Source: Synechococcus sp. BL107 (lineage in GTDB: Bacteria > Cyanobacteriota > Cyanobacteriia > PCC-6307 > Cyanobiaceae). Taken from it: a DNA stretch of 64,000 nucleotides. Shown one piece after another: positions 1 through 64,000 of the stretch. Each line of letters starts with the position of its first letter. The stretch's first letter is position 1. A program made the position numbers and the translations under genes. Location: the NCBI RefSeq assembly GCF_000153805.1, contig NZ_DS022298.1, positions 380,616 to 444,615 of the forward strand, in the 5' to 3' direction. A model generated the notes under the pieces. That model saw only the letters and a list, made by a program, of their open reading frames with translations. It was not told the DNA's origin and ran no database searches.

Positions 1-34
1 CTCCTTAAGATCTTGTGATTTCGATTAGGGCGTC

Positions 35-3007
35 ATGGGGCGAGCTGATGCCAACAATTCAATCCAGCCCGCATCTTCAGAGCTCTCTCGCAGCACTCAA
101 GACAATGTGATTCGAGTGCGTGGTGCTCGTCAGCACAACCTCAAAAACGTCGACATCACCATCCCTCGCAATGAGTTGGTGGTCTTTACGGGTGTGAGTG
201 GCAGTGGTAAGAGCTCTCTCGCTTTCGACACAATTTTTGCTGAGGGTCAACGCCGTTACGTCGAGAGTTTGTCGGCCTACGCAAGGCAGTTCCTCGGTCA
301 GGTTGATAAGCCGGATGTGGATGCCATCGAGGGCCTCTCGCCAGCGATTTCGATCGACCAGAAATCCACGAGTCACAATCCTCGATCCACCGTTGGCACC
401 GTTACCGAGATTCAGGACTATCTCCGCCTCTTGTTCGGTCGAGCTGGTGAACCGTATTGCCCCCAATGTGGTCGGTCGATCCGTCCTCAAAGCATCGACG
501 AGATGGTCGATCAAATTTTGTTGTTGCCAGAGGGAACTCGATATCAACTTCTAGCTCCAGTTGTTCGCGGAAAAAAAGGAACTCACGCGAAACTCATTAG
601 TGGTTTGGCTGCTGAAGGATTTGCTCGGGTGCGCATCAATGCTGAGGTGCGTGAGTTGGGAGACAATATTGAGCTCGATAAAAATCACACCCACAACGTT
701 GAAGTTGTGGTTGATCGTTTGGTTGCACGTGAAGGGATTCAAGAGCGGCTAACTGATTCTCTTCGTACCGCACTCAAGCGTGGCGATGGATTGGCGTTGG
801 TGGAGGTTGTTCCTAAGAAAGACGAAGAACTGCCTGAAGGAGTAGAGCGAGAGCGTCTTTATTCTGAAAATTTTGCCTGCCCAGTTCATGGGGCAGTTAT
901 GGAAGAACTCTCACCAAGATTGTTTTCTTTCAATAGTCCTTACGGTGCATGTGAGGCCTGTCACGGGATTGGTCATCTAAGAAAATTCACTGCAGACCGG
1001 GTTATTCCTGATCCGAGTCAACCTGTGTATGCAGCCGTTGCACCTTGGGCAGAAAAAGACAACAGTTATTACTTTTCTCTGCTTTATTCAGTAGGGGAGG
1101 CATTTGGATTTGAAATAAAAACCCCATGGAACGAGCTGACTGATGAGCAGCGAGATGTGTTGCTCAATGGCAGTCGTGAACCGATTTTGATTCAGGCTGA
1201 CAGTCGCTATCGCAAAGGAAAAGCTGGTTATACGCGCCCCTTTGAAGGCATTTTGCCGATTTTGGAACGGCAACTACGAGATGTGAGCGGTGAAGCCCAG
1301 CGTCAGAAATTAGAAAAATATCTCGAACTTGTTCCTTGTCAGGCCTGTGGTGGTCAGCGGCTACGTCCTGAGGCTTTGGCTGTCAAGGTTGGGCCGTTTC
1401 GAATTCCAGAGCTCACCTCTGTGAGTGTTGGAGAAACATTGGAAAGAATTGAGCAGTTGATGGGTGTAGGCACCCATGAAGGTGCTGAGCCACTCTTAAA
1501 TCCACGTCAGATCCAAATTGGCGATTTGGTTCTTCGAGAAATTCGACTTCGACTTCGCTTCCTTCTCGATGTTGGTTTGGATTACCTCAGCCTTGATCGT
1601 CCGGCGATGACGCTCTCCGGCGGTGAAGCTCAGAGGATCCGTTTAGCCACTCAGATTGGTGCTGGTCTTACGGGGGTTCTTTATGTGCTCGATGAGCCCA
1701 GTATTGGCCTACATCAGCGGGATAACGATCGTTTGCTGAATACGCTTCGACGTTTACGGGATCTTGGAAACACACTCGTTGTTGTTGAACACGACGAGGA
1801 AACAATTCGTGCTGCCGACCATGTCGTTGATATTGGACCTGGTGCGGGAGTTCATGGGGGTCACATTGTTGCGGAGGGCTCTTTCGATGATTTACTCAAC
1901 AGCAAAGAATCGCTGACGGGGGCTTACCTCAGTGGACGTCGATCAATACCCACTCCTGCAGAACGGCGTGAGGAAGGAACCAGACGACTGCAGCTGATTG
2001 ATTGCAATCGCAACAACCTTAAAAATGTCAGCGTTGACTTCCCTCTCGGTCGTCTTGTGTCTGTAACGGGAGTCAGTGGGAGTGGAAAAAGTACATTAGT
2101 GAATGAATTACTTCATCCTGCTCTTGAAAATGGTCTTGGTTTGAAAGTTCCATTTCCGAATGGAATAGGTGAGCTGCGTGGGATTAAGTCGATCGATAAA
2201 GTGATCGTGATCGATCAAAGTCCGATTGGACGAACGCCTAGATCAAACCCAGCTACATATACGGGTGCTTTTGATCCCATCCGTCAGGTTTTTGCAGCCA
2301 CCGTTGAAGCCAAGGCCCGTGGTTATCAAGTCGGTCAGTTTAGTTTTAATGTTAAGGGTGGTCGTTGTGAATCATGTCGAGGACAGGGTGTCAATGTTAT
2401 TGAGATGAATTTCTTGCCTGACGTATATGTTCAGTGTGATGTTTGTAAGGGCGCTCGCTTCAATCGCGAAACCCTTCAAGTGAAATACAAGGGTTATACG
2501 ATCGCAGATGTTCTCCAGATGACTGTTGAGCAGGCTGCTGAAGTATTTTCAGCAATTCCTCAAGCTGCTGATCGCTTACGCACGTTGGTGGATGTTGGTC
2601 TTGGATACGTCAAACTCGGACAACCTGCGCCGACGTTGTCTGGAGGTGAAGCCCAGAGGGTGAAGTTGGCAACAGAGTTGTCCCGTCGTGCGACAGGAAA
2701 GACGCTCTACTTAATTGATGAACCAACCACCGGACTGAGTTTTTATGATGTTCACAAATTGATGGATGTGATGCAGCGCTTGGTCGAAAAAGGAAATTCA
2801 ATAATTTGTATTGAACACAATCTCGATGTCATTCGTTGTAGTGATTGGGTTATTGACCTCGGCCCCGAAGGTGGTGATCGAGGCGGTGAGATTTTGGTGA
2901 CGGGTACTCCGGAGGATGTGGCAAAGCATCAGACCAGTCATACGGGTCAGTACCTCAAACGTGTGTTGGAGCAGCATCCTCCGCAGGTACCGGCAATAGT
3001 TGCCTGA
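35..3007 (+). CDS. uvrA: Excinuclease ABC subunit A
   Basis: UvrA is the damage-recognition ATPase of nucleotide excision repair; it dimerises and loads UvrB on distorted DNA in the cytoplasm. The 990-aa product is full length. Visible are an N-terminal Walker A loop (GVSGSGKS, residues 53-60), the first zinc-binding CxxC pairs (CPQCG near 145 and CEACHG near 308), an ABC signature LSGGEAQRIRLATQ near 528, a second Walker A (GVSGSGKST near 680), a second zinc module (CESCRGQG, CDVCKG) and a second LSGGEAQR near 870. The ATG at 35 gives a normal N-terminus. The stop overlaps the next gene's ATG (ATGA), suggesting translational coupling with the downstream hydrolase. Confidence 0.98.
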   Translation: MGRADANNSIQPASSELSRSTQDNVIRVRGARQHNLKNVDITIPRNELVVFTGVSGSGKSSLAFDTIFAEGQRRYVESLSAYARQFLGQVDKPDVDAIEGLSPAISIDQKSTSHNPRSTVGTVTEIQDYLRLLFGRAGEPYCPQCGRSIRPQSIDEMVDQILLLPEGTRYQLLAPVVRGKKGTHAKLISGLAAEGFARVRINAEVRELGDNIELDKNHTHNVEVVVDRLVAREGIQERLTDSLRTALKRGDGLALVEVVPKKDEELPEGVERERLYSENFACPVHGAVMEELSPRLFSFNSPYGACEACHGIGHLRKFTADRVIPDPSQPVYAAVAPWAEKDNSYYFSLLYSVGEAFGFEIKTPWNELTDEQRDVLLNGSREPILIQADSRYRKGKAGYTRPFEGILPILERQLRDVSGEAQRQKLEKYLELVPCQACGGQRLRPEALAVKVGPFRIPELTSVSVGETLERIEQLMGVGTHEGAEPLLNPRQIQIGDLVLREIRLRLRFLLDVGLDYLSLDRPAMTLSGGEAQRIRLATQIGAGLTGVLYVLDEPSIGLHQRDNDRLLNTLRRLRDLGNTLVVVEHDEETIRAADHVVDIGPGAGVHGGHIVAEGSFDDLLNSKESLTGAYLSGRRSIPTPAERREEGTRRLQLIDCNRNNLKNVSVDFPLGRLVSVTGVSGSGKSTLVNELLHPALENGLGLKVPFPNGIGELRGIKSIDKVIVIDQSPIGRTPRSNPATYTGAFDPIRQVFAATVEAKARGYQVGQFSFNVKGGRCESCRGQGVNVIEMNFLPDVYVQCDVCKGARFNRETLQVKYKGYTIADVLQMTVEQAAEVFSAIPQAADRLRTLVDVGLGYVKLGQPAPTLSGGEAQRVKLATELSRRATGKTLYLIDEPTTGLSFYDVHKLMDVMQRLVEKGNSIICIEHNLDVIRCSDWVIDLGPEGGDRGGEILVTGTPEDVAKHQTSHTGQYLKRVLEQHPPQVPAIVA

Positions 3008-4509
3008 TGACAACCATGCGGATGCGTCACCTTCTCATCGCTGCTCTTTCGGGAGCGGCTCTATCGCTTGTCTCTAGTCCGTCCCGAGCGCTGGAACGGC
3101 TTGTCTTGCGTTTTCCTTTTTTGGAGACCAGCGTCACGATCAACCTGGGTGATGTTCAGTCGACATCTGAATTGATTCGTCAAAGCCCGGATCTGGCCGA
3201 CCTTCAGATGGCCGGAGATACCCGCCTGTTTGAGCTGATCGACAAGGTGTTTCTGACCCCGCTTCCTTTGGAAACCAAGGCGTTGTTGCAAGGGTCCACC
3301 GGCCAGCCTCTGCTGGAACAAGCTTTGTGGGCGGCAACTCAACTGGTGGAGCTGGAGGGCACTGTTCCAGATCCCAGTGGTCGCATGTTGACGGATGCTC
3401 TGGTTGCGGCTGATGAGATGGGTCAGCCCAATGTTCTTGGCTTTCTGAGGTCGATGCCTGGGGAGCAAGCATCGATTGATTTTTCCAAGGTTTCTGTTGT
3501 AGCCAATCGGTTAAAAGCCAACTTGGAGCAGGGAGTTGCTCTGGTGCAGGCCACGGAAGCTGCAACTGTTAACTCCGCCCTAAGGGAACCGTTGCGAGGG
3601 GGTTGGAGCCGTGAAGAGCAGCGCCTGTCGGTGCGTCATCGACCACAGCCGTTACGACTGCTGGTGTTGAGACCCACCGGCACCGACCTCGGTCGATTGG
3701 CGGTGATTTCCCATGGTTTGTGGGACGACCCGGAATCGTTTGAGGGTTGGGGAGAACTGCTGGCGGCAAACGGCTACACCGTGCTTCTGCCAGATCATCC
3801 AGGCAGTGATTCCAGCCAACAGCAATCGATGTTGGCGGGGGATACCCCACCGCCAGGCCCTGAAGAATTGCGCCTGCGTCCGTTGGATGTATCTGCTCTT
3901 ATTGATGCTGTGCGTGATGGACGTCTTCTTTCAGGACAATCGATCGACACGAATTCTGTGGCCATGATTGGCCACTCCTGGGGGGCGACAACATCGCTTC
4001 AGATTGCTGGGGGTCGTCCTACCGAGAACAAATTACGGACCCGTTGTGTTGATCAAAAAGATCCTGAACGCAACATCAGTTGGGTCTTGCAATGCAGTTG
4101 GCTCTCGGGGATTGAACAAGCTGCTGCTCCTGACCCTCGGGTGAAAGCAGTGGTGGCTGTCAGTCCGCCGTTGCGATTGCTGTTTGATCCCACCAGTTCC
4201 AAATCAATGAGTGCCAAAGTTTTGTTGGTCAGTGGAACGCGGGATTGGGTGGTTCCCTCGGGGCCTGAAGCGATCAGACCGATGCGTGATACCGGTGCCG
4301 TTCGAATGGGCCACCGACTTGTGCTCGTGAATGGAGCTGACCATTTCAACTTGCGCAGTTTTCGTGGAGAAGAGCGGCCTGCATTGATTGGCCCCGTTCT
4401 CCTGGCTTGGCTCAATGAACAGCTTGGTGAGGATGGTTCGGTCACCTTTTCTGGTGGGGGATGGGGAGATAACGAAGGTCGGTTGGTGGATGTGAGTGGC
4501 AGCCTCTGA
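3007..4509 (+). CDS. Secreted alpha/beta hydrolase, cyanobacterial DUF1400 type
   Basis: The 500-aa protein begins with a basic stretch and a hydrophobic segment ending in SSPSRA (residues 1-28), a likely Sec signal peptide, so it should be exported. The next region (LRFPFLETSVTINLGDV...) resembles the DUF1400 module found in front of cyanobacterial alpha/beta hydrolases. The catalytic half has the nucleophile elbow GHSWGA near 322, a VLLVSGTRDWVVP strand supplying the acid near 405, and a GADHFNLR stretch supplying the histidine near 440. This supports a serine esterase or lipase-like fold; the substrate is unknown. It overlaps uvrA by one base (ATGA) and is probably co-transcribed, though no functional link to repair is evident. 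Confidence 0.8.
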   Translation: MTTMRMRHLLIAALSGAALSLVSSPSRALERLVLRFPFLETSVTINLGDVQSTSELIRQSPDLADLQMAGDTRLFELIDKVFLTPLPLETKALLQGSTGQPLLEQALWAATQLVELEGTVPDPSGRMLTDALVAADEMGQPNVLGFLRSMPGEQASIDFSKVSVVANRLKANLEQGVALVQATEAATVNSALREPLRGGWSREEQRLSVRHRPQPLRLLVLRPTGTDLGRLAVISHGLWDDPESFEGWGELLAANGYTVLLPDHPGSDSSQQQSMLAGDTPPPGPEELRLRPLDVSALIDAVRDGRLLSGQSIDTNSVAMIGHSWGATTSLQIAGGRPTENKLRTRCVDQKDPERNISWVLQCSWLSGIEQAAAPDPRVKAVVAVSPPLRLLFDPTSSKSMSAKVLLVSGTRDWVVPSGPEAIRPMRDTGAVRMGHRLVLVNGADHFNLRSFRGEERPALIGPVLLAWLNEQLGEDGSVTFSGGGWGDNEGRLVDVSGSL

Positions 4510-4560
4510 CAGGGAAGCTGCTTTGTGCTTTACAAATGCTCGTTCGGTTTCAATCGACTC

Positions 4561-4600
4561 AATCGCTTATTTCCAGTCTTGGTAAGCGATTTGGGGGCTT
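4561..4600 (+). terminator. Candidate intrinsic terminator after the uvrA-hydrolase pair
   Basis: A 9-bp inverted repeat (AATCGCTTA at 4561-4569 and TAAGCGATT at 4583-4591) is followed by a G-rich stretch and a short T tract. It lies 51 bases after the hydrolase stop and before the sucrose-phosphate synthase start. The T tract is weak, so this is a tentative call. Confidence 0.35.
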
Positions 4601-4719
4601 TTCTGGTTGATGTTTTCAACCTTCTAACGTTTATTTCATTTTTCAATCCTTTTTCCTCCCTTAGAGAAAACAAACGGCGTTGGTAAGCGCCCATTTGTTG
4701 TTTGGGACTGGTGGAAGAA

Positions 4720-6849
4720 ATGGGCCTTCGTTTGTTGCATCTGCACTTGCATGGCCTGTTTCGTTCGCAGGATTTAGAGCTCGGCCGTGATTCCGATACC
4801 GGCGGTCAAACCCTGTATGTGCTCGAACTTGCGCGAAGTTTGGCTCTGCGTCCTGAGGTTGATCACGTTGATGTCGTGACTCGGCAGATTGTTGATCGGC
4901 GTGTCTCTCCTGATTACGCGCTTCCAGAAGAGCCAATCTGCCCAGGGGCGCGGATCCTCCGTTTTCCATTTGGACCCAAGCGTTATCTCCGAAAAGAATT
5001 GCTTTGGCCGCATCTTGAGCAATTAGCCGACCAGCTTGTCTCCCGCCTGAGCCAACCGGGGGAGGCTGTGGATTGGATTCATGCGCATTACGCCGATGCA
5101 GGTCTTGTTGGTGCATTAGTGAGTCAGAGGACGGGCATTCCACTGGTGTTCACCGGTCATTCCTTGGGCCGCGAGAAACAGCGACGTTTGCTTGAAAGTG
5201 GCCTGGATTGGTCGCAGATCGAGCAGACCTATGCAATTAGTCGACGCATTGATGCTGAAGAACGGGCTCTTGCTCAGGCTGAGCTTGTGGTGACCAGTAC
5301 ACGACAGGAAGCCGACCATCAATACGCCCGTTATGGCCATTTTCAAGCCGAGCAGTCTGCGGTGGTTCCCCCTGGTGTTGATGCGACACGTTTCTATCCC
5401 AACGCTTCGACGCAAGAGTTGGCTGAGATTCAGCCATTGATCCAGCCATTTTTAAGGGAGCCGGATCGTTCGCCGTTGTTAGCGATTTCGCGGGCCGTGC
5501 GACGCAAAAACATCCCGGCTCTTGTGGAGGCCTATGGCCGTTCGCCAGTGCTGAGGAATCGGCACAATTTGGTGCTCGTGTTGGGATGTCGAGAAGATTC
5601 GCGTCACCTCGAGAAGCAACAGCGTGATGTGCTTCAGCAGGTGTTTGACCTCGTGGATCGGTTTGATCTGTACGGGAAGGTGGCTTATCCGAAACAGCAC
5701 AGCCGCACACAGATTCCTGCCTTGTATCGGTGGGCATCCAGTCGAGGCGGCTTGTTTGTGAACCCTGCCCTAACGGAACCCTTTGGTCTCACATTGCTGG
5801 AGGCCGCGGCCTGTGGTGTACCAATGGTGGCAACGGACGATGGTGGTCCTCGCGATATCCGTGCACGTTGTGAGAACGGTCTGTTGGTGGATGTGACAGA
5901 TCCTGGTGCGCTGCAGGAAGCTTTAGAGATGGCCGGACATGACCCGATTCGTTGGCGCCGTTGGAGCGACAACGGTGTGGAGGCCGTGAGTCGTCACTTC
6001 AGTTGGGATGCGCATGTGTGCCGCTATTTGGCGTTAATGCAGCAGAGGACGGACTGTTCCTTCGTTTCTGCGAAGGCGACTCCAGCCCTTCGATCGACAT
6101 CGACTCGATCAAGGATGTTGGTGCTCGACTTGGACAGCAGCCTTGATTTGCCAGCCGTTGGATCCTTAAACGATTTGCGAGAGCAGTTGCATGAGGATGC
6201 GTTGGCTCAATCCAGTGGTCTTGTCATCCTTAGTGGTCGTTCATTGGCATTGGCACGACTGCGGTATTCCGAACTGCATCTGCCTGAGCCCGAAGCTTGG
6301 ATTACCAACGCTGGTACAGAGCTCCATCACGGTCCTGGCTTAGAGCTCGACCAGACATGGACGGTGCGCATTAACCAGTGCTGGAACCGAGACGCTGTGT
6401 TGAAGGCGATGGAGGATCTTCAGGACCACATCACCCTCCAGGATTCCGACCACCAAGGTGCTTACAAGGTCAGTTATTTGCTCAAGGAAGCTGATCCAGG
6501 CTTGTTGGGTTTGGCGCGACAGCGGTTGCGACGGGATGGTTTACAAGCTCAACCGCATGTGCGGTGTCACTGGTTTCTCGATGTTTTGCCTCAGCGGGCA
6601 TCCCGTAGTGAAGCGATTCGGTTTTTGGCGATGAGCTGGGAATTGTCGTTGGAACAGGTGATGGTGGTGGCCAGCCAGCAAGGGGATGCTGAGTTGATGG
6701 ATGGAATGCCAGCCACTGTGGTTCCAGCGGATCATGACCGCACCCTTCAGGTGCCCCACCATCACCCCAGGGTCTACGTCTCGAAGCGTTCCAATGTGGC
6801 TGCTGTGCTCGATGGCCTCAGCCATTACCACTTTTCATCGATGCGTTGA
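4720..6849 (+). CDS. spsA: Sucrose-phosphate synthase with C-terminal HAD domain
   Basis: The enzyme makes sucrose-6-phosphate from UDP- or ADP-glucose and fructose-6-phosphate; sucrose is a compatible solute in marine cyanobacteria. The N-terminal 440 residues are a GT-B glycosyltransferase: an N-terminal loop with SDTGGQTLYVLELAR that binds the acceptor, HSLGR, and the donor-binding E-x7-E stretch (EPFGLTLLEAAACG near 353). From about 466 a HAD phosphatase-like domain starts with LVLDLDSSLD, containing DxD but not the full DLDxT, so its phosphatase activity is uncertain. I chose the ATG at 4720; in-frame TTG (4702) and GTG (4711) lie upstream. It overlaps purT convergently by 15 bases. Confidence 0.93.
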   Translation: MGLRLLHLHLHGLFRSQDLELGRDSDTGGQTLYVLELARSLALRPEVDHVDVVTRQIVDRRVSPDYALPEEPICPGARILRFPFGPKRYLRKELLWPHLEQLADQLVSRLSQPGEAVDWIHAHYADAGLVGALVSQRTGIPLVFTGHSLGREKQRRLLESGLDWSQIEQTYAISRRIDAEERALAQAELVVTSTRQEADHQYARYGHFQAEQSAVVPPGVDATRFYPNASTQELAEIQPLIQPFLREPDRSPLLAISRAVRRKNIPALVEAYGRSPVLRNRHNLVLVLGCREDSRHLEKQQRDVLQQVFDLVDRFDLYGKVAYPKQHSRTQIPALYRWASSRGGLFVNPALTEPFGLTLLEAAACGVPMVATDDGGPRDIRARCENGLLVDVTDPGALQEALEMAGHDPIRWRRWSDNGVEAVSRHFSWDAHVCRYLALMQQRTDCSFVSAKATPALRSTSTRSRMLVLDLDSSLDLPAVGSLNDLREQLHEDALAQSSGLVILSGRSLALARLRYSELHLPEPEAWITNAGTELHHGPGLELDQTWTVRINQCWNRDAVLKAMEDLQDHITLQDSDHQGAYKVSYLLKEADPGLLGLARQRLRRDGLQAQPHVRCHWFLDVLPQRASRSEAIRFLAMSWELSLEQVMVVASQQGDAELMDGMPATVVPADHDRTLQVPHHHPRVYVSKRSNVAAVLDGLSHYHFSSMR

Positions 6850-8013
6850 GCCGTCCAAAACTTGAACACAGGCCGCGGCGCGATCAGCCTTGGCTCGAAC
6901 TTCGCTGAGATCTTCCCCGCGAGCAAGCGCTACACCCATCCGACGGTATGGGCGTGCAGTGTGCTTCCCAAACAGAAGTACTTGTGTTCCTGCTTCTCGC
7001 AACGCTTGTTCCAGGCCTTCGTAGGCCACTGATTTGAGTTCACGGTCGGCCAAGATCACGCGGCTCGCTGCCGCGGGTGCTGCCTCTAGCTGAGGAATCG
7101 GCAAATTCAGCACTGCCCGTAGGTGTAGTTCAAATTCGCTGAGGTTTTGGCTGATCAAGGTCACCAAACCTGTGTCATGGGGCCGTGGGGATAACTCCGA
7201 AAAGATCACCTCATTGCCGCAGAGGAAGAATTCAACACCAAACAATCCTGCTCCGCCGAGGTTGTCTGTCACCGTTCGGGCCATGGTTTGGGCTTGTTGA
7301 AGCTGGGCATCTGTCATCTGTGCTGGCTGCCAGCTGCATTGGTAATCACCCCGTTCTTGTTCATGGCCAATCGGCGGACAAAAGAGCGTTTCGCCGTTGC
7401 GTTGTCGAATGGTGAGCAGGGTGATTTCAAGATCGAACTCAAGAAATTCCTCCACAATCACTTGGTTGGATGTGCCTCGGGCATTGGCCATGGCTGCATT
7501 CCAGGCTTGATCCAGCTGTTCTGGGGTTTGAACAACGCTCTGGCCTTTGCCAGAGGAGCTCATCACGGGTTTGACAACGACAGGCCAGCCCAGAGGTGCC
7601 GCAACCTTTTTCAGTTCTTCGGCATTGGATGCATAGGCAAAGCGAGCTGTGCGAAGGCCCAGTTCTCCAGCGGCCAGATCGCGGATCTGATCACGGTTCA
7701 TCGTGAATGCGGTGGCACGCGCTGTGGGGATCACGGTGATGCCGTCTTGTTCGAGTTCTGCGAGTGCTTCAACAGCGAGAGCCTCGATTTCCGGAATCAC
7801 CACATCGGGCCGATGGCGTTGAACCACCTCTTTTAGAGATGTGGCATCCGTCATTGGGAACACTTCTGCTGTGTCGGCAACCTGCATTGCCGGTGCATTG
7901 GCGTACCGATCACAGGCGATCACTCTGCAGCCAAGTCTTTGGGCCGCGATCGCCACCTCCTTCCCTAGCTCGCCGCTGCCGAGGAGCATCACGGTCTGTG
8001 GAAACGCAGTCAT
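6835..8013 (-). CDS. purT: Formate-dependent GAR transformylase (PurT)
   Basis: PurT ligates formate to glycinamide ribonucleotide with ATP in purine synthesis, a folate-independent alternative to PurN. The 392-aa ATP-grasp protein has the N-terminal LLGSGELGKE loop, the ATP-grasp segment VVKPVMSSSGKGQS near 155, and SELSPRPHDTGLVT near 280, all typical of the PurT/PurK family. The ATG at 8013 matches usual family length; a GTG at 8031 would add six residues. The 3' end overlaps spsA on the opposite strand. The later purU gene (17.4 kb), which yields formate, could supply its substrate. Confidence 0.95.
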   Translation of the reverse strand: MTAFPQTVMLLGSGELGKEVAIAAQRLGCRVIACDRYANAPAMQVADTAEVFPMTDATSLKEVVQRHRPDVVIPEIEALAVEALAELEQDGITVIPTARATAFTMNRDQIRDLAAGELGLRTARFAYASNAEELKKVAAPLGWPVVVKPVMSSSGKGQSVVQTPEQLDQAWNAAMANARGTSNQVIVEEFLEFDLEITLLTIRQRNGETLFCPPIGHEQERGDYQCSWQPAQMTDAQLQQAQTMARTVTDNLGGAGLFGVEFFLCGNEVIFSELSPRPHDTGLVTLISQNLSEFELHLRAVLNLPIPQLEAAPAAASRVILADRELKSVAYEGLEQALREAGTQVLLFGKHTARPYRRMGVALARGEDLSEVRAKADRAAACVQVLDGSTHR

Positions 8014-8080
8014 CCGGGGTTGGAGCAACACACATCCCCATCATTCATCAACACAACGCTCCCATTGGTGATGGAGGGAA

Positions 8081-8248
8081 TCAGTTGGATCCTGAGCGTT
8101 GAGCATCGCGAATGGAACCGATCAGCCAAACAGCGATGAACCCCAAGGATGAGATTCCGAAATAGATCAGCACCCACTTCAAAACGCGATCAGGGTCTGA
8201 TGCTGCACTGGAGAGCAGTTCCGCAGTTTTCGTGAGCAAGCTCTCCAT
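8081..8248 (-). CDS. Small single-pass membrane protein (55 aa)
   Basis: This reading frame starts ATG at 8248 and overlaps the TAA of the upstream 82-aa gene (TAATG arrangement), which argues for translational coupling. The predicted product has a polar N-terminus (MESLLTKTAELLSSAASD) and one hydrophobic helix (residues about 24-43), then a short basic polar tail. I do not recognise the family. Downstream of mraY on the same strand, it could be membrane-associated with envelope synthesis, but that is only context. Confidence 0.6.
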   Translation of the reverse strand: MESLLTKTAELLSSAASDPDRVLKWVLIYFGISSLGFIAVWLIGSIRDAQRSGSN

Positions 8249-8496
8249 TAGTTCTTGAGATCTGGAATCAGTGTGAGCTGTTGAACGGGAGACTCCTCAC
8301 TGATAAAGCCCCATGCTTCAAAAACGGAGGGGTCAGGATGAGTAATGCGTTGTTGCGTTCCATGGCGTTCCACTTGGAACCCTTCGTTAGCCATCCTGCG
8401 CATCAGGCTGGCTGATTCTTCGAAACGTGACGCCATGGCCTCAAGGCTGGAACATTCGGCTGTGAGACCGGATTCCCGCCAGGTGAAATAGGTCAT
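8248..8496 (-). CDS. Small conserved-looking protein downstream of mraY
   Basis: The product has 82 aa, begins MTYFTWRESGLTAEC and contains a predicted helical stretch (SLEAMASRFEESASLMRRM) followed by a strand-rich tail. There is no signal peptide or membrane helix. It starts six bases after the mraY stop and its stop overlaps the following small membrane protein gene, so the three probably form one transcript. The family is not recognised and no function is assigned. Confidence 0.7.
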   Translation of the reverse strand: MTYFTWRESGLTAECSSLEAMASRFEESASLMRRMANEGFQVERHGTQQRITHPDPSVFEAWGFISEESPVQQLTLIPDLKN

Positions 8497-8501
8497 TCAG
8501 T

Positions 8502-9608
8502 TCAGCCCAAGGGTCGCAAGTAAAGCCCTAGCACTACGAAAGCGGCAGTGGCCGTCCAGAAGCATGGCACCAGAGTGCGCTCATTTGTGCCCCCAAGTTC
8601 GAAGTGATGATGCAGTGGGGCCATGCGGAAGATCCGTCGTCCCTCACCATCGGCTCCTTTGGTGGCTTTGAACACCCACACCTGAATGATCACGGACAAC
8701 GACTCTGCAAGGAAAACGCCCCCCATCACGAGGAGTGGCCAAAGGCTGTTGGACAGCAGGGCGACTGCGGTGAGAGCAGCACCCATCGCGAGGGAACCTG
8801 TGTCTCCCATAAAGACGCGAGCTGGATGGCGGTTAAACACCAAAAACCCGAGCCATGTGCCAGCCATCGTCATGCAAAAGCCAGCGATGGCTGGGTCGCC
8901 ATGGTTGCCGCGCAACATCAGTTGAAGCGCTAACCCAGTGAAGACGAGCGCACCGCAGCCGGATGCCAAGCCATCCAATCCATCAGTGAGGTTGGTGGCG
9001 TTGCTTTCCGCGAGAAAGACGAATAAGCCCAGTGGCCAGATCAACAAGCCAAGGGGGAGGTTTTGGCCGAATGGCAAAGCCACAGTGCTGTTAATCCATC
9101 CTTGCCAGGCGGCGATCGCTAAGAAAATGAGGGCTGCAATTGTTTGCAGCAGTAACTTGCCCCGCGGTGTGAGGCCGCTGTTGGTTCGTCGCGTGAGGCT
9201 GCGCCAATCGTCAAATCCACCGATCAGCATGTAGGCGAGGGTTACACCCGAAACGGCCAGGAGTTGTTGTGAGGCCTCCGGTTCGCGAGTGATCCAGCTG
9301 CCGAGAATCACCCCAACCGGAACTACCAAGAGGCCGCCCATCGTTGGCGTGCCTGATTTACTTTGATGTCCGCGGGGTCCTTCTTCTCGAATCACCTGCC
9401 CCATCTTCAGAGCTTTGAGACGAGGAATTCCCAACCCAGCAGCGGTCATGGAAACCACCGTTGCTAGCAGCAGGGGCAGTGTGAGTTGAGAATTGCTGAC
9501 CCACTTATCGGCAGCAAGACTTGCAGCGAAGACAAACAGGATGAGCAGGGTTGCACAAAAAGAACCTTTCCCCCACCAGGGTTGATCAGTTGTCTCCGTG
9601 GGGGTCAC
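8502..9608 (-). CDS. mraY: Phospho-N-acetylmuramoyl-pentapeptide transferase
   Basis: MraY transfers phospho-MurNAc-pentapeptide from UDP to undecaprenyl phosphate, giving lipid I at the inner membrane. The 368-aa polytopic protein carries the family signatures: [25 protein letters not shown] near 70-90, [15 protein letters not shown] with catalytic aspartates near 205, [11 protein letters not shown] near 268 and the C-terminal HHHFE motif near 336. The ATG at 9608 gives a normal length. Two small genes follow on the same strand with almost no spacing. Confidence 0.97.
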
Positions 9609-9679
9609 GGTTTTATGGCTTGGTTCTTGGACCCTAAGGCAGTTGCTTTGACGGATTCAATGGCAGCTTGAGTCGTGCG

Positions 9680-9949
9680 TCAGGACTCCCACTGCTCTTC
9701 GTTTTGTTCGTCGGCGTTGTTGTAGTCCTCTTTTTCGCCCATGAGTGCCGAGAGTTCTTCTTCTTCCACGGTGCTCACTTCAGGTGAGCCAGATTCCTCG
9801 TCTGCGACGAGACGTCCACTGGTTTCCAACCAAGACAACAAATCCGGTTCTTCACGCAACGGCAAGACCGGAGCTGGGTCTTTCCGTCCATAACGGGTGA
9901 GGGATGGGTTGACGTTGTCTAACGCGTTTGTATCAACCAGAGCACCCAT
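9680..9949 (-). CDS. DUF3134 family protein
   Basis: The product (89 aa from the ATG at 9949) contains NPSLTRYGRKDPAPVLPLRE followed by EPDLLSWLETSGRL, which I recognise as the DUF3134 family of cyanobacterial proteins. The C-terminal third is strongly acidic (many Glu, Asp, Asn) and probably disordered. An ATG at 9976 would add nine residues, but the inner start fits the family better. Function is unknown. It lies upstream of mraY on the same strand with a 71-base gap. Confidence 0.75.
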   Translation of the reverse strand: MGALVDTNALDNVNPSLTRYGRKDPAPVLPLREEPDLLSWLETSGRLVADEESGSPEVSTVEEEELSALMGEKEDYNNADEQNEEQWES

Positions 9950-10008
9950 GCGCGACCTGAACCCGGAACCAATCAATCATCATAGATCATCTCGAGACCT
10001 GCTCATCA

Positions 10009-10230
10009 ATGCCGAAACCAATGCTGATCGGGTTGGTATGGGGCAGCGCTTTGTTGATCAGTGGGGGACTCCGTTTATGGGGAGAGCTACGCCCCTTTCC
10101 CCTGCAGGCGCCTTTTGCGCTGGTTCTCTTGATCGTTTTTCTGCCTTCAATCCTTTTAGGCATTTGGCTTGTGTTGCCGACTGCGTCTGGGGTGGACGAC
10201 GGGACGCGAGAATCAAACACGTTTGATTAG
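10009..10230 (+). CDS. Small two-helix membrane protein upstream of argG
   Basis: The 73-aa protein has two hydrophobic segments (about residues 5-22 and 34-57) joined by a short Arg/Glu loop, and a polar acidic tail. It reads as a small integral membrane protein. The ATG at 10009 is the only sensible start, and the stop is 11 bases before the argG ATG, so they are likely co-transcribed. The family is not recognised. Confidence 0.65.
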
Positions 10231-10241
10231 GAGAGCCGTTG

Positions 10242-11453
10242 ATGGGCCGCGCGAAAAAGGTTGTGCTCGCCTACTCCGGTGGGGTTGATACCAGCGTCTG
10301 CATTCCTTATCTCAAGCAGGAATGGGGAGTGGAAGAGGTCATTACCTTTGCTGCGGATCTGGGCCAAGGGGATGAATTGGAGCCCATTCGTCAGAAAGCG
10401 CTCGATGCTGGGGCCAGTCAGTCACTTGTCGGAGATCTCATTCAGCCCTTCATCGAAGACTTTGCGTTCCCAGCGATTCGAGCGAATGCTCTTTACGAAG
10501 GTCGTTATCCCTTATCCACAGCTTTGGCTCGCCCATTGATTGCCAAGCGACTGGTGGAGGTGGCCCGTGAAGTGGGAGCTGACGCTGTAGCCCATGGCTG
10601 TACGGGGAAGGGCAACGACCAGGTGCGTTTTGATGTGGCGATTGCTTCTCTGGCGCCAGACCTCAAGGTGCTGACGCCCGCGAGGGAATGGGGAATGAGC
10701 CGAGAAGAAACGATTGCCTATGGCGAACGTTTTGGCATGCCATCGCCGGTGAGCAAAAAATCGCCCTACTCGATTGATCTCAATTTATTGGGACGCAGTA
10801 TTGAGGCGGGTCCCCTCGAAGATCCGATGGTGGCGCCTCCAGAAGAGGTGTTCGCGATGACGCGTTCGATCACGGATGCACCTGATGCATTTGAAGAGAT
10901 CGAGATCACGTTTGAGAGCGGTAATCCCGTTGCTATCAATGGCCAACGCTTGGATCCTGTCGCGATGATTCGTCAGGCCAATGCTCTGGCAGGCACCCAT
11001 GGCATTGGTCGCCTCGACATGATTGAGAACCGTGTGGTGGGAATCAAATCAAGGGAGATTTACGAAACTCCAGGCCTGTTGCTGTTAATCCAGGCGCACC
11101 AAGAACTCGAGAGTCTCACCCTCGCCGCGGATGTTCTTCGCAGCAAACGCCAGCTTGAGATGCAGTGGTCTGATTTGGTGTATCAGGGCCTTTGGTTTGG
11201 CCCTTTGAAAGAGGCCTTGGATGGCTTCATGGACCGCACCCAAGAGCACGTCAATGGTGTAGTGCGTTTAAGACTGCACAAGGGCAACGCCACCGTGATT
11301 GGTCGAGGCTCCAGCGATAGCAGCTTGTACGTGCCCGAAATGGCGTCCTATGGCAGTGAGGATCAATTTGATCATCGGGCTGCTGAGGGGTTCATCTATG
11401 TCTGGGGATTGCCGATTCGTCTTTGGGCGGCTTCGAAACGATCGTCACGCTGA
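10242..11453 (+). CDS. argG: Argininosuccinate synthase
   Basis: ArgG condenses citrulline and aspartate with ATP hydrolysis to AMP, the penultimate step of arginine synthesis. The 403-aa product has the N-type ATP pyrophosphatase loop [12 protein letters not shown] (residues 6-17), the [13 protein letters not shown] motif near 115 and [18 protein letters not shown] near 170, all family signatures. The ATG at 10242 is preferred to a TTG immediately before it. The 3' end overlaps the opposite-strand coiled-coil gene by 9 bases. Confidence 0.97.
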
Positions 11454-11792
11454 ACGCCGTCGGGGTCTGAGAAAAGACATCAGCTTGATCCCTGGAAAAC
11501 GCACCACGTTGTCCGGGGATTTGGTGGATTGCAGTAAGGGGGTATCAGTCGCTGGTGCGTTCTTCGTTTGTTGTTCTGAGAGCAGTTGGTATCGCTCCAG
11601 GATGGGTGCCAGGCGTTCTTGGAACTTGCGTTCAAACAAATCGGGTAATTCATTGAGCAAGGCGTCGTAAGCAGCCACTTGCTGCTCAAGCTCTTCGATG
11701 CGTTGCTCTAGAAATTTGTCGTGATTGGTCGGAGTAGCAGGATCCAACCATTGCTGTTCTGCTGCCTGTGATTCGGAGTGGGTCGGATCCAT
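11445..11792 (-). CDS. Small coiled-coil protein
   Basis: The 115-aa protein has a helical, charged central segment ([20 protein letters not shown], residues about 28-47) with heptad-like Leu/Val spacing, continuing to [19 protein letters not shown] near 52-71. The C-terminus is basic (RPRRRSA). No membrane segment or signal peptide is seen. It follows rpsF on the same strand; a perfect 10-bp inverted repeat covers its start codon. The family is not recognised. Confidence 0.65.
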
Positions 11793-11818
11793 GAACGGAC
11801 GTTATCGCCCGTTCATGG
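11789..11818. repeat. Perfect inverted repeat covering a start codon
   Basis: CCATGAACGG (11789-11798) and CCGTTCATGG (11809-11818) form a 10-bp perfect stem with a 10-base loop. The minus-strand start codon of the coiled-coil gene (11792-11790) sits in one arm. The other arm contains a second ATG that opens a four-codon frame (M-N-G-R-stop). In RNA the hairpin would hide the start codon; whether it is regulatory is inference. Confidence 0.55.
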
Positions 11819-11833
11819 AGACAACAACTGCCT

Positions 11834-12214
11834 TTAGGAGGCTTCTGGTTCTGGGGTTTCTGCTGCCTGAGCTGGAGCAGGAGCTTCGGTGCCAGGAACC
11901 ACACGAGGAGCTGGTAAAGGACCCTCCTGCTTCACAGTGAGGTAGCGAATCACGTCTTCGCTAATCCTCATTGCCTTTTCCAGCACTTCAACTTGCTGCC
12001 CATCGCCGTTATGGCTGAGTTGCACGTAGATGCCTTCTTTGTGCTTAGCGATCGGATAAGCGAGCCGTCGCTTGCCTCGCATTTGGTTGTCGAGAACCTC
12101 GGCACCTGCTTCCACGATCATGTCGCGGTACTTGGTGACGTGGCTTTCAACTTCCTCCTCCGGGATGTCCGGACGGAGGATGTACATGGTCTCGTAATAC
12201 GGATCGAGCGTCAT
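11834..12214 (-). CDS. rpsF: 30S ribosomal protein S6
   Basis: S6 binds the central domain of 16S rRNA with S18. The 126-aa product begins [20 protein letters not shown] and carries [20 protein letters not shown] near 48, both typical of S6; the C-terminal Pro/Ala/Glu-rich tail (about residues 100-126) is an extension commonly seen in cyanobacterial S6. Length and start fit the family. It is followed by the coiled-coil gene on the same strand. Confidence 0.96.
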
Positions 12215-12298
12215 GGGCTGTGCCGACGGGGGACTTCAGGCTCACCGAAGTGAGCGACGAATCCAATACCTTATCTCCTCGTCTCCGCAAGGCCTTCT

Positions 12299-12775
12299 TC
12301 AGTAGAGCTGCATGCGCACGGCTTGGCTGAGCCCTGGCAGGTCGGGTTCACGCCCCCGAAGGCATTCGATGATCGCGAAAACCAAGATGGCCAGTACAGC
12401 GATCACAACAGTGCTCGAGAGTGTTCCCACGAGCAACGTGCCTCCGCCAATGGGTCTCAACAAAATGCTGAAGGCGAAGCTCAGCACAATCACCACAATG
12501 TCGGTGAGTAGGGCTTGGAGAGCGTTGAAACGCAGGAAATAAGGCACGTTGGGATTGCGTACAACGCCCAAGAACAAAACGAAGAAGAGCAACAAACCGC
12601 CGAACGGCACAACCCGTTGCAACTGAATAAAGGGAATCGCTGGAACAATCAGCAATCTCAAGAGTGGAATTTGGTTGAAGAGTCCATCCATGCCAAGGCC
12701 GAATGGAACCGCATCACCCCACGGCAGCAGGTAGATCAGCGGGGCGACGCATCGCTGCCAGAGGGGTATCTCCAC
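12299..12775 (-). CDS. Tic20 family membrane protein
   Basis: The 158-aa protein has four likely membrane helices and the stretch NPNVPYFLRFNALQALLTDI near 73-92, characteristic of the Tic20/Ycf60 family. In plastids Tic20 is part of the inner-envelope protein import channel; in cyanobacteria its role is not settled. The start ATG at 12775 gives a standard length. It lies between aroE and rpsF on the same strand. Confidence 0.88.
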   Translation of the reverse strand: MEIPLWQRCVAPLIYLLPWGDAVPFGLGMDGLFNQIPLLRLLIVPAIPFIQLQRVVPFGGLLLFFVLFLGVVRNPNVPYFLRFNALQALLTDIVVIVLSFAFSILLRPIGGGTLLVGTLSSTVVIAVLAILVFAIIECLRGREPDLPGLSQAVRMQLY

Positions 12776-12804
12776 GATCGATAGGTGATTTCAATTGACG
12801 CTAG

Positions 12805-13674
12805 CTAGGGCTTTAGGGCTGCTTCGGCAGCACGTCGCATGGTCTCGACTGGAACATCGTTTCGACCACTCCATAGGCGAAGTGATGCAGCACCTTGTTG
12901 CACCAGCATTTCCAGCCCATCGATGCATCGGTGTCCTCGGGATTGTCCCCAACTGAGCCAAGCGGTGGGACGCGGTGTGTAGACGAGGTCGTAGAGCACT
13001 GCAGACCCTCGCAAGTGGCTCCAGATCGCTTCACCCAGGGGAAACGCTTGGGCCTCCCCGTGTTGTGCCATGCCGACGGGGGTGGTGTTCACAACTAAAT
13101 CTGCCTGCTCAATGAGCGAAGCAAGCATTGGATTGGAGTGAAGACAAGGGGTGAGTGGGGCGTCGTCGTGTTGCAGATCTTGAATGAACTCGTCTAGGGC
13201 ATCTCGGCGGCGACCAATCACCGTGATGGAGGCCAATCCAAGGCCCTGTAAGGCAGCTGCAATCGCTCGGGCGGAGCCACCGCAACCGATGATCACCCCA
13301 CGGCAGTTCTGCCAACTGGATGGTTCACCCAAGGGGGTCAGAAAACCCTCCACATCGGTGTTGGTGCCGTGCCAGCCGCCGGAGTCGAGTGGGATCAGGG
13401 TGTTCACGGCGCCAAGCCGTTTTGCGAGAGGGCTGAGTTCCTGGCAAAGCCCAGCCACATCCTGTTTATGGGGGATGGTCACGTTCAGGCCGTGGCAACC
13501 CACACCACGTAGTCCTTCAAGAACCTCTTTGAGATTTTGGCTAGTGCAGGGAAGGGGGAGGTAGCTCCAATTCAGTTGCAAGGCCTGAAGTGCAGCGTTG
13601 TGCATGGCCGGCGATAGGGAATGCCGCACAGGGTTGCCAAGCAGTCCCACCAGGCCTGTATCACCGTTGATCAT
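12805..13674 (-). CDS. aroE: Shikimate dehydrogenase (NADP)
   Basis: AroE reduces 3-dehydroshikimate to shikimate in aromatic amino-acid synthesis. The 289-aa product has the substrate-binding N-terminus (GNPVRHSLSPAMHNAAL near 13-29), the catalytic lysine and aspartate regions (NVTIPHKQDV near 63; GAVNTLIP then GTNTDVEGF near 100-112), and an NADP Rossmann loop (GCGGSARAIAAAL near 130). It ends with GLEMLVQQGAASLRLW, typical of the family. The start ATG at 13674 faces dnaK across a 113-base promoter spacer. Confidence 0.97.
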   Translation of the reverse strand: MINGDTGLVGLLGNPVRHSLSPAMHNAALQALQLNWSYLPLPCTSQNLKEVLEGLRGVGCHGLNVTIPHKQDVAGLCQELSPLAKRLGAVNTLIPLDSGGWHGTNTDVEGFLTPLGEPSSWQNCRGVIIGCGGSARAIAAALQGLGLASITVIGRRRDALDEFIQDLQHDDAPLTPCLHSNPMLASLIEQADLVVNTTPVGMAQHGEAQAFPLGEAIWSHLRGSAVLYDLVYTPRPTAWLSWGQSRGHRCIDGLEMLVQQGAASLRLWSGRNDVPVETMRRAAEAALKP

Positions 13675-13787
13675 CGGGTCGCCGGATCGCTTCTCCAGCC
13701 TGCCTGTTCGGGAACCCCACCTCGCCTCTCAAGGGGTCTCCTGATGAGGATGACGCCATTCAGATCACTTTTTAGGGAAGGGCACCG

Positions 13788-15707
13788 ATGGGCAAAGTTG
13801 TCGGCATTGACCTTGGCACCACGAACAGCTGCGTTTCTGTGATGGAGGGTGGCAAGCCCACCGTTATCGCTAACGCCGAGGGCTTCCGCACAACGCCCTC
13901 CGTTGTTGCTTACACCAAGAACCAAGACCAATTGGTTGGCCAGATCGCCAAACGACAGGCGGTGATGAATCCGGATAACACGTTTTATTCGGTGAAGCGC
14001 TTCATCGGTCGTCGGGTTGATGAGGTGAGTGAGGAACAAAAGGAAGTGAGTTATGGAGTCGAAAAATCCGGCTCTAACGTGAAAGTGAAATGTCCTGTGT
14101 TGGACAAGCAGTTCGCGCCGGAAGAGGTGTCTGCTCAGGTGTTGAGAAAGTTGGCAGAAGATGCCGGTAAGTACCTAGGAGAGACCGTCACCCAAGCAGT
14201 GATCACGGTTCCTGCGTACTTCAACGATTCTCAGCGCCAGGCGACGAAGGACGCTGGAAAGATCGCTGGCCTTGAGGTGCTCCGCATCATCAACGAGCCC
14301 ACTGCGGCGGCATTGGCCTATGGCCTCGATAAAAAGAGCAACGAACGAATTCTGGTTTTTGACCTTGGTGGCGGCACATTTGATGTCTCCGTTTTGGAGG
14401 TTGGCGATGGCGTTTTCGAAGTTCTGTCCACCTCCGGTGACACCCACCTCGGTGGTGATGATTTCGACAAAGTGATCGTTGATCACCTGGCTGCAACGTT
14501 CAAATCGAACGAAGGCATTGATTTACGTCAGGACAAGCAAGCTTTGCAGCGGCTTACAGAGGCTGCTGAAAAAGCCAAGATCGAGCTCTCCAATGCCACC
14601 CAGAGTGAAATCAATTTGCCGTTCATCACGGCAACTCCTGAGGGACCTAAGCACCTCGATCTCACATTGACGAGGGCCAAATTTGAGGAATTGGCGTCCA
14701 ATCTGATCGACCGCTGCCGGGTTCCCGTGGAGCAAGCTTTGAAAGACGCCAAGCTGTCTTCGGGTGAACTCGACGAGATCGTGATGGTGGGTGGTTCCAC
14801 CCGTATCCCAGCCGTTCTTGATCTGGTCAAGCGCACCACGAGCAAAGATCCGAACCAAACGGTCAACCCTGACGAGGTGGTGGCTGTTGGTGCTGCGATT
14901 CAGGGGGGCGTTCTTGCTGGAGAGGTGAAAGACATTCTTCTTCTTGATGTCACGCCGTTGTCTTTGGGCGTGGAGACCCTTGGTGGTGTGATGACGAAGA
15001 TGATCACCCGCAACACCACTGTTCCCACCAAGAAGTCTGAGACCTATTCCACCGCTGTGGATGGTCAGACGAACGTGGAAATTCATGTGCTCCAGGGTGA
15101 GCGCGAAATGGCATCTGATAACAAGTCTCTCGGTACCTTCCGGCTCGATGGCATTCCTCCGGCCCCAAGGGGTGTACCGCAAATCGAGGTGACGTTCGAT
15201 ATCGACGCCAACGGAATTCTGAGCGTGACCGCCAAGGACAAGGGCAGCGGTAAGGAGCAGTCGATCTCGATCACGGGTGCATCGACCCTTTCGGATTCAG
15301 AGGTCGACAAAATGGTGAAGGACGCCGAGACCAACGCCAGCGCTGATAAGGAGAAGCGTGAGCGCATCGACTTGAAAAACCAAGCTGAAACGCTGGTTTA
15401 TCAGGCTGAGAAGCAGATGACGGAGCTGGCCGACAAGGTCGATGCCGATGCCAAGGCCAAAGTTGAGGAGAAGCGCGTCAAGCTCAAGGATGCTGTTGAA
15501 GCCGAGGACTACGACGCGATGAAGACCTTGCTGGAAGAACTCCAGCAAGAGCTCTACACCGTGGGTGCGTCTGTTTACCAACAAGATGGTGCCCAAGCGG
15601 GTGGTGCAGCCCCTGACGGCGATGCCGCAGCCGATGCCAATGGTGGCGCAGGTGGTGGTAACGCTGCCGATGACGTGATCGACGCGGAATTTACAGAGAC
15701 CAAGTAA
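13788..15707 (+). CDS. dnaK: Chaperone protein DnaK (Hsp70)
   Basis: This Hsp70 chaperone folds and rescues proteins through ATP-driven cycles with DnaJ and GrpE. The 639-aa product has [19 protein letters not shown] at the N-terminus, the phosphate-binding [16 protein letters not shown] near 190, the hinge region [14 protein letters not shown] near 388 and an acidic C-terminus (DDVIDAEF). Sequence and length suggest the main housekeeping DnaK2-type protein, which is an inference. No CIRCE repeat is visible in the 5' spacer; a good ribosome site (GGGAAGGG) lies before the ATG. A strong terminator follows. Confidence 0.97.
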
Positions 15708-15733
15708 GTCGTCGATCACATCCTTTTTCAGTC

Positions 15734-15757
15734 AAGGGCCCATACAGGGCCCTTTTT
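15734..15757 (+). terminator. Intrinsic terminator of dnaK
   Basis: AAGGGCCC (15734-15741) and GGGCCCTT (15747-15754) form an 8-bp GC-rich stem with a 5-base loop, followed directly by a T run. It sits 27 bases after the dnaK stop and its end touches the stop of the opposite-strand oxidase gene. Confidence 0.85.
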
Positions 15758-16850
15758 ATTGGGATTGTGCGAAACCGTTGGCACCCGTAGCGAAGCCATT
15801 GGCGATCCACTCAGCTGTTGCGGGAGCGAGTAAAACTCCGTTTCGGTAATGGCCTGAGGCCAAGATCAGTCCCGGTTCAAGTGTCTCGAGCAGTGGAGCA
15901 GGGCGGTCCACCGGACGCGCTCGCAAACCGCTCCATTGCTCGATCGGTTCTGCGTTTTTCAACCAGGTTGGTGCCCTGTCGTTCAGAGATCGCATCAGCT
16001 CTAAGGGGCTGGGCGACGCTGAATCTCCTGGTTCGACGGTTGCTCCCAAGAGCAACCGATTTGGGCCGTTGGGGATCAAGTTAAATCCCTGATTCACCAA
16101 CACAGCGGGCCATCCTTGCCAACTGGAGGGTCCATCGGCGCAGTTGAGGGAAAGGGCTTGTCCTAAGACCGGGCTGATGGGACGGCTGTGGCCCAGCGGT
16201 TCGATCAGGGCTGGACTTGCCAGTGCTGCACAGATCACGACAGCATCGTGAACGCTTCGATGACCTCCGCTGCAGTTGAGCTGCCAGTCAGGATTCTTGC
16301 GAGTGAGGACATCGACGGGCTCTGGGACAAGCTCGACGGCGCGTTCTGCTAGGGCGAAGCGAAGCGCTCTTTGCAGCAGCACTGGGTCGATTCGGCCATC
16401 GTTTTCGGAGTGCAGTGCCCCGAACTGAGCGGTTGGCCAAATTGTCCCAACGTTGCTAGGCGGGATGGCCCGTAAACCCAAATGGCTTCGGTCGGATGCG
16501 AGCTTCCGCATGCGCTCAAAGGCGGAAGCGTCTTCTGCGACTTGAATCAGGGATCGATCCAGGCTGAGCGCTGGCTCGAACTGTTGCAGCTCTCCAATCC
16601 ACTGGGGCCAGAGCGCCATGCTGCGCTGACGCAGTCTCCATCCGCGACCACTGGAGCGACGGAAGACATGTCCCATCAGCACACCCAGGGAAGCACTGGT
16701 GCCGTTACCTCTGCTAATTCGACGCTCTGTTTCGATGGGCTGATTCAGCCTTGGATCGAAGAGGACGACTTGATGTCCCCGTTGAGACAGCTGCCATGCG
16801 GTGCTGAGGCCAATGGCTCCGGCACCAACAACAGCGACGGAATGGGTCAG
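15756..16850 (-). CDS. FAD-dependent glycine-oxidase-like (ThiO/DAO family), probable CTG start
   Basis: This is a DAO-family flavin oxidoreductase of the ThiO type, which would oxidise glycine or another amine in thiamine thiazole synthesis. From 16850 the frame reads THSVAVVGAGAIGLS, a perfect dinucleotide-binding GxGxxG start, and it ends with ILASGHYRNGVLLAPATA, the family's FAD-binding C-terminal motif. There is no ATG, GTG or TTG between an upstream in-frame stop (16862-16860) and a GTG at 16682, which would delete the whole FAD loop. A CTG at 16850, overlapping the psbQ stop as CTGA, fits exactly and gives 364 aa, normal length. The alternatives are another rare start or a sequence error. 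Confidence 0.82.
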   Translation of the reverse strand: MTHSVAVVGAGAIGLSTAWQLSQRGHQVVLFDPRLNQPIETERRISRGNGTSASLGVLMGHVFRRSSGRGWRLRQRSMALWPQWIGELQQFEPALSLDRSLIQVAEDASAFERMRKLASDRSHLGLRAIPPSNVGTIWPTAQFGALHSENDGRIDPVLLQRALRFALAERAVELVPEPVDVLTRKNPDWQLNCSGGHRSVHDAVVICAALASPALIEPLGHSRPISPVLGQALSLNCADGPSSWQGWPAVLVNQGFNLIPNGPNRLLLGATVEPGDSASPSPLELMRSLNDRAPTWLKNAEPIEQWSGLRARPVDRPAPLLETLEPGLILASGHYRNGVLLAPATAEWIANGFATGANGFAQSQ

Positions 16851-17296
16851 CTCAAAGCCTCAGCGGGAATGATGTCGGAATAGGCATCAAAGCTTGCAGC
16901 AAGACTGCCGTAGGCCTTCTGCATCTGACCGGCATCCTGCAAGCGTGCTGCTTCATCAAGGCCTGCCAAGGCATCTTTTAAAGAGCGCGCCAGCTTGTCG
17001 GCATTTTTGCGCTCAGTGCGATCAAGGGATTGGTTGATGAACAACATTTCGCGACCCACTTCCTGCATTGGGCCGTGAATCAAGTTGCGGGTGAAGGTCC
17101 AGTCTTCATTGCTCACAAGACGAGCGAGCTCTGGCAAACGTGCTTTCGTGTTCGTGAATGCTTCGGCTTGACGCTTTAGAACGCTCAGATCGACGGGCTT
17201 GCTGGATGCGGCTTCACTGCTGGCCGGAATCATCAAACCCCAACAAAGGCCGATGCAGAGGCAGAACGCGGCGAGGCGGCGTATGGCCTTCAGCAT
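16847..17296 (-). CDS. psbQ: Photosystem II PsbQ-type protein (CyanoQ)
   Basis: CyanoQ is a lumenal extrinsic subunit that stabilises the oxygen-evolving side of photosystem II. The 149-aa precursor has a hydrophobic signal region (residues about 8-25) followed by SSEAASSKPVDLSVLKRQAE. The mature part is an all-helical bundle with WTFTRNLIHGPMQEVGREM near 67 and a C-terminal SLAASFDAYSDIIP, features of the cyanobacterial family. Cysteines in the signal region leave open lipoprotein processing, but a clean lipobox is not clear. It overlaps the downstream thiO-like gene by 4 bases, so the two are probably coupled. Confidence 0.88.
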   Translation of the reverse strand: MLKAIRRLAAFCLCIGLCWGLMIPASSEAASSKPVDLSVLKRQAEAFTNTKARLPELARLVSNEDWTFTRNLIHGPMQEVGREMLFINQSLDRTERKNADKLARSLKDALAGLDEAARLQDAGQMQKAYGSLAASFDAYSDIIPAEALS

Positions 17297-17365
17297 GATT
17301 AGAAAATAGTTTCTGCGACTTTAACCAGAGGCTTTGTTGCGGGAGAATTTGTTTTTAAAAGTGTT

Positions 17366-18223
17366 GTGGTGAGTGAGGCCACGGTCATCCTTCAGATGAT
17401 CTGTCCCGATCGTTCTGGTCTTGTCAGTGAACTCGCGGGGTGGGTGGCTGCGAATGGTGGAAACATCCGCCATGCCGACCATCACACCGATGTGGGTGCT
17501 GGCTTGTTCCTGAGTCGGATTGAATGGACGCTCGAGGGGTTTGGAATCCCTCGACAGGCTTTGCCGGAAGCTGTCTGTGCCCTTGCAGAACGGCTCAAGG
17601 GTCAGGTTCAGCTGAGTTTTTCTGATGAACTGCCAAAAGTTGCGATCTTGGCGAGTAAGCAGAGCCATTGCTTATTCGACCTGCTCTGGCGCGTGCAGAG
17701 CGGAGAGTTGGCAATGCAAGTGCCTTTGGTGATTGCCAATCATCCTGATTTGGAACAGCTTTGCCGGGGCTTTGGCGTGCCCTTCTTTTGTGTTCCGGTG
17801 ACTCCGGTATCGAAGGCTGAGGCAGAGCTCACAATCCTTCGTTTGCTCGAAGAACACGGGATTGAACTGGTTGTTCTTGCCAAGTACATGCAAGTGCTCA
17901 GCTCTGGCTTCCTCGAGCGCTTTCCCGACGTGATCAATATCCATCACTCTTTCCTTCCGGCTTTTAAGGGTGCTCAGCCCTATCACCGTGCTTGGGAGAG
18001 AGGGGTCAAATTGATTGGTGCCACAGCGCATTACGTCACAGAAGATCTCGATGACGGACCGATCATTGAGCAGACGACTGTTCACGTCAGTCATCGGGAT
18101 GAAGTGAGTGATCTGATTCGAAAGGGACGCGACACGGAACGGCTGGCCCTTGCCAGGGCCCTTCGTTTGCATTTGCGACGCCAAGTGATGGTGTATCGCG
18201 GCCGTACGGCAGTGTTCGCATGA
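17366..18223 (+). CDS. purU: Formyltetrahydrofolate deformylase
   Basis: PurU hydrolyses 10-formyl-THF to THF and formate, balancing one-carbon pools and giving formate to PurT. The 285-aa product has an N-terminal ACT domain (ATVILQMICPDRSGLVSELA, residues about 5-24) and a C-terminal formyltransferase fold with INIHHSFLPAFKGAQPYHRA near 193 and GATAHYVTEDLDDGPIIEQ near 222 (catalytic His and Asp). It starts with GTG at 17366 (a second GTG follows directly). The next gene starts 13 bases downstream. Confidence 0.95.
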   Translation: MVSEATVILQMICPDRSGLVSELAGWVAANGGNIRHADHHTDVGAGLFLSRIEWTLEGFGIPRQALPEAVCALAERLKGQVQLSFSDELPKVAILASKQSHCLFDLLWRVQSGELAMQVPLVIANHPDLEQLCRGFGVPFFCVPVTPVSKAEAELTILRLLEEHGIELVVLAKYMQVLSSGFLERFPDVINIHHSFLPAFKGAQPYHRAWERGVKLIGATAHYVTEDLDDGPIIEQTTVHVSHRDEVSDLIRKGRDTERLALARALRLHLRRQVMVYRGRTAVFA

Positions 18224-18236
18224 CGGGCCTATTGGC

Positions 18237-19496
18237 GTGAGACAGCTCTCTGGAGGTCAGGCGTTTCGACTAGGCATGTTTTTGCTTCCGTCCAGTGCGC
18301 TGTTGGGGGGTCTCTGTTTTCTGGTGGCTTGCATCAGCGGTAGCCAAGGCCGTGAGCAACCGATCTGGCGCGATCCGTGGATGCAGCCTTTGTTGTTGGC
18401 TGGCTTGCTGATGGTGCTGGGGTGTTGTTTTGCCCAGTCCGGTGCTTTGGCCTGGGCGGGCCTGGCCAATTGGCTTCCCTTCTTTTGGGCTTTCTGGGCG
18501 TGTCGACCCCACCTTGAGACCGTGAAACAACGTCGCCAGGCGGCTTGGATGCTCGTGGCCGGAACGCTGCCTGTGTTGGTCACGGGGTTCGGACAGATGT
18601 TGTTGGGCTGGTCTGGTCCTTGGCAATTCGGGGGTGGCGCGATTGTGTGGTTTGTCGCTCCTGGAGGACAACCCAGCGGCCGTCTTTCTGGCTTATTTGA
18701 TTACGCCAACATTGCTGGAGCTTGGTTAGGGGTGGTTTGGCCTCTGATGTTGGCGTGTGTGCTGCGTCCGGATGGTTGGTGGCGGCGTGGTGGTGCATTC
18801 GCGTTAGTCCTGTCGACGGCTGTTGCGGTGTTGTTCACCCAGTCCAGAAATGCCATGGGCGCTCTTGCGCTTGCGGTGCCGTTGGTGATCGGGCCAATGC
18901 AGTGGACCTGGCTGTTGCCGCTTTTGGCGTTGTTGAGCGTGCCTCTGGCTTTGGCGGTGTTGCCAGGCATTCCGATCGGTTTAAAAAGTTGGTCTGCCGC
19001 CCTCCTGCCCGATCGAATGGCAGAGCGCCTGTTGGATCAAGAAACGCCGACGGCTTGGAAGCACACCCGCCTAGGCCAGTGGGGTTATGGCATCGAATTG
19101 GTGGCGGCCCGCCCTTGGTTCGGATGGGGAGCGGCTGCGTTCAGCGTGCTGTATCCCATCTATGCGGCGAAACGGTGGCATGGCCATTCCCATAATTTGC
19201 CGCTGGAATTAGCGATTAGTCATGGGCTGCCGGTCGCTGTTCTCATTGTTGGCACGGTGTTTCTTCTGTTGGTGGTTGCGCTGAAACGTGGAATGTTGCG
19301 GCGAGACCCCCTCGAGCGAGCTTGGTGGGCGGCCGCGCTCGTGATGGTGGTGATGCATGCCACCGACCTGCCATTGTTTGACAGCAGGATGAACATCCTT
19401 GGCTGGGTGTTGTTCGCTGGATTGGCGAACGTCAGCCAACCGTTAAAGCCTGATCGTGATGCTCTTGCAGCTTCTGGGGAGCCAGCGGACCTCTGA
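18237..19496 (+). CDS. O-antigen ligase-like polytopic membrane protein
   Basis: The 419-aa protein has about ten to twelve hydrophobic segments and the Wzy_C-type signature HGHSHNLPLELAISHG near 315-330, preceded by WFGWG and a periplasmic loop. Such proteins ligate or polymerise lipid-linked glycans on the outer face of the inner membrane. It also has FTQSRNAMGALALAVP near 200, another conserved Arg-containing turn of the family. The start is a GTG 13 bases after purU. The exact substrate cannot be read from sequence. Its 3' end overlaps the radical SAM gene by 65 bases. Confidence 0.82.
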   Translation: MRQLSGGQAFRLGMFLLPSSALLGGLCFLVACISGSQGREQPIWRDPWMQPLLLAGLLMVLGCCFAQSGALAWAGLANWLPFFWAFWACRPHLETVKQRRQAAWMLVAGTLPVLVTGFGQMLLGWSGPWQFGGGAIVWFVAPGGQPSGRLSGLFDYANIAGAWLGVVWPLMLACVLRPDGWWRRGGAFALVLSTAVAVLFTQSRNAMGALALAVPLVIGPMQWTWLLPLLALLSVPLALAVLPGIPIGLKSWSAALLPDRMAERLLDQETPTAWKHTRLGQWGYGIELVAARPWFGWGAAAFSVLYPIYAAKRWHGHSHNLPLELAISHGLPVAVLIVGTVFLLLVVALKRGMLRRDPLERAWWAAALVMVVMHATDLPLFDSRMNILGWVLFAGLANVSQPLKPDRDALAASGEPADL

Positions 19497-21045
19497 GATG
19501 CGTCCAAGGCAAGGTGCGCTGGGTCTCCCATGGGTCATGAACCACCTCTGCCCACGGAGGTGGGAGTGGCTGCGATGGTCCAGGCATGGGCTCCAGTTCA
19601 CCATTCAACGCAGCGCGGTAGGTCTTTTTCCAACCGCCCATGCTTTCCCGTCCGTCCCCAACGGCAGCGATCACGGGCGCTAAGCGGCGGTCACTTCTGG
19701 AGAGCAAGGCCTGAATCACGCTCCAGCCATAACTTTCCGGACGGAATTCAATCCCTTTGGGTTTCAGCTGTTTAGCCAGTCTTTTTAGTCGTTTTTCCGC
19801 TTCCGGTCGGACGCCTTGCCATTGGAATGGTGTTTGGGCTTTCGGAACGAATGTGCTCACCCCAAGGGTGAGCCGCAGCCCTTTGGTGTCACGTTTCAGT
19901 GCAAGAAGCAGTTCTGCAGTGGCTTCGATGTCGTCATCTGTTTCGGTGGGTAGCCCGGCCATTCCGTACAACTTCAGTCCGGTCAGACCGCCTTGTTTGG
20001 CGTGGCGGGCAGCTGCATGGATGGCTTCAGTGGTGAGTTTTTTGTTCACGACTTCTCGCATGCGTTCGCTGCCGCTTTCGATCGCAATCGTGAGCGAGCG
20101 GCTGCCGCGTTTCGACAAGATGGTTGCCAGCTCGGGGGTCACGGTGGCGGCCCGTACGGAGCTCACACTGATCCGGGTGCCATCAAAGCGATCCCCATCC
20201 AGCCACTGCAGAAGCTCTGAAAACTGAGGATGTTGGGTGACGGATGCTCCCAAAAGCCCGAGGCGCTTGGTGGCGGTTAAGCCTTTTTCAACGGCGGGGA
20301 TGAGGCCGTCATCAAGCGATGGAGTGCGGAAGGGCAGGGTCAGATAGCTGGCTAAGCAAAATCTGCAAAGTTCCGGGCAACTGCGCACAACCTCCACCAT
20401 GTGAATGTCGGGCCACGCTGCTTCTGGAGTTACGACTGTGGAGTGGCTGAGAGTGTTTCCACGCCAGGTTTGTTTTTCAACCAGCGCTGGGATAGCTGCA
20501 TCAATCGGTTCCACAGCCATCAAGGTCCCGTCCGTGTCGTAGCGGGGTGCATAGAGGGAAGGCACATACACCCCGGGCACTTGGGCTAGGTGCCGCAAGC
20601 GTTCGTTGCGTGGACTGTGGCGGCACTGCTGCAGGGCATCGATGAAGGCGGGCAGCAGTAATTCGCCGTCTCCAAGGAGCACGGCATCGAAAAAGGGAGC
20701 GAGCGGTTCCGGGTTGGCGGTGAGCACTGGTCCGCCGCCGAACACGATGGGGTCATCGTCGTTGCGTTCGGTTGCCCAGATCGGAATGCGTTGGTTGCGT
20801 AAAAGCTCAGGAAGCACCGGTCCATCCAATTCCCAACTCAGGGACAGACCGAAGAGGTCGCAGCGTCGCGGTAGTGGATCGCCTTGGTCGGTAAACAGGC
20901 GGCGAACGTCAACGTCATGCCGTTGGGCGAGGGTGGCCCAGACAATTTGGTACCCCAGGCTTGTGATGCCCACGGAGTATGTGCTTGGGAAGGCCAGTAC
21001 AGCCCGTAGTGCACCAGGATCCGGCGGGGCTGGATCAAATAGCAG
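19432..21045 (-). CDS. Radical SAM protein with B12-binding-like N-terminus, probable CTG start
   Basis: The protein has an N-terminal cobalamin-binding-like region (GLSLSWELDG, FGGGPVLTANPEPLAPFFDA, LLGDGE) and a radical SAM core with the cluster motif CPELCRFC, then IAIESGSERMREVVNK and LKLYGMAGLPTETDDDI. It may be a tRNA or small-molecule methylthiotransferase-like or methylase enzyme, but I cannot assign the reaction. The first usual start is a GTG at 20973 (513 aa); however, coding sequence with AVLAFPSTYSVG continues upstream to 21102 without ATG/GTG/TTG. A CTG at 21045, preceded by AGGAAA, is the best candidate (537 aa); a CTG at 21060 is possible. Confidence 0.85.
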   Translation of the reverse strand: MLFDPAPPDPGALRAVLAFPSTYSVGITSLGYQIVWATLAQRHDVDVRRLFTDQGDPLPRRCDLFGLSLSWELDGPVLPELLRNQRIPIWATERNDDDPIVFGGGPVLTANPEPLAPFFDAVLLGDGELLLPAFIDALQQCRHSPRNERLRHLAQVPGVYVPSLYAPRYDTDGTLMAVEPIDAAIPALVEKQTWRGNTLSHSTVVTPEAAWPDIHMVEVVRSCPELCRFCLASYLTLPFRTPSLDDGLIPAVEKGLTATKRLGLLGASVTQHPQFSELLQWLDGDRFDGTRISVSSVRAATVTPELATILSKRGSRSLTIAIESGSERMREVVNKKLTTEAIHAAARHAKQGGLTGLKLYGMAGLPTETDDDIEATAELLLALKRDTKGLRLTLGVSTFVPKAQTPFQWQGVRPEAEKRLKRLAKQLKPKGIEFRPESYGWSVIQALLSRSDRRLAPVIAAVGDGRESMGGWKKTYRAALNGELEPMPGPSQPLPPPWAEVVHDPWETQRTLPWTHLRGPLAPQKLQEHHDQALTVG

Positions 21046-21281
21046 GGTTTCCTGATTCAGGAGATCAAGATTGTCTTTCGCCTCATCCTGCAGCTTTGCT
21101 GGTCAGCCTGACGGAGACGATGCATGGTTTTGTTGGTTTGAAGTCAACACGGTTGATGGACTGAAGGGGATGGGTTGTCAATGCAGCATCGTGTTAATGG
21201 AGGCCAATCATTCATTGAAGCTTTTTAGTTTTGGCCGATGTATTTATTCTTTTAGGAGGCTGTAGTAACGGTTATTGGTTT

Positions 21282-22664
21282 TTATTTTTCGTTCTGTATT
21301 TGCTTTGCATCAGCAGCTTCCATGCTCATTTGGCGTTCGTAAATGGAGTGAGGATTGAAGAGTCGGGCGACCAGAAAACTGGTGAGGCAGGCTACCAGGA
21401 TTGGTTTCAGGATCAGTAGGTCTTTGACCAATGCAAAGGCCAGGAACATCGCAGTGATCGGTGTGCGTGAACAGCCCGCCACGAAAGCGCCCATTCCCGC
21501 GAAAACGTAAGTATTGGGCAGATGGCCGGTGAGGGATTGCACCCAATCTCCACAGGCCAGGCCCATGGCTCCTCCAAGGGTGAGCATGGGCATAAACAGC
21601 CCGCCCGGTGCGCCCGAGGCCGCGGCAAGGCCAGTGCTGAAGAACAGCACGACGAATCCGGCTAGTGCTTGCGTTACCCCCGTTTCGCTGGCGCCGATCA
21701 GGTGAAATAGTTCATCGAGGTTGTGGAAGCTCGATGGCAAGGCGGCATAGACGCTGCCTAAGACGAGTCCACTCAGGCTCATGCGCAAAATCAGCCTATT
21801 GCTAAACCAATGCTGTCCTTGGCGTTGCATCATGAGTACGTAGCGGGTGTAAAGCTCCGCTAAAACACCAATTAAGGCTCCAAGGCTGATGAGATAAATC
21901 ACATCGATGGGAAAAAATTCCACATCAATTGGGAACTTTCGTTCGAGTAAAAAGCCCAGATTGGGTTGGAATCCCTTGCCGCTCGATCCCAGCCCAAATA
22001 CACCCAATACATCGGCCCATGTGTCGGCTGAAAAGGTGGTGATCAACACCAGTAACAGCACTACTGGTCTTGCTGAATGCAGCAATTCTTCGATCGCATA
22101 GATGAAGCCACCGAGCGGTGCGCTGAACACTGCAGCGATTCCTGCCCCTCCTCCGGCTGCAACGATCACGCGCCGAAATGCCACCGGTGCTTTCAGCCAT
22201 CGCGACATTTGCCAGGCGACGGATCCACCCATTTGTACGGCTGGACCCTCTGGGCCAAGGGGGAAGCCACAGCCGATAGCAATGATTCCAGCCACCAATT
22301 TCACAAGGCCCACGCGTAGACCCATGGGAACCGACTTGTGACGGAGAAAACCCATGATGTGGGTGACCCCTGCTCCGCCGGCAGCTGGCGCCAGGTTGCT
22401 AATGAGCCACCCGGATACCAAGCCTCCAAACGCACCCAAAACGGGCAATACGATCCAGGCTGGAACGTCATGAAGAAGGTCACGACGCCAATCACTTAAG
22501 AGGTGGATACCGCTTTGAAATAACAGGCCGGTGATCGTGGCTCCAAGTCCTGTTAAGGACAGGGCCAAAACCACTACAAACCAGCGGCGTTCGAGCAGGC
22601 GTCGAATGCTGCGGCTTGAGATCCGGGGATCGCGATTTTGGTTTGGGTCGCTGTTGTCTTGCAA
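21282..22664 (-). CDS. ClC family chloride channel or H+/Cl- antiporter
   Basis: This 460-aa polytopic protein matches the ClC family: PLGPEGPAVQMGGSVA near 137-152 holds the gating glutamate, and GAPGGLFMPMLTLGGAMGLA near 353-372 is the second anion-pathway motif. The first pathway motif, usually GSGIP, reads GGAGVTHIMGFL here, so the ion pathway may be altered. The protein lacks CBS domains, like bacterial exchangers. It starts ATG at 22664 and follows acnB with an 8-base gap, so they could be co-transcribed, although no functional link is obvious. Confidence 0.9.
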   Translation of the reverse strand: MQDNSDPNQNRDPRISSRSIRRLLERRWFVVVLALSLTGLGATITGLLFQSGIHLLSDWRRDLLHDVPAWIVLPVLGAFGGLVSGWLISNLAPAAGGAGVTHIMGFLRHKSVPMGLRVGLVKLVAGIIAIGCGFPLGPEGPAVQMGGSVAWQMSRWLKAPVAFRRVIVAAGGGAGIAAVFSAPLGGFIYAIEELLHSARPVVLLLVLITTFSADTWADVLGVFGLGSSGKGFQPNLGFLLERKFPIDVEFFPIDVIYLISLGALIGVLAELYTRYVLMMQRQGQHWFSNRLILRMSLSGLVLGSVYAALPSSFHNLDELFHLIGASETGVTQALAGFVVLFFSTGLAAASGAPGGLFMPMLTLGGAMGLACGDWVQSLTGHLPNTYVFAGMGAFVAGCSRTPITAMFLAFALVKDLLILKPILVACLTSFLVARLFNPHSIYERQMSMEAADAKQIQNEK

Positions 22665-22672
22665 AGTCGGTC

Positions 22673-25255
22673 TCAGGCTTGTGCCAGAACAGCCGCTTCG
22701 TCATCGGCGCTCATCACTCGCCCTTGGTCTTCGAAGCCAGCAATTTGGTCGAAGTTCAGATAGCGGTAAAGCTCATCCGACATTGGATTGATCTTTTCTG
22801 CGGCGATGCGTTGGTACTCCTCGGGGGTAGGAATACGCCCTAAAAGTGCACAAACGGCTGCCAGCTCTGCGCTACCGAGATACACCTGGGCGCCTTTGCC
22901 CAAGCGATTGTTGAAGTTGCGTGTGCTGGTGGAGAACACGGTGGTGTCGTCGTCCACACGGGCTTGATTACCCATGCATAGGGAGCATCCAGGCATTTCC
23001 ATCCGGCTACCAGCTGCTTCGAAGGTGGCGTAGTACCCCTCTTGCTTCAGCATCTCTTCGTCCATCCTTGTGGGTGGACAAACCCAGAGCCGGGCTTTGT
23101 TGCTGCCGGAACCTTCCAGCACTTTTGCGGCGGCGCGGTAATGGCCGATGTTGGTCATGCATGAACCAATGAAGACCTCCTGAACGGCATTTCCAGCGAC
23201 TTCGCTCAGCAGCTTCACATTGTCGGGATCGTTGGGACAGGCCAGAACGGGTTCGGTGAGTTCATCGAGATTGATTTCAAGGATCTCGGCGTATTCCGCA
23301 TCGGGATCCGCCTCAAGAAGTTGGGGATCGGCCAGCCAGTCCTCCATTGCTTTCACGCGTCGCGCCAGGGTTCGTGCATCGCTGTAGCCCCGCGCAATCA
23401 TGTTTTTGAGCAAGGCCACATTGCTGCGTAAGTATTCACTCACCGTTGCTTCGGAGAGTTTGATGGTGCAGCCCGCGCAGGATCGCTCTGCTGTGGCGTC
23501 GGTGAGTTCAAAGGCCTGTTCGAGCTTCAAATCCGGAAGACCTTCGATTTCCATGATTCGGCCATTGAAAATATTTTTTTTGTTGGCCTTTTCCACCGTG
23601 AGCAGACCACGTTGAATGGCCACCCAAGGGATGGCATTCACCACATCGCGCAAGGTCACGCCCGGTTGCAGTGCACCGCTGAATCGCACCAAAACAGACT
23701 CCGGCATGTCCAAAGGCATGGCGCCGATGGCTGCGGCAAATGCCACCAAGCCTGAACCGGCTGGAAACGAAATACCAAGGGGGAATCGGGTGTGACTGTC
23801 TCCCCCCGTACCAACGGTGTCAGGCAGCAGCATGCGATTCAGCCAGCTGTGGATAATCCCGTCTCCGGGTCGCAGGGCGACTCCTCCGCGCTGAGCAAAG
23901 AAATCGGGGAGGTCTTGTTGGGTTTGGAGATCGACAGGCTTCGGATAGGCCGCTGTATGGCAGAAGCTCTGCATTACTAAGTCGGAGGAGAAGCCCAGAC
24001 AAGCCAGTTCCTTCATTTCGTCACGGGTCATCGGACCTGTGGTGTCTTGAGAGCCGACTGTGGCCATGAGCGGTTCGCAGCTCGTTCCGGGCTGTACACC
24101 GGGGAGTCCACAGGCTTTGCCAACCATTTTTTGGGCCAAGGTGAATCCTTTGCCGTTGTTTTGAGGGGTACTCGGGCGAATAAATACCTCTGAGGGAGGA
24201 AGTCCCAGCTGGTTGCGAACTTTGTCGGTGAGGGCCCTGCCGATCATGAGAGGAATTCGGCCGCCAGCCCGCACCTCATCGCTGATCGTGCTGGGTTTCA
24301 AATCGAAGTGGCTGATCACCGTTCCATCGCGTTCGACCGTGCCGGCATGGGGACGGATCGTGATCACATCACCTGTGTTCAGTTGGCTGACATCACATTC
24401 GATCGGAAGCGCGCCGGAATCTTCCGCGGTGTTGAAAAAGATTGGGGCGATTTTGCCGCCGAGAATGACGCCTCCAGCGCGTTTGTTTGGCACGTGGGGA
24501 ATGTCATTCCCCGTATGCCAAAGAACGGAGTTGATCGCACTTTTTCGTGAGCTGCCTGTGCCCACCACATCGCCGACGTAGGCCACTGGATGGCCGTTCT
24601 CTTTCAGCTTCGCAATGGTGTTGAGCCCGTTGGGGTCTCGCGTCTCCAGCATCGCCAGAGCATGCAGGGGGATGTCAGGCCGTGTTGTGGCATGGGTGGC
24701 TGGGGAGAGGTCGTCGGTGTTGGTTTCTCCGTCCACCTTGAACACGGTCACGGTGATCGATTCAGCTAGCTCAGTCCGTGACGTGAACCACTCAGCAGCG
24801 GCCCAACTGTCGACCACCTGCTTGGCGAAGCGATTGCTGGTGGCCAGGTCCATCACTTCATTGAAGGCGTCGTAAACCAGCAGCGTGCGGCTCAGGCCTT
24901 CGGCTGCACATTTGGCCAGTTGCTTATCACTGTTGTTCAGCAGTTCGATCAGGGCAGCCACGTTGTATCCGCCAACCATCGTTCCCAGGAGCCGTGCTGC
25001 TTCAAGGGGCGCAACGAAAGGACTGCTCGCGTTGCCCTGGGCCACAGCGCTAAGCCAAGTGGCTTTCACGTAGGCCGCTTCATCAACCCCAGGTGGAATG
25101 CGATCACTGAGCAGGTCCAGCAGGATCTGCTTCTGATCTGTCGGCGGATTTTCGAGCAGTTGGGTGAGGTCTTTGGTTTGTTCAGCAGTCAGCGGCAATG
25201 CCGGAACGCCCTGGGCTTCTCGTTCTGCGGCCAGCTTGCTGTAGGCGTTCAGCAT
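22673..25255 (-). CDS. acnB: Aconitate hydratase B
   Basis: AcnB interconverts citrate and isocitrate via a [4Fe-4S] cluster; in cyanobacteria this leads to 2-oxoglutarate, the carbon skeleton for nitrogen assimilation. The product (860 aa) starts [20 protein letters not shown], the standard AcnB N-terminus, so the ATG at 25255 is preferred to an upstream in-frame one at 25363. The N-terminal helical domain, the mobile domain ([15 protein letters not shown]) and the C-terminal cluster region with [15 protein letters not shown] near 695 and CSLCMGNQ near 755 are all present. A 97-base spacer separates it from the DAHP synthase on the other strand. Confidence 0.96.
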
Positions 25256-25352
25256 GGTGATCAAAGTGCGTGGCAGATGTCCATTCTTCATGGACATGGG
25301 TCGGTTGATCGAATGCCGGTGCGTAACCTTGGTTTTATCTGGCTTTTTGGTT

Positions 25353-26405
25353 ATGGCCACCACCTCAGATTTGCATGTGGTGGAGACCCGCCCCCTGGTC
25401 GCACCCGCTTTATTGCATCAAGATTTAGCGCCGGATGCGAACGCTCTGAACACCGTGACATCAGCACGGAAACGCATCCAAGCCATCCTTCGGGGGGATG
25501 ACCAACGTTTGCTGGCGGTGGTGGGTCCGTGTTCCGTTCACGATGTTGCAGCGGCGCGTGAGTATGCCGAACGCCTGGCTCCGATCCGAGAGCGCCTCAA
25601 AGATCGATTGGAAGTCGTGATGCGGGTGTATTTCGAGAAGCCGAGAACCACCGTTGGTTGGAAAGGGCTAATTAACGATCCACATCTGGATGGTTCGTAC
25701 GACATCAACACAGGTCTCCGCCGTGCTCGCGGACTTTTGCTGGATTTGGCCCGTGAGGGGATGCCAGCGGCAACAGAGTTGCTGGATCCTGTGGTCCCTC
25801 AGTACATCGCTGACTTGATCAGCTGGACCGCGATCGGCGCCCGGACCACCGAGAGCCAAACCCATCGGGAGATGGCCTCTGGATTATCGATGCCGATCGG
25901 ATATAAAAACAGCACAGATGGCAGCGCCACGATTGCTATTAATGCCATGCAAGCGGCATCGAAGCCCCATCACTTTCTTGGCATCAATCGAGATGGACAG
26001 GCTTCGATTGTGAGTACAACGGGTAACCCTGATGGGCATCTTGTACTACGTGGTGGTAATCGAGGAAGCAATTATCACGTTGATGCTGTTAGCGAGGCCG
26101 CGGCTGAACTCAAGAAATATGGTCTCGAAAATCGCTTAATGGTGGACTGCAGTCATGCTAATTCCAATAAGGATTTCCGTCGTCAGTCAGACGTGTTGGC
26201 CTCGATTGCTGATCAGTTGCGCTCTGGTTCAAAGCATTTGATGGGAGTGATGATTGAGAGTCACTTGGTTGAGGGAAATCAGAAAATACCAGCCGATTTA
26301 TCGCAACTCACCTACGGACAAAGCATTACCGATGCTTGCATCAGCCTTGAAACAACGGAACAGATTTTGAATGATTTGGCAGAAGCTGTTGGGGCTTCTC
26401 ACTAA
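25353..26405 (+). CDS. 3-deoxy-7-phosphoheptulonate synthase, class I
   Basis: DAHP synthase joins PEP and erythrose-4-phosphate as the entry to the shikimate pathway. The 350-aa product has [10 protein letters not shown] near 53, [18 protein letters not shown] near 88-105 (PEP-binding Lys/Arg), GYKNSTDG near 184, and [13 protein letters not shown] near 265, all AroF/G/H-type signatures. The ATG at 25353 was chosen because upstream sequence lies in the acnB promoter spacer and encodes no conserved residues. Feedback regulation cannot be judged from sequence. Confidence 0.96.
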
Positions 26406-26474
26406 CAGCTTCAATCTTGTTGATGAGGCAAATTGAAGGATCTGAAGACAGAGTTTTTTGTGATGTTTATGCCG

Positions 26475-27125
26475 CTATGGGATCAACATTGACCATGTCA
26501 GACCTACCCCTAAGGGAACGGTGAGATTGTCCACTCCTCGCATGCTGATTTGCTCGAGGCCTGTTGCTCCTAATCCAATGGCAATCGCAATCGGTAGCGA
26601 GATTATGTGGCTCGTCACATTAGACAGGATCATGAGCACCAGTATTGAAACCATGGCCATGGTTGCGGTGCCACCAATCGATTTCGTTTGCTTAAAGATG
26701 ATCCATTGAGGTGTCTTGAGTTGCCGTCCGATGAGTCCTGCGAGTCCGTCCCCCAGGGCCATCACCAACACTCCGGCGGTGACGGCATCGGGGCGATCTG
26801 GCCAAAACAGCGCCAGCAGAATTGTGATTGCTAACCCATAGGCAATCGTGCCGTAACTGTTCCGATCAACCTCTTCAATGGCAGCGATGAATCGCCATTG
26901 ATGATTCATGGCAGTGATCAAGGTGATGACTGCCGCACAAGGAATTGCAATGACTGAAGGAATCTCAAAAAGCCAGGCGAGGGGGACAACTGCCCCCGTG
27001 CCGATGTGGATGACCTTGCGACTGAGTTCTTTTTGCTGGGGCCAGAGCTGACGCGATATCAGCGCTAATCCCACCACAAAGACCAACCAGATCACAATGA
27101 TGAGAGGTCCGCCGAATCCTGACAA
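26475..27125 (-). CDS. Phytol/dolichol kinase family membrane protein
   Basis: The 216-aa protein has about six membrane helices and the CTP-dependent polyprenol kinase signature: SRKVIHIGTGAVVP near 36, VMALGDGLAGLIGR near 121, and KQTKSIGGTATMAMVS near 144. Related proteins phosphorylate phytol released from chlorophyll turnover, feeding tocopherol or chlorophyll synthesis; this role is by family only. It is 5 bases downstream of the sigma-factor gene and may be co-transcribed. It converges with the DAHP synthase gene, leaving a 69-base gap. Confidence 0.85.
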   Translation of the reverse strand: MSGFGGPLIIVIWLVFVVGLALISRQLWPQQKELSRKVIHIGTGAVVPLAWLFEIPSVIAIPCAAVITLITAMNHQWRFIAAIEEVDRNSYGTIAYGLAITILLALFWPDRPDAVTAGVLVMALGDGLAGLIGRQLKTPQWIIFKQTKSIGGTATMAMVSILVLMILSNVTSHIISLPIAIAIGLGATGLEQISMRGVDNLTVPLGVGLTWSMLIP

Positions 27126-27130
27126 AGCAA

Positions 27131-28117
27131 TCAGGCGGCTTGCTGATGGTTGGTCATTGTGCGGAGTTTCAAGATTGCTTTTGCTTCTAACTGACGCACG
27201 CGTTCGCGAGATACGTTGATCTGTCGACCGATTTCCGCGAGGGTTAATGGCTCTTCTCCTCCGAGACCAAAACGGAGTCGAAGAATTTTCTGTTCGCGCT
27301 CATTGAGTTGAGAGAGCCAGCCTCCAAGATGTTCCTTTTGGATGCTTCGATCCATGCCTTCCATGGGCTCTTCCCCGTTGGGATCGGGAATGAGTTCACC
27401 AAGGGTGCTGCGATCTTCTTCCCCTCGGGCATGGGCATCGAGGGATGCGCAGGGAGCACTTTGGGTGATCAGATCTTCTAGTTCACGTGGCTCGATGCCC
27501 ATGGCACTGGCCAGCTCAAGACGGTTGGGCTGACGGCCAAAGCGATGCGAGAGCTCCCGGGAGATCCGGCGCATTTTTGATAATTTCTCGCTGATATGAA
27601 TCGGTAGACGAATCGTTCTTGCGCTGTTGTCGATGGCGCGCGTCATGCCTTGGCGTATCCACCAGTAGGCATATGTTGAAAATTTGTATCCCATGGCCGG
27701 ATCAAATTTATCGACGGCACGCTCAAGGCCAATCGCTCCCTCTTGAACGAGGTCGAGCAATTCCAAACCTTGGTTTTGATACTTCTTGGCAACGCTCACA
27801 ACCAGTCGCAGGTTGGCTGCCATCATTCGATCGCGGGCGCGCTTTCCCATCCGGATCTTGTGTTTTTGCCGGGAGGTGAGTTCCTCTTGTGGCAACTCTT
27901 TCAGCTGCTTCATGTCTTGGACATGATGGGCGAGCTCAATTTCTTCGGCTGCAGTGAGCAGTGGAACGCGTCCAATACTGCTCAAGTAAAAGCCAATGGA
28001 GTCTGTTGCTAAGCGTCCACTTTGACGTGAAGCTGAGCGGCGTCCGGTGGACGGCAAAGCAGGCTGCTTCCTGGTCGACTGAGTTGTCGACTTGGAAGTC
28101 TCCAGAGGGATCCCCAT
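27131..28117 (-). CDS. Group 2 RpoD-like sigma factor
   Basis: This 328-aa protein is a sigma-70 factor without region 1.1: region 1.2 starts at DSIGFYLSSIGRVPLLT near 40, region 2 holds ANLRLVVSVAKKYQNQGLELLDLVQEG and FSTYAYWWIRQGMTRAI near 110-170, region 3 follows, and region 4 has FGLGGEEPLTLAEIGRQINVSRERVRQLEAKA near 285. Cyanobacteria encode several such non-essential sigma factors that redirect transcription in stress or nutrient change. Which one this is (SigB to SigE type) cannot be decided here. The ATG at 28117 follows a GTG at 28120. Confidence 0.93.
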   Translation of the reverse strand: MGIPLETSKSTTQSTRKQPALPSTGRRSASRQSGRLATDSIGFYLSSIGRVPLLTAAEEIELAHHVQDMKQLKELPQEELTSRQKHKIRMGKRARDRMMAANLRLVVSVAKKYQNQGLELLDLVQEGAIGLERAVDKFDPAMGYKFSTYAYWWIRQGMTRAIDNSARTIRLPIHISEKLSKMRRISRELSHRFGRQPNRLELASAMGIEPRELEDLITQSAPCASLDAHARGEEDRSTLGELIPDPNGEEPMEGMDRSIQKEHLGGWLSQLNEREQKILRLRFGLGGEEPLTLAEIGRQINVSRERVRQLEAKAILKLRTMTNHQQAA

Positions 28118-28308
28118 CACCCTGGTCTCCTATTAAATTTGCTCAGAATTTAGCACTAGGTCTAGACGGTAACTGAAGGGAATCGGAAGAATTTCCGGAA
28201 ACAATATTCCACGGTTTGTCCTTATTCAGTGCCTTAAAAAGCAAAATCCACTAGAGCAAAAAATAGTCTGTAGCTAAAATCACAAATTACTTATTGTTTC
28301 CTTGCGTT

Positions 28309-30450
28309 TTACTGCCCTGGATGAAGTCCTCGGCTCCACAGGCTTGTGAGTTGAATTTGGGAATTGCATTCGGGTTGATCATCTCCCGGCATGCGTTGCG
28401 TGAAGCTTCCATCAACATGCATATCCCAAGCACCTCGATTGTCTTGGATATAGAGGTCGAGCAAGCGTTCGAGCTTGCGGCGCAAGGCAGGTTCTTCAAT
28501 CGGTGTAATGGCTTCGACGCGCCGATCCAAATTGCGAGTCATCCAATCGGCGCTTCCGATATAAGCCTCAGGCTCATCACCATTGGCAAACCAGAAGATG
28601 CGTGAATGTTCCAAGAACTGGCCCACAATGCTGATCACTTTGATGTTGTCGCTGAGACCTTCGCGCCCTGGAATAAGACTGCACATTCCGCGGATAATGA
28701 GTTCAATTTGAACGCCAACCTGTGATGCTTCGTAGAGCAGTGCGATAATGTCTGGGTCGACAAGTGAATTCATTTTTGCTCGAATAACCCCTTGTCGACC
28801 TGCCTTGGCGTGATCAATTTCACGACGGATCAGAGACTCCATGCCCTTCCGGAGGGTGACTGGGGCAACAAGAAGCCTTCGGAAACTCTGTTGTTTGGAG
28901 AAGCCTGTGAGGTAGTTAAACAGTTCTACTAGATCTTTGCCCAGCTCTGGACGTGTTGATAATAGTCCCAAATCTGTGTAAAGCTTTGATGTTTTTGAGT
29001 TGTAATTACCCGTTCCAATGTGGACGTAGCTCTGGAGCTTTTCCTTTTCTTTGCGAACAACGAGCACGATCTTTGTATGTGTTTTTAGTCCTAAAACTCC
29101 ATAGACAACGTGCACTCCAGATCGTTCTAGATGTCTCGCCCATTGAATATTATTGTCTTCATCAAATCTAGCTTTTAGCTCCACGAGAGCCATGACTTGT
29201 TTGCCATTTTCTGCGGCGCGAATCAGGGCTGCGATGATTGGCGAGTCAGTTGAGGTGCGATACAGGGTCATTTTGATGCCCATCACCTTTGGGTCGTCGG
29301 CCGCTTGGTTGATGAACTCCTCAACTGTTGTTGAGAAGAGGTCGTAGGGGTGATGTAACAGGATGTCCTGTTGACGCATCACGGAAAAAATAGTTTCAAA
29401 TTCTTCGGGTTTAATCGCGCCTTCATCAATCAGGTTCTGCTGAGTTCTTGCAAGGGTGCTTGGTGTTTGTCCAGTGTGAGACTTGCTTTTTAGTTTTGAA
29501 ATTGGCAGACCTGTTAGGCCAAAGAGATCATCAAGCCCTAAAGGACCATCAATTTTGTAGAGATCAGCCTCTTCAACATTGAGCCCCGTCATCAGCATAT
29601 CGATCACATCACCTGGCATTTCATTCGCAACTTCTAAGCGCACAACCTCGCCACCCATGCGACGTTTTCGAAGACCTTGTTCAAGGGCAAGCATTAAATC
29701 GTCTGCTTCTAAATCTCTGAGTTCCAGGTCGGCATCACGGGTGACTCGATAAAAATAATGTCCTTCAATGGTCATGCCAGGAAAGAGCAGTTCGAGATTG
29801 AAGGCGATCGCCTGTTCGACAGGAATTGCCGTGTGGATCGGTTCCGGATTGTCATTGCTGAGTTGCGATGGAATGGCAACAAAGCGTGGGAGATTTTTTT
29901 TCGGAACTTTGATCCTTGCCAGTTGCCGTTGGTCAGTTTCGGGATCTCTCACGACCGCCGCCACGTTCAGACTGAGGTTGCTCACGAAGGGAAACGGATG
30001 GGCGGGATCGACAGCCAGGGGGGTGAGAACGGGAAAGATTGAGGTTTGGAAATAGTCATCAACCCAGGCGCATTGGGGTTGATTGAGTTGCGCGTAATCA
30101 AGTAGTTGAACGTTGTGATCTCTTAATTGCTGCTTCAGTTGGTATCGGTAATGTTCTTGCTGTTGCTTTAAAAGTGGCAATAAATGCTCGCGAATCGTTT
30201 GAAGTTGTTCAAAAGGTGTTTGGCCATCTTCGCTAGGCGTGCTGATCCCAGCTTCTACTTGTGACTTCAGAGATGCAACTCGCACCATGAAGAATTCATC
30301 GAGATTATTGCTAAAAATTGCACTGAATTTGGCTTGGTCTAGTAATGGAGTGCGCTGATCGAGCGCTTGGGCTAAGACCCGCTGGTTAAACGCAATCCAA
30401 CTCAGCTCCCTATTGATGTATTCATCTGGACTGAGGGCAGCTGCACACAT
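28309..30450 (-). CDS. ppk: Polyphosphate kinase 1
   Basis: PPK1 polymerises the ATP gamma-phosphate into polyphosphate, a phosphate and energy store in marine cyanobacteria. The 713-aa product has the N-terminal YINRELSWIAFNQRVL near 11, ILLHHPYDLFSTTVEEFI near 360, KTHTKIVLVVRKEKEKL then YVHIGTGNYNSKTSKLY near 460-485 (phospho-histidine region), and the second catalytic half with LIIRGMCSLIPG and YIGSADWMTRNLDRRVE. The start ATG and length agree with the family. The 188-base 5' spacer before the sigma-factor ATG is AT-rich and shows no feature I can name. Confidence 0.97.
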   Translation of the reverse strand: MCAAALSPDEYINRELSWIAFNQRVLAQALDQRTPLLDQAKFSAIFSNNLDEFFMVRVASLKSQVEAGISTPSEDGQTPFEQLQTIREHLLPLLKQQQEHYRYQLKQQLRDHNVQLLDYAQLNQPQCAWVDDYFQTSIFPVLTPLAVDPAHPFPFVSNLSLNVAAVVRDPETDQRQLARIKVPKKNLPRFVAIPSQLSNDNPEPIHTAIPVEQAIAFNLELLFPGMTIEGHYFYRVTRDADLELRDLEADDLMLALEQGLRKRRMGGEVVRLEVANEMPGDVIDMLMTGLNVEEADLYKIDGPLGLDDLFGLTGLPISKLKSKSHTGQTPSTLARTQQNLIDEGAIKPEEFETIFSVMRQQDILLHHPYDLFSTTVEEFINQAADDPKVMGIKMTLYRTSTDSPIIAALIRAAENGKQVMALVELKARFDEDNNIQWARHLERSGVHVVYGVLGLKTHTKIVLVVRKEKEKLQSYVHIGTGNYNSKTSKLYTDLGLLSTRPELGKDLVELFNYLTGFSKQQSFRRLLVAPVTLRKGMESLIRREIDHAKAGRQGVIRAKMNSLVDPDIIALLYEASQVGVQIELIIRGMCSLIPGREGLSDNIKVISIVGQFLEHSRIFWFANGDEPEAYIGSADWMTRNLDRRVEAITPIEEPALRRKLERLLDLYIQDNRGAWDMHVDGSFTQRMPGDDQPECNSQIQLTSLWSRGLHPGQ

Positions 30451-30493
30451 GGGGATGGTTAAGGATCCAATGCTGAGTGTTGAAAGGTAGCAA

Positions 30494-31774
30494 TCAAGTA
30501 CTCAGTTGAAGGTTTTTGGTGAGTGGACTTCTGGAAACTAATGCGATGACGATGACGAGGAGTGTTGCGGCGAGCACGAAGGGGCTGGTCGGTCCAAGAA
30601 GGTCGTAGCTGATTCCTGCAATTGGTGGGCCCAGAAAACTTCCCAAACTTTGCAGTGCTTGCAAGCTGCCGAGTGCAGTTCCTTGTCCTTCATTACTCAG
30701 TCTTCGTGACACTAGGCTTCGTAAACTTGGTGTGACGAGCCCGGTTCCAAGGGCCAAGATCCCGACTGAGCAGAAAATGGCGGGCGCTCGATCGGTTGCC
30801 CCGACGGCTGGAATTAACAGACAACCCGCAATGACGAGGCCTAGTCCGAACAGGGTGAGTTTCCATTCACCAAAGCGCTGAACCAATGGACCGATTAAGC
30901 CTCCCTGGACGACGGTCGCTACAACACCCACAACGAGGAAGGCTGTGGTGGAAAGTTCGGGTCCCCATCCGAACCGTTGCTTGAAATACAGCACCAGAAT
31001 TGCCGTGAAACCGTTGAAGGCAAGGAAGAACAGAAAAAATGCGCCGCACAGCCGGCCAACGCTTGGGTTGATCAGCACCTGACCAATGCGCCGAAATGGA
31101 TTGAGGTCTCGACGTTGTGGCAGATCTTGGCGTTCTTCGACTGGGTGGGTTTCTGGCAGCAAGGTGAGAACCACCAGCAAGTTCAGGCAAGCGAAACCTG
31201 TCGCGACCCAAATGGGTAGTGGAACGGCGATCTGTGCGAGCTGACCTCCGAGGAAGGGTCCCAAAATGAAGCCCAGCCCGAAGGCCACCCCGATGAGGCC
31301 AAAGGTGCGGGCCCGTTGTTCCGGGGAGCTGATATCGGCCAGAACCGCTGAGGCGGTCGCTGCCGTCCCTCCGCTGATGCCGTCGATGACGCGTGCGCTG
31401 AATAACAAGATTAAGGGCCACAAACTCGCTTCTGGCCAAGGCACGCTGAGGGTGATTGCAAACAGACCCAGTCCAACTACAGATCCCGCTACGCAAATGG
31501 CGATTACGGGCCTTCGCCCATAGCGGTCGCTAAGGGCTCCGATGAGTGGAGTGACCAGGAATTGAGACAACGCATAGCTACCGGCTAAGAGCCCGAGCGT
31601 TCGTCCATTCGGCGCGAACTGTGCCAACAGGAAGGGCAGCAGGGGAAAGACGATGCTTTCGCTTAGTCGATCGTTGAGCAGCGTTAAAAATGCGCTCAGC
31701 AGTGTTGGTATGCGGGGACGCTGCAAATCGACCGGTGGCCGGAGGAGACTCACATTCCCACAGGCCGTGTCCAT
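30494..31774 (-). CDS. MFS efflux transporter, TetA-like
   Basis: The 426-aa protein has twelve predicted helices. The motif between TM2 and TM3 is GALSDRYGRRPVIAI, a classical MFS antiporter loop, and the first-half motif GFILGPFLGGQLAQ is typical of drug-proton antiporters such as TetA. The substrate is unknown. The ATG at 31774 overlaps the ATG of the divergent GNAT gene (CATG); a GTG at 31753 would leave more room for a promoter and still precede TM1, so the start is uncertain. Confidence 0.88.
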   Translation of the reverse strand: MDTACGNVSLLRPPVDLQRPRIPTLLSAFLTLLNDRLSESIVFPLLPFLLAQFAPNGRTLGLLAGSYALSQFLVTPLIGALSDRYGRRPVIAICVAGSVVGLGLFAITLSVPWPEASLWPLILLFSARVIDGISGGTAATASAVLADISSPEQRARTFGLIGVAFGLGFILGPFLGGQLAQIAVPLPIWVATGFACLNLLVVLTLLPETHPVEERQDLPQRRDLNPFRRIGQVLINPSVGRLCGAFFLFFLAFNGFTAILVLYFKQRFGWGPELSTTAFLVVGVVATVVQGGLIGPLVQRFGEWKLTLFGLGLVIAGCLLIPAVGATDRAPAIFCSVGILALGTGLVTPSLRSLVSRRLSNEGQGTALGSLQALQSLGSFLGPPIAGISYDLLGPTSPFVLAATLLVIVIALVSRSPLTKNLQLST

Positions 31775-32234
31775 GGCCCTGCGCCGGATCACACCCAACG
31801 ACCAATCTCTCTTGCGCGACATCTATGCCGATGCGATCGAATCGCAGGCTGGGATGCTTTATTCGCAGCAGCAGGTTCAGGCCTGGTCGGCTTTGGCCTG
31901 GTTGCCGGGAGTGCTTGATCGCACCTTTCAGGAGGGATCGGGTTGGATCAGTGGTGCGGGTGCTGCTTTTGCGATCCGTTATCCCGCAACCCGGTTGGCG
32001 CTTTTGTACTGCCGAGGATCAGCAGCACGCCAAGGCCATGCCTCGCAGCTCCTGGTCCAGATTGAGCTAGACGCCATGAGCTGTGGTTTGAATCAGCTCA
32101 CGACCGAGGCGAGTCAGTTCAGCCGTCCTTTGCTTGAACATTTCGGCTGGCGATTGGTTGCACCAGAAACCATTGCGATTGGCGGTGTGGAATTCGAGCG
32201 CTATCGCATGGTCAAGGATTTGCTCCACGCCTGA
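31773..32234 (+). CDS. GNAT-type N-acetyltransferase
   Basis: The 153-aa product begins MALRRITPNDQSLLRDIYAD and shows the acetyl-CoA motif CRGSAARQGHASQLLVQIE near 84-102, followed by LTTEASQFSRPLLEHFGW, which together match the RimI/GNAT fold. Substrate unknown. It starts on an ATG shared in the CATG tetranucleotide with the divergent MFS gene, and its last 34 bases overlap the TrpD-like gene on the other strand. Confidence 0.85.
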   Translation: MALRRITPNDQSLLRDIYADAIESQAGMLYSQQQVQAWSALAWLPGVLDRTFQEGSGWISGAGAAFAIRYPATRLALLYCRGSAARQGHASQLLVQIELDAMSCGLNQLTTEASQFSRPLLEHFGWRLVAPETIAIGGVEFERYRMVKDLLHA

Positions 32235-33271
32235 AGTTGATGCAAGGCCGTGAGAGCTGAGCCGTTTTGGAGCATCTCTTGCGCACGTTCAAGACCAGCC
32301 TCGAGGCTTGCGCTTTGGCCAGCGAACCAAAGATAGACACCAGCATTCCAGCGCAAGGCGTTCAGTAGAGGCCCGCCGTTGTTGAGTGCTGCAAGGGCCT
32401 GTTGCGCCCAGGTTGCGGGATTGGTCCATTCAGGATCTGCTTCATGGCAGCCGTGGTCTCGCGGGTGAAGAATCAGACGTTGTTGCTGGCCGTGATCGAT
32501 TCGTGCGGTGATGCAGGCGCGCCCGATGGGCAGGTCGGTTCCGCCTTCCAAACCTTTCACGGTCACCACCTTGGCTTCTTCGGCAAGGCGGAGTGCTTCC
32601 CATGCCCGACTTTCGGTTGGAGGGTGGACGAAGCCGCTGATCAAGAGGTGTTCACCCTGATGGGGGGTCCAGAGCAGTTCAAGGCTGGCGACGGGGGGGC
32701 GTTTACCCAATTCCTCGCGGTAACTAATCAAGCTTTCGGCGATGGCGAAGTGATCGGGTTGATGCACCAACGCGAAGCCGTTGCTGTCCAGACCCGCCTG
32801 CACGGCGGAGAGAGAGAGTCCACTGAGCTCAACACCTAACTCTCGGAAGAGATCGATGGCGGTCACGCCATATTTGACAGGCATTCGATCCCCTCCTTGC
32901 AGAACCACCGGTTGGCTGCTTGCTAACAGGACAAGAGCGGTGAGGGGATAGATCGGTGCCGTGCGCTTGCGTCCGTCGAAGGGCATGCAGAAGCACACCG
33001 GTGCAATGCTGCCGGTTTTGGAGTGGAGTTTCGGACCAAGGCGTCGGTACGTGTCGAGCATCCCCGTGAGCTCCTGCGGCTCCGGACGACGGATGCGATG
33101 GGCAATCAGAAAAGCGCCGATTTGAGCCGGGGTTGCTTCCTGCTGAAGCATGAGATCGAGAGCTTCTGCCGCTTCTTCTCGACTGAGTCCTTTGCTGGTG
33201 TGTTCTCCGCTGCCAACTTTGCGGAGGTGACTCTTGAACCGCTCTTTGCCGGAGGCTTTGGCGTCAGTCAA
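32201..33271 (-). CDS. Anthranilate phosphoribosyltransferase-family protein, diverged loop
   Basis: The 356-aa protein has the TrpD-like helical N-terminus (GLSREEAAEALDLMLQQEATPAQIGAFLIAHRIR, residues about 28-61) and the nucleoside phosphorylase/PRTase middle domain ending near PVVLQGGDRMPVKYG. True TrpD has a GTGGD phosphate loop; here the corresponding region reads APVCFCMPFDGRKRTAP, so PRPP binding is doubtful. It therefore resembles TrpD2-type or TrpD-paralogue proteins whose role is not amino-acid synthesis. The start ATG at 33271 lies 446 bases from cynS. Confidence 0.85.
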   Translation of the reverse strand: MTDAKASGKERFKSHLRKVGSGEHTSKGLSREEAAEALDLMLQQEATPAQIGAFLIAHRIRRPEPQELTGMLDTYRRLGPKLHSKTGSIAPVCFCMPFDGRKRTAPIYPLTALVLLASSQPVVLQGGDRMPVKYGVTAIDLFRELGVELSGLSLSAVQAGLDSNGFALVHQPDHFAIAESLISYREELGKRPPVASLELLWTPHQGEHLLISGFVHPPTESRAWEALRLAEEAKVVTVKGLEGGTDLPIGRACITARIDHGQQQRLILHPRDHGCHEADPEWTNPATWAQQALAALNNGGPLLNALRWNAGVYLWFAGQSASLEAGLERAQEMLQNGSALTALHQLQAWSKSLTMR

Positions 33272-33717
33272 AGGCTTGATCTCCAGGTCAACAAAGTGTT
33301 CTGCAGCGATGACCTGCCTGGGTGTTGCCGTTGTTACAAATTTAGGTCGGACTTAGGTAACAGTTGACAGTCCTTGGAAGCTTCCATGCTTGGGGTGCTC
33401 TGGATGGTGACGCCCGTCTGCGTAATAAAGACGTTCGAGAACCAAGCTCGTCAACGTTGCATTGTTGGTTTGCTGGCTGCCCAGTAAGGAAGAAAGCGAC
33501 CGTAGTAGTTGGCTCATGTTCTGTTTTCAATCGATATCTATATTTTCCATTAGAACGGTGTGCCCATGTTGTGATTAAAGCTGCAAAAAGCATCTCTGTT
33601 TTTGTAGCGGAGGCTGCATATCTTCACTCCAAAGGACGCAACAGTTACTTCACTGCTCGGACGTTCCTTGAGAGGAATGCAATTTTTAAAGCAGTTTGAT
33701 TTCCTTTTGTATTTTCC
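33272..33717. other. 446-base intergenic region between TrpD-like and cynS
   Basis: No convincing gene is present. A 111-codon frame on the plus strand (33364-33699) has unbiased, non-domain-like composition and is probably chance. No perfect GTA-N8-TAC box was found. The segment holds the promoters of both flanking divergent genes and a short palindrome (GGAAGCTTCC). Sequence near cynS is AT-rich. Confidence 0.6.
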
Positions 33718-34158
33718 ATGACTGTTTCCGTAACTGAATCATTGATGGTGGCCAAAAAAGCCAAGGGTCTCAGTTTTGCTGACCTTGAGTCTGCGATGGG
33801 GCTGGATGAAGTTTGGATTGCTTCTTTGTTTTATGGCCAGGCCACAGCATCGAAGGAAGAAGCGGAGAAGTTAGCTGGTTTATTGTCTCTTGATTCCGCT
33901 ACAACGGCAGCGTTGCAGGAGTTTCCAGTGAAGGGCAGCTTGGATCCCGTTATCCCAACTGATCCCTTGATTTATCGCTTTTATGAGATCATGCAAGTTT
34001 ATGGAATGCCCCTTAAAGATGTAATTCAAGAGCATTTTGGTGATGGCATTATGAGTGCAATCGACTTTACGCTTGATGTTGATAAAGTGGAAGATTCAAA
34101 AGGTGACCGTGTAAAAATTACGATGTGTGGAAAATTTCTTCCCTACAAAAAGTGGTGA
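33718..34158 (+). CDS. cynS: Cyanate hydratase (cyanase)
   Basis: CynS decomposes cyanate with bicarbonate to ammonia and CO2, allowing growth on cyanate as nitrogen source. The 146-aa product has a helical N-terminal domain ([19 protein letters not shown]) and the catalytic C-terminal domain with [19 protein letters not shown] and [17 protein letters not shown], containing the Arg, Glu and Ser active-site residues of the decamer. The ATG at 33718 gives standard length. A strong terminator follows. No cyanate transporter genes lie next to it here. It looks more AT-rich than the TrpD-like gene beside it. Confidence 0.97.
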
Positions 34159-34195
34159 GCTGTCTAGGTTAATAGCTATCAAAAATATTTCCCAG

Positions 34196-34221
34196 AGCCT
34201 GGTATTTGCCAGGCTTTTTTT
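34196..34221 (+). terminator. Intrinsic terminator of cynS
   Basis: AGCCTGG (34196-34202) and CCAGGCT (34209-34215) form a perfect 7-bp stem with a 6-base loop followed by seven T residues. It is 37 bases after the cynS stop and ends three bases before the stop of the convergent helical-repeat gene. Confidence 0.9.
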
Positions 34222-34223
34222 GC

Positions 34224-34952
34224 TTAGTTTCGGAATTGTTGAGCGAGCTGTTGGCTGGCCATTTTTCGACGTTTTTCATTAGTCAGCGATTGGCTTATTT
34301 CAAGCAAGCAACGTTGACTGGTTGATGTTCCAATGCAGCCCAGAGCACGTATTGCAGCATCGGAAATGGAGTCAGAACCAGTTTCTGATAACTCAGATAA
34401 TCGTTCAGAAATCGCAGCACCATCGCGCCGTTGAAGTAAACGAATCGCAGCAACCACTACGGCATCGCGAAAGTCTTGAAGGGCTGGTTCGCAGAGGTTG
34501 AGAAGGTTCTGATCGTTCAAGGTGTAGGCACGAAAAACTAGCAATTGCAGTCCTGCTAGCCGTTGTTGTTGTGCTGGATGCTTGAGGCAGTCCATCACGA
34601 TGTGCTGTGGAACATCGGCACCCCAGCACGACAGTGCTTGTACAAGGGTTAGCTGAAGATTGTCATCGTGCTGCTCACCGCTATGGAGTTGTTGAACTAG
34701 CCAATCGCGAGATTCAGGTTGGTGGCTGAGACCAGCAGCCATGACTAAATCTGGCTCTAAGCCATGCTCTTGCAATAGAAACTGGATGATTGGCCAGCCT
34801 CGTTCAGCGAGCATTCCTAGTTTTTCGCAGATCGCTCGACGCAGATCAATAGAAAGGCTGGGGGAGTAGTTCTCCCCCAGCCAGGAAGGCTCTAAAGGAG
34901 CCTGTCTTGATTGCGCGAGCCGCTCCCAAAGAACGGACTCGTCACTATGCAT
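34224..34952 (-). CDS. Helical-repeat (HEAT-like) protein in the nitrite cluster
   Basis: The 242-aa soluble protein is mostly amphipathic helices with recurring LxxLLxxR-like spacing; segments such as RDAVVVAAIRLLQRRDGAAISERL and ISDAAIRALGCIGTSTSQRCLLEI look like HEAT-type repeats. No catalytic motif is seen. It starts 6 bases after the nitrite transporter stop, so it belongs to the same transcript as focA and possibly nirA. Helical-repeat proteins often act as scaffolds or assembly factors; a role in nitrite-transporter or reductase assembly is only inferred from context. Confidence 0.75.
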   Translation of the reverse strand: MHSDESVLWERLAQSRQAPLEPSWLGENYSPSLSIDLRRAICEKLGMLAERGWPIIQFLLQEHGLEPDLVMAAGLSHQPESRDWLVQQLHSGEQHDDNLQLTLVQALSCWGADVPQHIVMDCLKHPAQQQRLAGLQLLVFRAYTLNDQNLLNLCEPALQDFRDAVVVAAIRLLQRRDGAAISERLSELSETGSDSISDAAIRALGCIGTSTSQRCLLEISQSLTNEKRRKMASQQLAQQFRN

Positions 34953-34958
34953 GGTTTG

Positions 34959-35845
34959 TTAGCGGGCACCAAGCTCGGCTGCCAATTCACGTTCCAGTTT
35001 GTCATCGTGCTCGGTGGGGAGCACGTTCTCCATGGTGGTGCGATGGGTGCTGTAGAAGAGCATGCCAATAAACACCATTCCTCCGATGATATTGCCGAGA
35101 GTGACAGGCAGGAAGTTCCAAAATATTACTTTTGTAAAAGGAACTCCAGATCCAAGTATTGGACCAGCCGTATGTAAGAACTGATTTACCACGATGTGCT
35201 CCATGCCCATTGTTTGGAATGCAGTGATCGGTAGCCAACAGGCGAGAAGCTTGCCTGGAACGCTTTTGCTGACCAAAGCCATGGTGACGCCAAGACACAC
35301 CAACCAGTTCGCAACAACGCCACGAAGGAAAGCGAGGAAGAAGCCCATGCTGCCCAGTGCTTCGTACTTTTTCTCAACGTTGATTTGATTGAGAGCAACG
35401 ATTTTTTGAGCAACTAGGTCCCATATTGGTGGCCCAATGTTGTCGGCAGAAGCATCCATTGTTCCGCTGGTCAGGCTGACGGCCATGATCAGCGCAACAA
35501 CTGCGGTACCAATGAAATTACCAATCCACACCCAAGTCCAGTTGCGGAAAGTGGCTCCCCAGGTGCTCTTGCCCGCCCAAGTTGCCATGGGAAGTAGAGC
35601 AAAGTTTCCGGTGACGAGTTCCATGCCAAAGAGCACGATGCTGGCGAAACCGAAGGGGAAGAGTAAGGAGCCAACAAAGGGTAATTTTGTCAGGATTCCA
35701 ACTGTGAGCGCAAGAATCACAGCCAATCCAAGAATGGCGCCGGAGTAAAAGCCACGAATCAGCAAGTTTTAATGCTGACTGTTGCCTTTTTGCCGCCGGC
35801 AGTAATCATGCCGTCGACAAGTTCATTCGGAAGGACGTAATCCAT
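34959..35845 (-). CDS. focA: FocA/NirC-family nitrite transporter, N-terminal frameshift
   Basis: The family forms pentameric channels for formate or nitrite. The frame from 35765 (268 aa) encodes the helical pore: LLIRGFYSGAILGLAVILAL, GMELVTGNFALLPMA, and LVCLGVTMAL, but the only start is TTG and the usual cytosolic N-terminal helix is missing. An ATG at 35845 encodes exactly that part (MDYVLPNELVDGMITAGGKK) in the adjacent frame and hits TGA at 35761-35759. One extra A in the A4 run (35767-35770) would rejoin them as SIKNLLIRGF. Thus this is either a true one-base deletion, a sequence error, or reinitiation at TTG overlapping the TGA. It sits between nirA and a helical-repeat gene. Confidence 0.85.
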
Positions 35846-35884
35846 CAGAGTCGTGGTGAAATCAAATGAGGAAGGTCGGGTTGA

Positions 35885-36019
35885 TTAACCGCTGATGCGG
35901 TTCATAAAGCGTGAAAAAAGATCTGAGTTGCCGCCATCACGAGATACAGCGGTCTTGTCTGCTCCGCTGGAGCTCAGCCAGTTGACGAAACGAGAGAAGA
36001 GATCGTTTTGGGAAGCCAT
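35885..36019 (-). CDS. 44-aa protein with a duplicated DLFSRF motif
   Basis: The frame from ATG 36019 encodes a 44-aa product containing two copies of a short motif: NDLFSRFVNWLSS near residues 4-16 and SDLFSRFMNRISG near 32-44, joined by a Ser/Gly/Asp-rich linker. The repeated amphipathic helix suggests a small binding or bridging peptide. It lies between nirA and the nitrite transporter in the same direction. No Shine-Dalgarno site is clear, and I do not recognise the family. Confidence 0.5.
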   Translation of the reverse strand: MASQNDLFSRFVNWLSSSGADKTAVSRDGGNSDLFSRFMNRISG

Positions 36020-36113
36020 TGTGACGGTGTAAGGGGCGGAAGAATGACGAGTTCTTGTACAGAGCCGTGGCTTCATAAAAAAGCGCCACGATCATTGCCT
36101 TAAGAGTTGGGAC

Positions 36114-37661
36114 TCAGTGTTTAAGTTTTTCTGTGGCGCCGAACTGTTCGATGAGGACGTCTTTCAATACCGATTTAATCTGTTCAGCTGGTACAGATTT
36201 TTGATGTAGCTCACCAAGAGTTGGATTGGCTCCTTGTGAACCGCCGATGGTGATGGTGTAGCCCTCACCCATCACACCATCGCTATTTTTCGCTTTGGTG
36301 CCAGTGAGTCCGATCGCGCCCATGTAAGCCTGGCCGCAAGTATTGGGGCAGCCTGTCCAATGAATTTTCAGCTCGTCGGGAAGGTTCAGTTCAGCATCCA
36401 GTTCATGGGCTGCTTTGAGAGCTTGATCTTTGGTATTGGTGAGTGCAAAGCTGCAGTAGGTGCTGCCTGTGCAAGACACTGTTCCTGCTGCAATGGTGCC
36501 AGGCTCTAAAGGAAAACGTTGTAGTAAAGGATCTGCTTTCAGTGCGCCGACTGTGTTCTCTGAAATGCCAACGAGAATGACATTTTGGTCTTCTGTGAGT
36601 CGTATTTCTCCGCTGCCATATTGAAGGCTAGCTGTGGATAAATCATGAAGATCTTGAGCTGTTAAACGCCCTACTGGAACGTGCAAGCCTGCAAAGGAAA
36701 GACCTTCTTGTTTTTGAGGGTGGATCCCATAATGAGAACGGGGCTCTGCATTAAAGACAGAACCGGGATCCGGGGTGAGGGGGCCGAAGCGTTCTTCCAC
36801 CATTGCCCTGAAGGCATCGAGTCCCACTTCATCGAGATACAGACGGAAGCGTCCTTTGGGCCGTTTGTCACGCTCGCCGTTGTCACGCCAGATTTTGACG
36901 ACCGTTGCAGTCATGTCACAGATCTGATCGGGCGTTACCCAAGCATTCAGAGGTAGTGCATAAGCATTGAGCTGTGAGGAAAGAATCCCAGCTATCCAAA
37001 CCCCAAATCCCATCACACCGTTGTGCTCTACGGGATGGAAAATAATGTCGTTATGAAGTAAAAAATTATCTTTTGATCCGGCAACGGCGGTGTTCCATTT
37101 GCGTGGAAGGTTGGAAAATTCGGGATTTCCCTCACAATTATTCGTGAGGAAGTTCTGAAGCTCGGTTGTGTATGGTCGTGTGTCGATAATTTCTTCGGGA
37201 TCGATTCCTGCCAGAGGATTGCCAGTCACATTGCGAGGGTTATCGAAGCCAGACTGAATTGAACTCAATCCTGCTTCTTTTAAACGTTTTAGGATTTCAG
37301 GAAAATCTCCGAGGAGAACGCCACGAAGTTGAAGATTTTGACGAGTCGTGATATCGCAGCTTCCATTTTCTCCGTAACGCTCAACAATTGATGCAATAAC
37401 TCTGAGCTGCTGAGCTGACAAAACACCGTTGGGAACTCTAAGGCGAAGCATAAACTTGCCCGGTGTTTTGGGGCGCCAGAACATCCCATACCACTTCAGA
37501 CGGAGTTGTAAATCTGTTTCATCAACTTGTTCCCAGCCCAGCTCAGCGAATTGATCAATTTCGCTGCCAACGAGTAGACCATCTTTATTGGCTTTATTTT
37601 GCTCAATTTTGTTGAGCTTCTTGCCCTCTAGATAAGGCTTGGTTGGGGAACTTGCTGTCAT
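36114..37661 (-). CDS. nirA: Ferredoxin-nitrite reductase
   Basis: NirA reduces nitrite to ammonium using six electrons from ferredoxin with siroheme and a [4Fe-4S] cluster. The 515-aa product has the ferredoxin-sulfite/nitrite reductase half-domains (RVPNGVLSAQQLRVIASIVE near 77; ITTRQNLQLRG near 107) and the cluster cysteines CTGSTYCSFALTNTK near 400 and GCPNTCGQAYMGAIGL near 439. The ATG at 37661 is preferred to a TTG at 37673. The neighbouring cobA and CbiX-like genes make siroheme. Upstream, at 37800-37813, is only an imperfect NtcA-type site. Confidence 0.97.
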   Translation of the reverse strand: MTASSPTKPYLEGKKLNKIEQNKANKDGLLVGSEIDQFAELGWEQVDETDLQLRLKWYGMFWRPKTPGKFMLRLRVPNGVLSAQQLRVIASIVERYGENGSCDITTRQNLQLRGVLLGDFPEILKRLKEAGLSSIQSGFDNPRNVTGNPLAGIDPEEIIDTRPYTTELQNFLTNNCEGNPEFSNLPRKWNTAVAGSKDNFLLHNDIIFHPVEHNGVMGFGVWIAGILSSQLNAYALPLNAWVTPDQICDMTATVVKIWRDNGERDKRPKGRFRLYLDEVGLDAFRAMVEERFGPLTPDPGSVFNAEPRSHYGIHPQKQEGLSFAGLHVPVGRLTAQDLHDLSTASLQYGSGEIRLTEDQNVILVGISENTVGALKADPLLQRFPLEPGTIAAGTVSCTGSTYCSFALTNTKDQALKAAHELDAELNLPDELKIHWTGCPNTCGQAYMGAIGLTGTKAKNSDGVMGEGYTITIGGSQGANPTLGELHQKSVPAEQIKSVLKDVLIEQFGATEKLKH

Positions 37662-37673
37662 GGTGTCGGCCAA

Positions 37674-38158
37674 TCAGAGGGAGTAATTGCTCGATTTAGA
37701 GGTACTTGGTGAGTTGCTTGTGTATTTGGTTAGCAGTCCATCGTTGAGGTCTTATGTGCTGACTCGATACCATTAACCTCGTCAATGCCCTTTTGGTCGG
37801 TAGCGAATTAGACCGTTTGGAAATCCACTTCGTCTTGCTTGATCTGGCTTGATTTTGGTTACTTTGGCTACATCTTGGTGTTGTCGCGGAGGCGTAAAAG
37901 GCAGTTTGCCGTTACTCAGTATTGGCGTCCTATTTCGCCAACCATCCGAATCGCTCCGGCTCGGACCATCTGCCAGACACGTTTCATGGCCGCGATGTCT
38001 CGATCCAGCTCGCTGGGAACTCGAGGCTCGTCGGAGGGGTAGCGCCTTTGTTGGACGAACTCCCTATCGGAATGGTTCCGATACGACCGGCTCGTCAATG
38101 GAGCACGATCGGTGTAGCGACGGCGCGTCATGGATTCGACAGCGGAGATACCAGGGTG
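37674..38158. other. Divergent spacer between nirA and the siroheme genes, with a weak NtcA-like site
   Basis: Promoters for nirA (minus) and the CbiX-like gene (plus) must lie here. At 37800-37813 the sequence reads GTA-N8-GAC, one base off the GTA-N8-TAC consensus; no perfect box is present. The rest contains a possible minus-strand small gene (37916-38131), and the same stretch is an in-frame 5' extension of the CbiX-like gene (ATG at 37922) that I consider non-coding. Confidence 0.5.
37916..38131 (-). CDS. Candidate 71-aa basic protein
   Basis: The frame starts ATG at 38131 and encodes a 71-aa protein with an Arg/Tyr-rich N-terminal half (MTRRRYTDRAPLTSRSYRNH) and an amphipathic C-terminal helix (PSELDRDIAAMKRVWQMVRAG). 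It looks more protein-like than the opposing frame. No strong ribosome site precedes it. The family is not recognised; treat as tentative. Confidence 0.4.
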   Translation of the reverse strand: MTRRRYTDRAPLTSRSYRNHSDREFVQQRRYPSDEPRVPSELDRDIAAMKRVWQMVRAGAIRMVGEIGRQY

Positions 38159-38821
38159 ATGACACCAGGGGACCTGGTAGTTGATCCGTGGCCGTTGTTA
38201 CGGAATCGTTCTTCTGCGTCGCAGCAGTTTGCGCTTCGCATGGTTGTGCACGGTCGCTCGGGTGGAGTGGTGCCGGCATGTTTGTCGTCTTTTGTCGACG
38301 ACTTGCAGGGCAAGCGTTCAGCACCAGTTCAATTGCAAGCACTCACGGCGGAGGAGTGCCCATGCGTCCCCGATCGTCCACTTCTTTTACTCCCGTTGCT
38401 TCTTTGGCCTGGGGCCCATGCGCGAACTGATGTGCCGGCGATTCGTCAGCGCTTGCGCATCGACGGAGCGAGGGTCACGATGCTGCCCTTTCTTGGTGCG
38501 TGGCCTCTTTGGTGGGGCCTGGTGGCGTCTTCTATTCAGCGTCAGCGTGAGCCAGGTTCTGTGTTGGTGCACCATCCCCTGCGTGAAGGGGTTGCCGATC
38601 GTTTTTTAGCGATGTTGTCGGTCTCCTTGAACCTTCCGTTGGTTTCGTTCGATTGCTGGCCTGAGCATCAGACTCAGCACGCTGATGCTCGACCAATTCC
38701 TCTCGCGCTTGCCCCCAATCGAATGACGGAGTCGTTGCGTCAAGTCGATGCTCCACCACCACTGCTGGAACACCCCTCGATTCGTGAGGGCCTTCTCGAT
38801 TTGCTCGCATGCTTGCCGTGA
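38159..38821 (+). CDS. CbiX-type sirohydrochlorin chelatase-like protein
   Basis: The product (220 aa from the ATG at 38159) resembles CbiX: MVVHGRSGGVVPACLSSFVDDL near 28, LLLLPLLLWPGAHARTDVPA near 85, and VTMLPFLGAWPLWWG near 117, the paired histidine-containing motifs of type II chelatases that insert Fe2+ or Co2+ into sirohydrochlorin. It sits directly before cobA and divergent to nirA, fitting iron insertion to make siroheme. An upstream in-frame ATG at 37922 would add 79 residues that look non-conserved; the 38159 ATG has a CAGGGTG site just upstream. Confidence 0.75.
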   Translation: MTPGDLVVDPWPLLRNRSSASQQFALRMVVHGRSGGVVPACLSSFVDDLQGKRSAPVQLQALTAEECPCVPDRPLLLLPLLLWPGAHARTDVPAIRQRLRIDGARVTMLPFLGAWPLWWGLVASSIQRQREPGSVLVHHPLREGVADRFLAMLSVSLNLPLVSFDCWPEHQTQHADARPIPLALAPNRMTESLRQVDAPPPLLEHPSIREGLLDLLACLP

Positions 38822-39603
38822 CTGACTCCAACCCAGGAACTGTGTATTTGGTGGGTGCTGGCCCTGGTGATCCAGAACTGCTCACGCTGAAGGCCCATCG
38901 CTTGCTGACGCGATGTGATGCCTTGGTTTACGACTCCCTTGTGCCGAAGGAAGTGCTCGATCTCGTTCCTCAGCATTGCGAACGCCAATTCGTTGGAAAG
39001 CGACGCGGACACCACTCCGTGCCTCAGCCCAGCACCAATGCAGTGCTTGTGGACATGGCGAAACGACACGAATGCGTTGTGCGTTTGAAGGGTGGTGACC
39101 CGTTTCTGTTTGGCCGTGGCGGTGAGGAGGCTGCATATTTGGCGGCGCGCAATATTCCTGTGGAAGTTGTTCCCGGAGTTACAGCCGGGATCGCGGCCCC
39201 TGCCTACGCCGGAATTCCTGTCACCCATCGCAGATCAGGGTCGTCGGTGACGTTTGTCACCGGCCACGAGGAAATTGATAAACGCAGGCCATCTGTTGAT
39301 TGGCGTGCTTTGGCCAAGGCCAGTGATGGACTTGTGATTTACATGGGGCTTCACAATTTGCCCAAAATTGCAGAGGAGTTAATCGCTGGTGGTCTTGCGG
39401 ATAACACTCCTGTTGCTGTGATTCAGCAAGGCACGGTGGAAGGCCAACGCTGTCTTAAGGCTGCGTTGTCGGAGGTGGCTGTTGCGACGCGAGAGCAGAA
39501 GTTCAAGTCTCCTTCGATTGTGGTGGTGGGAGACGTGATCGATCAGCAGGTTGAAGCTTGCAGACCCAAGCCTGCTGCGGTCACGATGCCGATTCCTTTT
39601 TGA
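38809..39603 (+). CDS. cobA: Uroporphyrinogen-III C-methyltransferase
   Basis: CobA/SUMT methylates uroporphyrinogen III twice with SAM to precorrin-2, the branch to siroheme and cobalamin. The 264-aa product has GTVYLVGAGPGDPELLTLKA near 10-29, the SAM-binding VRLKGGDPFLFGRGGEEA near 85-102, and VEVVPGVTAGIAAPAYAGIP near 119. No CysG-type dehydrogenase domain is attached. It overlaps the CbiX-like gene by 13 bases and is positioned to serve nirA. Confidence 0.97.
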   Translation: MLAVTDSNPGTVYLVGAGPGDPELLTLKAHRLLTRCDALVYDSLVPKEVLDLVPQHCERQFVGKRRGHHSVPQPSTNAVLVDMAKRHECVVRLKGGDPFLFGRGGEEAAYLAARNIPVEVVPGVTAGIAAPAYAGIPVTHRRSGSSVTFVTGHEEIDKRRPSVDWRALAKASDGLVIYMGLHNLPKIAEELIAGGLADNTPVAVIQQGTVEGQRCLKAALSEVAVATREQKFKSPSIVVVGDVIDQQVEACRPKPAAVTMPIPF

Positions 39604-40114
39604 CGCGCTTTGTGGCGGATTCCCGCAGGCGAGATCGAAGTTGGGCCAGGTTGCAAGGCCTTGTGGTCTCATCGAGCTGAGAGCGAATCAGTTTTGTCCA
39701 GGCGGTTTCGACGGCATCAAGGGAGCCTGGAAGCACGAAGACAAAGGTGCCATTGGCAACACCAGCAAGACATCGGCTTTGCAAAGTGCTGGTGCCAATC
39801 GTCTCGAACGACAACACGCGGAAGAGCTCCCCGAATCCATCGATGGTCTTGTCTAAAAGGGGGGTAATGGCTTCGGGAGTTCCGTCACGTCCCGTCAGGC
39901 CTGTACCGCCACAGGTGATCACAACATCCACGCCGGGGTCTGCGATCCAACGGCTCAGTTCAGCTCGGATGATGTAGCGGTCATCCGGACAGAGACGGCG
40001 TTCGGTGAGGAGATGATCCGCCGATTCCAACTGTTGTTGGAGCCGATCGCCACTGGGATCATCCGCGAGGGTTCTGCTATCGGAGATGGTTAAAAGTGCG
40101 ATGGCCAAACTCAC
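39581..40114 (-). CDS. moaB: MoaB/MogA-type molybdopterin adenylyltransferase
   Basis: The family adenylates molybdopterin before molybdenum insertion. The 177-aa product begins with [13 protein letters not shown] and contains [21 protein letters not shown] near 62-82 (MPT-binding GGTG) and [15 protein letters not shown] near 125. It starts with GTG at 40114. The 3' end overlaps cobA convergently by 23 bases. It lies with other moa genes next to the nitrate reductase that needs the cofactor. Confidence 0.93.
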
Positions 40115-40169
40115 GCGCTGGCAGCAAGTGATCTGGACGCTAGAACCGCATCAGTCGGTTTTGGCCTCT

Positions 40170-40397
40170 GTGCTTCGGGTGCTGTTGTTCGCGTCATTGC
40201 GAGATCGTGCTGGCTGGGAGGAGCGAAGCATCCCGGTCTCAGAAGCGGGACTCACAGCAGCCCAGGTGTGGGATCAGTTGGAGCTCGGTCCTCTGGAGTC
40301 TGTCTGTGTGGCTGTTAACCAGGAGTTGGTTCGATCCGATCAGCCGCTGCGAGCTGGTGACGAATTGGCCTTTCTTCCCCCCTTTACCGGTGGTTGA
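40170..40397 (+). CDS. moaD: Molybdopterin synthase small subunit
   Basis: MoaD is a ubiquitin-like sulfur carrier; its C-terminal glycine is thiocarboxylated and donates sulfur to precursor Z. The product ends LAFLPPFTGG, the required Gly-Gly. The core LRVLLFASLRDRAGWEER starts at GTG 40170, giving 75 aa; in-frame ATGs at 40086 and 40101 would add a non-conserved extension. The stop overlaps the moaE start by 8 bases. Confidence 0.9.
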   Translation: MLRVLLFASLRDRAGWEERSIPVSEAGLTAAQVWDQLELGPLESVCVAVNQELVRSDQPLRAGDELAFLPPFTGG

Positions 40398-40836
40398 AAT
40401 CGGACAGGACGATTCCATTCGGGTGCAAATTCGGCCTGATCCCTTTTCCGCTTTTGAGGCGTTGGAGTGTTGGGCTGGAGCTGCGGCTGCAAGTGCAGTT
40501 TTTCTTGGGCGCGTGCGTCCGCAGACGCTTGATGGTGAGCCTCTACAGGCGTTGGAGTTGCAGCATTACCCCGGTTTTTGTGAGCGTCAGCTTTTGCAGT
40601 TGGCCCGAGAACAGCTGCAGCACCACGGAGCGACGCGCGCGTTGGTTCTCCATCGCGTTGGAACGTTGCTCCCCGGTGAGCTCATTGTTTTGGTGGCCGT
40701 TGAGGCAGACCGCCGTGGCTGCGCTCAGCGTTGTTGTAGTGACCTTTTAGAAGCGTTGAAGCATCAGGCACCCTTTTGGAAGAGGGAGTGGTTTTCAGAC
40801 CAGGGCACTTGGCTGAGCGGGAATACGCCGCTTTAA
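40390..40836 (+). CDS. moaE: Molybdopterin synthase catalytic subunit
   Basis: MoaE forms a heterotetramer with MoaD and converts precursor Z to molybdopterin. The 148-aa product has AVFLGRVRPQT near 40, LELQHYPGFCERQL near 56, HRVGTLLPGELIVLVAV near 88 and APFWKREWF near 127 (catalytic Lys pair region). It starts with GTG at 40390 within the end of moaD. Its last 4 bases overlap the SDR gene on the other strand. Confidence 0.95.
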   Translation: MVEIGQDDSIRVQIRPDPFSAFEALECWAGAAAASAVFLGRVRPQTLDGEPLQALELQHYPGFCERQLLQLAREQLQHHGATRALVLHRVGTLLPGELIVLVAVEADRRGCAQRCCSDLLEALKHQAPFWKREWFSDQGTWLSGNTPL

Positions 40837-41678
40837 AACGTCGCTTTTGGATGCTTTAGGACGTAGCCCAGGGCGTGAAGACGAGTATTTCGAACGCGAC
40901 GACCACTGCTTGCGGTTTTGGGATCATCAACCCATCGAATCGGCTCGAGTCCTTCGCTTGAGAGGGTTCTGTCGATTAGTTCCGCGATGCGGATCGGTTG
41001 ATCGTTGACGATATTGATGACACCACTCCATTTTTCCGTCATTGCAGCCTTAATGGCACCTGCTACGTCATCAACGTGAACCCAATTGGTGAATTGTTGC
41101 CCACGTCCAGGTCGTGTCTGACCGGCGAGGTTTTGAAAGCGGTCTTTGAATTCACGGCCTGGTCCATGGAGAGCGCCAAGGCGAAGAATGCAGACTCGAC
41201 GCGTTGGTTGATCGATCGTTTGCAGGAGAGCCTCACTGTCCACCAAGACAGCGCCATGACCATTGCTGGGATTGGTGGGGGTTGATTCACTAACCCACTC
41301 TCCTTGTGCATCGCCGTAGACCGAACAGCTACTCGTGTAGATGATGTGACGTAGTTGTGGGAGTTGCGGAAGCAAGCTTGTTAAGCAGTGGAAGCTGTCG
41401 ATAAAGGTGTTTCGGTAGCCATCTTCATCCACTTGACGATCGCCCTTAGGTCCAAGGCAAAACAACGCGACTTCTGCATCGCATAAGGCTTGCTTGAGGG
41501 AGATGGCATCGCTGGCATCGCAGATCCTCACGTGATCGGCAAGGGGCTCTAATTCAGCGAATCGCTCCTCTCGGGTTGTGGTGAGAGTGAGAGTGAGAGT
41601 GAGATGTGATCGCTCCCCTTGAAGTTGATGCGCCAAGGCGAGACCGACAAAGCCGCAACCGACGATGGTGAGATTCAT
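40833..41678 (-). CDS. NAD-dependent epimerase/dehydratase family protein (extended SDR)
   Basis: The 281-aa protein begins NLTIVGCGFVGLALAHQL, a Rossmann GxGxxG loop, and has IIYTSSCSVYGDAQGEW near 112 with the Tyr of the SDR active site. It resembles YeeZ-like and other extended SDR proteins; the substrate is unknown. A hexanucleotide repeat encodes LTLTLTLT near residues 27-34. It is flanked by Moco genes but a role in cofactor synthesis is not indicated. Confidence 0.85.
   Translation of the reverse strand: MNLTIVGCGFVGLALAHQLQGERSHLTLTLTLTTTREERFAELEPLADHVRICDASDAISLKQALCDAEVALFCLGPKGDRQVDEDGYRNTFIDSFHCLTSLLPQLPQLRHIIYTSSCSVYGDAQGEWVSESTPTNPSNGHGAVLVDSEALLQTIDQPTRRVCILRLGALHGPGREFKDRFQNLAGQTRPGRGQQFTNWVHVDDVAGAIKAAMTEKWSGVINIVNDQPIRIAELIDRTLSSEGLEPIRWVDDPKTASSGRRVRNTRLHALGYVLKHPKATF
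41581..41604. repeat. (GTGAGA)4 hexanucleotide repeat
   Basis: Four perfect copies of GTGAGA lie inside the SDR coding sequence, encoding alternating Leu-Thr on the minus strand. Being a multiple of three, copy-number slippage would change only the length of a Leu-Thr strand, not the frame. Confidence 0.8.
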
Positions 41679-41739
41679 GCCTGCACCGTTGTTGCCAGAG
41701 ACGCTAGGTGTTGCAACAGGATTTAGGTCATTGAAGACT

Positions 41740-42990
41740 TCAGAACACGGTTCGTCGGATCAATTGAGCCCACAGCTCGTCCCCTGCTTTGAGGTCGTCT
41801 GCATCAGCTGGGAGTTCGAGGAGTAGATCCGCTCCTTCGAGGGATCCGATTCGTGAGGAGGCTTGTGATCCATTCAGGCGTGCCAGCAACTGTCCTGAAG
41901 GGCCGACGTCTAACCGAGCCCGTGCCAACTCGGGACGTCCGGGGCGACGTAGGAGCTGATCCGTGAGTTCGACGCGTACGCGTGGGAAAAGTTCGGGTGT
42001 GGTTTGGCCTTCGATGGCTTGCAGTGCGGGCCAGAGCAGTTGCAAGGCGGTAACGGCTGCGGCGACTGGATTTCCTGGGAGGCCGAAGAACGGGACGCCG
42101 TCCCCGAGGGTGCCGAAAGCGAAGGGACGACCTGGCTTCAAGAAGAGCTTCCAGAATTCGACGGCACCAAGTTCAGCCACCAGCGGTCGAATCCAGTCGC
42201 TGTCTCCTGCTGAGACGCCACCTGTGCTGACGACGACATCGCATTGCTTGCTTAAATCCTGCAGCGTTTGGCGGAGTGTTTGCGGTTCATCAGCGACAAC
42301 GTAATGGTGATCCACTTTTTGGCCAAGGGTTTGGATCAGTGCGATGAGCAGTGTTCCATTGCTTTCCCAAATGGTGCCTGGTGGTCTTGTAGTTCCAGCT
42401 GGCACTAGTTCGTCGCCACTAATGATCAGGCCGATCCGGGGTTGTTGATAAACCAAGAGTTGGGCAATGCCGCAGCTGGCTAGACGCCCGAGGAGTGCTG
42501 GGGTAAGGCGTTGCCCTGGATCCAAAAGGCAATCTTCGGCTTTGCACTCCTCATCGGCTGCGCGGATCCAAGGGTTATCGGATGCTTTGCCTTCGAGGCT
42601 GAGTTCCGTGTCTTGGGTGCACACAAGTTCTTGCGGCAGCACCCATCCCGCTCCAGGAGGTAAGGGGGCTCCTGTGAGAATTCGGATCGCTTCTCCTGGG
42701 TTTAAAGACCCTTGGAAGGGAGCACCTGGCGCGGATCGCCCTTGAAGCGTCCATTGGTCACCTTGTTGCGGTTGTGTCTGCTGTCCAAGTGCGTAGCCAT
42801 CCATCACTGATGCTCTGAATCCAGGTATGGCCTCCGGTGCAACAACAGGTTCGGCGTTGATGCGACCCAAGGCTTGGTTCAGTGCAACGGCTTCAGTTTT
42901 TTGGGTTGGCTTTAGGGCTGCGAGGATTTTATTTCGGGCCTCCAAGAGAGGCAGCCCCTCGATGCCGTAGGGCTCAGCGCTTCCAGACAC
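41740..42990 (-). CDS. moeA: Molybdopterin molybdenumtransferase
   Basis: MoeA inserts molybdate into adenylated molybdopterin. The product (416 aa) has the substrate region [11 protein letters not shown] near 54, [13 protein letters not shown] near 190, [15 protein letters not shown] near 248 and [17 protein letters not shown] near 304. I chose GTG at 42990 because residues before it (TTG at 43032) lie in moaC and are not conserved; this overlaps moaC by 17 bases and the [18 protein letters not shown] start fits the family. Confidence 0.95.
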
Positions 42991-43456
42991 CGTTGCGCCC
43001 CCCTGACTTGTGGATGAGTTGAATCGAACCAATCGTCATGGCTGGATCGATCGCTTTAAGCATGTCGTAGAGGGTGAGTAGTCCGACGGACACCGCAACC
43101 ATGGCTTCCATTTCTACGCCGGTCGGCCCAGTGGTCCGACATCGGCAATTCAGCCTTAGTCCAGGTAGGTGTTCGTCGGGTTGGATGTCGACGTCCATTC
43201 CGCTCAAGGAAATCGGATGGCACAAGGGAATCAGCTCCCAGGTGCGTTTGGCGGCTTGGATTGCTGCAATTCGAGCCACAGCCAATACATCACCTTTTGG
43301 CGTTTCTCCGCGCAGAATTAAGTCCAAGGTTTCCCGATCCATCTGGATGCTGCCTTGGGCATGTGCTTCCCGATAGCTGGAGGGTCGATCTCCAACATCC
43401 ACCATGTGCACGTCGCCTTTGCTGTTGAGGTGGCTCAGATTGCGGTCGCTTTGCAT
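42974..43456 (-). CDS. moaC: Cyclic pyranopterin monophosphate synthase
   Basis: MoaC works after MoaA to form precursor Z from GTP. The 160-aa product shows [20 protein letters not shown] near 18, [18 protein letters not shown] near 76 and [24 protein letters not shown] near 110, the standard family motifs including His and Glu active-site residues. Its ATG overlaps the TAA of the carbonic anhydrase (TAATG), and its end overlaps the moeA start. Confidence 0.96.
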
Positions 43457-44151
43457 TAGATCAAGGTCACGGCACCTGTTTGGAGATCGAAGTAGCTCAC
43501 GACCAGCTTCAAGCTGCCTTTGGCTTCCGCTTCACGAAGCAAAGGGCTGTTGTCTCTCAAGGTTGTGGCTGTTCCCAGCGCATTGCTGCGCACGGCTGCT
43601 GTCAGGTCAGGGCTATCTGCGATTTGAGAGCGGATTGGGGTGATCAGCCGCTCCAAAGAGGGAGTTAACGCACTATTTCCCATGGCCGTTGATATGGCGC
43701 CACATCCGCTGTGGCCCATCACCATCACCAGGGGTGTTTGCAGAATGCTCACGCTGTATTCGATCGAAGCGATTGCGGCATCAAAAGCAGTGTTGCCTGC
43801 GCTTCGAATTACAAAAAGTTCTCCAGGTGTGGTGTCGAAGATCCAGCTTGGAGAAACGCGTGAGTCCGCACAAGTGAGCAGGGTGGCCCAGGGATGTTGC
43901 TCGTTGATCAGCGTTTGTGGAGCGTTGAAGCAGCGGTTGTTTTGGAGTTCGCTTCCGAGATTGGTGGAGGGGTTGCGACCTGCCTCTTGCCAAGCATTCG
44001 AGAAGCGGTGGTTGCCCTCCATCAAATTCTTTAAGGGATCTCTCGGTTGGCAGGATCCCTCGGTTGAAGCCGCCGCAGATTGCCCGCCGATGAAGGCTGT
44101 GATGGCTAAACCTGCAGAGGTTTCGAGCAGTTTTCGGCGATGCAAGCGCAT
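43456..44151 (-). CDS. Exported beta-carbonic anhydrase
   Basis: The 231-aa protein has the beta-class zinc motifs [12 protein letters not shown] near 92 and [13 protein letters not shown] near 144, plus RSAGNTA near 117. The N-terminus is [20 protein letters not shown], a twin-arginine signal with a following hydrophobic segment, so folded export by Tat to the periplasm is likely. Such enzymes interconvert CO2 and bicarbonate; in the periplasm it could recover CO2 or supply bicarbonate for the carbon-concentrating mechanism. It is the gene just before moaC in the same direction and translationally coupled to it, which is unexpected in this cluster. Confidence 0.92.
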
Positions 44152-44190
44152 GCCAACAGACTATTCAATCCAGTCTGTTTTTAAAGTTAT

Positions 44191-44505
44191 TTAGCGTTCG
44201 CCAAGGGTGGACCAAAGCGTTGCTTCGGAGCCCACGACAGGTTCGATATTGATGGCAGGGGCCGGAGATGCCACAACGTTGGTTCCAGCGACGCTGGGTG
44301 CAACGACGGTATCGCGTTCGCCCAATGCGGCCCAAAGCGTTGCGGGGCTGGCAATCACAGGGTCAACATCAGCTTGGCCATTGTTTAGTTGGCGAGATTG
44401 GGTGTGCACAAGTTGCACAGCCAGGGAGCCGACGATGAAGGCCCCAAGGAATCCAGCTGCGATGGAGACCGCACTGCGGCTGGAGGAAGAGATGCTGCTT
44501 GTCAC
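44191..44505 (-). CDS. Single-pass protein with tandem ATLWxxLGER repeats
   Basis: The 104-aa protein has a Ser-rich start, one hydrophobic helix (about residues 13-33), then a tail with two copies of a repeat: SPATLWAALGERDTVVAP near 53-70 and SEATLWSTLGER near 93-104. The repeats are separated by a Val/Ala/Pro-rich linker. It could be a membrane-anchored interaction partner for a cytosolic or periplasmic protein. It lies upstream of the carbonic anhydrase gene on the same strand. The family is not recognised. Confidence 0.6.
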   Translation of the reverse strand: MTSSISSSSRSAVSIAAGFLGAFIVGSLAVQLVHTQSRQLNNGQADVDPVIASPATLWAALGERDTVVAPSVAGTNVVASPAPAINIEPVVGSEATLWSTLGER

Positions 44506-44528
44506 GCCTGAACTCTGTTGTCAGAGCT

Positions 44529-44699
44529 TCAGTATGCGAATGAAGGGTATGAATGGCTACGGTTTGGGAAAAAACTGGTATCAGAATTAACGGTTTTTAA
44601 AATATTCCACTCGTTCGAATATTGAGTTGAGCGTGTTTCTGCCATGACCCAGCCGTGGGACATGCCGAGGAACATTCCTAAACAAATCGCGAGACGCAC
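44529..44699 (-). CDS. Candidate small secreted protein
   Basis: From a GTG at 44699 the frame reads MRLAICLGMFLGMSHGWVMAET with a hydrophobic stretch and an Ala-X-Ala-like end, resembling a signal peptide; the mature part is about 34 residues, polar and aromatic. No ribosome site is evident and no family is recognised, so this may be chance. Confidence 0.28.
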   Translation of the reverse strand: MRLAICLGMFLGMSHGWVMAETRSTQYSNEWNILKTVNSDTSFFPNRSHSYPSFAY

Positions 44700-44732
44700 A
44701 ATGCAATTTATGTAACAAGGTGAACATCGCTG

Positions 44733-45272
44733 ATGCAAGCCAAAGCTGTTGTCACCATGCACACCATTGGTGAAATTAATCGCTTAATGGCTGATGCTGG
44801 TGTGATGAAACGTTCGCTTATCTCTGCCAATCACTGCTTCGCTTTCGAGCGGGATTTTGTGGGAACTTGGCGTTGTATTCCACTTTGTGTTCGGCGCAAA
44901 TTGGACTTAATGGGGCTGAAGCTGAAGTTGAGTCATTGGTTGGAGCTGTCGCAGACCCAGCGCCAAGAATTGGTGGATTGGTCGGATGCTCCAGATGCCC
45001 TTGAACAGTGTCGGGAGACGTTGCGCTCTCTGACTCGATCGATGGCTGATGGCATGGCGAAGGATCTTGCTCCAGCCGTGGATACGCCATGGCAGCAAGT
45101 TCATGCCATGCCGGTTGAGGTGGCTGATGCTGCGACAGCGCGCGGGGTGCGGTTGACTGCAGCGCAGTGGGCGAACTTGTCTGAGTTGGATCGATTTTGT
45201 CTTTGTAAGTTGGTCCGCCCTGGGCATGACCATCACAACCTGGCGGCAGCCTTCAGCGAAGTGTTGGGGTGA
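44733..45272 (+). CDS. narM: Nitrate reductase associated protein (NarM)
   Basis: This 179-aa protein has FAFERDFVGTWRCIPLCVRRKLDLMGLKLKL near 37-67, the signature of the nitrate-reductase-associated family, followed by SHWLELSQTQRQELVDW. In Synechococcus elongatus NarM is needed for active nitrate reductase, probably in maturation. The ATG at 44733 is used; an inner ATG at 44757 is possible. It converges with narB, overlapping by 20 bases. A loose NtcA-like site (GTA-N8-AAC) lies just upstream. Confidence 0.88.
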   Translation: MQAKAVVTMHTIGEINRLMADAGVMKRSLISANHCFAFERDFVGTWRCIPLCVRRKLDLMGLKLKLSHWLELSQTQRQELVDWSDAPDALEQCRETLRSLTRSMADGMAKDLAPAVDTPWQQVHAMPVEVADAATARGVRLTAAQWANLSELDRFCLCKLVRPGHDHHNLAAAFSEVLG

Positions 45273-47484
45273 GCAGACGGCGCAGTGCTTCCAGCCGCCC
45301 CTTCTCTTGTTCGATGGGCTTCACCACCGACACCGCCGCCGCCACGATCACAGCACAGGCTTTCAGCTCGGGCTGCTTTGAAATAGGACAGGCTTGATCG
45401 TGCATCAATGTGTTGGCTTCGCAGGCGCTCTCTTGGGTAAAGCCCCAGTGCATCGGCAAGAACACGGAGCCGCGTCGGATCTTGTCGGTCACCTTCACTG
45501 TTGCGGTGATGTGTCCACGGCGAGAGCTGATCGCTGCCAATTCACCGTTTACAACGTTGAGTTCTTGGGCATCGCCGGGGTGAATCTCTAGAAGGGGTTC
45601 GGGATGCATGCTTCGCAGACGCTCCACTTTTCCAGTGCGGGTCATCGTGTGCCATTGCCCGAGGTAGCGCCCCACCGTCAGCACGAGTGGATAGGTGTCG
45701 CATGGGGGTTCAGCGAGGCCCAGCGGTTGGTCGATCGAGAAGCGTGCGCGCCCGGATGGCGTTGCAAACCGATGGTCGGTGTAGAGCCGTTTGGATTCGT
45801 GGGGGGTGGTGCTTTCGCTTGGACATGGCCATTGTTGAGGCCCCTCCTCTGCAAGTAAGGCATGGCTGAGGCCAGACATATCGCAGAGTCGGCCTCGGGT
45901 GAGCTCAGCAAATTCGGCATAGACGTCAGCGGCTGAGTTGAAGCGGAACTGCTTCTCGAAGCCGAGTCGTTGTCCCACCTCTGCAAACACTTCCCAGTCC
46001 GGGCGGCTTTCGCCAAATCGGCGGCGGTAAGCGGGGCAATAGGTGACTCTGCGCTCCGAGTTCGTCATGGCTCCTTCCTTCTCACTCCATTGGGCGGCAG
46101 GTAGGAGTAAGTGGGCGTAATGGGAGGTTTCGGAATCGGCGTAGGCCTCACTCACCACGACCAAAGGACACTTGCTCATGGCAGCTTTCACCCTGTCCAG
46201 ATCAGGCATGCTGACGAGGGGATTGGTTGCGGCCACCCACCAGAGGTCGATCTCGCCCCTCTCCATCGCTTCGATCTGTTGCCAAGCGGCAAGACCGGGT
46301 GTGGCTGCGATGCTGCCGGCTGGAAACTTCCAAGCTTGCTCAACGTCCTGCCGATGTTGATCGTTAGCGACCAACCGATAACCCGGAAGTAGGTGGGATA
46401 GACCACCTGCTTCACGGCCGCCCATGGCGTTGGGTTGCCCCGTCAAAGAGAAGGGGCCAGCTCCCTCTTTGCCGATTTGTCCGGTGAGTAAATGCAGGTT
46501 GATCAGGCCGCACACCACAGCGGTGCCTTCTTGCCGCTGGTTCACCCCCATCGACCAAAGGCTGAGGACGTTTTCACGGCGGTGGAATAATTGCGCCACT
46601 TCCCGTAATCGCTTTTCGGGGAGGTTGCAGAAGCGGGCTACGCGCCTTGGTGTCCAGCGGGCTACGACGTCGAAAAAGGCTTCGTAGTTTTCGGTGTGGT
46701 CATCAATGAATGCTGGGTCTTGGCCGTTTTCTCGAAGAACCAGGTGAGCGATGCCGTGAAGCAAGGCAAGGTCACTTCCTGGTGCAATTGGTAGGTGGAT
46801 GTCTGCTGCTTTAGCGGTATCGGTTCGGCGGGGATCGACGACGACGATCGTGACGCTTCCGGGATTGCGTTTTTTTCGTTTGAGTAGACGCTGGAACAAC
46901 ACGGGATGGCATTCGGCCGTGTTGGTGCCAATCAGGAATGCCACGCTGCAGTGATCGAGGTCGTCGTAGCAGCAGGGCGGGCCGTCAGATCCGAGGCTTC
47001 GGGTGTATCCAGCCACGGCTGAACTCATGCACAGCCTTGAGTTGGCATCAAAGTTGTTGGTGCCAAGGGCACCCTTCATCAGCTTTTGGGCGACGTAGTA
47101 GTCCTCTGTGTGGAACTGACCAGAGCCATACATCGCAATGCTATTAGCGTTGCCTCGACGCTCCAAACTGCAGGCCATTTGCTTGGTGATTCGCTCAAGA
47201 GCGTCATCCCAACTAATGGCTTCAAAATTGTCATTGAAACTGCTGCGAAATAGTGGTTGGCGGAGCCGACCACTGGCGAGGGTCTCGCCGACGGTGGCAC
47301 CTTTGATGCACACCTGACCGAGGCTTGAAGGATGTTGCCGGTCGCCACGGGCTGTCCACATTGGGTTGCCTTCCGCATCCCGACGAACGGCTCGACCTTT
47401 CTCAGCAGGGGGCAAGAGTTCCAGGCCGCAGCCCACTCCGCAGTAGGGGCATTGGCTGCGCACGCTGCGGGGGCTTTGGGTCAT
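45253..47484 (-). CDS. narB: Ferredoxin-nitrate reductase
   Basis: NarB reduces nitrate to nitrite with ferredoxin electrons, using Mo-bis-MGD and one [4Fe-4S] cluster. The 743-aa product starts CPYCGVGCGLELLPP with the cluster cysteines near 13-20 and the fourth in GQVCIKGATVGETL near 57. Molybdopterin regions follow: IAMYGSGQFHTEDYYVAQKL near 118, SLWSMGVNQRQEGTAVV near 312, and the C-terminal PLVLTVGRYLGQWHTMTRTG. Length fits the cyanobacterial family. An intrinsic terminator lies between it and the upstream transporter gene. Confidence 0.97.
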   Translation of the reverse strand: MTQSPRSVRSQCPYCGVGCGLELLPPAEKGRAVRRDAEGNPMWTARGDRQHPSSLGQVCIKGATVGETLASGRLRQPLFRSSFNDNFEAISWDDALERITKQMACSLERRGNANSIAMYGSGQFHTEDYYVAQKLMKGALGTNNFDANSRLCMSSAVAGYTRSLGSDGPPCCYDDLDHCSVAFLIGTNTAECHPVLFQRLLKRKKRNPGSVTIVVVDPRRTDTAKAADIHLPIAPGSDLALLHGIAHLVLRENGQDPAFIDDHTENYEAFFDVVARWTPRRVARFCNLPEKRLREVAQLFHRRENVLSLWSMGVNQRQEGTAVVCGLINLHLLTGQIGKEGAGPFSLTGQPNAMGGREAGGLSHLLPGYRLVANDQHRQDVEQAWKFPAGSIAATPGLAAWQQIEAMERGEIDLWWVAATNPLVSMPDLDRVKAAMSKCPLVVVSEAYADSETSHYAHLLLPAAQWSEKEGAMTNSERRVTYCPAYRRRFGESRPDWEVFAEVGQRLGFEKQFRFNSAADVYAEFAELTRGRLCDMSGLSHALLAEEGPQQWPCPSESTTPHESKRLYTDHRFATPSGRARFSIDQPLGLAEPPCDTYPLVLTVGRYLGQWHTMTRTGKVERLRSMHPEPLLEIHPGDAQELNVVNGELAAISSRRGHITATVKVTDKIRRGSVFLPMHWGFTQESACEANTLMHDQACPISKQPELKACAVIVAAAVSVVKPIEQEKGRLEALRRLLTPTLR

Positions 47485-47501
47485 ACAAATAGAAGAAGAA
47501 C

Positions 47502-47527
47502 AAAAACCCGGGGTCGAGGCCCCGGGT
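47502..47527 (-). terminator. Intrinsic terminator between nrtP and narB
   Basis: On the minus strand ACCCGGGG and CCCCGGGT form an 8-bp GC-rich stem with a 6-base loop, followed directly by a five-T run (AAAAA at 47502-47506 on the plus strand). It lies 37 bases after the nrtP stop and 17 bases before the narB ATG. It probably attenuates read-through from the transporter to the reductase. Confidence 0.85.
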
Positions 47528-47564
47528 ACAGCTGCACTGTCAGAGCACTGCGGAATGGAACTGA

Positions 47565-49106
47565 TTAGGCCACTTCGCCTTCATGCAACTCATCGAAGGA
47601 ACCTTTGGGTTCCTTGAGGAAGAAGAAGCAGAAGAAGGCGACGATCAGACCAGCTACACCCAGGATCTGGAAGAAGGCGCTGTTGGAAGCAGCGATCACC
47701 TCGGGAGTTGGTTCTCCGCCACCGCCCATCCACATCGGCAGAAGGCTGAAAATCGTGAGGTAAGTCACGGCACCAACGTTGCCGTAGGCACCGACGAGTC
47801 CGGCCACCTGTCCGGTGATGCGACGTTTGACAAGGGGGACCAGAGCAAATGTTGCCCCCTCGCCGGACTGCACGAAGAAGGACGCGAGCATGGTGATCGC
47901 CACGGCTATGACGATTCCAGTGGTGCCGGTGAAGGTACCGGGTTTGATCATGCTCATCACCAAGTAGCCGACTCCCAATCCAGCGGTGAGGAAGCCCATC
48001 GTGTTTTTCCGGCTACCAACTTTGTCGGAGATCAGGCCTCCAGCAGGACGGGCGACCAGGTTCACGAAGGCGAAGCAAGACGCCAGGATGCCTGCTGTGG
48101 CTTTCGGCAGATCGAATGTCGTTTCAAAGAAGGTCGGCAGCATGGACACCACCGCCAGCTCGGAGCCGAAGTTCACGATGTACGTGAGCTCCAAAATGGC
48201 AACTTGGCGGAATTCATAACGGTCTTCTTTGGGATAAACCTTGGTGCCAAGAATCAGTTCTCGATTGGTTCGAATAATTCCCCAGGTTTGGAAAGCAAAC
48301 CAAACAGCCACGGCGCCAATGGCCAGTGGGTAAGTGCCCGCATTCAGGAATCCAACTTTTTGCAGGCGCCAGCAGAGCACGCAAAGAATGGCTGCGAAGG
48401 GAACATTCATTCCCAGCAATCCCCAGAAATCACGCATCGAGGTGACTTCTAAACCTGCGGTTCTCGAAGGGCGTTGGTAGGTCTTGCCCGGAGGTGTATC
48501 GGTGACGTTGAAGAAGTAGAAAATGCCGTACGCGGCAGAAATGATGCCGGTGATGGCAATGGCTCCACGCCAGTTCAAAACCGCACCAGTTGGTAGTTCA
48601 AATCCACCGGAGAACGACAGGAAGCCGGCGAGGGCCACCATGGTGAGAGCGGAAAAGGCGGAGCCAAAGTTGCCCCAGCCGCCGTAGATGCCCTCGGCTA
48701 AGCCGATCTCTTTGGGTGGGAACCATTCAGCCACCATGCGGATTCCGATCACGAAGCCGGCGCCAACGATGGAGAGCAGCAGACGAGCCACCACCAATTG
48801 GTTGAAATCCTGTGCCGACGCAAACAGCAGGCAGGGGATGGCTGAAAAGACCAGGATCCCTGAGTAGGTGAGCCGAGGCCCGTATTTATCGAGCAGCATG
48901 CCGATGAGCACGCGAGCCGGGATGGTGAGGGCCACGTTGCAAATAGCCACGGTGCGGATCTGACCCAGCGTGAGTCCGAGATCCGCTTTAACGGTGGTAG
49001 CAAGAGGGGCCAGGTTGAACCAGACCACGAAGGTCAGGAAAAAGGCGAACCAGGTGAGGTGGAGGGTTCGATACCTTCCCTGGAACGACCAAAGGTCGCG
49101 AAGCAT
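47565..49106 (-). CDS. nrtP: Nitrate/nitrite permease, MFS NNP family
   Basis: This 513-aa, 12-helix protein is the high-affinity nitrate/nitrite transporter of marine cyanobacteria (also called napA). Visible are LTWFAFFLTFVVWFNLAPLA in TM1, VICNVALTIPARVLIGMLLDK-like motif near 53-72 (seen as AICNVALTIPARVLIGMLLD), and IYGGWGNFGSAFSALTM near 138, the NNP nitrate signature region. A long cytoplasmic loop separates the halves. A perfect GTA-N8-TAC box lies 145 bases upstream of the ATG. It is followed by an intrinsic terminator and narB. Confidence 0.95.
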   Translation of the reverse strand: MLRDLWSFQGRYRTLHLTWFAFFLTFVVWFNLAPLATTVKADLGLTLGQIRTVAICNVALTIPARVLIGMLLDKYGPRLTYSGILVFSAIPCLLFASAQDFNQLVVARLLLSIVGAGFVIGIRMVAEWFPPKEIGLAEGIYGGWGNFGSAFSALTMVALAGFLSFSGGFELPTGAVLNWRGAIAITGIISAAYGIFYFFNVTDTPPGKTYQRPSRTAGLEVTSMRDFWGLLGMNVPFAAILCVLCWRLQKVGFLNAGTYPLAIGAVAVWFAFQTWGIIRTNRELILGTKVYPKEDRYEFRQVAILELTYIVNFGSELAVVSMLPTFFETTFDLPKATAGILASCFAFVNLVARPAGGLISDKVGSRKNTMGFLTAGLGVGYLVMSMIKPGTFTGTTGIVIAVAITMLASFFVQSGEGATFALVPLVKRRITGQVAGLVGAYGNVGAVTYLTIFSLLPMWMGGGGEPTPEVIAASNSAFFQILGVAGLIVAFFCFFFLKEPKGSFDELHEGEVA

Positions 49107-49250
49107 TGCTTGAGTGGTGTTATGCCACGGGCTTCAGAAAAAAGGTGCCCGAGGGTGACGAAACGGTCTAAAAAACATCCGCTTATGGATCTAGTTAACC
49201 AATTATGGATGACATTTTTGGTTTGAATGGCTACTTAAAATTTCATTTTT

Positions 49251-49264
49251 GTATCTTGCATTAC
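49251..49264. promoter_or_regulatory. NtcA-type box in the nrtP-mobA spacer
   Basis: The sequence GTATCTTGCATTAC matches the palindromic NtcA consensus GTA-N8-TAC perfectly and lies in the 212-base divergent spacer, 145 bases from the nrtP ATG and 106 from mobA. No clear TA-N3-T -10 element is positioned at the usual 22-23 bases on the nrtP side, so activity is inferred. A perfect match occurs by chance about once per 4 kb. Confidence 0.65.
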
Positions 49265-49369
49265 ATCTATTTTTCTGATGAGATTGATCAGTTATCCTGC
49301 TTAGCTTTGATTTAGTAGTTGTTGCGACACTCTTGGGTGCTGTCTTGGTCGGAGATTTGTTTTAGAAGG

Positions 49370-49963
49370 ATGAATTGTTTGGTTAAGTCGCTTCGTGTTT
49401 GCCTTCTGAGTGGTGGTGAGAGCCGTCGGATGGGGCGGGACAAAGCATTGCTGCCGCATCAGAAGGGTGGTGTTTGGCTCACGGCAATGATTGATCAGTT
49501 GATGCCATTGGGTCTGCCGGTTGTTGTGGTCAGCCGCCATCAGGTTCACGCGGATGTCTTGGCGCATCAATCTGATCTGAAATTTGTGTTGGAGCCACCT
49601 CCCTGGAATGGACCATTGCAGGCTCTCAACTTTGTTTTGTCATCCGGATCAGATGGTGCTTGGCTTGTGCTTCCCGTGGATATGCCTCGGCTCACGACCG
49701 TCGTCTTTCAACAATTGATTGACGCTTGGCGACGGCACCCCAACAAGGTGGCTGTGGCCCATGACGGTGAGCGCCTTCAGCCGCTTTTGGCCATCATTCC
49801 TTCGGGATCTCCCTTCCGAACATCTTTGTCAGAGCAGCTTTCTAGTGGTTGTTATCGCTGGTTGGACTGGTTGGACCGGGTGCCCTATGAGTCAGTGGTG
49901 CTGCCTTCAGGTTGTTTGCTGAATGCCAATCAGCCGAAGGATCTGTTGGCGTTGTCGGAATGA
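49370..49963 (+). CDS. mobA: Molybdenum cofactor guanylyltransferase-like protein
   Basis: MobA adds GMP to molybdopterin to make MGD, the form used by NarB. The 197-aa product has VCLLSGGESRRMGRDKALLP near 9-28, the nucleotidyltransferase loop, and GAWLVLPVDMPRLTT near 97 (metal-binding Asp). The ATG at 49370 sits in an AGAAGG context; a TTG at 49379 would be spaced better from that site and is an alternative. The stop overlaps the moaA ATG (ATGA). Confidence 0.9.
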   Translation: MNCLVKSLRVCLLSGGESRRMGRDKALLPHQKGGVWLTAMIDQLMPLGLPVVVVSRHQVHADVLAHQSDLKFVLEPPPWNGPLQALNFVLSSGSDGAWLVLPVDMPRLTTVVFQQLIDAWRRHPNKVAVAHDGERLQPLLAIIPSGSPFRTSLSEQLSSGCYRWLDWLDRVPYESVVLPSGCLLNANQPKDLLALSE

Positions 49964-50997
49964 CTGATACGACATCGAATGTTGATTGGTATGGAAGGCC
50001 ACTGGGTGTGATGCGTTTGTCGCTGACGGCCCGCTGCAATTTGGCGTGCCCCTATTGCTGCCCTGATTCTCGTGATCCAGAGGGAATGCTGGATTTGCAG
50101 GACCAGTTGCGTTTAATTCGTGTTGCTTGTTCCTTGGGAGTTCATACCGTCAGGCTGACCGGCGGAGAGCCATTGCTCAGTGATCGCCTTGAGCCATTGT
50201 TGGCGGCGATTGCTTTTGATCGACCTGCTGGCTTGAAGGAATTAGCTCTGACGACGAATGGTGTTCTGCTTTCGCCTGAGCGAGCTTTGCGGCTCAAGCG
50301 TGCTGGTTTGGACCGTATAACGATCAGCCTGGATGGTGCCGATGGAGCCAGTGTTGCTCGCATGGCTGGTTTGCAAGGTGGGGCTCCAGCTGGTCAATCC
50401 TTGTTGGATCAGGTGTTGTTGGGTCTAGAGGCGGCTCGATCGGCTGGCTTCCATTCGTCTCACGGTGCTTTGAAGCTCAATACGGTGATTCAGAAAGGCC
50501 GGAATGATGATCAGTTGATTCCGTTGGCCCGGCTGGCCCGTGATCGCGGGTTGGAGTTGCGTCTGATCGAATACATGGATGTGGGAAGCCGTAACGGTTG
50601 GTCGCTTGCTCAGGTGATGCCTGCTGTGGAGATGGTGCAGTGCGTGTCATCGCACTGGCCTCTAGACCCGGTTGGCCGTTCATCAAACTCCACGACATCG
50701 CGGTGGCGGTATCGCGATGGTGCTGGCCATATCGGTGTGATTAGTTCAATTAGCGCGCCGTTTTGTGGAGATTGCAATCGGATAAGGGTTACTGCAGATG
50801 GTCAAGTATTTACTTGTTTATTTGCATCGCAGGGCGTAGATCTTCGGCCTTATTTAAGAGCTAGCGAACCAGAGCTTCAGCTCCGTGATTGCCTGGCTGG
50901 TTTATGGACGCGCCGCTCTGATCGCTTTAGTGAAGAGCGGAGTCTGCGGAGTGGTCAAGAAAAACCCCATGCCGAGATGGCTTATCTGGGGGGATAG
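49960..50997 (+). CDS. moaA: GTP 3',8-cyclase (radical SAM)
   Basis: MoaA, with MoaC, converts GTP to precursor Z, the first step of molybdopterin synthesis. The product (345 aa) has the radical SAM cluster CNLACPYC near 27, TVRLTGGEPLLSDRLEPLLA near 65, and the C-terminal cluster FCGDCNRIRVTADGQVFTCLF near 265-285; it ends in LGG, as required. The ATG at 49960 overlaps the mobA stop; an ORF-start ATG at 49912 would add 16 non-conserved residues. Confidence 0.96.
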   Translation: MTDTTSNVDWYGRPLGVMRLSLTARCNLACPYCCPDSRDPEGMLDLQDQLRLIRVACSLGVHTVRLTGGEPLLSDRLEPLLAAIAFDRPAGLKELALTTNGVLLSPERALRLKRAGLDRITISLDGADGASVARMAGLQGGAPAGQSLLDQVLLGLEAARSAGFHSSHGALKLNTVIQKGRNDDQLIPLARLARDRGLELRLIEYMDVGSRNGWSLAQVMPAVEMVQCVSSHWPLDPVGRSSNSTTSRWRYRDGAGHIGVISSISAPFCGDCNRIRVTADGQVFTCLFASQGVDLRPYLRASEPELQLRDCLAGLWTRRSDRFSEERSLRSGQEKPHAEMAYLGG

Positions 50998-51068
50998 GGC
51001 TATCTGGTGCCGTTTATTGGATATTTATGAAATCGTTTCTAGTTCTTAGAGCCTTTCTTGTGGTTGTC

Positions 51069-51263
51069 CTAAAGAGCGTGAAAGTGCTTTCTGCAGTCAT
51101 CAAGAGTGATCACACACTCAACACCTTGGTCTCGATTCACCACGCGGTAGGTCTGGCCGGTGGCCATGCATTTCGTCCGGGCATCCACGAAAGCTTTAAA
51201 TTCCGTTTTGCGTTGGATTTCAGGCTGCCAGTGAGTGCCTGATTTTCTCTCGATTGTGAACAT
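51069..51263 (-). CDS. Small protein of unknown function (64 aa)
   Basis: From ATG 51263 the frame encodes MFTIERKSGTHWQPEIQRKT and continues with Lys/Arg-rich helix-forming sequence, ending CVITLDDCRKHFHAL. Composition and continuous reading look real. There is no signal or membrane helix. It shares its orientation with the DUF4278-type gene upstream. The family is not recognised. Confidence 0.5.
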   Translation of the reverse strand: MFTIERKSGTHWQPEIQRKTEFKAFVDARTKCMATGQTYRVVNRDQGVECVITLDDCRKHFHAL

Positions 51264-51398
51264 GGCGGGACCTAACCCTTGCACCATGGCTCTGATGGCG
51301 ACCAGTTGTTCAGAAACTTCGGAAAAAACTCGGGATCACTCCTGTAAGTACGTGGAGGATGTGAGTTTGCCCATCTCTGAGCGCTTGCTAGGGAGTCG

Positions 51399-51440
51399 CT
51401 TCTGCCTGCTCAGGTTCACAAGAACCTTGGCAGGCAGAAG
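51399..51440. other. Strong hairpin after the DUF4278-type gene
   Basis: An 11-bp perfect arm pair (CTTCTGCCTGC at 51399-51409, GCAGGCAGAAG at 51430-51440) continues past a short mismatch into a second 6-bp pair (AGGTTC/GAACCT) with a four-base loop. It starts eight bases after the minus-strand stop of the DUF4278-type gene. No T run follows on either strand, so it may be a stabilising hairpin or a small-RNA element rather than a plain terminator. Confidence 0.7.
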
Positions 51441-51448
51441 GGTGATGC

Positions 51449-51625
51449 TCAGCTGCAGCGCACGTACTGCAGGCCGCGGTAAGTCAGTACAACCGACTGC
51501 TCAGTTTTTGCTGCCTGTTGGCGCGTCTTGTAGATGTGACGTCGATAGGTGAGCTGAACGCTTGTGGGCTGTTCAGTGACGTGAGGCTGTTGATACTGAT
51601 GGCCTCTGTACAGAAGGGAAGTCAT
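51449..51625 (-). CDS. DUF4278-type small protein with YRG repeats
   Basis: The 58-aa product starts MTSLLYRGHQYQQPH and ends with VVLTYRGLQYVRCS; two LxYRGxxY motifs (plus a third, LTYRRHIY) frame a Gln/Thr-rich linker. This repeated motif is the hallmark of the DUF4278 family found in cyanobacteria. It is too short for default ORF calling. A perfect GTA-N8-TAC palindrome lies 85 bases upstream and a strong hairpin just downstream. Function unknown. Confidence 0.75.
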   Translation of the reverse strand: MTSLLYRGHQYQQPHVTEQPTSVQLTYRRHIYKTRQQAAKTEQSVVLTYRGLQYVRCS

Positions 51626-52002
51626 GGTGATTGTTCAAGCAAGCTCCCAGGTCCCCGTTCCATGGCCTGAGGTGTGATGCGCTTTGCGTATCAGCAAAGT
51701 GAACGTTGTGTAGCTGTTGCTACAGCAAAATTTTCCCTAACAACAAATAGCAATGGAGTTCAGACTGATACATCTTTAGGATTTCTTATGAAACTAGGTT
51801 GCTTTCTCGTTCATGATTTGCAGTTTTCGCTGGATTCTTAGCTGACGACCCTTCTCAAAAGGGCTGGTGATTAGGTCGTGAATGTTGTTCTTGGGTTTGG
51901 AATGGATTGGAGCGTATTGCTTAAAGCGTGGCTGTTGGCACTAAAAAACTTTATTGACTCGGTCAAAGTAGTGGGAAATAAATTGGGAATTCCCATTGCT
52001 AC
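51626..52002. other. 377-base spacer with an NtcA-like palindrome and a putative promoter
   Basis: The divergent spacer between the DUF4278-type and cupin genes has a perfect GTA-N8-TAC at 51710-51723 (GTAGC-TGTT-GCTAC, itself a hairpin) and, near the cupin side, TTGACT (51954-51959) and TAAATT (51979-51984) that could be -35/-10 elements, with a TTGAC-TCG-GTCAA inverted repeat overlapping the -35. No gene above about 20 codons is credible in between. Confidence 0.55.
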
Positions 52003-52494
52003 ATGTTTGAGTTGATTTCGTACGAACGATTTAGGGATACGCCTGCAGTGCGGTTTTTTGATGTCACGATAGGGTCGTCAAATGCCCGTGATCTTGTTAT
52101 TCATAGTGGGCCTGCCATTAGTCCTCCAAATGATCTGAAAACAGGAGACTGGCAATTTTATTTACATCCCCACCAGGAAGATAATCTCCTCGCTGCAAGT
52201 GGAGGGCGTACGTTTTATCTCGTTAATCTTTCTTGGGATCAGCCTTTTCATATTGTTCGTTTAGCGGCTGGAGGCGACATCCTCCGTATCCCTCCTGGAA
52301 CGTTTCATCGATCCATCTCTGATTTGGATGGATCAGTTGTGCTGAATCAAGCGGTTCGTGACCAGGGAGCATCGTTGACCCGTGAATTCCGTGTTTACAA
52401 CAGTGGTCGCATCCCTGCTTTGAAATTTGCGACGTCCCTGGGTGCTAGCCGACCTGTGCTGCATGGTGTTGAGCCCCTTCTTCAAGCTGCTTGA
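52003..52494 (+). CDS. Cupin-like protein
   Basis: The 163-aa product has WQFYLHPHQEDNLLAASGGR near 48-67 and ILRIPPGTFHRSISDLDGSV near 92-111, matching the two conserved histidine/glutamate-containing beta-strand motifs of an RmlC-like cupin. The remaining metal ligands cannot be fixed, and no substrate is inferred. It converges with the transglutaminase-like gene by a 13-base overlap, so it may belong to the same functional module despite opposite strand. Confidence 0.7.
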   Translation: MFELISYERFRDTPAVRFFDVTIGSSNARDLVIHSGPAISPPNDLKTGDWQFYLHPHQEDNLLAASGGRTFYLVNLSWDQPFHIVRLAAGGDILRIPPGTFHRSISDLDGSVVLNQAVRDQGASLTREFRVYNSGRIPALKFATSLGASRPVLHGVEPLLQAA

Positions 52495-53384
52495 ATCAGG
52501 GTCGTTTTTTTCTCAGGTTGATTGGTTTTGTCGTCAACGGTGGCTTGGATCGTCCAACTCAGTTGGCTTTGCGTTGATGCCAGTCCGCTGAAGTTGCCAG
52601 TAATCGCTGCCGTGAGGTCTGGACTTGAGGAGCTTGCCAGCACGATGTAGCGATCGGTTGTTTCTCCTCCGGCGCTCGGATCAAATCCACGCCATCCGGC
52701 ACCTGGTAAATAAATCTCTGCCCAGGCATGTAGGTCGTACGACTCGGGTGCTGGATTCGCTAGGTGATACCCGCTTACAAATCGTGCCGGTAGCCCAATG
52801 CTTCTGCAGCATTCGACCATCAACATGGCGAGGTCGCGGCAGGAACCAACCCGCTCCCGCAGTGTTCGTCCCGCCGGCCAGGCGGCACCTTGATGACGTT
52901 GGGTGTATTTGACCCTGTCTTGGATCATCTCGATGAGCTGCTGGAGAAACGACAGTGCTTGTTGGTTGGTGCCCATCAAGGCGTCTTGAGCCAAAGCAAC
53001 AGCTGAGGGATCGTGTTGCCCATTTGGCAGCCAGCCCTCCAGTGCACCTTGAAGATCTGGATTTAGACGACCCCGTGGGTAGGGGAGCAGTGGTTCGCGA
53101 CCACCTAGACAATTCAGTAAGGGCGCTGCAGTTGTGGTTTCAACGCGACTGCAAGCTTCAAAGCGGAGTTCGTCGGTGGTGTTCAGAAAGCGCACGCGTT
53201 GAATGGCATCGCCACTGGCTGCCACGAGTTCATGGCTGTGGCAGGGCTTGGGCGAAATGTTGAGTTGGTAATCCAGCAGGCGCTGATGACCATGACCCCG
53301 AGGTCGCATGCAGAGTCTGTGCTCGCTCAAGCTGACCGGAGCGTCGTAGTTGTAAGTGATGCAGTGGGTTAGCTCAGCGCGCAT
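52482..53384 (-). CDS. Transglutaminase-like cysteine protein
   Basis: The 300-aa product has a beta-rich N-terminal domain (YNYDAPVSLSEHRLCMRPRG) and a transglutaminase core: RVGSCRDLAMLMVECCRSIG near 174 with the active Cys, YDLHAWAEIYLPGAGWRGFDPSAGG near 213 with His and Asp. Such proteins act as peptidases or amide-bond-forming enzymes. It is the last gene of the ATP-grasp/alpha-E operon; its start overlaps the alpha-E stop by 16 bases. Confidence 0.88.
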   Translation of the reverse strand: MRAELTHCITYNYDAPVSLSEHRLCMRPRGHGHQRLLDYQLNISPKPCHSHELVAASGDAIQRVRFLNTTDELRFEACSRVETTTAAPLLNCLGGREPLLPYPRGRLNPDLQGALEGWLPNGQHDPSAVALAQDALMGTNQQALSFLQQLIEMIQDRVKYTQRHQGAAWPAGRTLRERVGSCRDLAMLMVECCRSIGLPARFVSGYHLANPAPESYDLHAWAEIYLPGAGWRGFDPSAGGETTDRYIVLASSSSPDLTAAITGNFSGLASTQSQLSWTIQATVDDKTNQPEKKTTLIQAA

Positions 53385-54352
53385 GAGGGATCAGTGGGAA
53401 TGGAGCCAAGGTCGGTGGTGACGAAATATCGAGCGTGAATGAGTTGATGGAGTTGATTGAGATCCCCCTGTAACTCGTCAATGGCTTCGTGCAGCCCCCG
53501 TTCAATCAGGGCGTCAATCCGCACATAGCTCCACTTGGCGAGCAATTGCCCCCGCAGGCATTCGAGATCATCAGGAGGGCCCAGTTGTGGCTGTCGTTGG
53601 ATGAGCTGCAATGTGTCGTTGATTTGTTGCAAACAGAAGCGCACTGACCTTGGAAAAATTGGATCCAGTAAAAGGAACCTGGCCACAGAGGATGGAGTGA
53701 TCGCCTGTTGAACACTTTGCCGGTACATCTGGTAGGCCCCAGCTGTACGAAGTAGAGATATCCACTGAAGTTCATCAAGAACACCGCCAATTTCTTTTGG
53801 GGTTGGCAGAAGAAGAAAATACTTCACATCAAGGATTCTGGATGTTTTGTCGGCGCGTTCAATCCAACGGCCTAGTTGACTGAAGAGCCAGGCTTGATCG
53901 CGGCTCAGGGTGACATCCGTAATGCCATAAAACAGTTGGCAACCTCTTCGGATGCTGCGGAGTTGTTCTTGATCTGGTTCCTGCCAGATGGCTTCTCCAT
54001 CTTGAACATTCCAGTAGAGGTCGTTCAATTGCTCCCACATTTCTGTGGTAATAACATCGCGGATTTGGCGTGCATTTTCCCTGGCAGTGGCAATGCAGCT
54101 GAGGATGCTGTTGGGATTGTCGCGATCAAGCAGCAAAAATCCCACGACATCTCGCGGAGATCGCAGCGGATAGCCCTGATCGAAGCTCTGCCTGTCTCCA
54201 CTGGCATCAATCAGTGGAAGCCACGGTTCGGCGCTGCCAGGTGGACAATCCAAAGCCATAGCTTCACTGACTTCTAGAAAACGAGAAATGTTCTCTGCGC
54301 GTTCCACATATCGATTAATCCAGTAGAGGGAGTCGGCAACCCGGCTCAGCAC
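53369..54352 (-). CDS. Alpha-E domain protein
   Basis: The 327-aa helical protein starts MLSRVADSLYWINRYVERAE, a highly typical alpha-E family N-terminus, and has FYGITDVTLSRDQAWLFSQL near 137 and RWIERADKTSRILDVKYF near 163. The family has no assigned enzymatic role; it always sits with the circularly permuted ATP-grasp and transglutaminase-like proteins in the predicted peptide-ligation module. It overlaps the upstream ATP-grasp gene by 7 bases. Confidence 0.9.
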   Translation of the reverse strand: MLSRVADSLYWINRYVERAENISRFLEVSEAMALDCPPGSAEPWLPLIDASGDRQSFDQGYPLRSPRDVVGFLLLDRDNPNSILSCIATARENARQIRDVITTEMWEQLNDLYWNVQDGEAIWQEPDQEQLRSIRRGCQLFYGITDVTLSRDQAWLFSQLGRWIERADKTSRILDVKYFLLLPTPKEIGGVLDELQWISLLRTAGAYQMYRQSVQQAITPSSVARFLLLDPIFPRSVRFCLQQINDTLQLIQRQPQLGPPDDLECLRGQLLAKWSYVRIDALIERGLHEAIDELQGDLNQLHQLIHARYFVTTDLGSIPTDPSCALS

Positions 54353-55836
54353 GAGATCACCTCCTGACTCGTTGTTGCAACCTGGCCATCACCAAGAAAC
54401 TGGCTGTCACCGACAACCCATGTGTCCTTGCAACCACCACCTTGCGATGAGTTCACGACAAGGGAGCCACGTTTCAAGGCGACGCGAGTGAGTCCACCGG
54501 GACTGACCCAATTCGATGCTCCGCGTAAAACATAAGGCCTTAAATCCACATGACATGGAAATAGCTCCCCATTGCTAAGTGAGGGAACAGTTGAGAGTTG
54601 AAGTGTGGGTTGTGCAATGTAATTTCGAGGATTTGATCTAATTTTTGAGTCGAATTCTGAAATTTCACTTCGGCTTGATTGTGGTCCTATCAACATTCCA
54701 TAACCTCCTGCTTCGGCTACAGACTTCACCACAAGCTTTTCGAGGTTTTCTAAAACGTACTGGCGATCATCTGGGCGGGAGCAGAGATAGGTTGTGACGT
54801 TATCGATGATTGGTTCTTCATTGAGGTAATAACGGATCATTTTGGGTACATAGGCGTAGATCAATTTGTCGTCGGCGACCCCGGTTCCTGGAGCATTGGC
54901 GATGGCAATGCGGCCGTTTTGTAAAACATCCATAAGGCCCGGCACGCCAAGAGCAGAATCACGGCGGAAGACCTTTGGATCAAGGAAATCGTCATCGATT
55001 CTTCTGTAGATCACGTCCACCGGTTCGCGTCCAGTGGTGCTGCGCACCCAAATGCGGCCGTCTTCGCAGATCAGGTCACGCCCTTCCACTAGGGCTATGC
55101 CCATCTGTTGGGCGAGGTAGCTGTGTTCGAAGTAAGCACTGTTGAACACTCCAGGTGTGAGCAGCACAACGCGTGGTGTGTCTGTCCAGGGAGCTAAGTC
55201 CTGCAGTGTCTGCAACAACCTGGAGGGATAGTCGTCGATGGGTTGCACGGTTCGACCAGCAAACAGGCTGGGAAACAACCGCTTCATCACCCGTCGGTTT
55301 TCGAGGAAATAGGCCACACCAGATGGACAGCGCAGGTTGTCTTCCAGCACCCGCCATGTGCCTTCTTCGTCGCGGATTAGATCCAGTCCTGAGATATGGC
55401 ACCAGCGATTCAACGGCAGCTGGATGTCTTGCATCTGGGGTCTCCAGCCCTGAGAACTTTCCACGTCTTCACGCGGAATGACACGATCCTTCAGGATTTT
55501 CTGTGGTCCATATACGTCGGCTAAAAACCGATCGATGGCTTCTAATCGCTGGACGAGACCACGTTCGAGCTTGGCCCAGTCGTTGAGGTGAATGAGCCTT
55601 GGTAGGGGGTCGAAGGGCAGGATCCTTTCCCCACCATGTAATCCAGTTCCATTCAGCCGGAATGTGGCCCCGAGCCGTCGCAAGAGGTTTCCGGCAGAGA
55701 CATGATTCCGATTGAGTTCCGTGAGCCCAATCTGACCAAGCGAAGAAAGTAGTGGTTCCAAGTCTGCTCTGGGGGCAGATTGTTTCCGACAAAAATATTC
55801 GTCGTAACCCAGGGTTGGCCGATACTCATTGAACAT
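54346..55836 (-). CDS. Circularly permuted ATP-grasp protein
   Basis: The 496-aa protein begins MFNEYRPTLGYDEYF and has PRLIHLNDWAKLERGLVQR near 80, LDLIRDEEGTWRVLEDNLRCPSG near 155-177, and SVAEAGGYGMLIGPQSSR near 370. These match the circularly permuted ATP-grasp family predicted to form amide bonds on peptides, with ATP. It is the first gene of a three-gene operon with alpha-E and transglutaminase-like proteins. Substrate unknown. Confidence 0.92.
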   Translation of the reverse strand: MFNEYRPTLGYDEYFCRKQSAPRADLEPLLSSLGQIGLTELNRNHVSAGNLLRRLGATFRLNGTGLHGGERILPFDPLPRLIHLNDWAKLERGLVQRLEAIDRFLADVYGPQKILKDRVIPREDVESSQGWRPQMQDIQLPLNRWCHISGLDLIRDEEGTWRVLEDNLRCPSGVAYFLENRRVMKRLFPSLFAGRTVQPIDDYPSRLLQTLQDLAPWTDTPRVVLLTPGVFNSAYFEHSYLAQQMGIALVEGRDLICEDGRIWVRSTTGREPVDVIYRRIDDDFLDPKVFRRDSALGVPGLMDVLQNGRIAIANAPGTGVADDKLIYAYVPKMIRYYLNEEPIIDNVTTYLCSRPDDRQYVLENLEKLVVKSVAEAGGYGMLIGPQSSRSEISEFDSKIRSNPRNYIAQPTLQLSTVPSLSNGELFPCHVDLRPYVLRGASNWVSPGGLTRVALKRGSLVVNSSQGGGCKDTWVVGDSQFLGDGQVATTSQEVISC

Positions 55837-56179
55837 TGGCTCAACAATCGATCAATACATCAAAGAACTGTGTGTCTGCTGAGCTAAGTGTTGTTTGTTA
55901 CTGATCGCTCGATCAGGTCATCAACCGGCTCGAGTGGTGGGTTTTTTAGTCTCTGTTTATACCCCTGATTGATCAAGGATGATGAGTAGACCAGTGACGA
56001 AAAGCATTTTTTGCCTAGGGCAGTATTGCTGAAAACTCTCTGATGTCGTTTTGGATGAAGTTCTTTGGTCGCGATTGATTTTCGCGATGATGCTGTTCAA
56101 GAACTCACCGAGATTTACGAGCGCAGTCAGGTCCTTTGGATTCAATAATGGCTCGATGAAATGGCTGAACTCCCCATGC
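55837..56179. other. 343-base spacer; possible short or remnant frame
   Basis: The spacer holds the promoter of the ATP-grasp operon. A minus-strand frame starting TTG at 56145 (62 codons to 55957) reads PKDLTALVNLGEFLNSII then IAKINRDQRTSSKTTSE, which is protein-like and could be a degraded gene end, but no start or family supports it. Nothing else is recognised. Confidence 0.35.
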
Positions 56180-56953
56180 TTAATCGACTTGTTGCTTGAT
56201 TGTTGGCACAGCTATGGAGAGCTGATCTAAGGCATTGGAAAGGAATCGTTGGCCGAATTGTTCAACGGTGTCTCCAAGACGGTCGACCTCGTGACGGAGA
56301 TGGTTCGGCCCGTGCTCTCCCAAGGCATCGACAACAAATTCATGATCCTCCTGGATCCAGCGTTCCAAATTCCCCTTCTGCACTTCCCAGTGACATTGCA
56401 GACCGAGGGCATGTTGCCCGATACGAAAAACCTGCTCTGCACAAGCCACACTCGATCCCAGCAATGTGGCTATGGCAGGTAAATGAATGCGATCACCGTG
56501 CCAATGCAAGGCGATATTGCTGTTGCTACAACCCTTGAGCCAGGGTTCGTTGGCAGGATGAACGCACCAGGTCACCGCGGCGAAGCCCACTTCTTTGGAT
56601 GGAGTTGGCGGCTCGCCCAACCGCAGTGGTGTGACGGATCCACCCGCAGCAAGCGCTAGCAGCTGAGCACCAAGACAGATCCCCAAAATTGGTTTGTGGT
56701 GTTGATGCCAGATCGTTACCCAGTCCAGCTCCCGCTGCAGCCAATCCATCCCTGGAGACTGTCGATCGTTTACCCCCATCGGTCCGCCGAGCACAAGAGC
56801 GATGGTGTTGTGGCATTGGCTGGGATCAGGCAGGGGTTCGCCTTGGTCCAAACGGATGGTTTGGAGTTCGAACCCTCGTTGTTGGGCCAGAGCGCCAATA
56901 AGATCTGGACCTTCGCGGTCGATGTGCTGGAGCACCAGCAGTTTTGTGATCAA
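56180..56953 (-). CDS. Class I glutamine amidotransferase-like protein
   Basis: The 257-aa protein has the nucleophile elbow [17 protein letters not shown] near 89-105, [11 protein letters not shown] near 150, and GLQCHWEVQ near 184, giving the Cys-His-Glu triad of class I glutamine amidotransferases. It looks like a GMP-synthase-type glutaminase domain without a synthetase partner. Its start overlaps ureC by 4 bases, so it is co-transcribed with urease and may act on nitrogen metabolites; the substrate is unknown. Confidence 0.85.
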
Positions 56954-58659
56954 AGCAGCAGATAACGCTGCGCAAGTGGCAGTACCTCAGCGGGTTCACA
57001 GGTGAGCAGTTCACCATCCGCGAACACTTCATAGGTTTGCGGATCAACGCTCACGTTGGGTAGTGCGGAATTCAGTTTGAGTGCACTTTTCCCCACGCTG
57101 CGGGTGTCGCTCACCGCACGACATGTGCGTTCGAGGCCGAGATGTTTTGGGATGTCGGCATCCATGGCCGCTGCACTTAAAAAAGTGAGGCAGCTGGGCG
57201 CCAAGGATTTGCCGAAGGCTCCGAACATTGGGCGGCCGTGCACCGGGCCTGGTGTGGGGATCGATGCATTCGCATCTCCCATCTGAGCCCAGACAATCGA
57301 ACCCCCTTTAATCACGAGTTCGGGTCGGATGCCAAAGAATCCAGGCTTCCACAACACGAGGTCGGCAAGCTTGCCGGTTTCGATTGATCCCACTTCGCGA
57401 CTGATGCCGTGGGCTAGAGCCGGGTTGATCGTCACCTTGGCGATGTAGCGCTTGATCCGGTGGTTGTCGTTGCGGCTGGAGTCTTCCGGTAATGCTCCAC
57501 GCTGCACTTTCATCTTGTGCGCGGTTTGAAAGGTGCGTGTGATCACCTCGCCGACACGACCCATCGCTTGGGAGTCGCTGGCGATGATCGAAAAGGCGCC
57601 CAGGTCGTGAAGGATGTCTTCAGCGGCGATCGTTTCGCGGCGAATTCTTGATTCCGCGAAGGCCACGTCTTCCGGGATTTTCGGATCGAGGTGATGGCAC
57701 ACCATCAACATGTCGAGGTGCTCTTCGAGCGTGTTGCGGGTGTACGGACGTGTGGGGTTGGTGCTGCTGGGCAGCACGTTGGCCTCGCCGCAGATTTTGA
57801 TGATGTCTGGAGCGTGGCCCCCGCCCGCACCCTCGGTATGGAACGTGTGGATGGTGCGCCCCTTGATCGCGGCGATGGTGTCTTCGACAAACCCCGCTTC
57901 ATTCAGGGTGTCGGTATGGATGCAGACCTGCACATCCATTTGATCCGCCACCGACAAACAAGCGTCAATGGCGGCGGGTGTTGTTCCCCAGTCTTCGTGG
58001 AGTTTGAGGCCGCAAGCCCCAGCTCTTACTTGCTCTTCTAGGGCCTCGGGGGTGCTGGCATTGCCCTTGCCGAAGAAACCCAGATTCACCGGCAAACCTT
58101 CAGCGGCTTGAAGCATGCGGCCGATGTGGAATGCCCCTGGGGTACAGGTGGTGGCGTTGGTTCCGGTGGCTGGCCCGGTGCCACCGCCGAGCATTGTTGT
58201 GACCCCACTCGCTAAGGCTGTTTCGATCTGCTGTGGGCAGATGAAATGGATGTGGCTGTCGATGCCACCCGCCGTGAGGATCTGTCCTTCCCCAGCAATG
58301 GCCTCCGTTCCTGGTCCCACGACGATCGTCACCCCCTCTTGGGTGTCGGGGTTGCCGGCTTTTCCAATGGCAACGATGCGGCCGTCCCTCAGGCCCACAT
58401 CGGCTTTGACGATGCCCCACCAATCCAGGATTAAAGCGTTGGTGATGACGGTGTCGACGGCACCTTCAGAGCGTGGAGTTTGGGCTTGGCCCATGCCATC
58501 GCGGATCACTTTGCCGCCGCCGAATTTCACTTCATCGCCGTAAACGGTGTAATCCTTTTCGACTTCGAGAATTAACTCGGTGTCGGCCAGGCGGATGCGG
58601 TCACCGGTGGTGGGTCCGTAGGTTTCGGCGTAAGCCTGGCGGGAGATGCGGTAGGGCAT
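56950..58659 (-). CDS. ureC: Urease alpha subunit
   Basis: UreC is the catalytic subunit of the nickel enzyme that hydrolyses urea to ammonia and carbamate. The 569-aa protein has the nickel/substrate motifs: [20 protein letters not shown] near 131, [12 protein letters not shown] near 217 with the carbamylated Lys, [17 protein letters not shown] near 270, and [20 protein letters not shown] near 318. It starts [20 protein letters not shown], a normal start, and is the fourth gene of ureDABC. Confidence 0.98.
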
Positions 58660-58662
58660 AAA

Positions 58663-58983
58663 TCAGGCGTCGATAGGACCGTTAATGCGGCCGTTGAAGC
58701 CGATCACCCTGCGGTGACCAGCCAAGGGAATGAGGTTCACATCGCGATGGTCGCCGGGCTCAAAGCGGATTGCGGTACCGGCTGGGATGTCGAGCCGTTG
58801 TCCGCGGGCTGCATCGCGATCGAATTGCAGGGCGGCATTCGCTTCAGCGAAGTGAAAGTGTGAACCCACCTGAACGGGGCGGTCGCCACCGTTGGCCACG
58901 CTGATGGTGGTGACGGGCCGGCCAGCGTTGAGTTCAAGTTCGCCAGGTTCCGAAATAAGTTCGCCAGGAATAAGGGGGGCCAT
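58663..58983 (-). CDS. ureB: Urease beta subunit
   Basis: UreB is a structural subunit of the (alpha-beta-gamma)3 urease. The 106-aa protein has [19 protein letters not shown] near 5, [18 protein letters not shown] near 40 and [19 protein letters not shown] near 73, typical signatures. It is not fused to ureA here. The gap to ureC is 3 bases and to ureA 9 bases. Confidence 0.97.
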
Positions 58984-58992
58984 GGTGAAATC

Positions 58993-59295
58993 TCAGCGGA
59001 TTGGGTCGTGAAGGGTGACGAGCTTGGTGCCGTCAGGAAAAACCGCCTCGATCTGAACCTCCTCGACTAATTCCGGCACACCTTCCATCACTTGATCTCG
59101 GCGAAGCCATGTGGTTCCTGCCTGCATGAGTTCAGCGACGGTTTGTCCATCCCGAGCGCCCTCGAGGACGAGAAAACTGAGCCACGCCATCGCTTCGGGG
59201 TGGTTCAGCTTGACCCCACGGTTGAGTCGCCGTTCCGCCAGTAATGCGGCGGTCACGATGAGGAGTTTGTCTTTTTCCTGGGGACTGAGATGCAT
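58993..59295 (-). CDS. ureA: Urease gamma subunit
   Basis: UreA, the smallest urease subunit, begins [20 protein letters not shown] and contains [21 protein letters not shown] near 27-47, followed by a region ending [12 protein letters not shown], matching the 100-aa family. It lies between ureD and ureB with short gaps, forming ureDABC. Confidence 0.97.
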
Positions 59296-59313
59296 GGGGG
59301 ACGGCGGTCAGTT

Positions 59314-60249
59314 TCAGTGTGTCGCCGCATTCGACGACGCAATGTTCTCTATGAACACTTGTTGTCGTAAGGGCTGTTCCTGTAGGGGCCATACCCGGGG
59401 AATACGGGGCTCAGTGAGCTGACGGTGCGCCCTTGTGCGGGCCCAGATTCGGCTGAACCAGAAGCGGGCATCTCGGCTCGATGGGCCGACATAACGGGCA
59501 ATCAATCCCTGCTCTAATCCGCTGCATTGCATCTGCCCTTCCAATCCGCCGCGGTCGTCCCGGGCGTTAGCGAGCAAGGAATTGAGCGTTGGATTGGTAA
59601 GAGGAGCGGGAGCTGCCCAAATCAAGGTTCCAAATACCGCATCCCCATTCAATCCATGGCGGTGATGCAGTGCATCGCCGCTGAGTTCCAAGCGATCCAC
59701 CTGCTCCCAGCGTGTCCCGTTCTCACCAATTCGACGCAGGCTCACGGCTGAACGCCAACAACCTTGTCCGAGGTCTTCCCCAGCAGCGGTGCGACCTAGT
59801 CGCACGATTTCAGCACTCAGAAATGACGCATCGTCGGCTAATTGCACGTCGAGGCTTTGTTCCACCAGTGCATCGGCGTACACCACAAGCTCTTGGGGGA
59901 GCCATTCCAGATCGCTGTTGGAGCCCAGCCGGCAGCTCACCGATTGGTTGGCCCAGGTTCCCTTTGGATGCAGGCGACTTCGTCCAATGGAGCCGTACAC
60001 CTTTTGAGCGGCAACGCTGGTGATGAGGGCTCGGCTTTTGTCTCCCAGTTCGAGGTCGACACTTAATTGATCTCCACCTACGAGCCCACCGGCGCTGTGG
60101 AGAAGAGGGAGTTCACAGCGGCCATCGTTGCCGCGTTCGGCACGCATCAACTTGAAGGGTGCGGTGCACCCCCCTTGATGATGGGTGGTGTCGGCGTCGG
60201 CGCTGAACTGCAACCGGCAGGTGCCGTGCCAGGGGTTGAGTCGCTGCAT
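59314..60249 (-). CDS. ureD: Urease accessory protein UreD
   Basis: UreD (UreH) forms the scaffold for the UreDFG complex that loads nickel on apourease. The 311-aa protein has LPLLHSAGGLVGGDQLSVDLELG near 48, TSVAAQKVYGS near 76 and LEWLPQELVVYADALVEQ near 113, standard motifs. Its ATG at 60249 gives a normal N-terminus. It opens the ureDABC operon and lies 35 bases from a perfect NtcA-type box shared with ureE. Confidence 0.95.
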   Translation of the reverse strand: MQRLNPWHGTCRLQFSADADTTHHQGGCTAPFKLMRAERGNDGRCELPLLHSAGGLVGGDQLSVDLELGDKSRALITSVAAQKVYGSIGRSRLHPKGTWANQSVSCRLGSNSDLEWLPQELVVYADALVEQSLDVQLADDASFLSAEIVRLGRTAAGEDLGQGCWRSAVSLRRIGENGTRWEQVDRLELSGDALHHRHGLNGDAVFGTLIWAAPAPLTNPTLNSLLANARDDRGGLEGQMQCSGLEQGLIARYVGPSSRDARFWFSRIWARTRAHRQLTEPRIPRVWPLQEQPLRQQVFIENIASSNAATH

Positions 60250-60283
60250 CTCCCTACGCTCGACGCAGCTTGCTCACCACTTT

Positions 60284-60297
60284 GTAGCCATTCATAC
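60284..60297. promoter_or_regulatory. NtcA-type box between ureD and ureE
   Basis: GTAGCCATTCATAC perfectly matches GTA-N8-TAC in the 99-base divergent spacer, 35 bases upstream of ureD and 52 upstream of ureE. No TA-N3-T -10 element was found at the expected distance on either side, so the link to both operons is inferred. Its position makes bidirectional nitrogen control plausible. Confidence 0.7.
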
Positions 60298-60348
60298 CAA
60301 ATTGAGTGAAGGCTCTTCGGCAGGGTGGTTTGAGCTTGGGGTGCTTCG

Positions 60349-60831
60349 GTGAGCGATGCGATAACCGTGCTGAACCAGCGTTTGCCAGTTGTCGATCGGC
60401 AGCAAGACGATGGCAAGCAGGTGGATTGGTTCCTGCCTCTGACAGCTGAAGAGAGGACGGTGCTGCGTGGTCGCCGCTCTACGGCGTGTGGGCGTGAGGT
60501 GTTGCTGCAACTGCCACGGCATGGCCCCCTCGAGCCTGGGGATCAGCTCTCAGATGCTGAGGTATCGGTGCGGGTTGAAGTCGTGGCTGCTCTAGAAGAT
60601 TTGCTCCAAGTAAAAGCGCCCACATCTTTGGACTTGCTTGCGGCGGCCTATCACCTTGGTAATCGTCATGTGGCATTGGAGCTTCACGACCAGGAGCTGC
60701 TGCTCTTGGATGATTCGGTTTTGGCGTCGATGTTGAAGGGACGTGGTTTGGTGGTGACTCAGTGCCGTCGACCTTTCCTTCCCGAGGGTGGCGCGTATGC
60801 CGGCCACTCCCATCGCCATTCTTCGCCATGA
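60349..60831 (+). CDS. ureE: Urease accessory protein UreE
   Basis: UreE is the nickel chaperone of urease maturation. The 160-aa product has the central LDLLAAAYHLGNRHVALELHDQ near 102, and a His-rich C-terminus ([14 protein letters not shown]) for nickel binding. It starts with GTG at 60349. The stop overlaps the ureF ATG (ATGA). Confidence 0.94.
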   Translation: MSDAITVLNQRLPVVDRQQDDGKQVDWFLPLTAEERTVLRGRRSTACGREVLLQLPRHGPLEPGDQLSDAEVSVRVEVVAALEDLLQVKAPTSLDLLAAAYHLGNRHVALELHDQELLLLDDSVLASMLKGRGLVVTQCRRPFLPEGGAYAGHSHRHSSP

Positions 60832-61499
60832 CGTCTCTGGCGCTGTTGCAATTGGTCAGTCCAGCACTGCCAGTTGGTGCTTTTAGTTATTCCGAAGGGT
60901 TAGAGGTTCTCGTCCAAACCAATGGCTTGAACGATGAACAGGCCGTGCAGGATTGGTTGACGGCGGAGCTCATCCGCGGTGCTCTTCGCCTCGAAGTGGC
61001 GGCTCTACCCAAGCTCCGCCAGCAGCTTGAGCTTTGGGTGCACCGAGGTGATGTTCAGGGGCGTCATGGAGTCCAAGATTTGGATGGTTGGCTCCTGGCC
61101 ACTCGGGAGGCATCAGAGCTGCGGGCTCAACAGCGTCAAATGGGCCAGTCGCTGGTGCAATTGCTGGACGACCTAGGCCATCCTTTGCCGGAGCCGGTGC
61201 GCTTGAGCTGGCCAGCGGCCTGGGCTTGGGCGGCTTCGGCGATGAAGATTCCAGTGCTCGACATGCTTGAGGGGTATCTCTACGGCTGGGTTGCCAATCA
61301 GCTCAGTGCTGCAGTGCGACTGGTGCCATTGGGTCCAACCCGAGCCCAGGTGTTGCAACAGCGACTCCTACCGTTGATTCAGGAGCAGGCTTTGCAATTG
61401 CGAGATATGGATCCTCGGCAGATGTGGAGCGCTGGGGTTGGGGCTTCGCTCACCCAGCTGGCTCATGCTGAGCTGTATTCGCGTCTGTTTCGAAGCTGA
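60828..61499 (+). CDS. ureF: Urease accessory protein UreF
   Basis: UreF connects UreD and UreG in the urease activation complex. The 223-aa product starts [20 protein letters not shown], followed by [13 protein letters not shown], a typical UreF N-terminus, with [21 protein letters not shown] near 145. The ATG at 60828 overlaps the ureE stop; an upstream in-frame ATG at 60762 lies inside ureE and was rejected. It overlaps ureG by one base. Confidence 0.95.
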
Positions 61500-62104
61500 T
61501 GGCGAGCAAGTTGCGTTTGGGGGTTGCCGGACCGGTGGGTTCCGGCAAAACGGCTTTGGTGGAGGCCCTCTGTCGTGAGCTTTGCGAACGTCTGGAGTTG
61601 GCTGTTGTGACCAATGACATCTACACCCAAGAAGATGCCCAGTTCTTAACGAGGGCTGGGGTGCTGCCGCCAGAACGGATTCGCGGCGTTGAAACGGGTG
61701 GGTGTCCTCACACTGCGATCCGAGAAGATTGTTCGATCAATCGGGCAGCGGTTGGTGATTTGGAGGCACAGTTTCCAGGCCTTGATTTGGTTCTCGTCGA
61801 AAGCGGAGGAGACAACCTTGCGGCCAGTTTTAGCCCCGAATTAGTTGACCTTTGTATTTATGTGATTGATGTTGCGGCTGGGGACAAGATTCCTCGAAAG
61901 GGAGGGCCTGGGATCACGCGATCGGATCTCTTGGTGATTAACAAAATTGATTTAGCCCCTTTGGTGGGAGCTGATTTATCGGTGATGGAACACGACACCC
62001 AGCGCATGCGAGGTGATCGCCCTTGGTGTTTCACCAACCTCAAAAATGGTGTTGGTTTGGAAGAAGTGGTGGCCTTTGTGTTGCAACAGCTACCAAATGC
62101 CTGA
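61499..62104 (+). CDS. ureG: Urease accessory GTPase UreG
   Basis: UreG is the GTPase driving nickel insertion. The 201-aa product has the P-loop [20 protein letters not shown] near 8, [13 protein letters not shown] near 38, [21 protein letters not shown] near 62 (Cys-Pro-His nickel site) and VINKIDLAP near 145. It is the last of ureEFG; a 111-base spacer with a probable NtcA-controlled promoter separates it from urtA. Confidence 0.97.
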
Positions 62105-62130
62105 TGTTTTTTGAGTGACCCACTCGTTTA

Positions 62131-62173
62131 GTTCGTTTTGATACGAAAGAAGGATGCTGTTGATCCGTACCTT
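62131..62173 (+). promoter_or_regulatory. Probable NtcA-type promoter of urtA
   Basis: GTT-N8-TAC (62131-62144) differs from GTA-N8-TAC by one base and is followed after 23 bases by TACCTT (62168-62173), which fits the TA-N3-T -10 element. This is the classical class II NtcA-activated arrangement, placed 43 bases before the urtA ATG. Confidence 0.55.
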
Positions 62174-62215
62174 CCTTCGATCGCCAACAGGCGAGTTTTC
62201 CGTGTTTTGGACTGA

Positions 62216-63511
62216 ATGAGCAATTCTCTCTCTAAGCGTCTTTTCGCCGGCATGGCCGCTGCGTCGCTGGGTCTGGCCGTAACTGCCTGCGGTGGTGACG
62301 ACAAGACAGCGTCGAATGTTGAGTACGACGACACCGTCACCGTCGGCATCCTGCATTCGTTGACCGGAACCATGGCGATTTCCGAGTCCACCTTGGTGGA
62401 TACGGAAAAAATGGCAATCGACGAAATCAATGCCGCAGGCGGTGTTGAAGTCGATGGCAAAAAATACAAAATTGAATACATCGTCGAAGACGGTGCCTCC
62501 GATTGGCCCACCTTCGCTGAAAAATCCAAGAAGCTGATCGACCAGGATTCAGTTCCTGTTGTTTTCGGTGGTTGGACCTCAGCTAGCCGGAAGGCAATGC
62601 TTCCGGTTTATGAGTCGAAGGACGCTTTCCTCTACTACCCGATTCAGTACGAGGCTCAAGAGTGTTCCAACAACATCTTCTATACGGGTGCAACTCCGAA
62701 CCAGCAGTCGGAGCCGGCAACCAAATTCATGTATGAGAAGTCGCCTGCCGCTGGCAAGCCCTTCTTCCTGGTTGGTTCCGACTATGTGTTCCCACGTACG
62801 TCCAACACGATCACCAAATCCCAAGTTGCTCAACTTGGCGGCACCGTTGTTGGTGAGGACTACCTGCCCCTCGGCAACACAGAAGTTGCTCCAATCATCG
62901 CCAAAATCAAGAAGGCTCTTCCTGATGGTGGCGTGATCATCAACACCCTGAATGGCGACCAAAACGTTGCTTTCTTCAAGCAGATTCAGGATGCCGGCAT
63001 CACACCAGCCAATGGCTATTACGTGATGAATTACTCCATCGCTGAAGAAGAAATCAGCACGATTGGAGCTGAGTTCCTTGAAGGCCATTACGGCGCTTGG
63101 AACTACATGATGTCGATCGATACGCCTGCTTCTAAGAAGTTTGCTGCAGACTTCAAGGCGAAGTACGGCGCTGACCGTCAGGTCGCAGACCCCCAGGAGT
63201 CTGCTTACAACATGGTTTACCTGTGGAAAGCAGCTGTCGAGAAGGCCAACTCCTTCGACGACAACAAAGTTCGTGAAGCTCTCGTGGGCATCACCTTTGA
63301 TGCACCTCAGGGCCCTGTGGAAGTGATGCCTAACCATCACTTGTCACAAACCGTCCGTATCGGCCAAATCACCGCTGATGGTCAATTCGACATTCTCGAA
63401 TCGACCGATGGCCCGATCGCACCGCAGGCTTGGAATCAAATTCACCCCGATTCCAAAGGCTTCGCTTGTGATTGGACTGATGCGAATAAAGGTGGCAAGT
63501 ACAAGCTCTGA
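62216..63511 (+). CDS. urtA: Urea ABC transporter substrate-binding protein
   Basis: UrtA binds urea in the periplasm for the UrtBCDE ABC transporter. The 431-aa precursor has a lipoprotein signal (SLGLAVTACGGDDK; Cys near 23). The mature part, TVGILHSLTGTMAISESTLV near 42 and VFGGWTSASRKAMLPVYESKD near 115, matches the branched-amino-acid/amide-type binding fold specific to UrtA. A hairpin with T-rich tail lies between it and urtB, as expected for a highly expressed binding protein. Confidence 0.97.
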   Translation: MSNSLSKRLFAGMAAASLGLAVTACGGDDKTASNVEYDDTVTVGILHSLTGTMAISESTLVDTEKMAIDEINAAGGVEVDGKKYKIEYIVEDGASDWPTFAEKSKKLIDQDSVPVVFGGWTSASRKAMLPVYESKDAFLYYPIQYEAQECSNNIFYTGATPNQQSEPATKFMYEKSPAAGKPFFLVGSDYVFPRTSNTITKSQVAQLGGTVVGEDYLPLGNTEVAPIIAKIKKALPDGGVIINTLNGDQNVAFFKQIQDAGITPANGYYVMNYSIAEEEISTIGAEFLEGHYGAWNYMMSIDTPASKKFAADFKAKYGADRQVADPQESAYNMVYLWKAAVEKANSFDDNKVREALVGITFDAPQGPVEVMPNHHLSQTVRIGQITADGQFDILESTDGPIAPQAWNQIHPDSKGFACDWTDANKGGKYKL

Positions 63512-63548
63512 TGTCTGAATCTCAGACATTTTGATTTTCTTGTAATTC

Positions 63549-63592
63549 AAGGGAGGAGTTCGGTAACGGACTCCTCCCTTCTTGTCTTTTTT
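63549..63592 (+). terminator. Intrinsic terminator/attenuator between urtA and urtB
   Basis: AAGGGAGGAGT (63549-63559) and ACTCCTCCCTT (63570-63580) form an 11-bp perfect stem; a T-rich tail (CTTGTCTTTTTT) follows. It would let most transcripts end after urtA, raising the binding protein over the membrane components. Confidence 0.85.
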
Positions 63593-63609
63593 GTCTTTGA
63601 ATTCAGCTC

Positions 63610-64000
63610 GTGCAACTGCTGCTAGAAAGCCTTTTTAATGGTGTCGCCATCGGCTCAGTGCTGATGATGGCTGCTCTTGGATTGGCCATCGTTTTTGGTT
63701 TGATGGGTGTGATTAATCTTGCCCATGGCGAGTTAATTATGCTCGGTGCTTACACCACTTATGTGGTGCAAATGGTGTTTAAGCTTCCCGCTTTTCAGCC
63801 GATTTATAGCCTCTATGTATTAGTGGCAATTCCGTTGGCGTTTGTCGTCAGTGGAGTTGTTGGCATCCTCTTAGAACGCACAGTGATTCGACGTCTTTAC
63901 GGAAGTCCGTTGGAGACGTTGTTAGCTACTTGGGGTGTCAGTTTGATTTTGCAGCAGTTTGTGCGCAGTGTTCCGCTTGCGCATGCAGCCGGGATGATTT
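63610..64000 (+). CDS. urtB: Urea ABC transporter permease UrtB (partial, runs off the window)
   Basis: From GTG 63610 the frame encodes QLLLESLFNGVAIGSVLMMA and then LGLAIVFGLMGVINLAHGEL, typical of LivH-type permeases and of UrtB, with ERTVIRRLYGSPLETLLATW near 91. About 130 residues are visible; the C-terminal part lies beyond the window. Confidence 0.93.
   Translation, partial: MQLLLESLFNGVAIGSVLMMAALGLAIVFGLMGVINLAHGELIMLGAYTTYVVQMVFKLPAFQPIYSLYVLVAIPLAFVVSGVVGILLERTVIRRLYGSPLETLLATWGVSLILQQFVRSVPLAHAAGMI

Follow-up and report, generated by a model that had tools for sequence, protein, structure and literature searches.

The window analysed here, a stretch of 64,000 nucleotides from Synechococcus sp. 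BL107, contains a nirA gene followed by focA (also called nitM), the gene for a nitrite transporter, whose reading frame is broken by one base close to its 5' end (Table 1). The arrangement around the break is conserved: nirA lies upstream of focA with only a small open reading frame (ORF) between them, a HEAT-repeat gene lies downstream, and this whole cassette of nirA, small ORF, focA body and HEAT gene is kept. Among 95 loci compared from related genomes, 93 contain a relative of nirA and 94 a relative of the HEAT gene. The nirA coordinates use an assumed start, the ATG at codon 5 of an ORF listed with a TTG start. We take the names narB and nrtP for the two genes at the far end of the region from the usual gene cluster.

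Table 1. The nirA–focA cassette and associated genes, in window coordinates.
Feature	Position	Strand	Description
cynS, cyanase	33718..34158	+	Cyanate_lyase domain
HEAT-repeat gene downstream of focA	34224..34952	-	PF13646, 31.6 bits (cut-off 27.7)
focA/nitM body, Form_Nir_trans	34959..35765	-	PF01226, E 4.1e-57, profile positions 21-239 of 240
focA/nitM 5' piece	35759..35845	-	28 codons plus stop; first 26 residues as in G006
A4 run at the frame break	35767..35770	-	five A in the nearest relative, G006
TAA closing the body frame just upstream of the TTG	35769..35771	-	read from the sequence
44-residue small ORF between nirA and focA	35885..36019	-	E <= 1e-3 in 84 of 95 relatives' loci
nirA, ferredoxin-nitrite reductase	36114..37661	-	NIR_SIR domains
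presumed narB-type nitrate reductase	45253..47484	-	molybdopterin oxidoreductase domains
presumed nrtP (napA), MFS nitrate/nitrite permease	47565..49106	-	MFS_1 domain

Judged by its sequence, the interrupted gene is the known FNT-family nitrite transporter focA/nitM. A first-pass annotation had already called it a FocA-type transporter, an identity that both the comparison with relatives and the Pfam profile PF01226 bear out (193.7 bits for the body, against a cut-off of 34.6). The body keeps a charged C-terminal end, and an FNT family search of the BL107 genome found this one place only, with one TAA inside the match. With the NCBIfam models formate_focA, NirC and fnt, both the window body and the intact protein of the nearest relative (genome G006) score below every FNT cut-off (for fnt, 145.4 and 149.7 respectively, against 232.3), so the gene bears the name FocA by custom and not through these models. 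It resembles NitM, described in 2015 (PMC4390861), in belonging to the same family, in its tight linkage to nirA and in its charged C-terminal tail, and differs from it in that the first 26 codons of the BL107 gene are in another frame. NitM of PCC7002 is reported to carry nitrite when expressed in S. elongatus NA4, and of its oceanic orthologs that of CC9605 is active, whereas those of CC9311 and MIT9313 are active only without the conserved C-terminal tail (PMC4390861). The natural truncation in CC9605 is C-terminal, and the protein is still active (PMC4390861). Two genomes that we compared may likewise lack the C-terminal tail, to judge from FocA/NitM matches ending at residue 275 or 272 of 295 (G239:C1:2467254-2468078 and G014:C30:20520-21335).

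On the minus strand, the ATG at 35845 opens a frame of 28 codons that ends at a TGA (35761-35759) and encodes MDYVLPNELVDGMITAGGKKATVSIKTC (35845-35759). The body of the gene, 268 codons from a TTG (35765-35763) to a stop at 34959, lies in the -1 frame with respect to this ATG. Instead of one open frame including the N-terminal helix, as in an intact NitM/FocA gene, there is a one-base deletion in a run of four A (35770-35767) at codon 26/27, close to where the first long helix begins. The ATG, the A4 run, the TGA and the frame of the body are all as the first-pass annotation placed them; its reading of the first frame was right in including SIK but left out the ATV that precedes SIK and the TC before the stop, and the TTG that it described as overlapping the TGA in fact ends one base before it. 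All 26 residues encoded before the break are identical to the N-terminus of the G006 protein, and the body is 98.9% identical to that protein, so the split is not a chance juxtaposition of frames. A family search of 300 genomes also divides the BL107 match over two frames. We saw no second frame defect along the gene. Runs of this kind are ordinary in the window, because it has 277 A/T runs of exactly four bases. As written, the gene would direct ribosomes to make a 28-residue peptide and then stop, and cannot give its normal protein.

To compare the N-terminal region we used 97 loci, two of them from the BL107 genome itself and 95 from relatives (15, plus the best 80 of 101); each species is represented by a single genome in the sets used, and the 95 loci are not all independent, some genomes seeming to be present in both sets. 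Every one of the 95 is open from MDYVLP through K(N/D/Q)LL, and only the BL107 genome is one base short. In G006, which has 90% DNA identity, the run is five A long, against four in the window, and a substitution lies close by. The wider family search gives the same picture: 133 of the 300 genomes, BL107 included, have a focA match, and none of the other 132 has a stop inside it. In 130 of these the match covers the site of the break, and all are open there; matches in G048 and G270 start after the site, the one in G040 is cut later, and the one in G285 is split, with one of its two pieces covering the site. The relatives thus agree with the first-pass view of a one-base lesion, and the nearest of them has the A5 run which that annotation had suggested looking for. 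No stretch matching the local sequence turned up in viral contigs. A literature search found no paper on a frameshift mutation in a nitrite transporter of marine Synechococcus; within the accessible text of PMC6370341, "frameshift" appears only in the title of a reference.

The body of focA has evolved under constraint. Relative to G006 its dN is 0.0066 and its dS 0.459, a ratio of 0.014, which is close to the background dN/dS of 0.01425 given for the main site class of focA in PMC6370341. The 71 differences in 269 codons are split 5/0/66 by codon position. They replace three residues, two on the BL107 lineage and one on that of G006, as polarised with 17 outgroup loci drawn from the 30 of 95 that align without gaps. 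If the BL107 branch had been unconstrained throughout, about 112–168 neutral replacements would be expected, as against the 2 seen (one-sided 95% limit 6.3), so that no more than about 4–6% of the branch can have been free of constraint; this parsimony bound is approximate and varies with the way in which dS is divided between the two branches. We therefore find no relaxation of constraint, in keeping with the original description of the transporter body as otherwise undamaged, and a real loss, if there was one, must have been very recent. An old pseudogene is rejected on the same figures, a dN/dS of 0.014 and no second lesion in the gene.

What has to be explained is a lesion that is absent from the relatives compared and sits in front of an undamaged body in a kept cassette, and we considered whether a protein could be made despite it. 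A restart after the TGA at the TTG (35765) would give a transporter lacking its first 26 residues, and we regard this as improbable. A TTG one base upstream of a stop has a spacing that permits coupled restart, as is the case here; the body still scores 193.7 bits with PF01226, and in the structure predicted for the intact protein of G006 (helices spanning 7-20 and 25-53; mean pLDDT 75, averaging 53 over the first ten residues and 73 over the next ten) it would keep nearly all of the first long helix. In addition, the N-terminal region is not a universal feature of FNTs, as only 38% of 22,242 of them can be aligned there (PMC12559229). Against restart, TTG is a weak start codon, by eye we saw no Shine-Dalgarno-like stretch at the right distance from it, and the codon is not conserved among relatives. 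The part lost is also the most conserved, with 20 of 26 residues invariant among 37 proteins compared to 139 of 269 in the rest. The G006 model resembles E. coli FocA (PMC12559229; PDB 9g49, 9i3k, 3kcu) in its predicted FNT fold and in a helix before the first long helix (TM-score 0.71 over the query and E 2.3e-8 with 9g49, at about 25% identity; its match to LciA, 9v2a, has an E-value of 5.3e-10), although E. coli FocA transports formate and, unlike the BL107 gene, is intact. In that protein Y25, K26, T28 and K29 are reported to be crucial for formate translocation in both directions (PMC12559229). Among the lost residues K20 and T22 align with K26 and T28, whereas the position of Y25 is occupied by K19, which is not a tyrosine, and the alignment ends before K29. 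Restart is disfavored by the loss of these 26 residues, which form the most conserved stretch and include two that align with crucial FocA residues, and, by analogy with a distant relative, it would probably not give a normal transporter. An elaboration of it, a two-piece transporter in which the 28-residue helix peptide is combined with the TTG-restarted body, the helix acting in trans or being dispensable and nitrite entry being re-tuned in the absence of the N-terminal element, seems to us highly improbable. Equally far-fetched is a full-length protein made from the A4 allele by programmed frameshifting or transcript slippage. The break does sit in a run of identical bases, but the run is only four A long, and the codons there (ATT AAA ACT, with the body in the -1 frame) contain by eye no X_XXY_YYZ heptamer; if the lysine tRNA slipped by -1, it would sit on a TAA. 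No relative has the arrangement (0 of 95 loci, and 0 of the 130 other genomes covering the site). A programmed -1 frameshift gene is rejected, for want of a slippery heptamer in frame and of conservation, and recoding is not credible.

This leaves an error in the record or a mutation in the strain, and we judge a residual error and a very recent loss to be nearly equally likely, with a slight lean, which we infer, towards error. The most probable single cause, to which we give an even chance, is that one residual base error was left in an assembly that is otherwise good. On this account focA would be intact in the BL107 strain itself, and the record would be one base short in a short run of A. 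BL107 was published as an unfinished whole-genome shotgun sequence and CC9902 as a complete one (PMC2441476). A survey of 624 kb of the BL107 genome against its neighbor G006, covering ORFs of at least 60 codons with an ortholog (500 and 501 in the two directions), gave 13 rows of candidate frame breaks (12 genes) in BL107 and 9 in G006. Sorting these by eye on the codon-position pattern kept two one-base breaks with coding sequence on both sides in BL107 (focA and an SNF2-type helicase) and one break in G006; candidates were dropped where the second segment seemed to lie upstream of the presumed start or lacked a third-position pattern, and rows 23 and 90 were ambiguous, as was row 583, the mirror of row 90. 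The helicase break is outside the window (L113), at about 515972-516030 of G000:C1, just before QATDRAYRIGQ, and the last 80 codons of the gene are 98.75% identical to G006. The G006 case (G006:C1, about 267,900; sample 642714-642738) concerns a 345-codon BL107 gene, methyltransferase-like on our reading, whose counterpart in G006 is split over two frames, both sides of the break showing a coding pattern. With two kept breaks in 624 kb the BL107 assembly is not full of errors, and two breaks against one in G006 do not mark it as poor. A second one-base break with an undamaged downstream part, in the helicase, fits sparse residual error. The survey cannot tell whether a rare break of this kind is an error or a mutation. 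Slippage in homopolymers is also a normal natural mutation, and the one-base pattern fits it equally well; a true and very recent loss of focA by slippage in the A run, in nature or in culture, leaving only NrtP for nitrite, is a serious contender at somewhat below even odds.

The gene is accessory: 167 of the 300 family genomes have no focA match (109 of 196 among those at least 90% complete). Among the genomes listed, five without focA belong to the same genus and are at least 98% complete (G007, G008, G020, G023 and G125), and four of these have NirA and NrtP matches, G008 having neither; loss is therefore tolerated in the genus. Across 13 focA-less genomes searched, from 20 listed of the 167, NirA was found at E <= 1e-60 in nine, four of them at only 48–50% identity, and NrtP in six. 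In G007 the NrtP match (G007:C1:2274559-2276096) is in two overlapping frames, and the nitrate/nitrite permease of that genome may be broken. Natural truncation of nitM is on record, in CC9605 without the C-terminal tail, and one CC9605 culture differed from the published nitM by one base (PMC4390861); Synechococcus genomes from Station P are reported to have lost the whole nitrate/nitrite pathway (PMC10545762). Against loss stands the small unconstrained share of the branch, at most about 4–6%, which means that it would have been caught very young. Moreover, a look at the DNA within about 1.5 kb of nirA in G125 and G007 turned up no small ORF and no HEAT gene, unlike in BL107, and NirA is 75% identical, though G020, which also lacks focA, keeps a HEAT gene beside nirA. 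By gene neighborhood and identity G125 and G007 appear to resemble those Prochlorococcus LLI that have type II nirA and no focA (PMC6370341). Like BL107 as written, some of these LLI strains would assimilate nitrate without a working nitrite transporter, but they lack focA and have a distinct type of nirA, whereas BL107 has the cassette, short of a single base. Of the three possibilities that the first-pass annotation had left open, restart at the TTG is now disfavored, while loss and base error are unseparated, with the proviso that a loss must be recent.

The small ORF between nirA and focA goes together with focA. In the set of 300 genomes, which are not independent, 114 of the 115 with the small ORF have focA, and 19 of the 133 with focA have no match to the small ORF. 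G093 and G122 each carry a NirA with a copy of the small ORF fused at its C-terminus, followed downstream by one or two free copies (L168 865-2562; L169 1080-2810), and open frames of about 555–579 suggest a similar fusion in other genomes of genus g71. The fusion and the association with focA hint that the small ORF may encode a partner of NirA. An ORF of 44 residues and its likeness to nitrite reductases were already known from WH7803, where it is cotranscribed with nirA and nitM (PMC9430850). The possibility that it is NirP1 is rejected: NirP1 has a conserved Cys and three Trp and is described as absent from Prochlorococcus and most marine picoplanktonic Synechococcus (PMC10907346), whereas the small ORF contains a single Trp and lacks Cys. 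It matches no NCBIfam family, and its Pfam match is sub-threshold only, which we take as chance.

Whether the break is an error or a loss, knowledge about the gene itself is unchanged. In the case of an error, tables of the presence and absence of nitrogen genes should be read with caution. A loss would not in itself be remarkable, because four of the five listed focA-less genomes of the same genus have NirA and NrtP matches. Nitrite uptake varies across marine Synechococcus and Prochlorococcus (PMC6370341, PMC10545762). The affinity of NrtP is reported to be much lower for nitrite than for nitrate, with NitM giving high-affinity nitrite uptake (PMC9430850), which fits the earlier proposal that uptake would then rely on NrtP. 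If the break is real, BL107 would be a strain without a high-affinity route for nitrite that retains nirA and nrtP, and would offer a snapshot of a first step in the loss of nitrite uptake.
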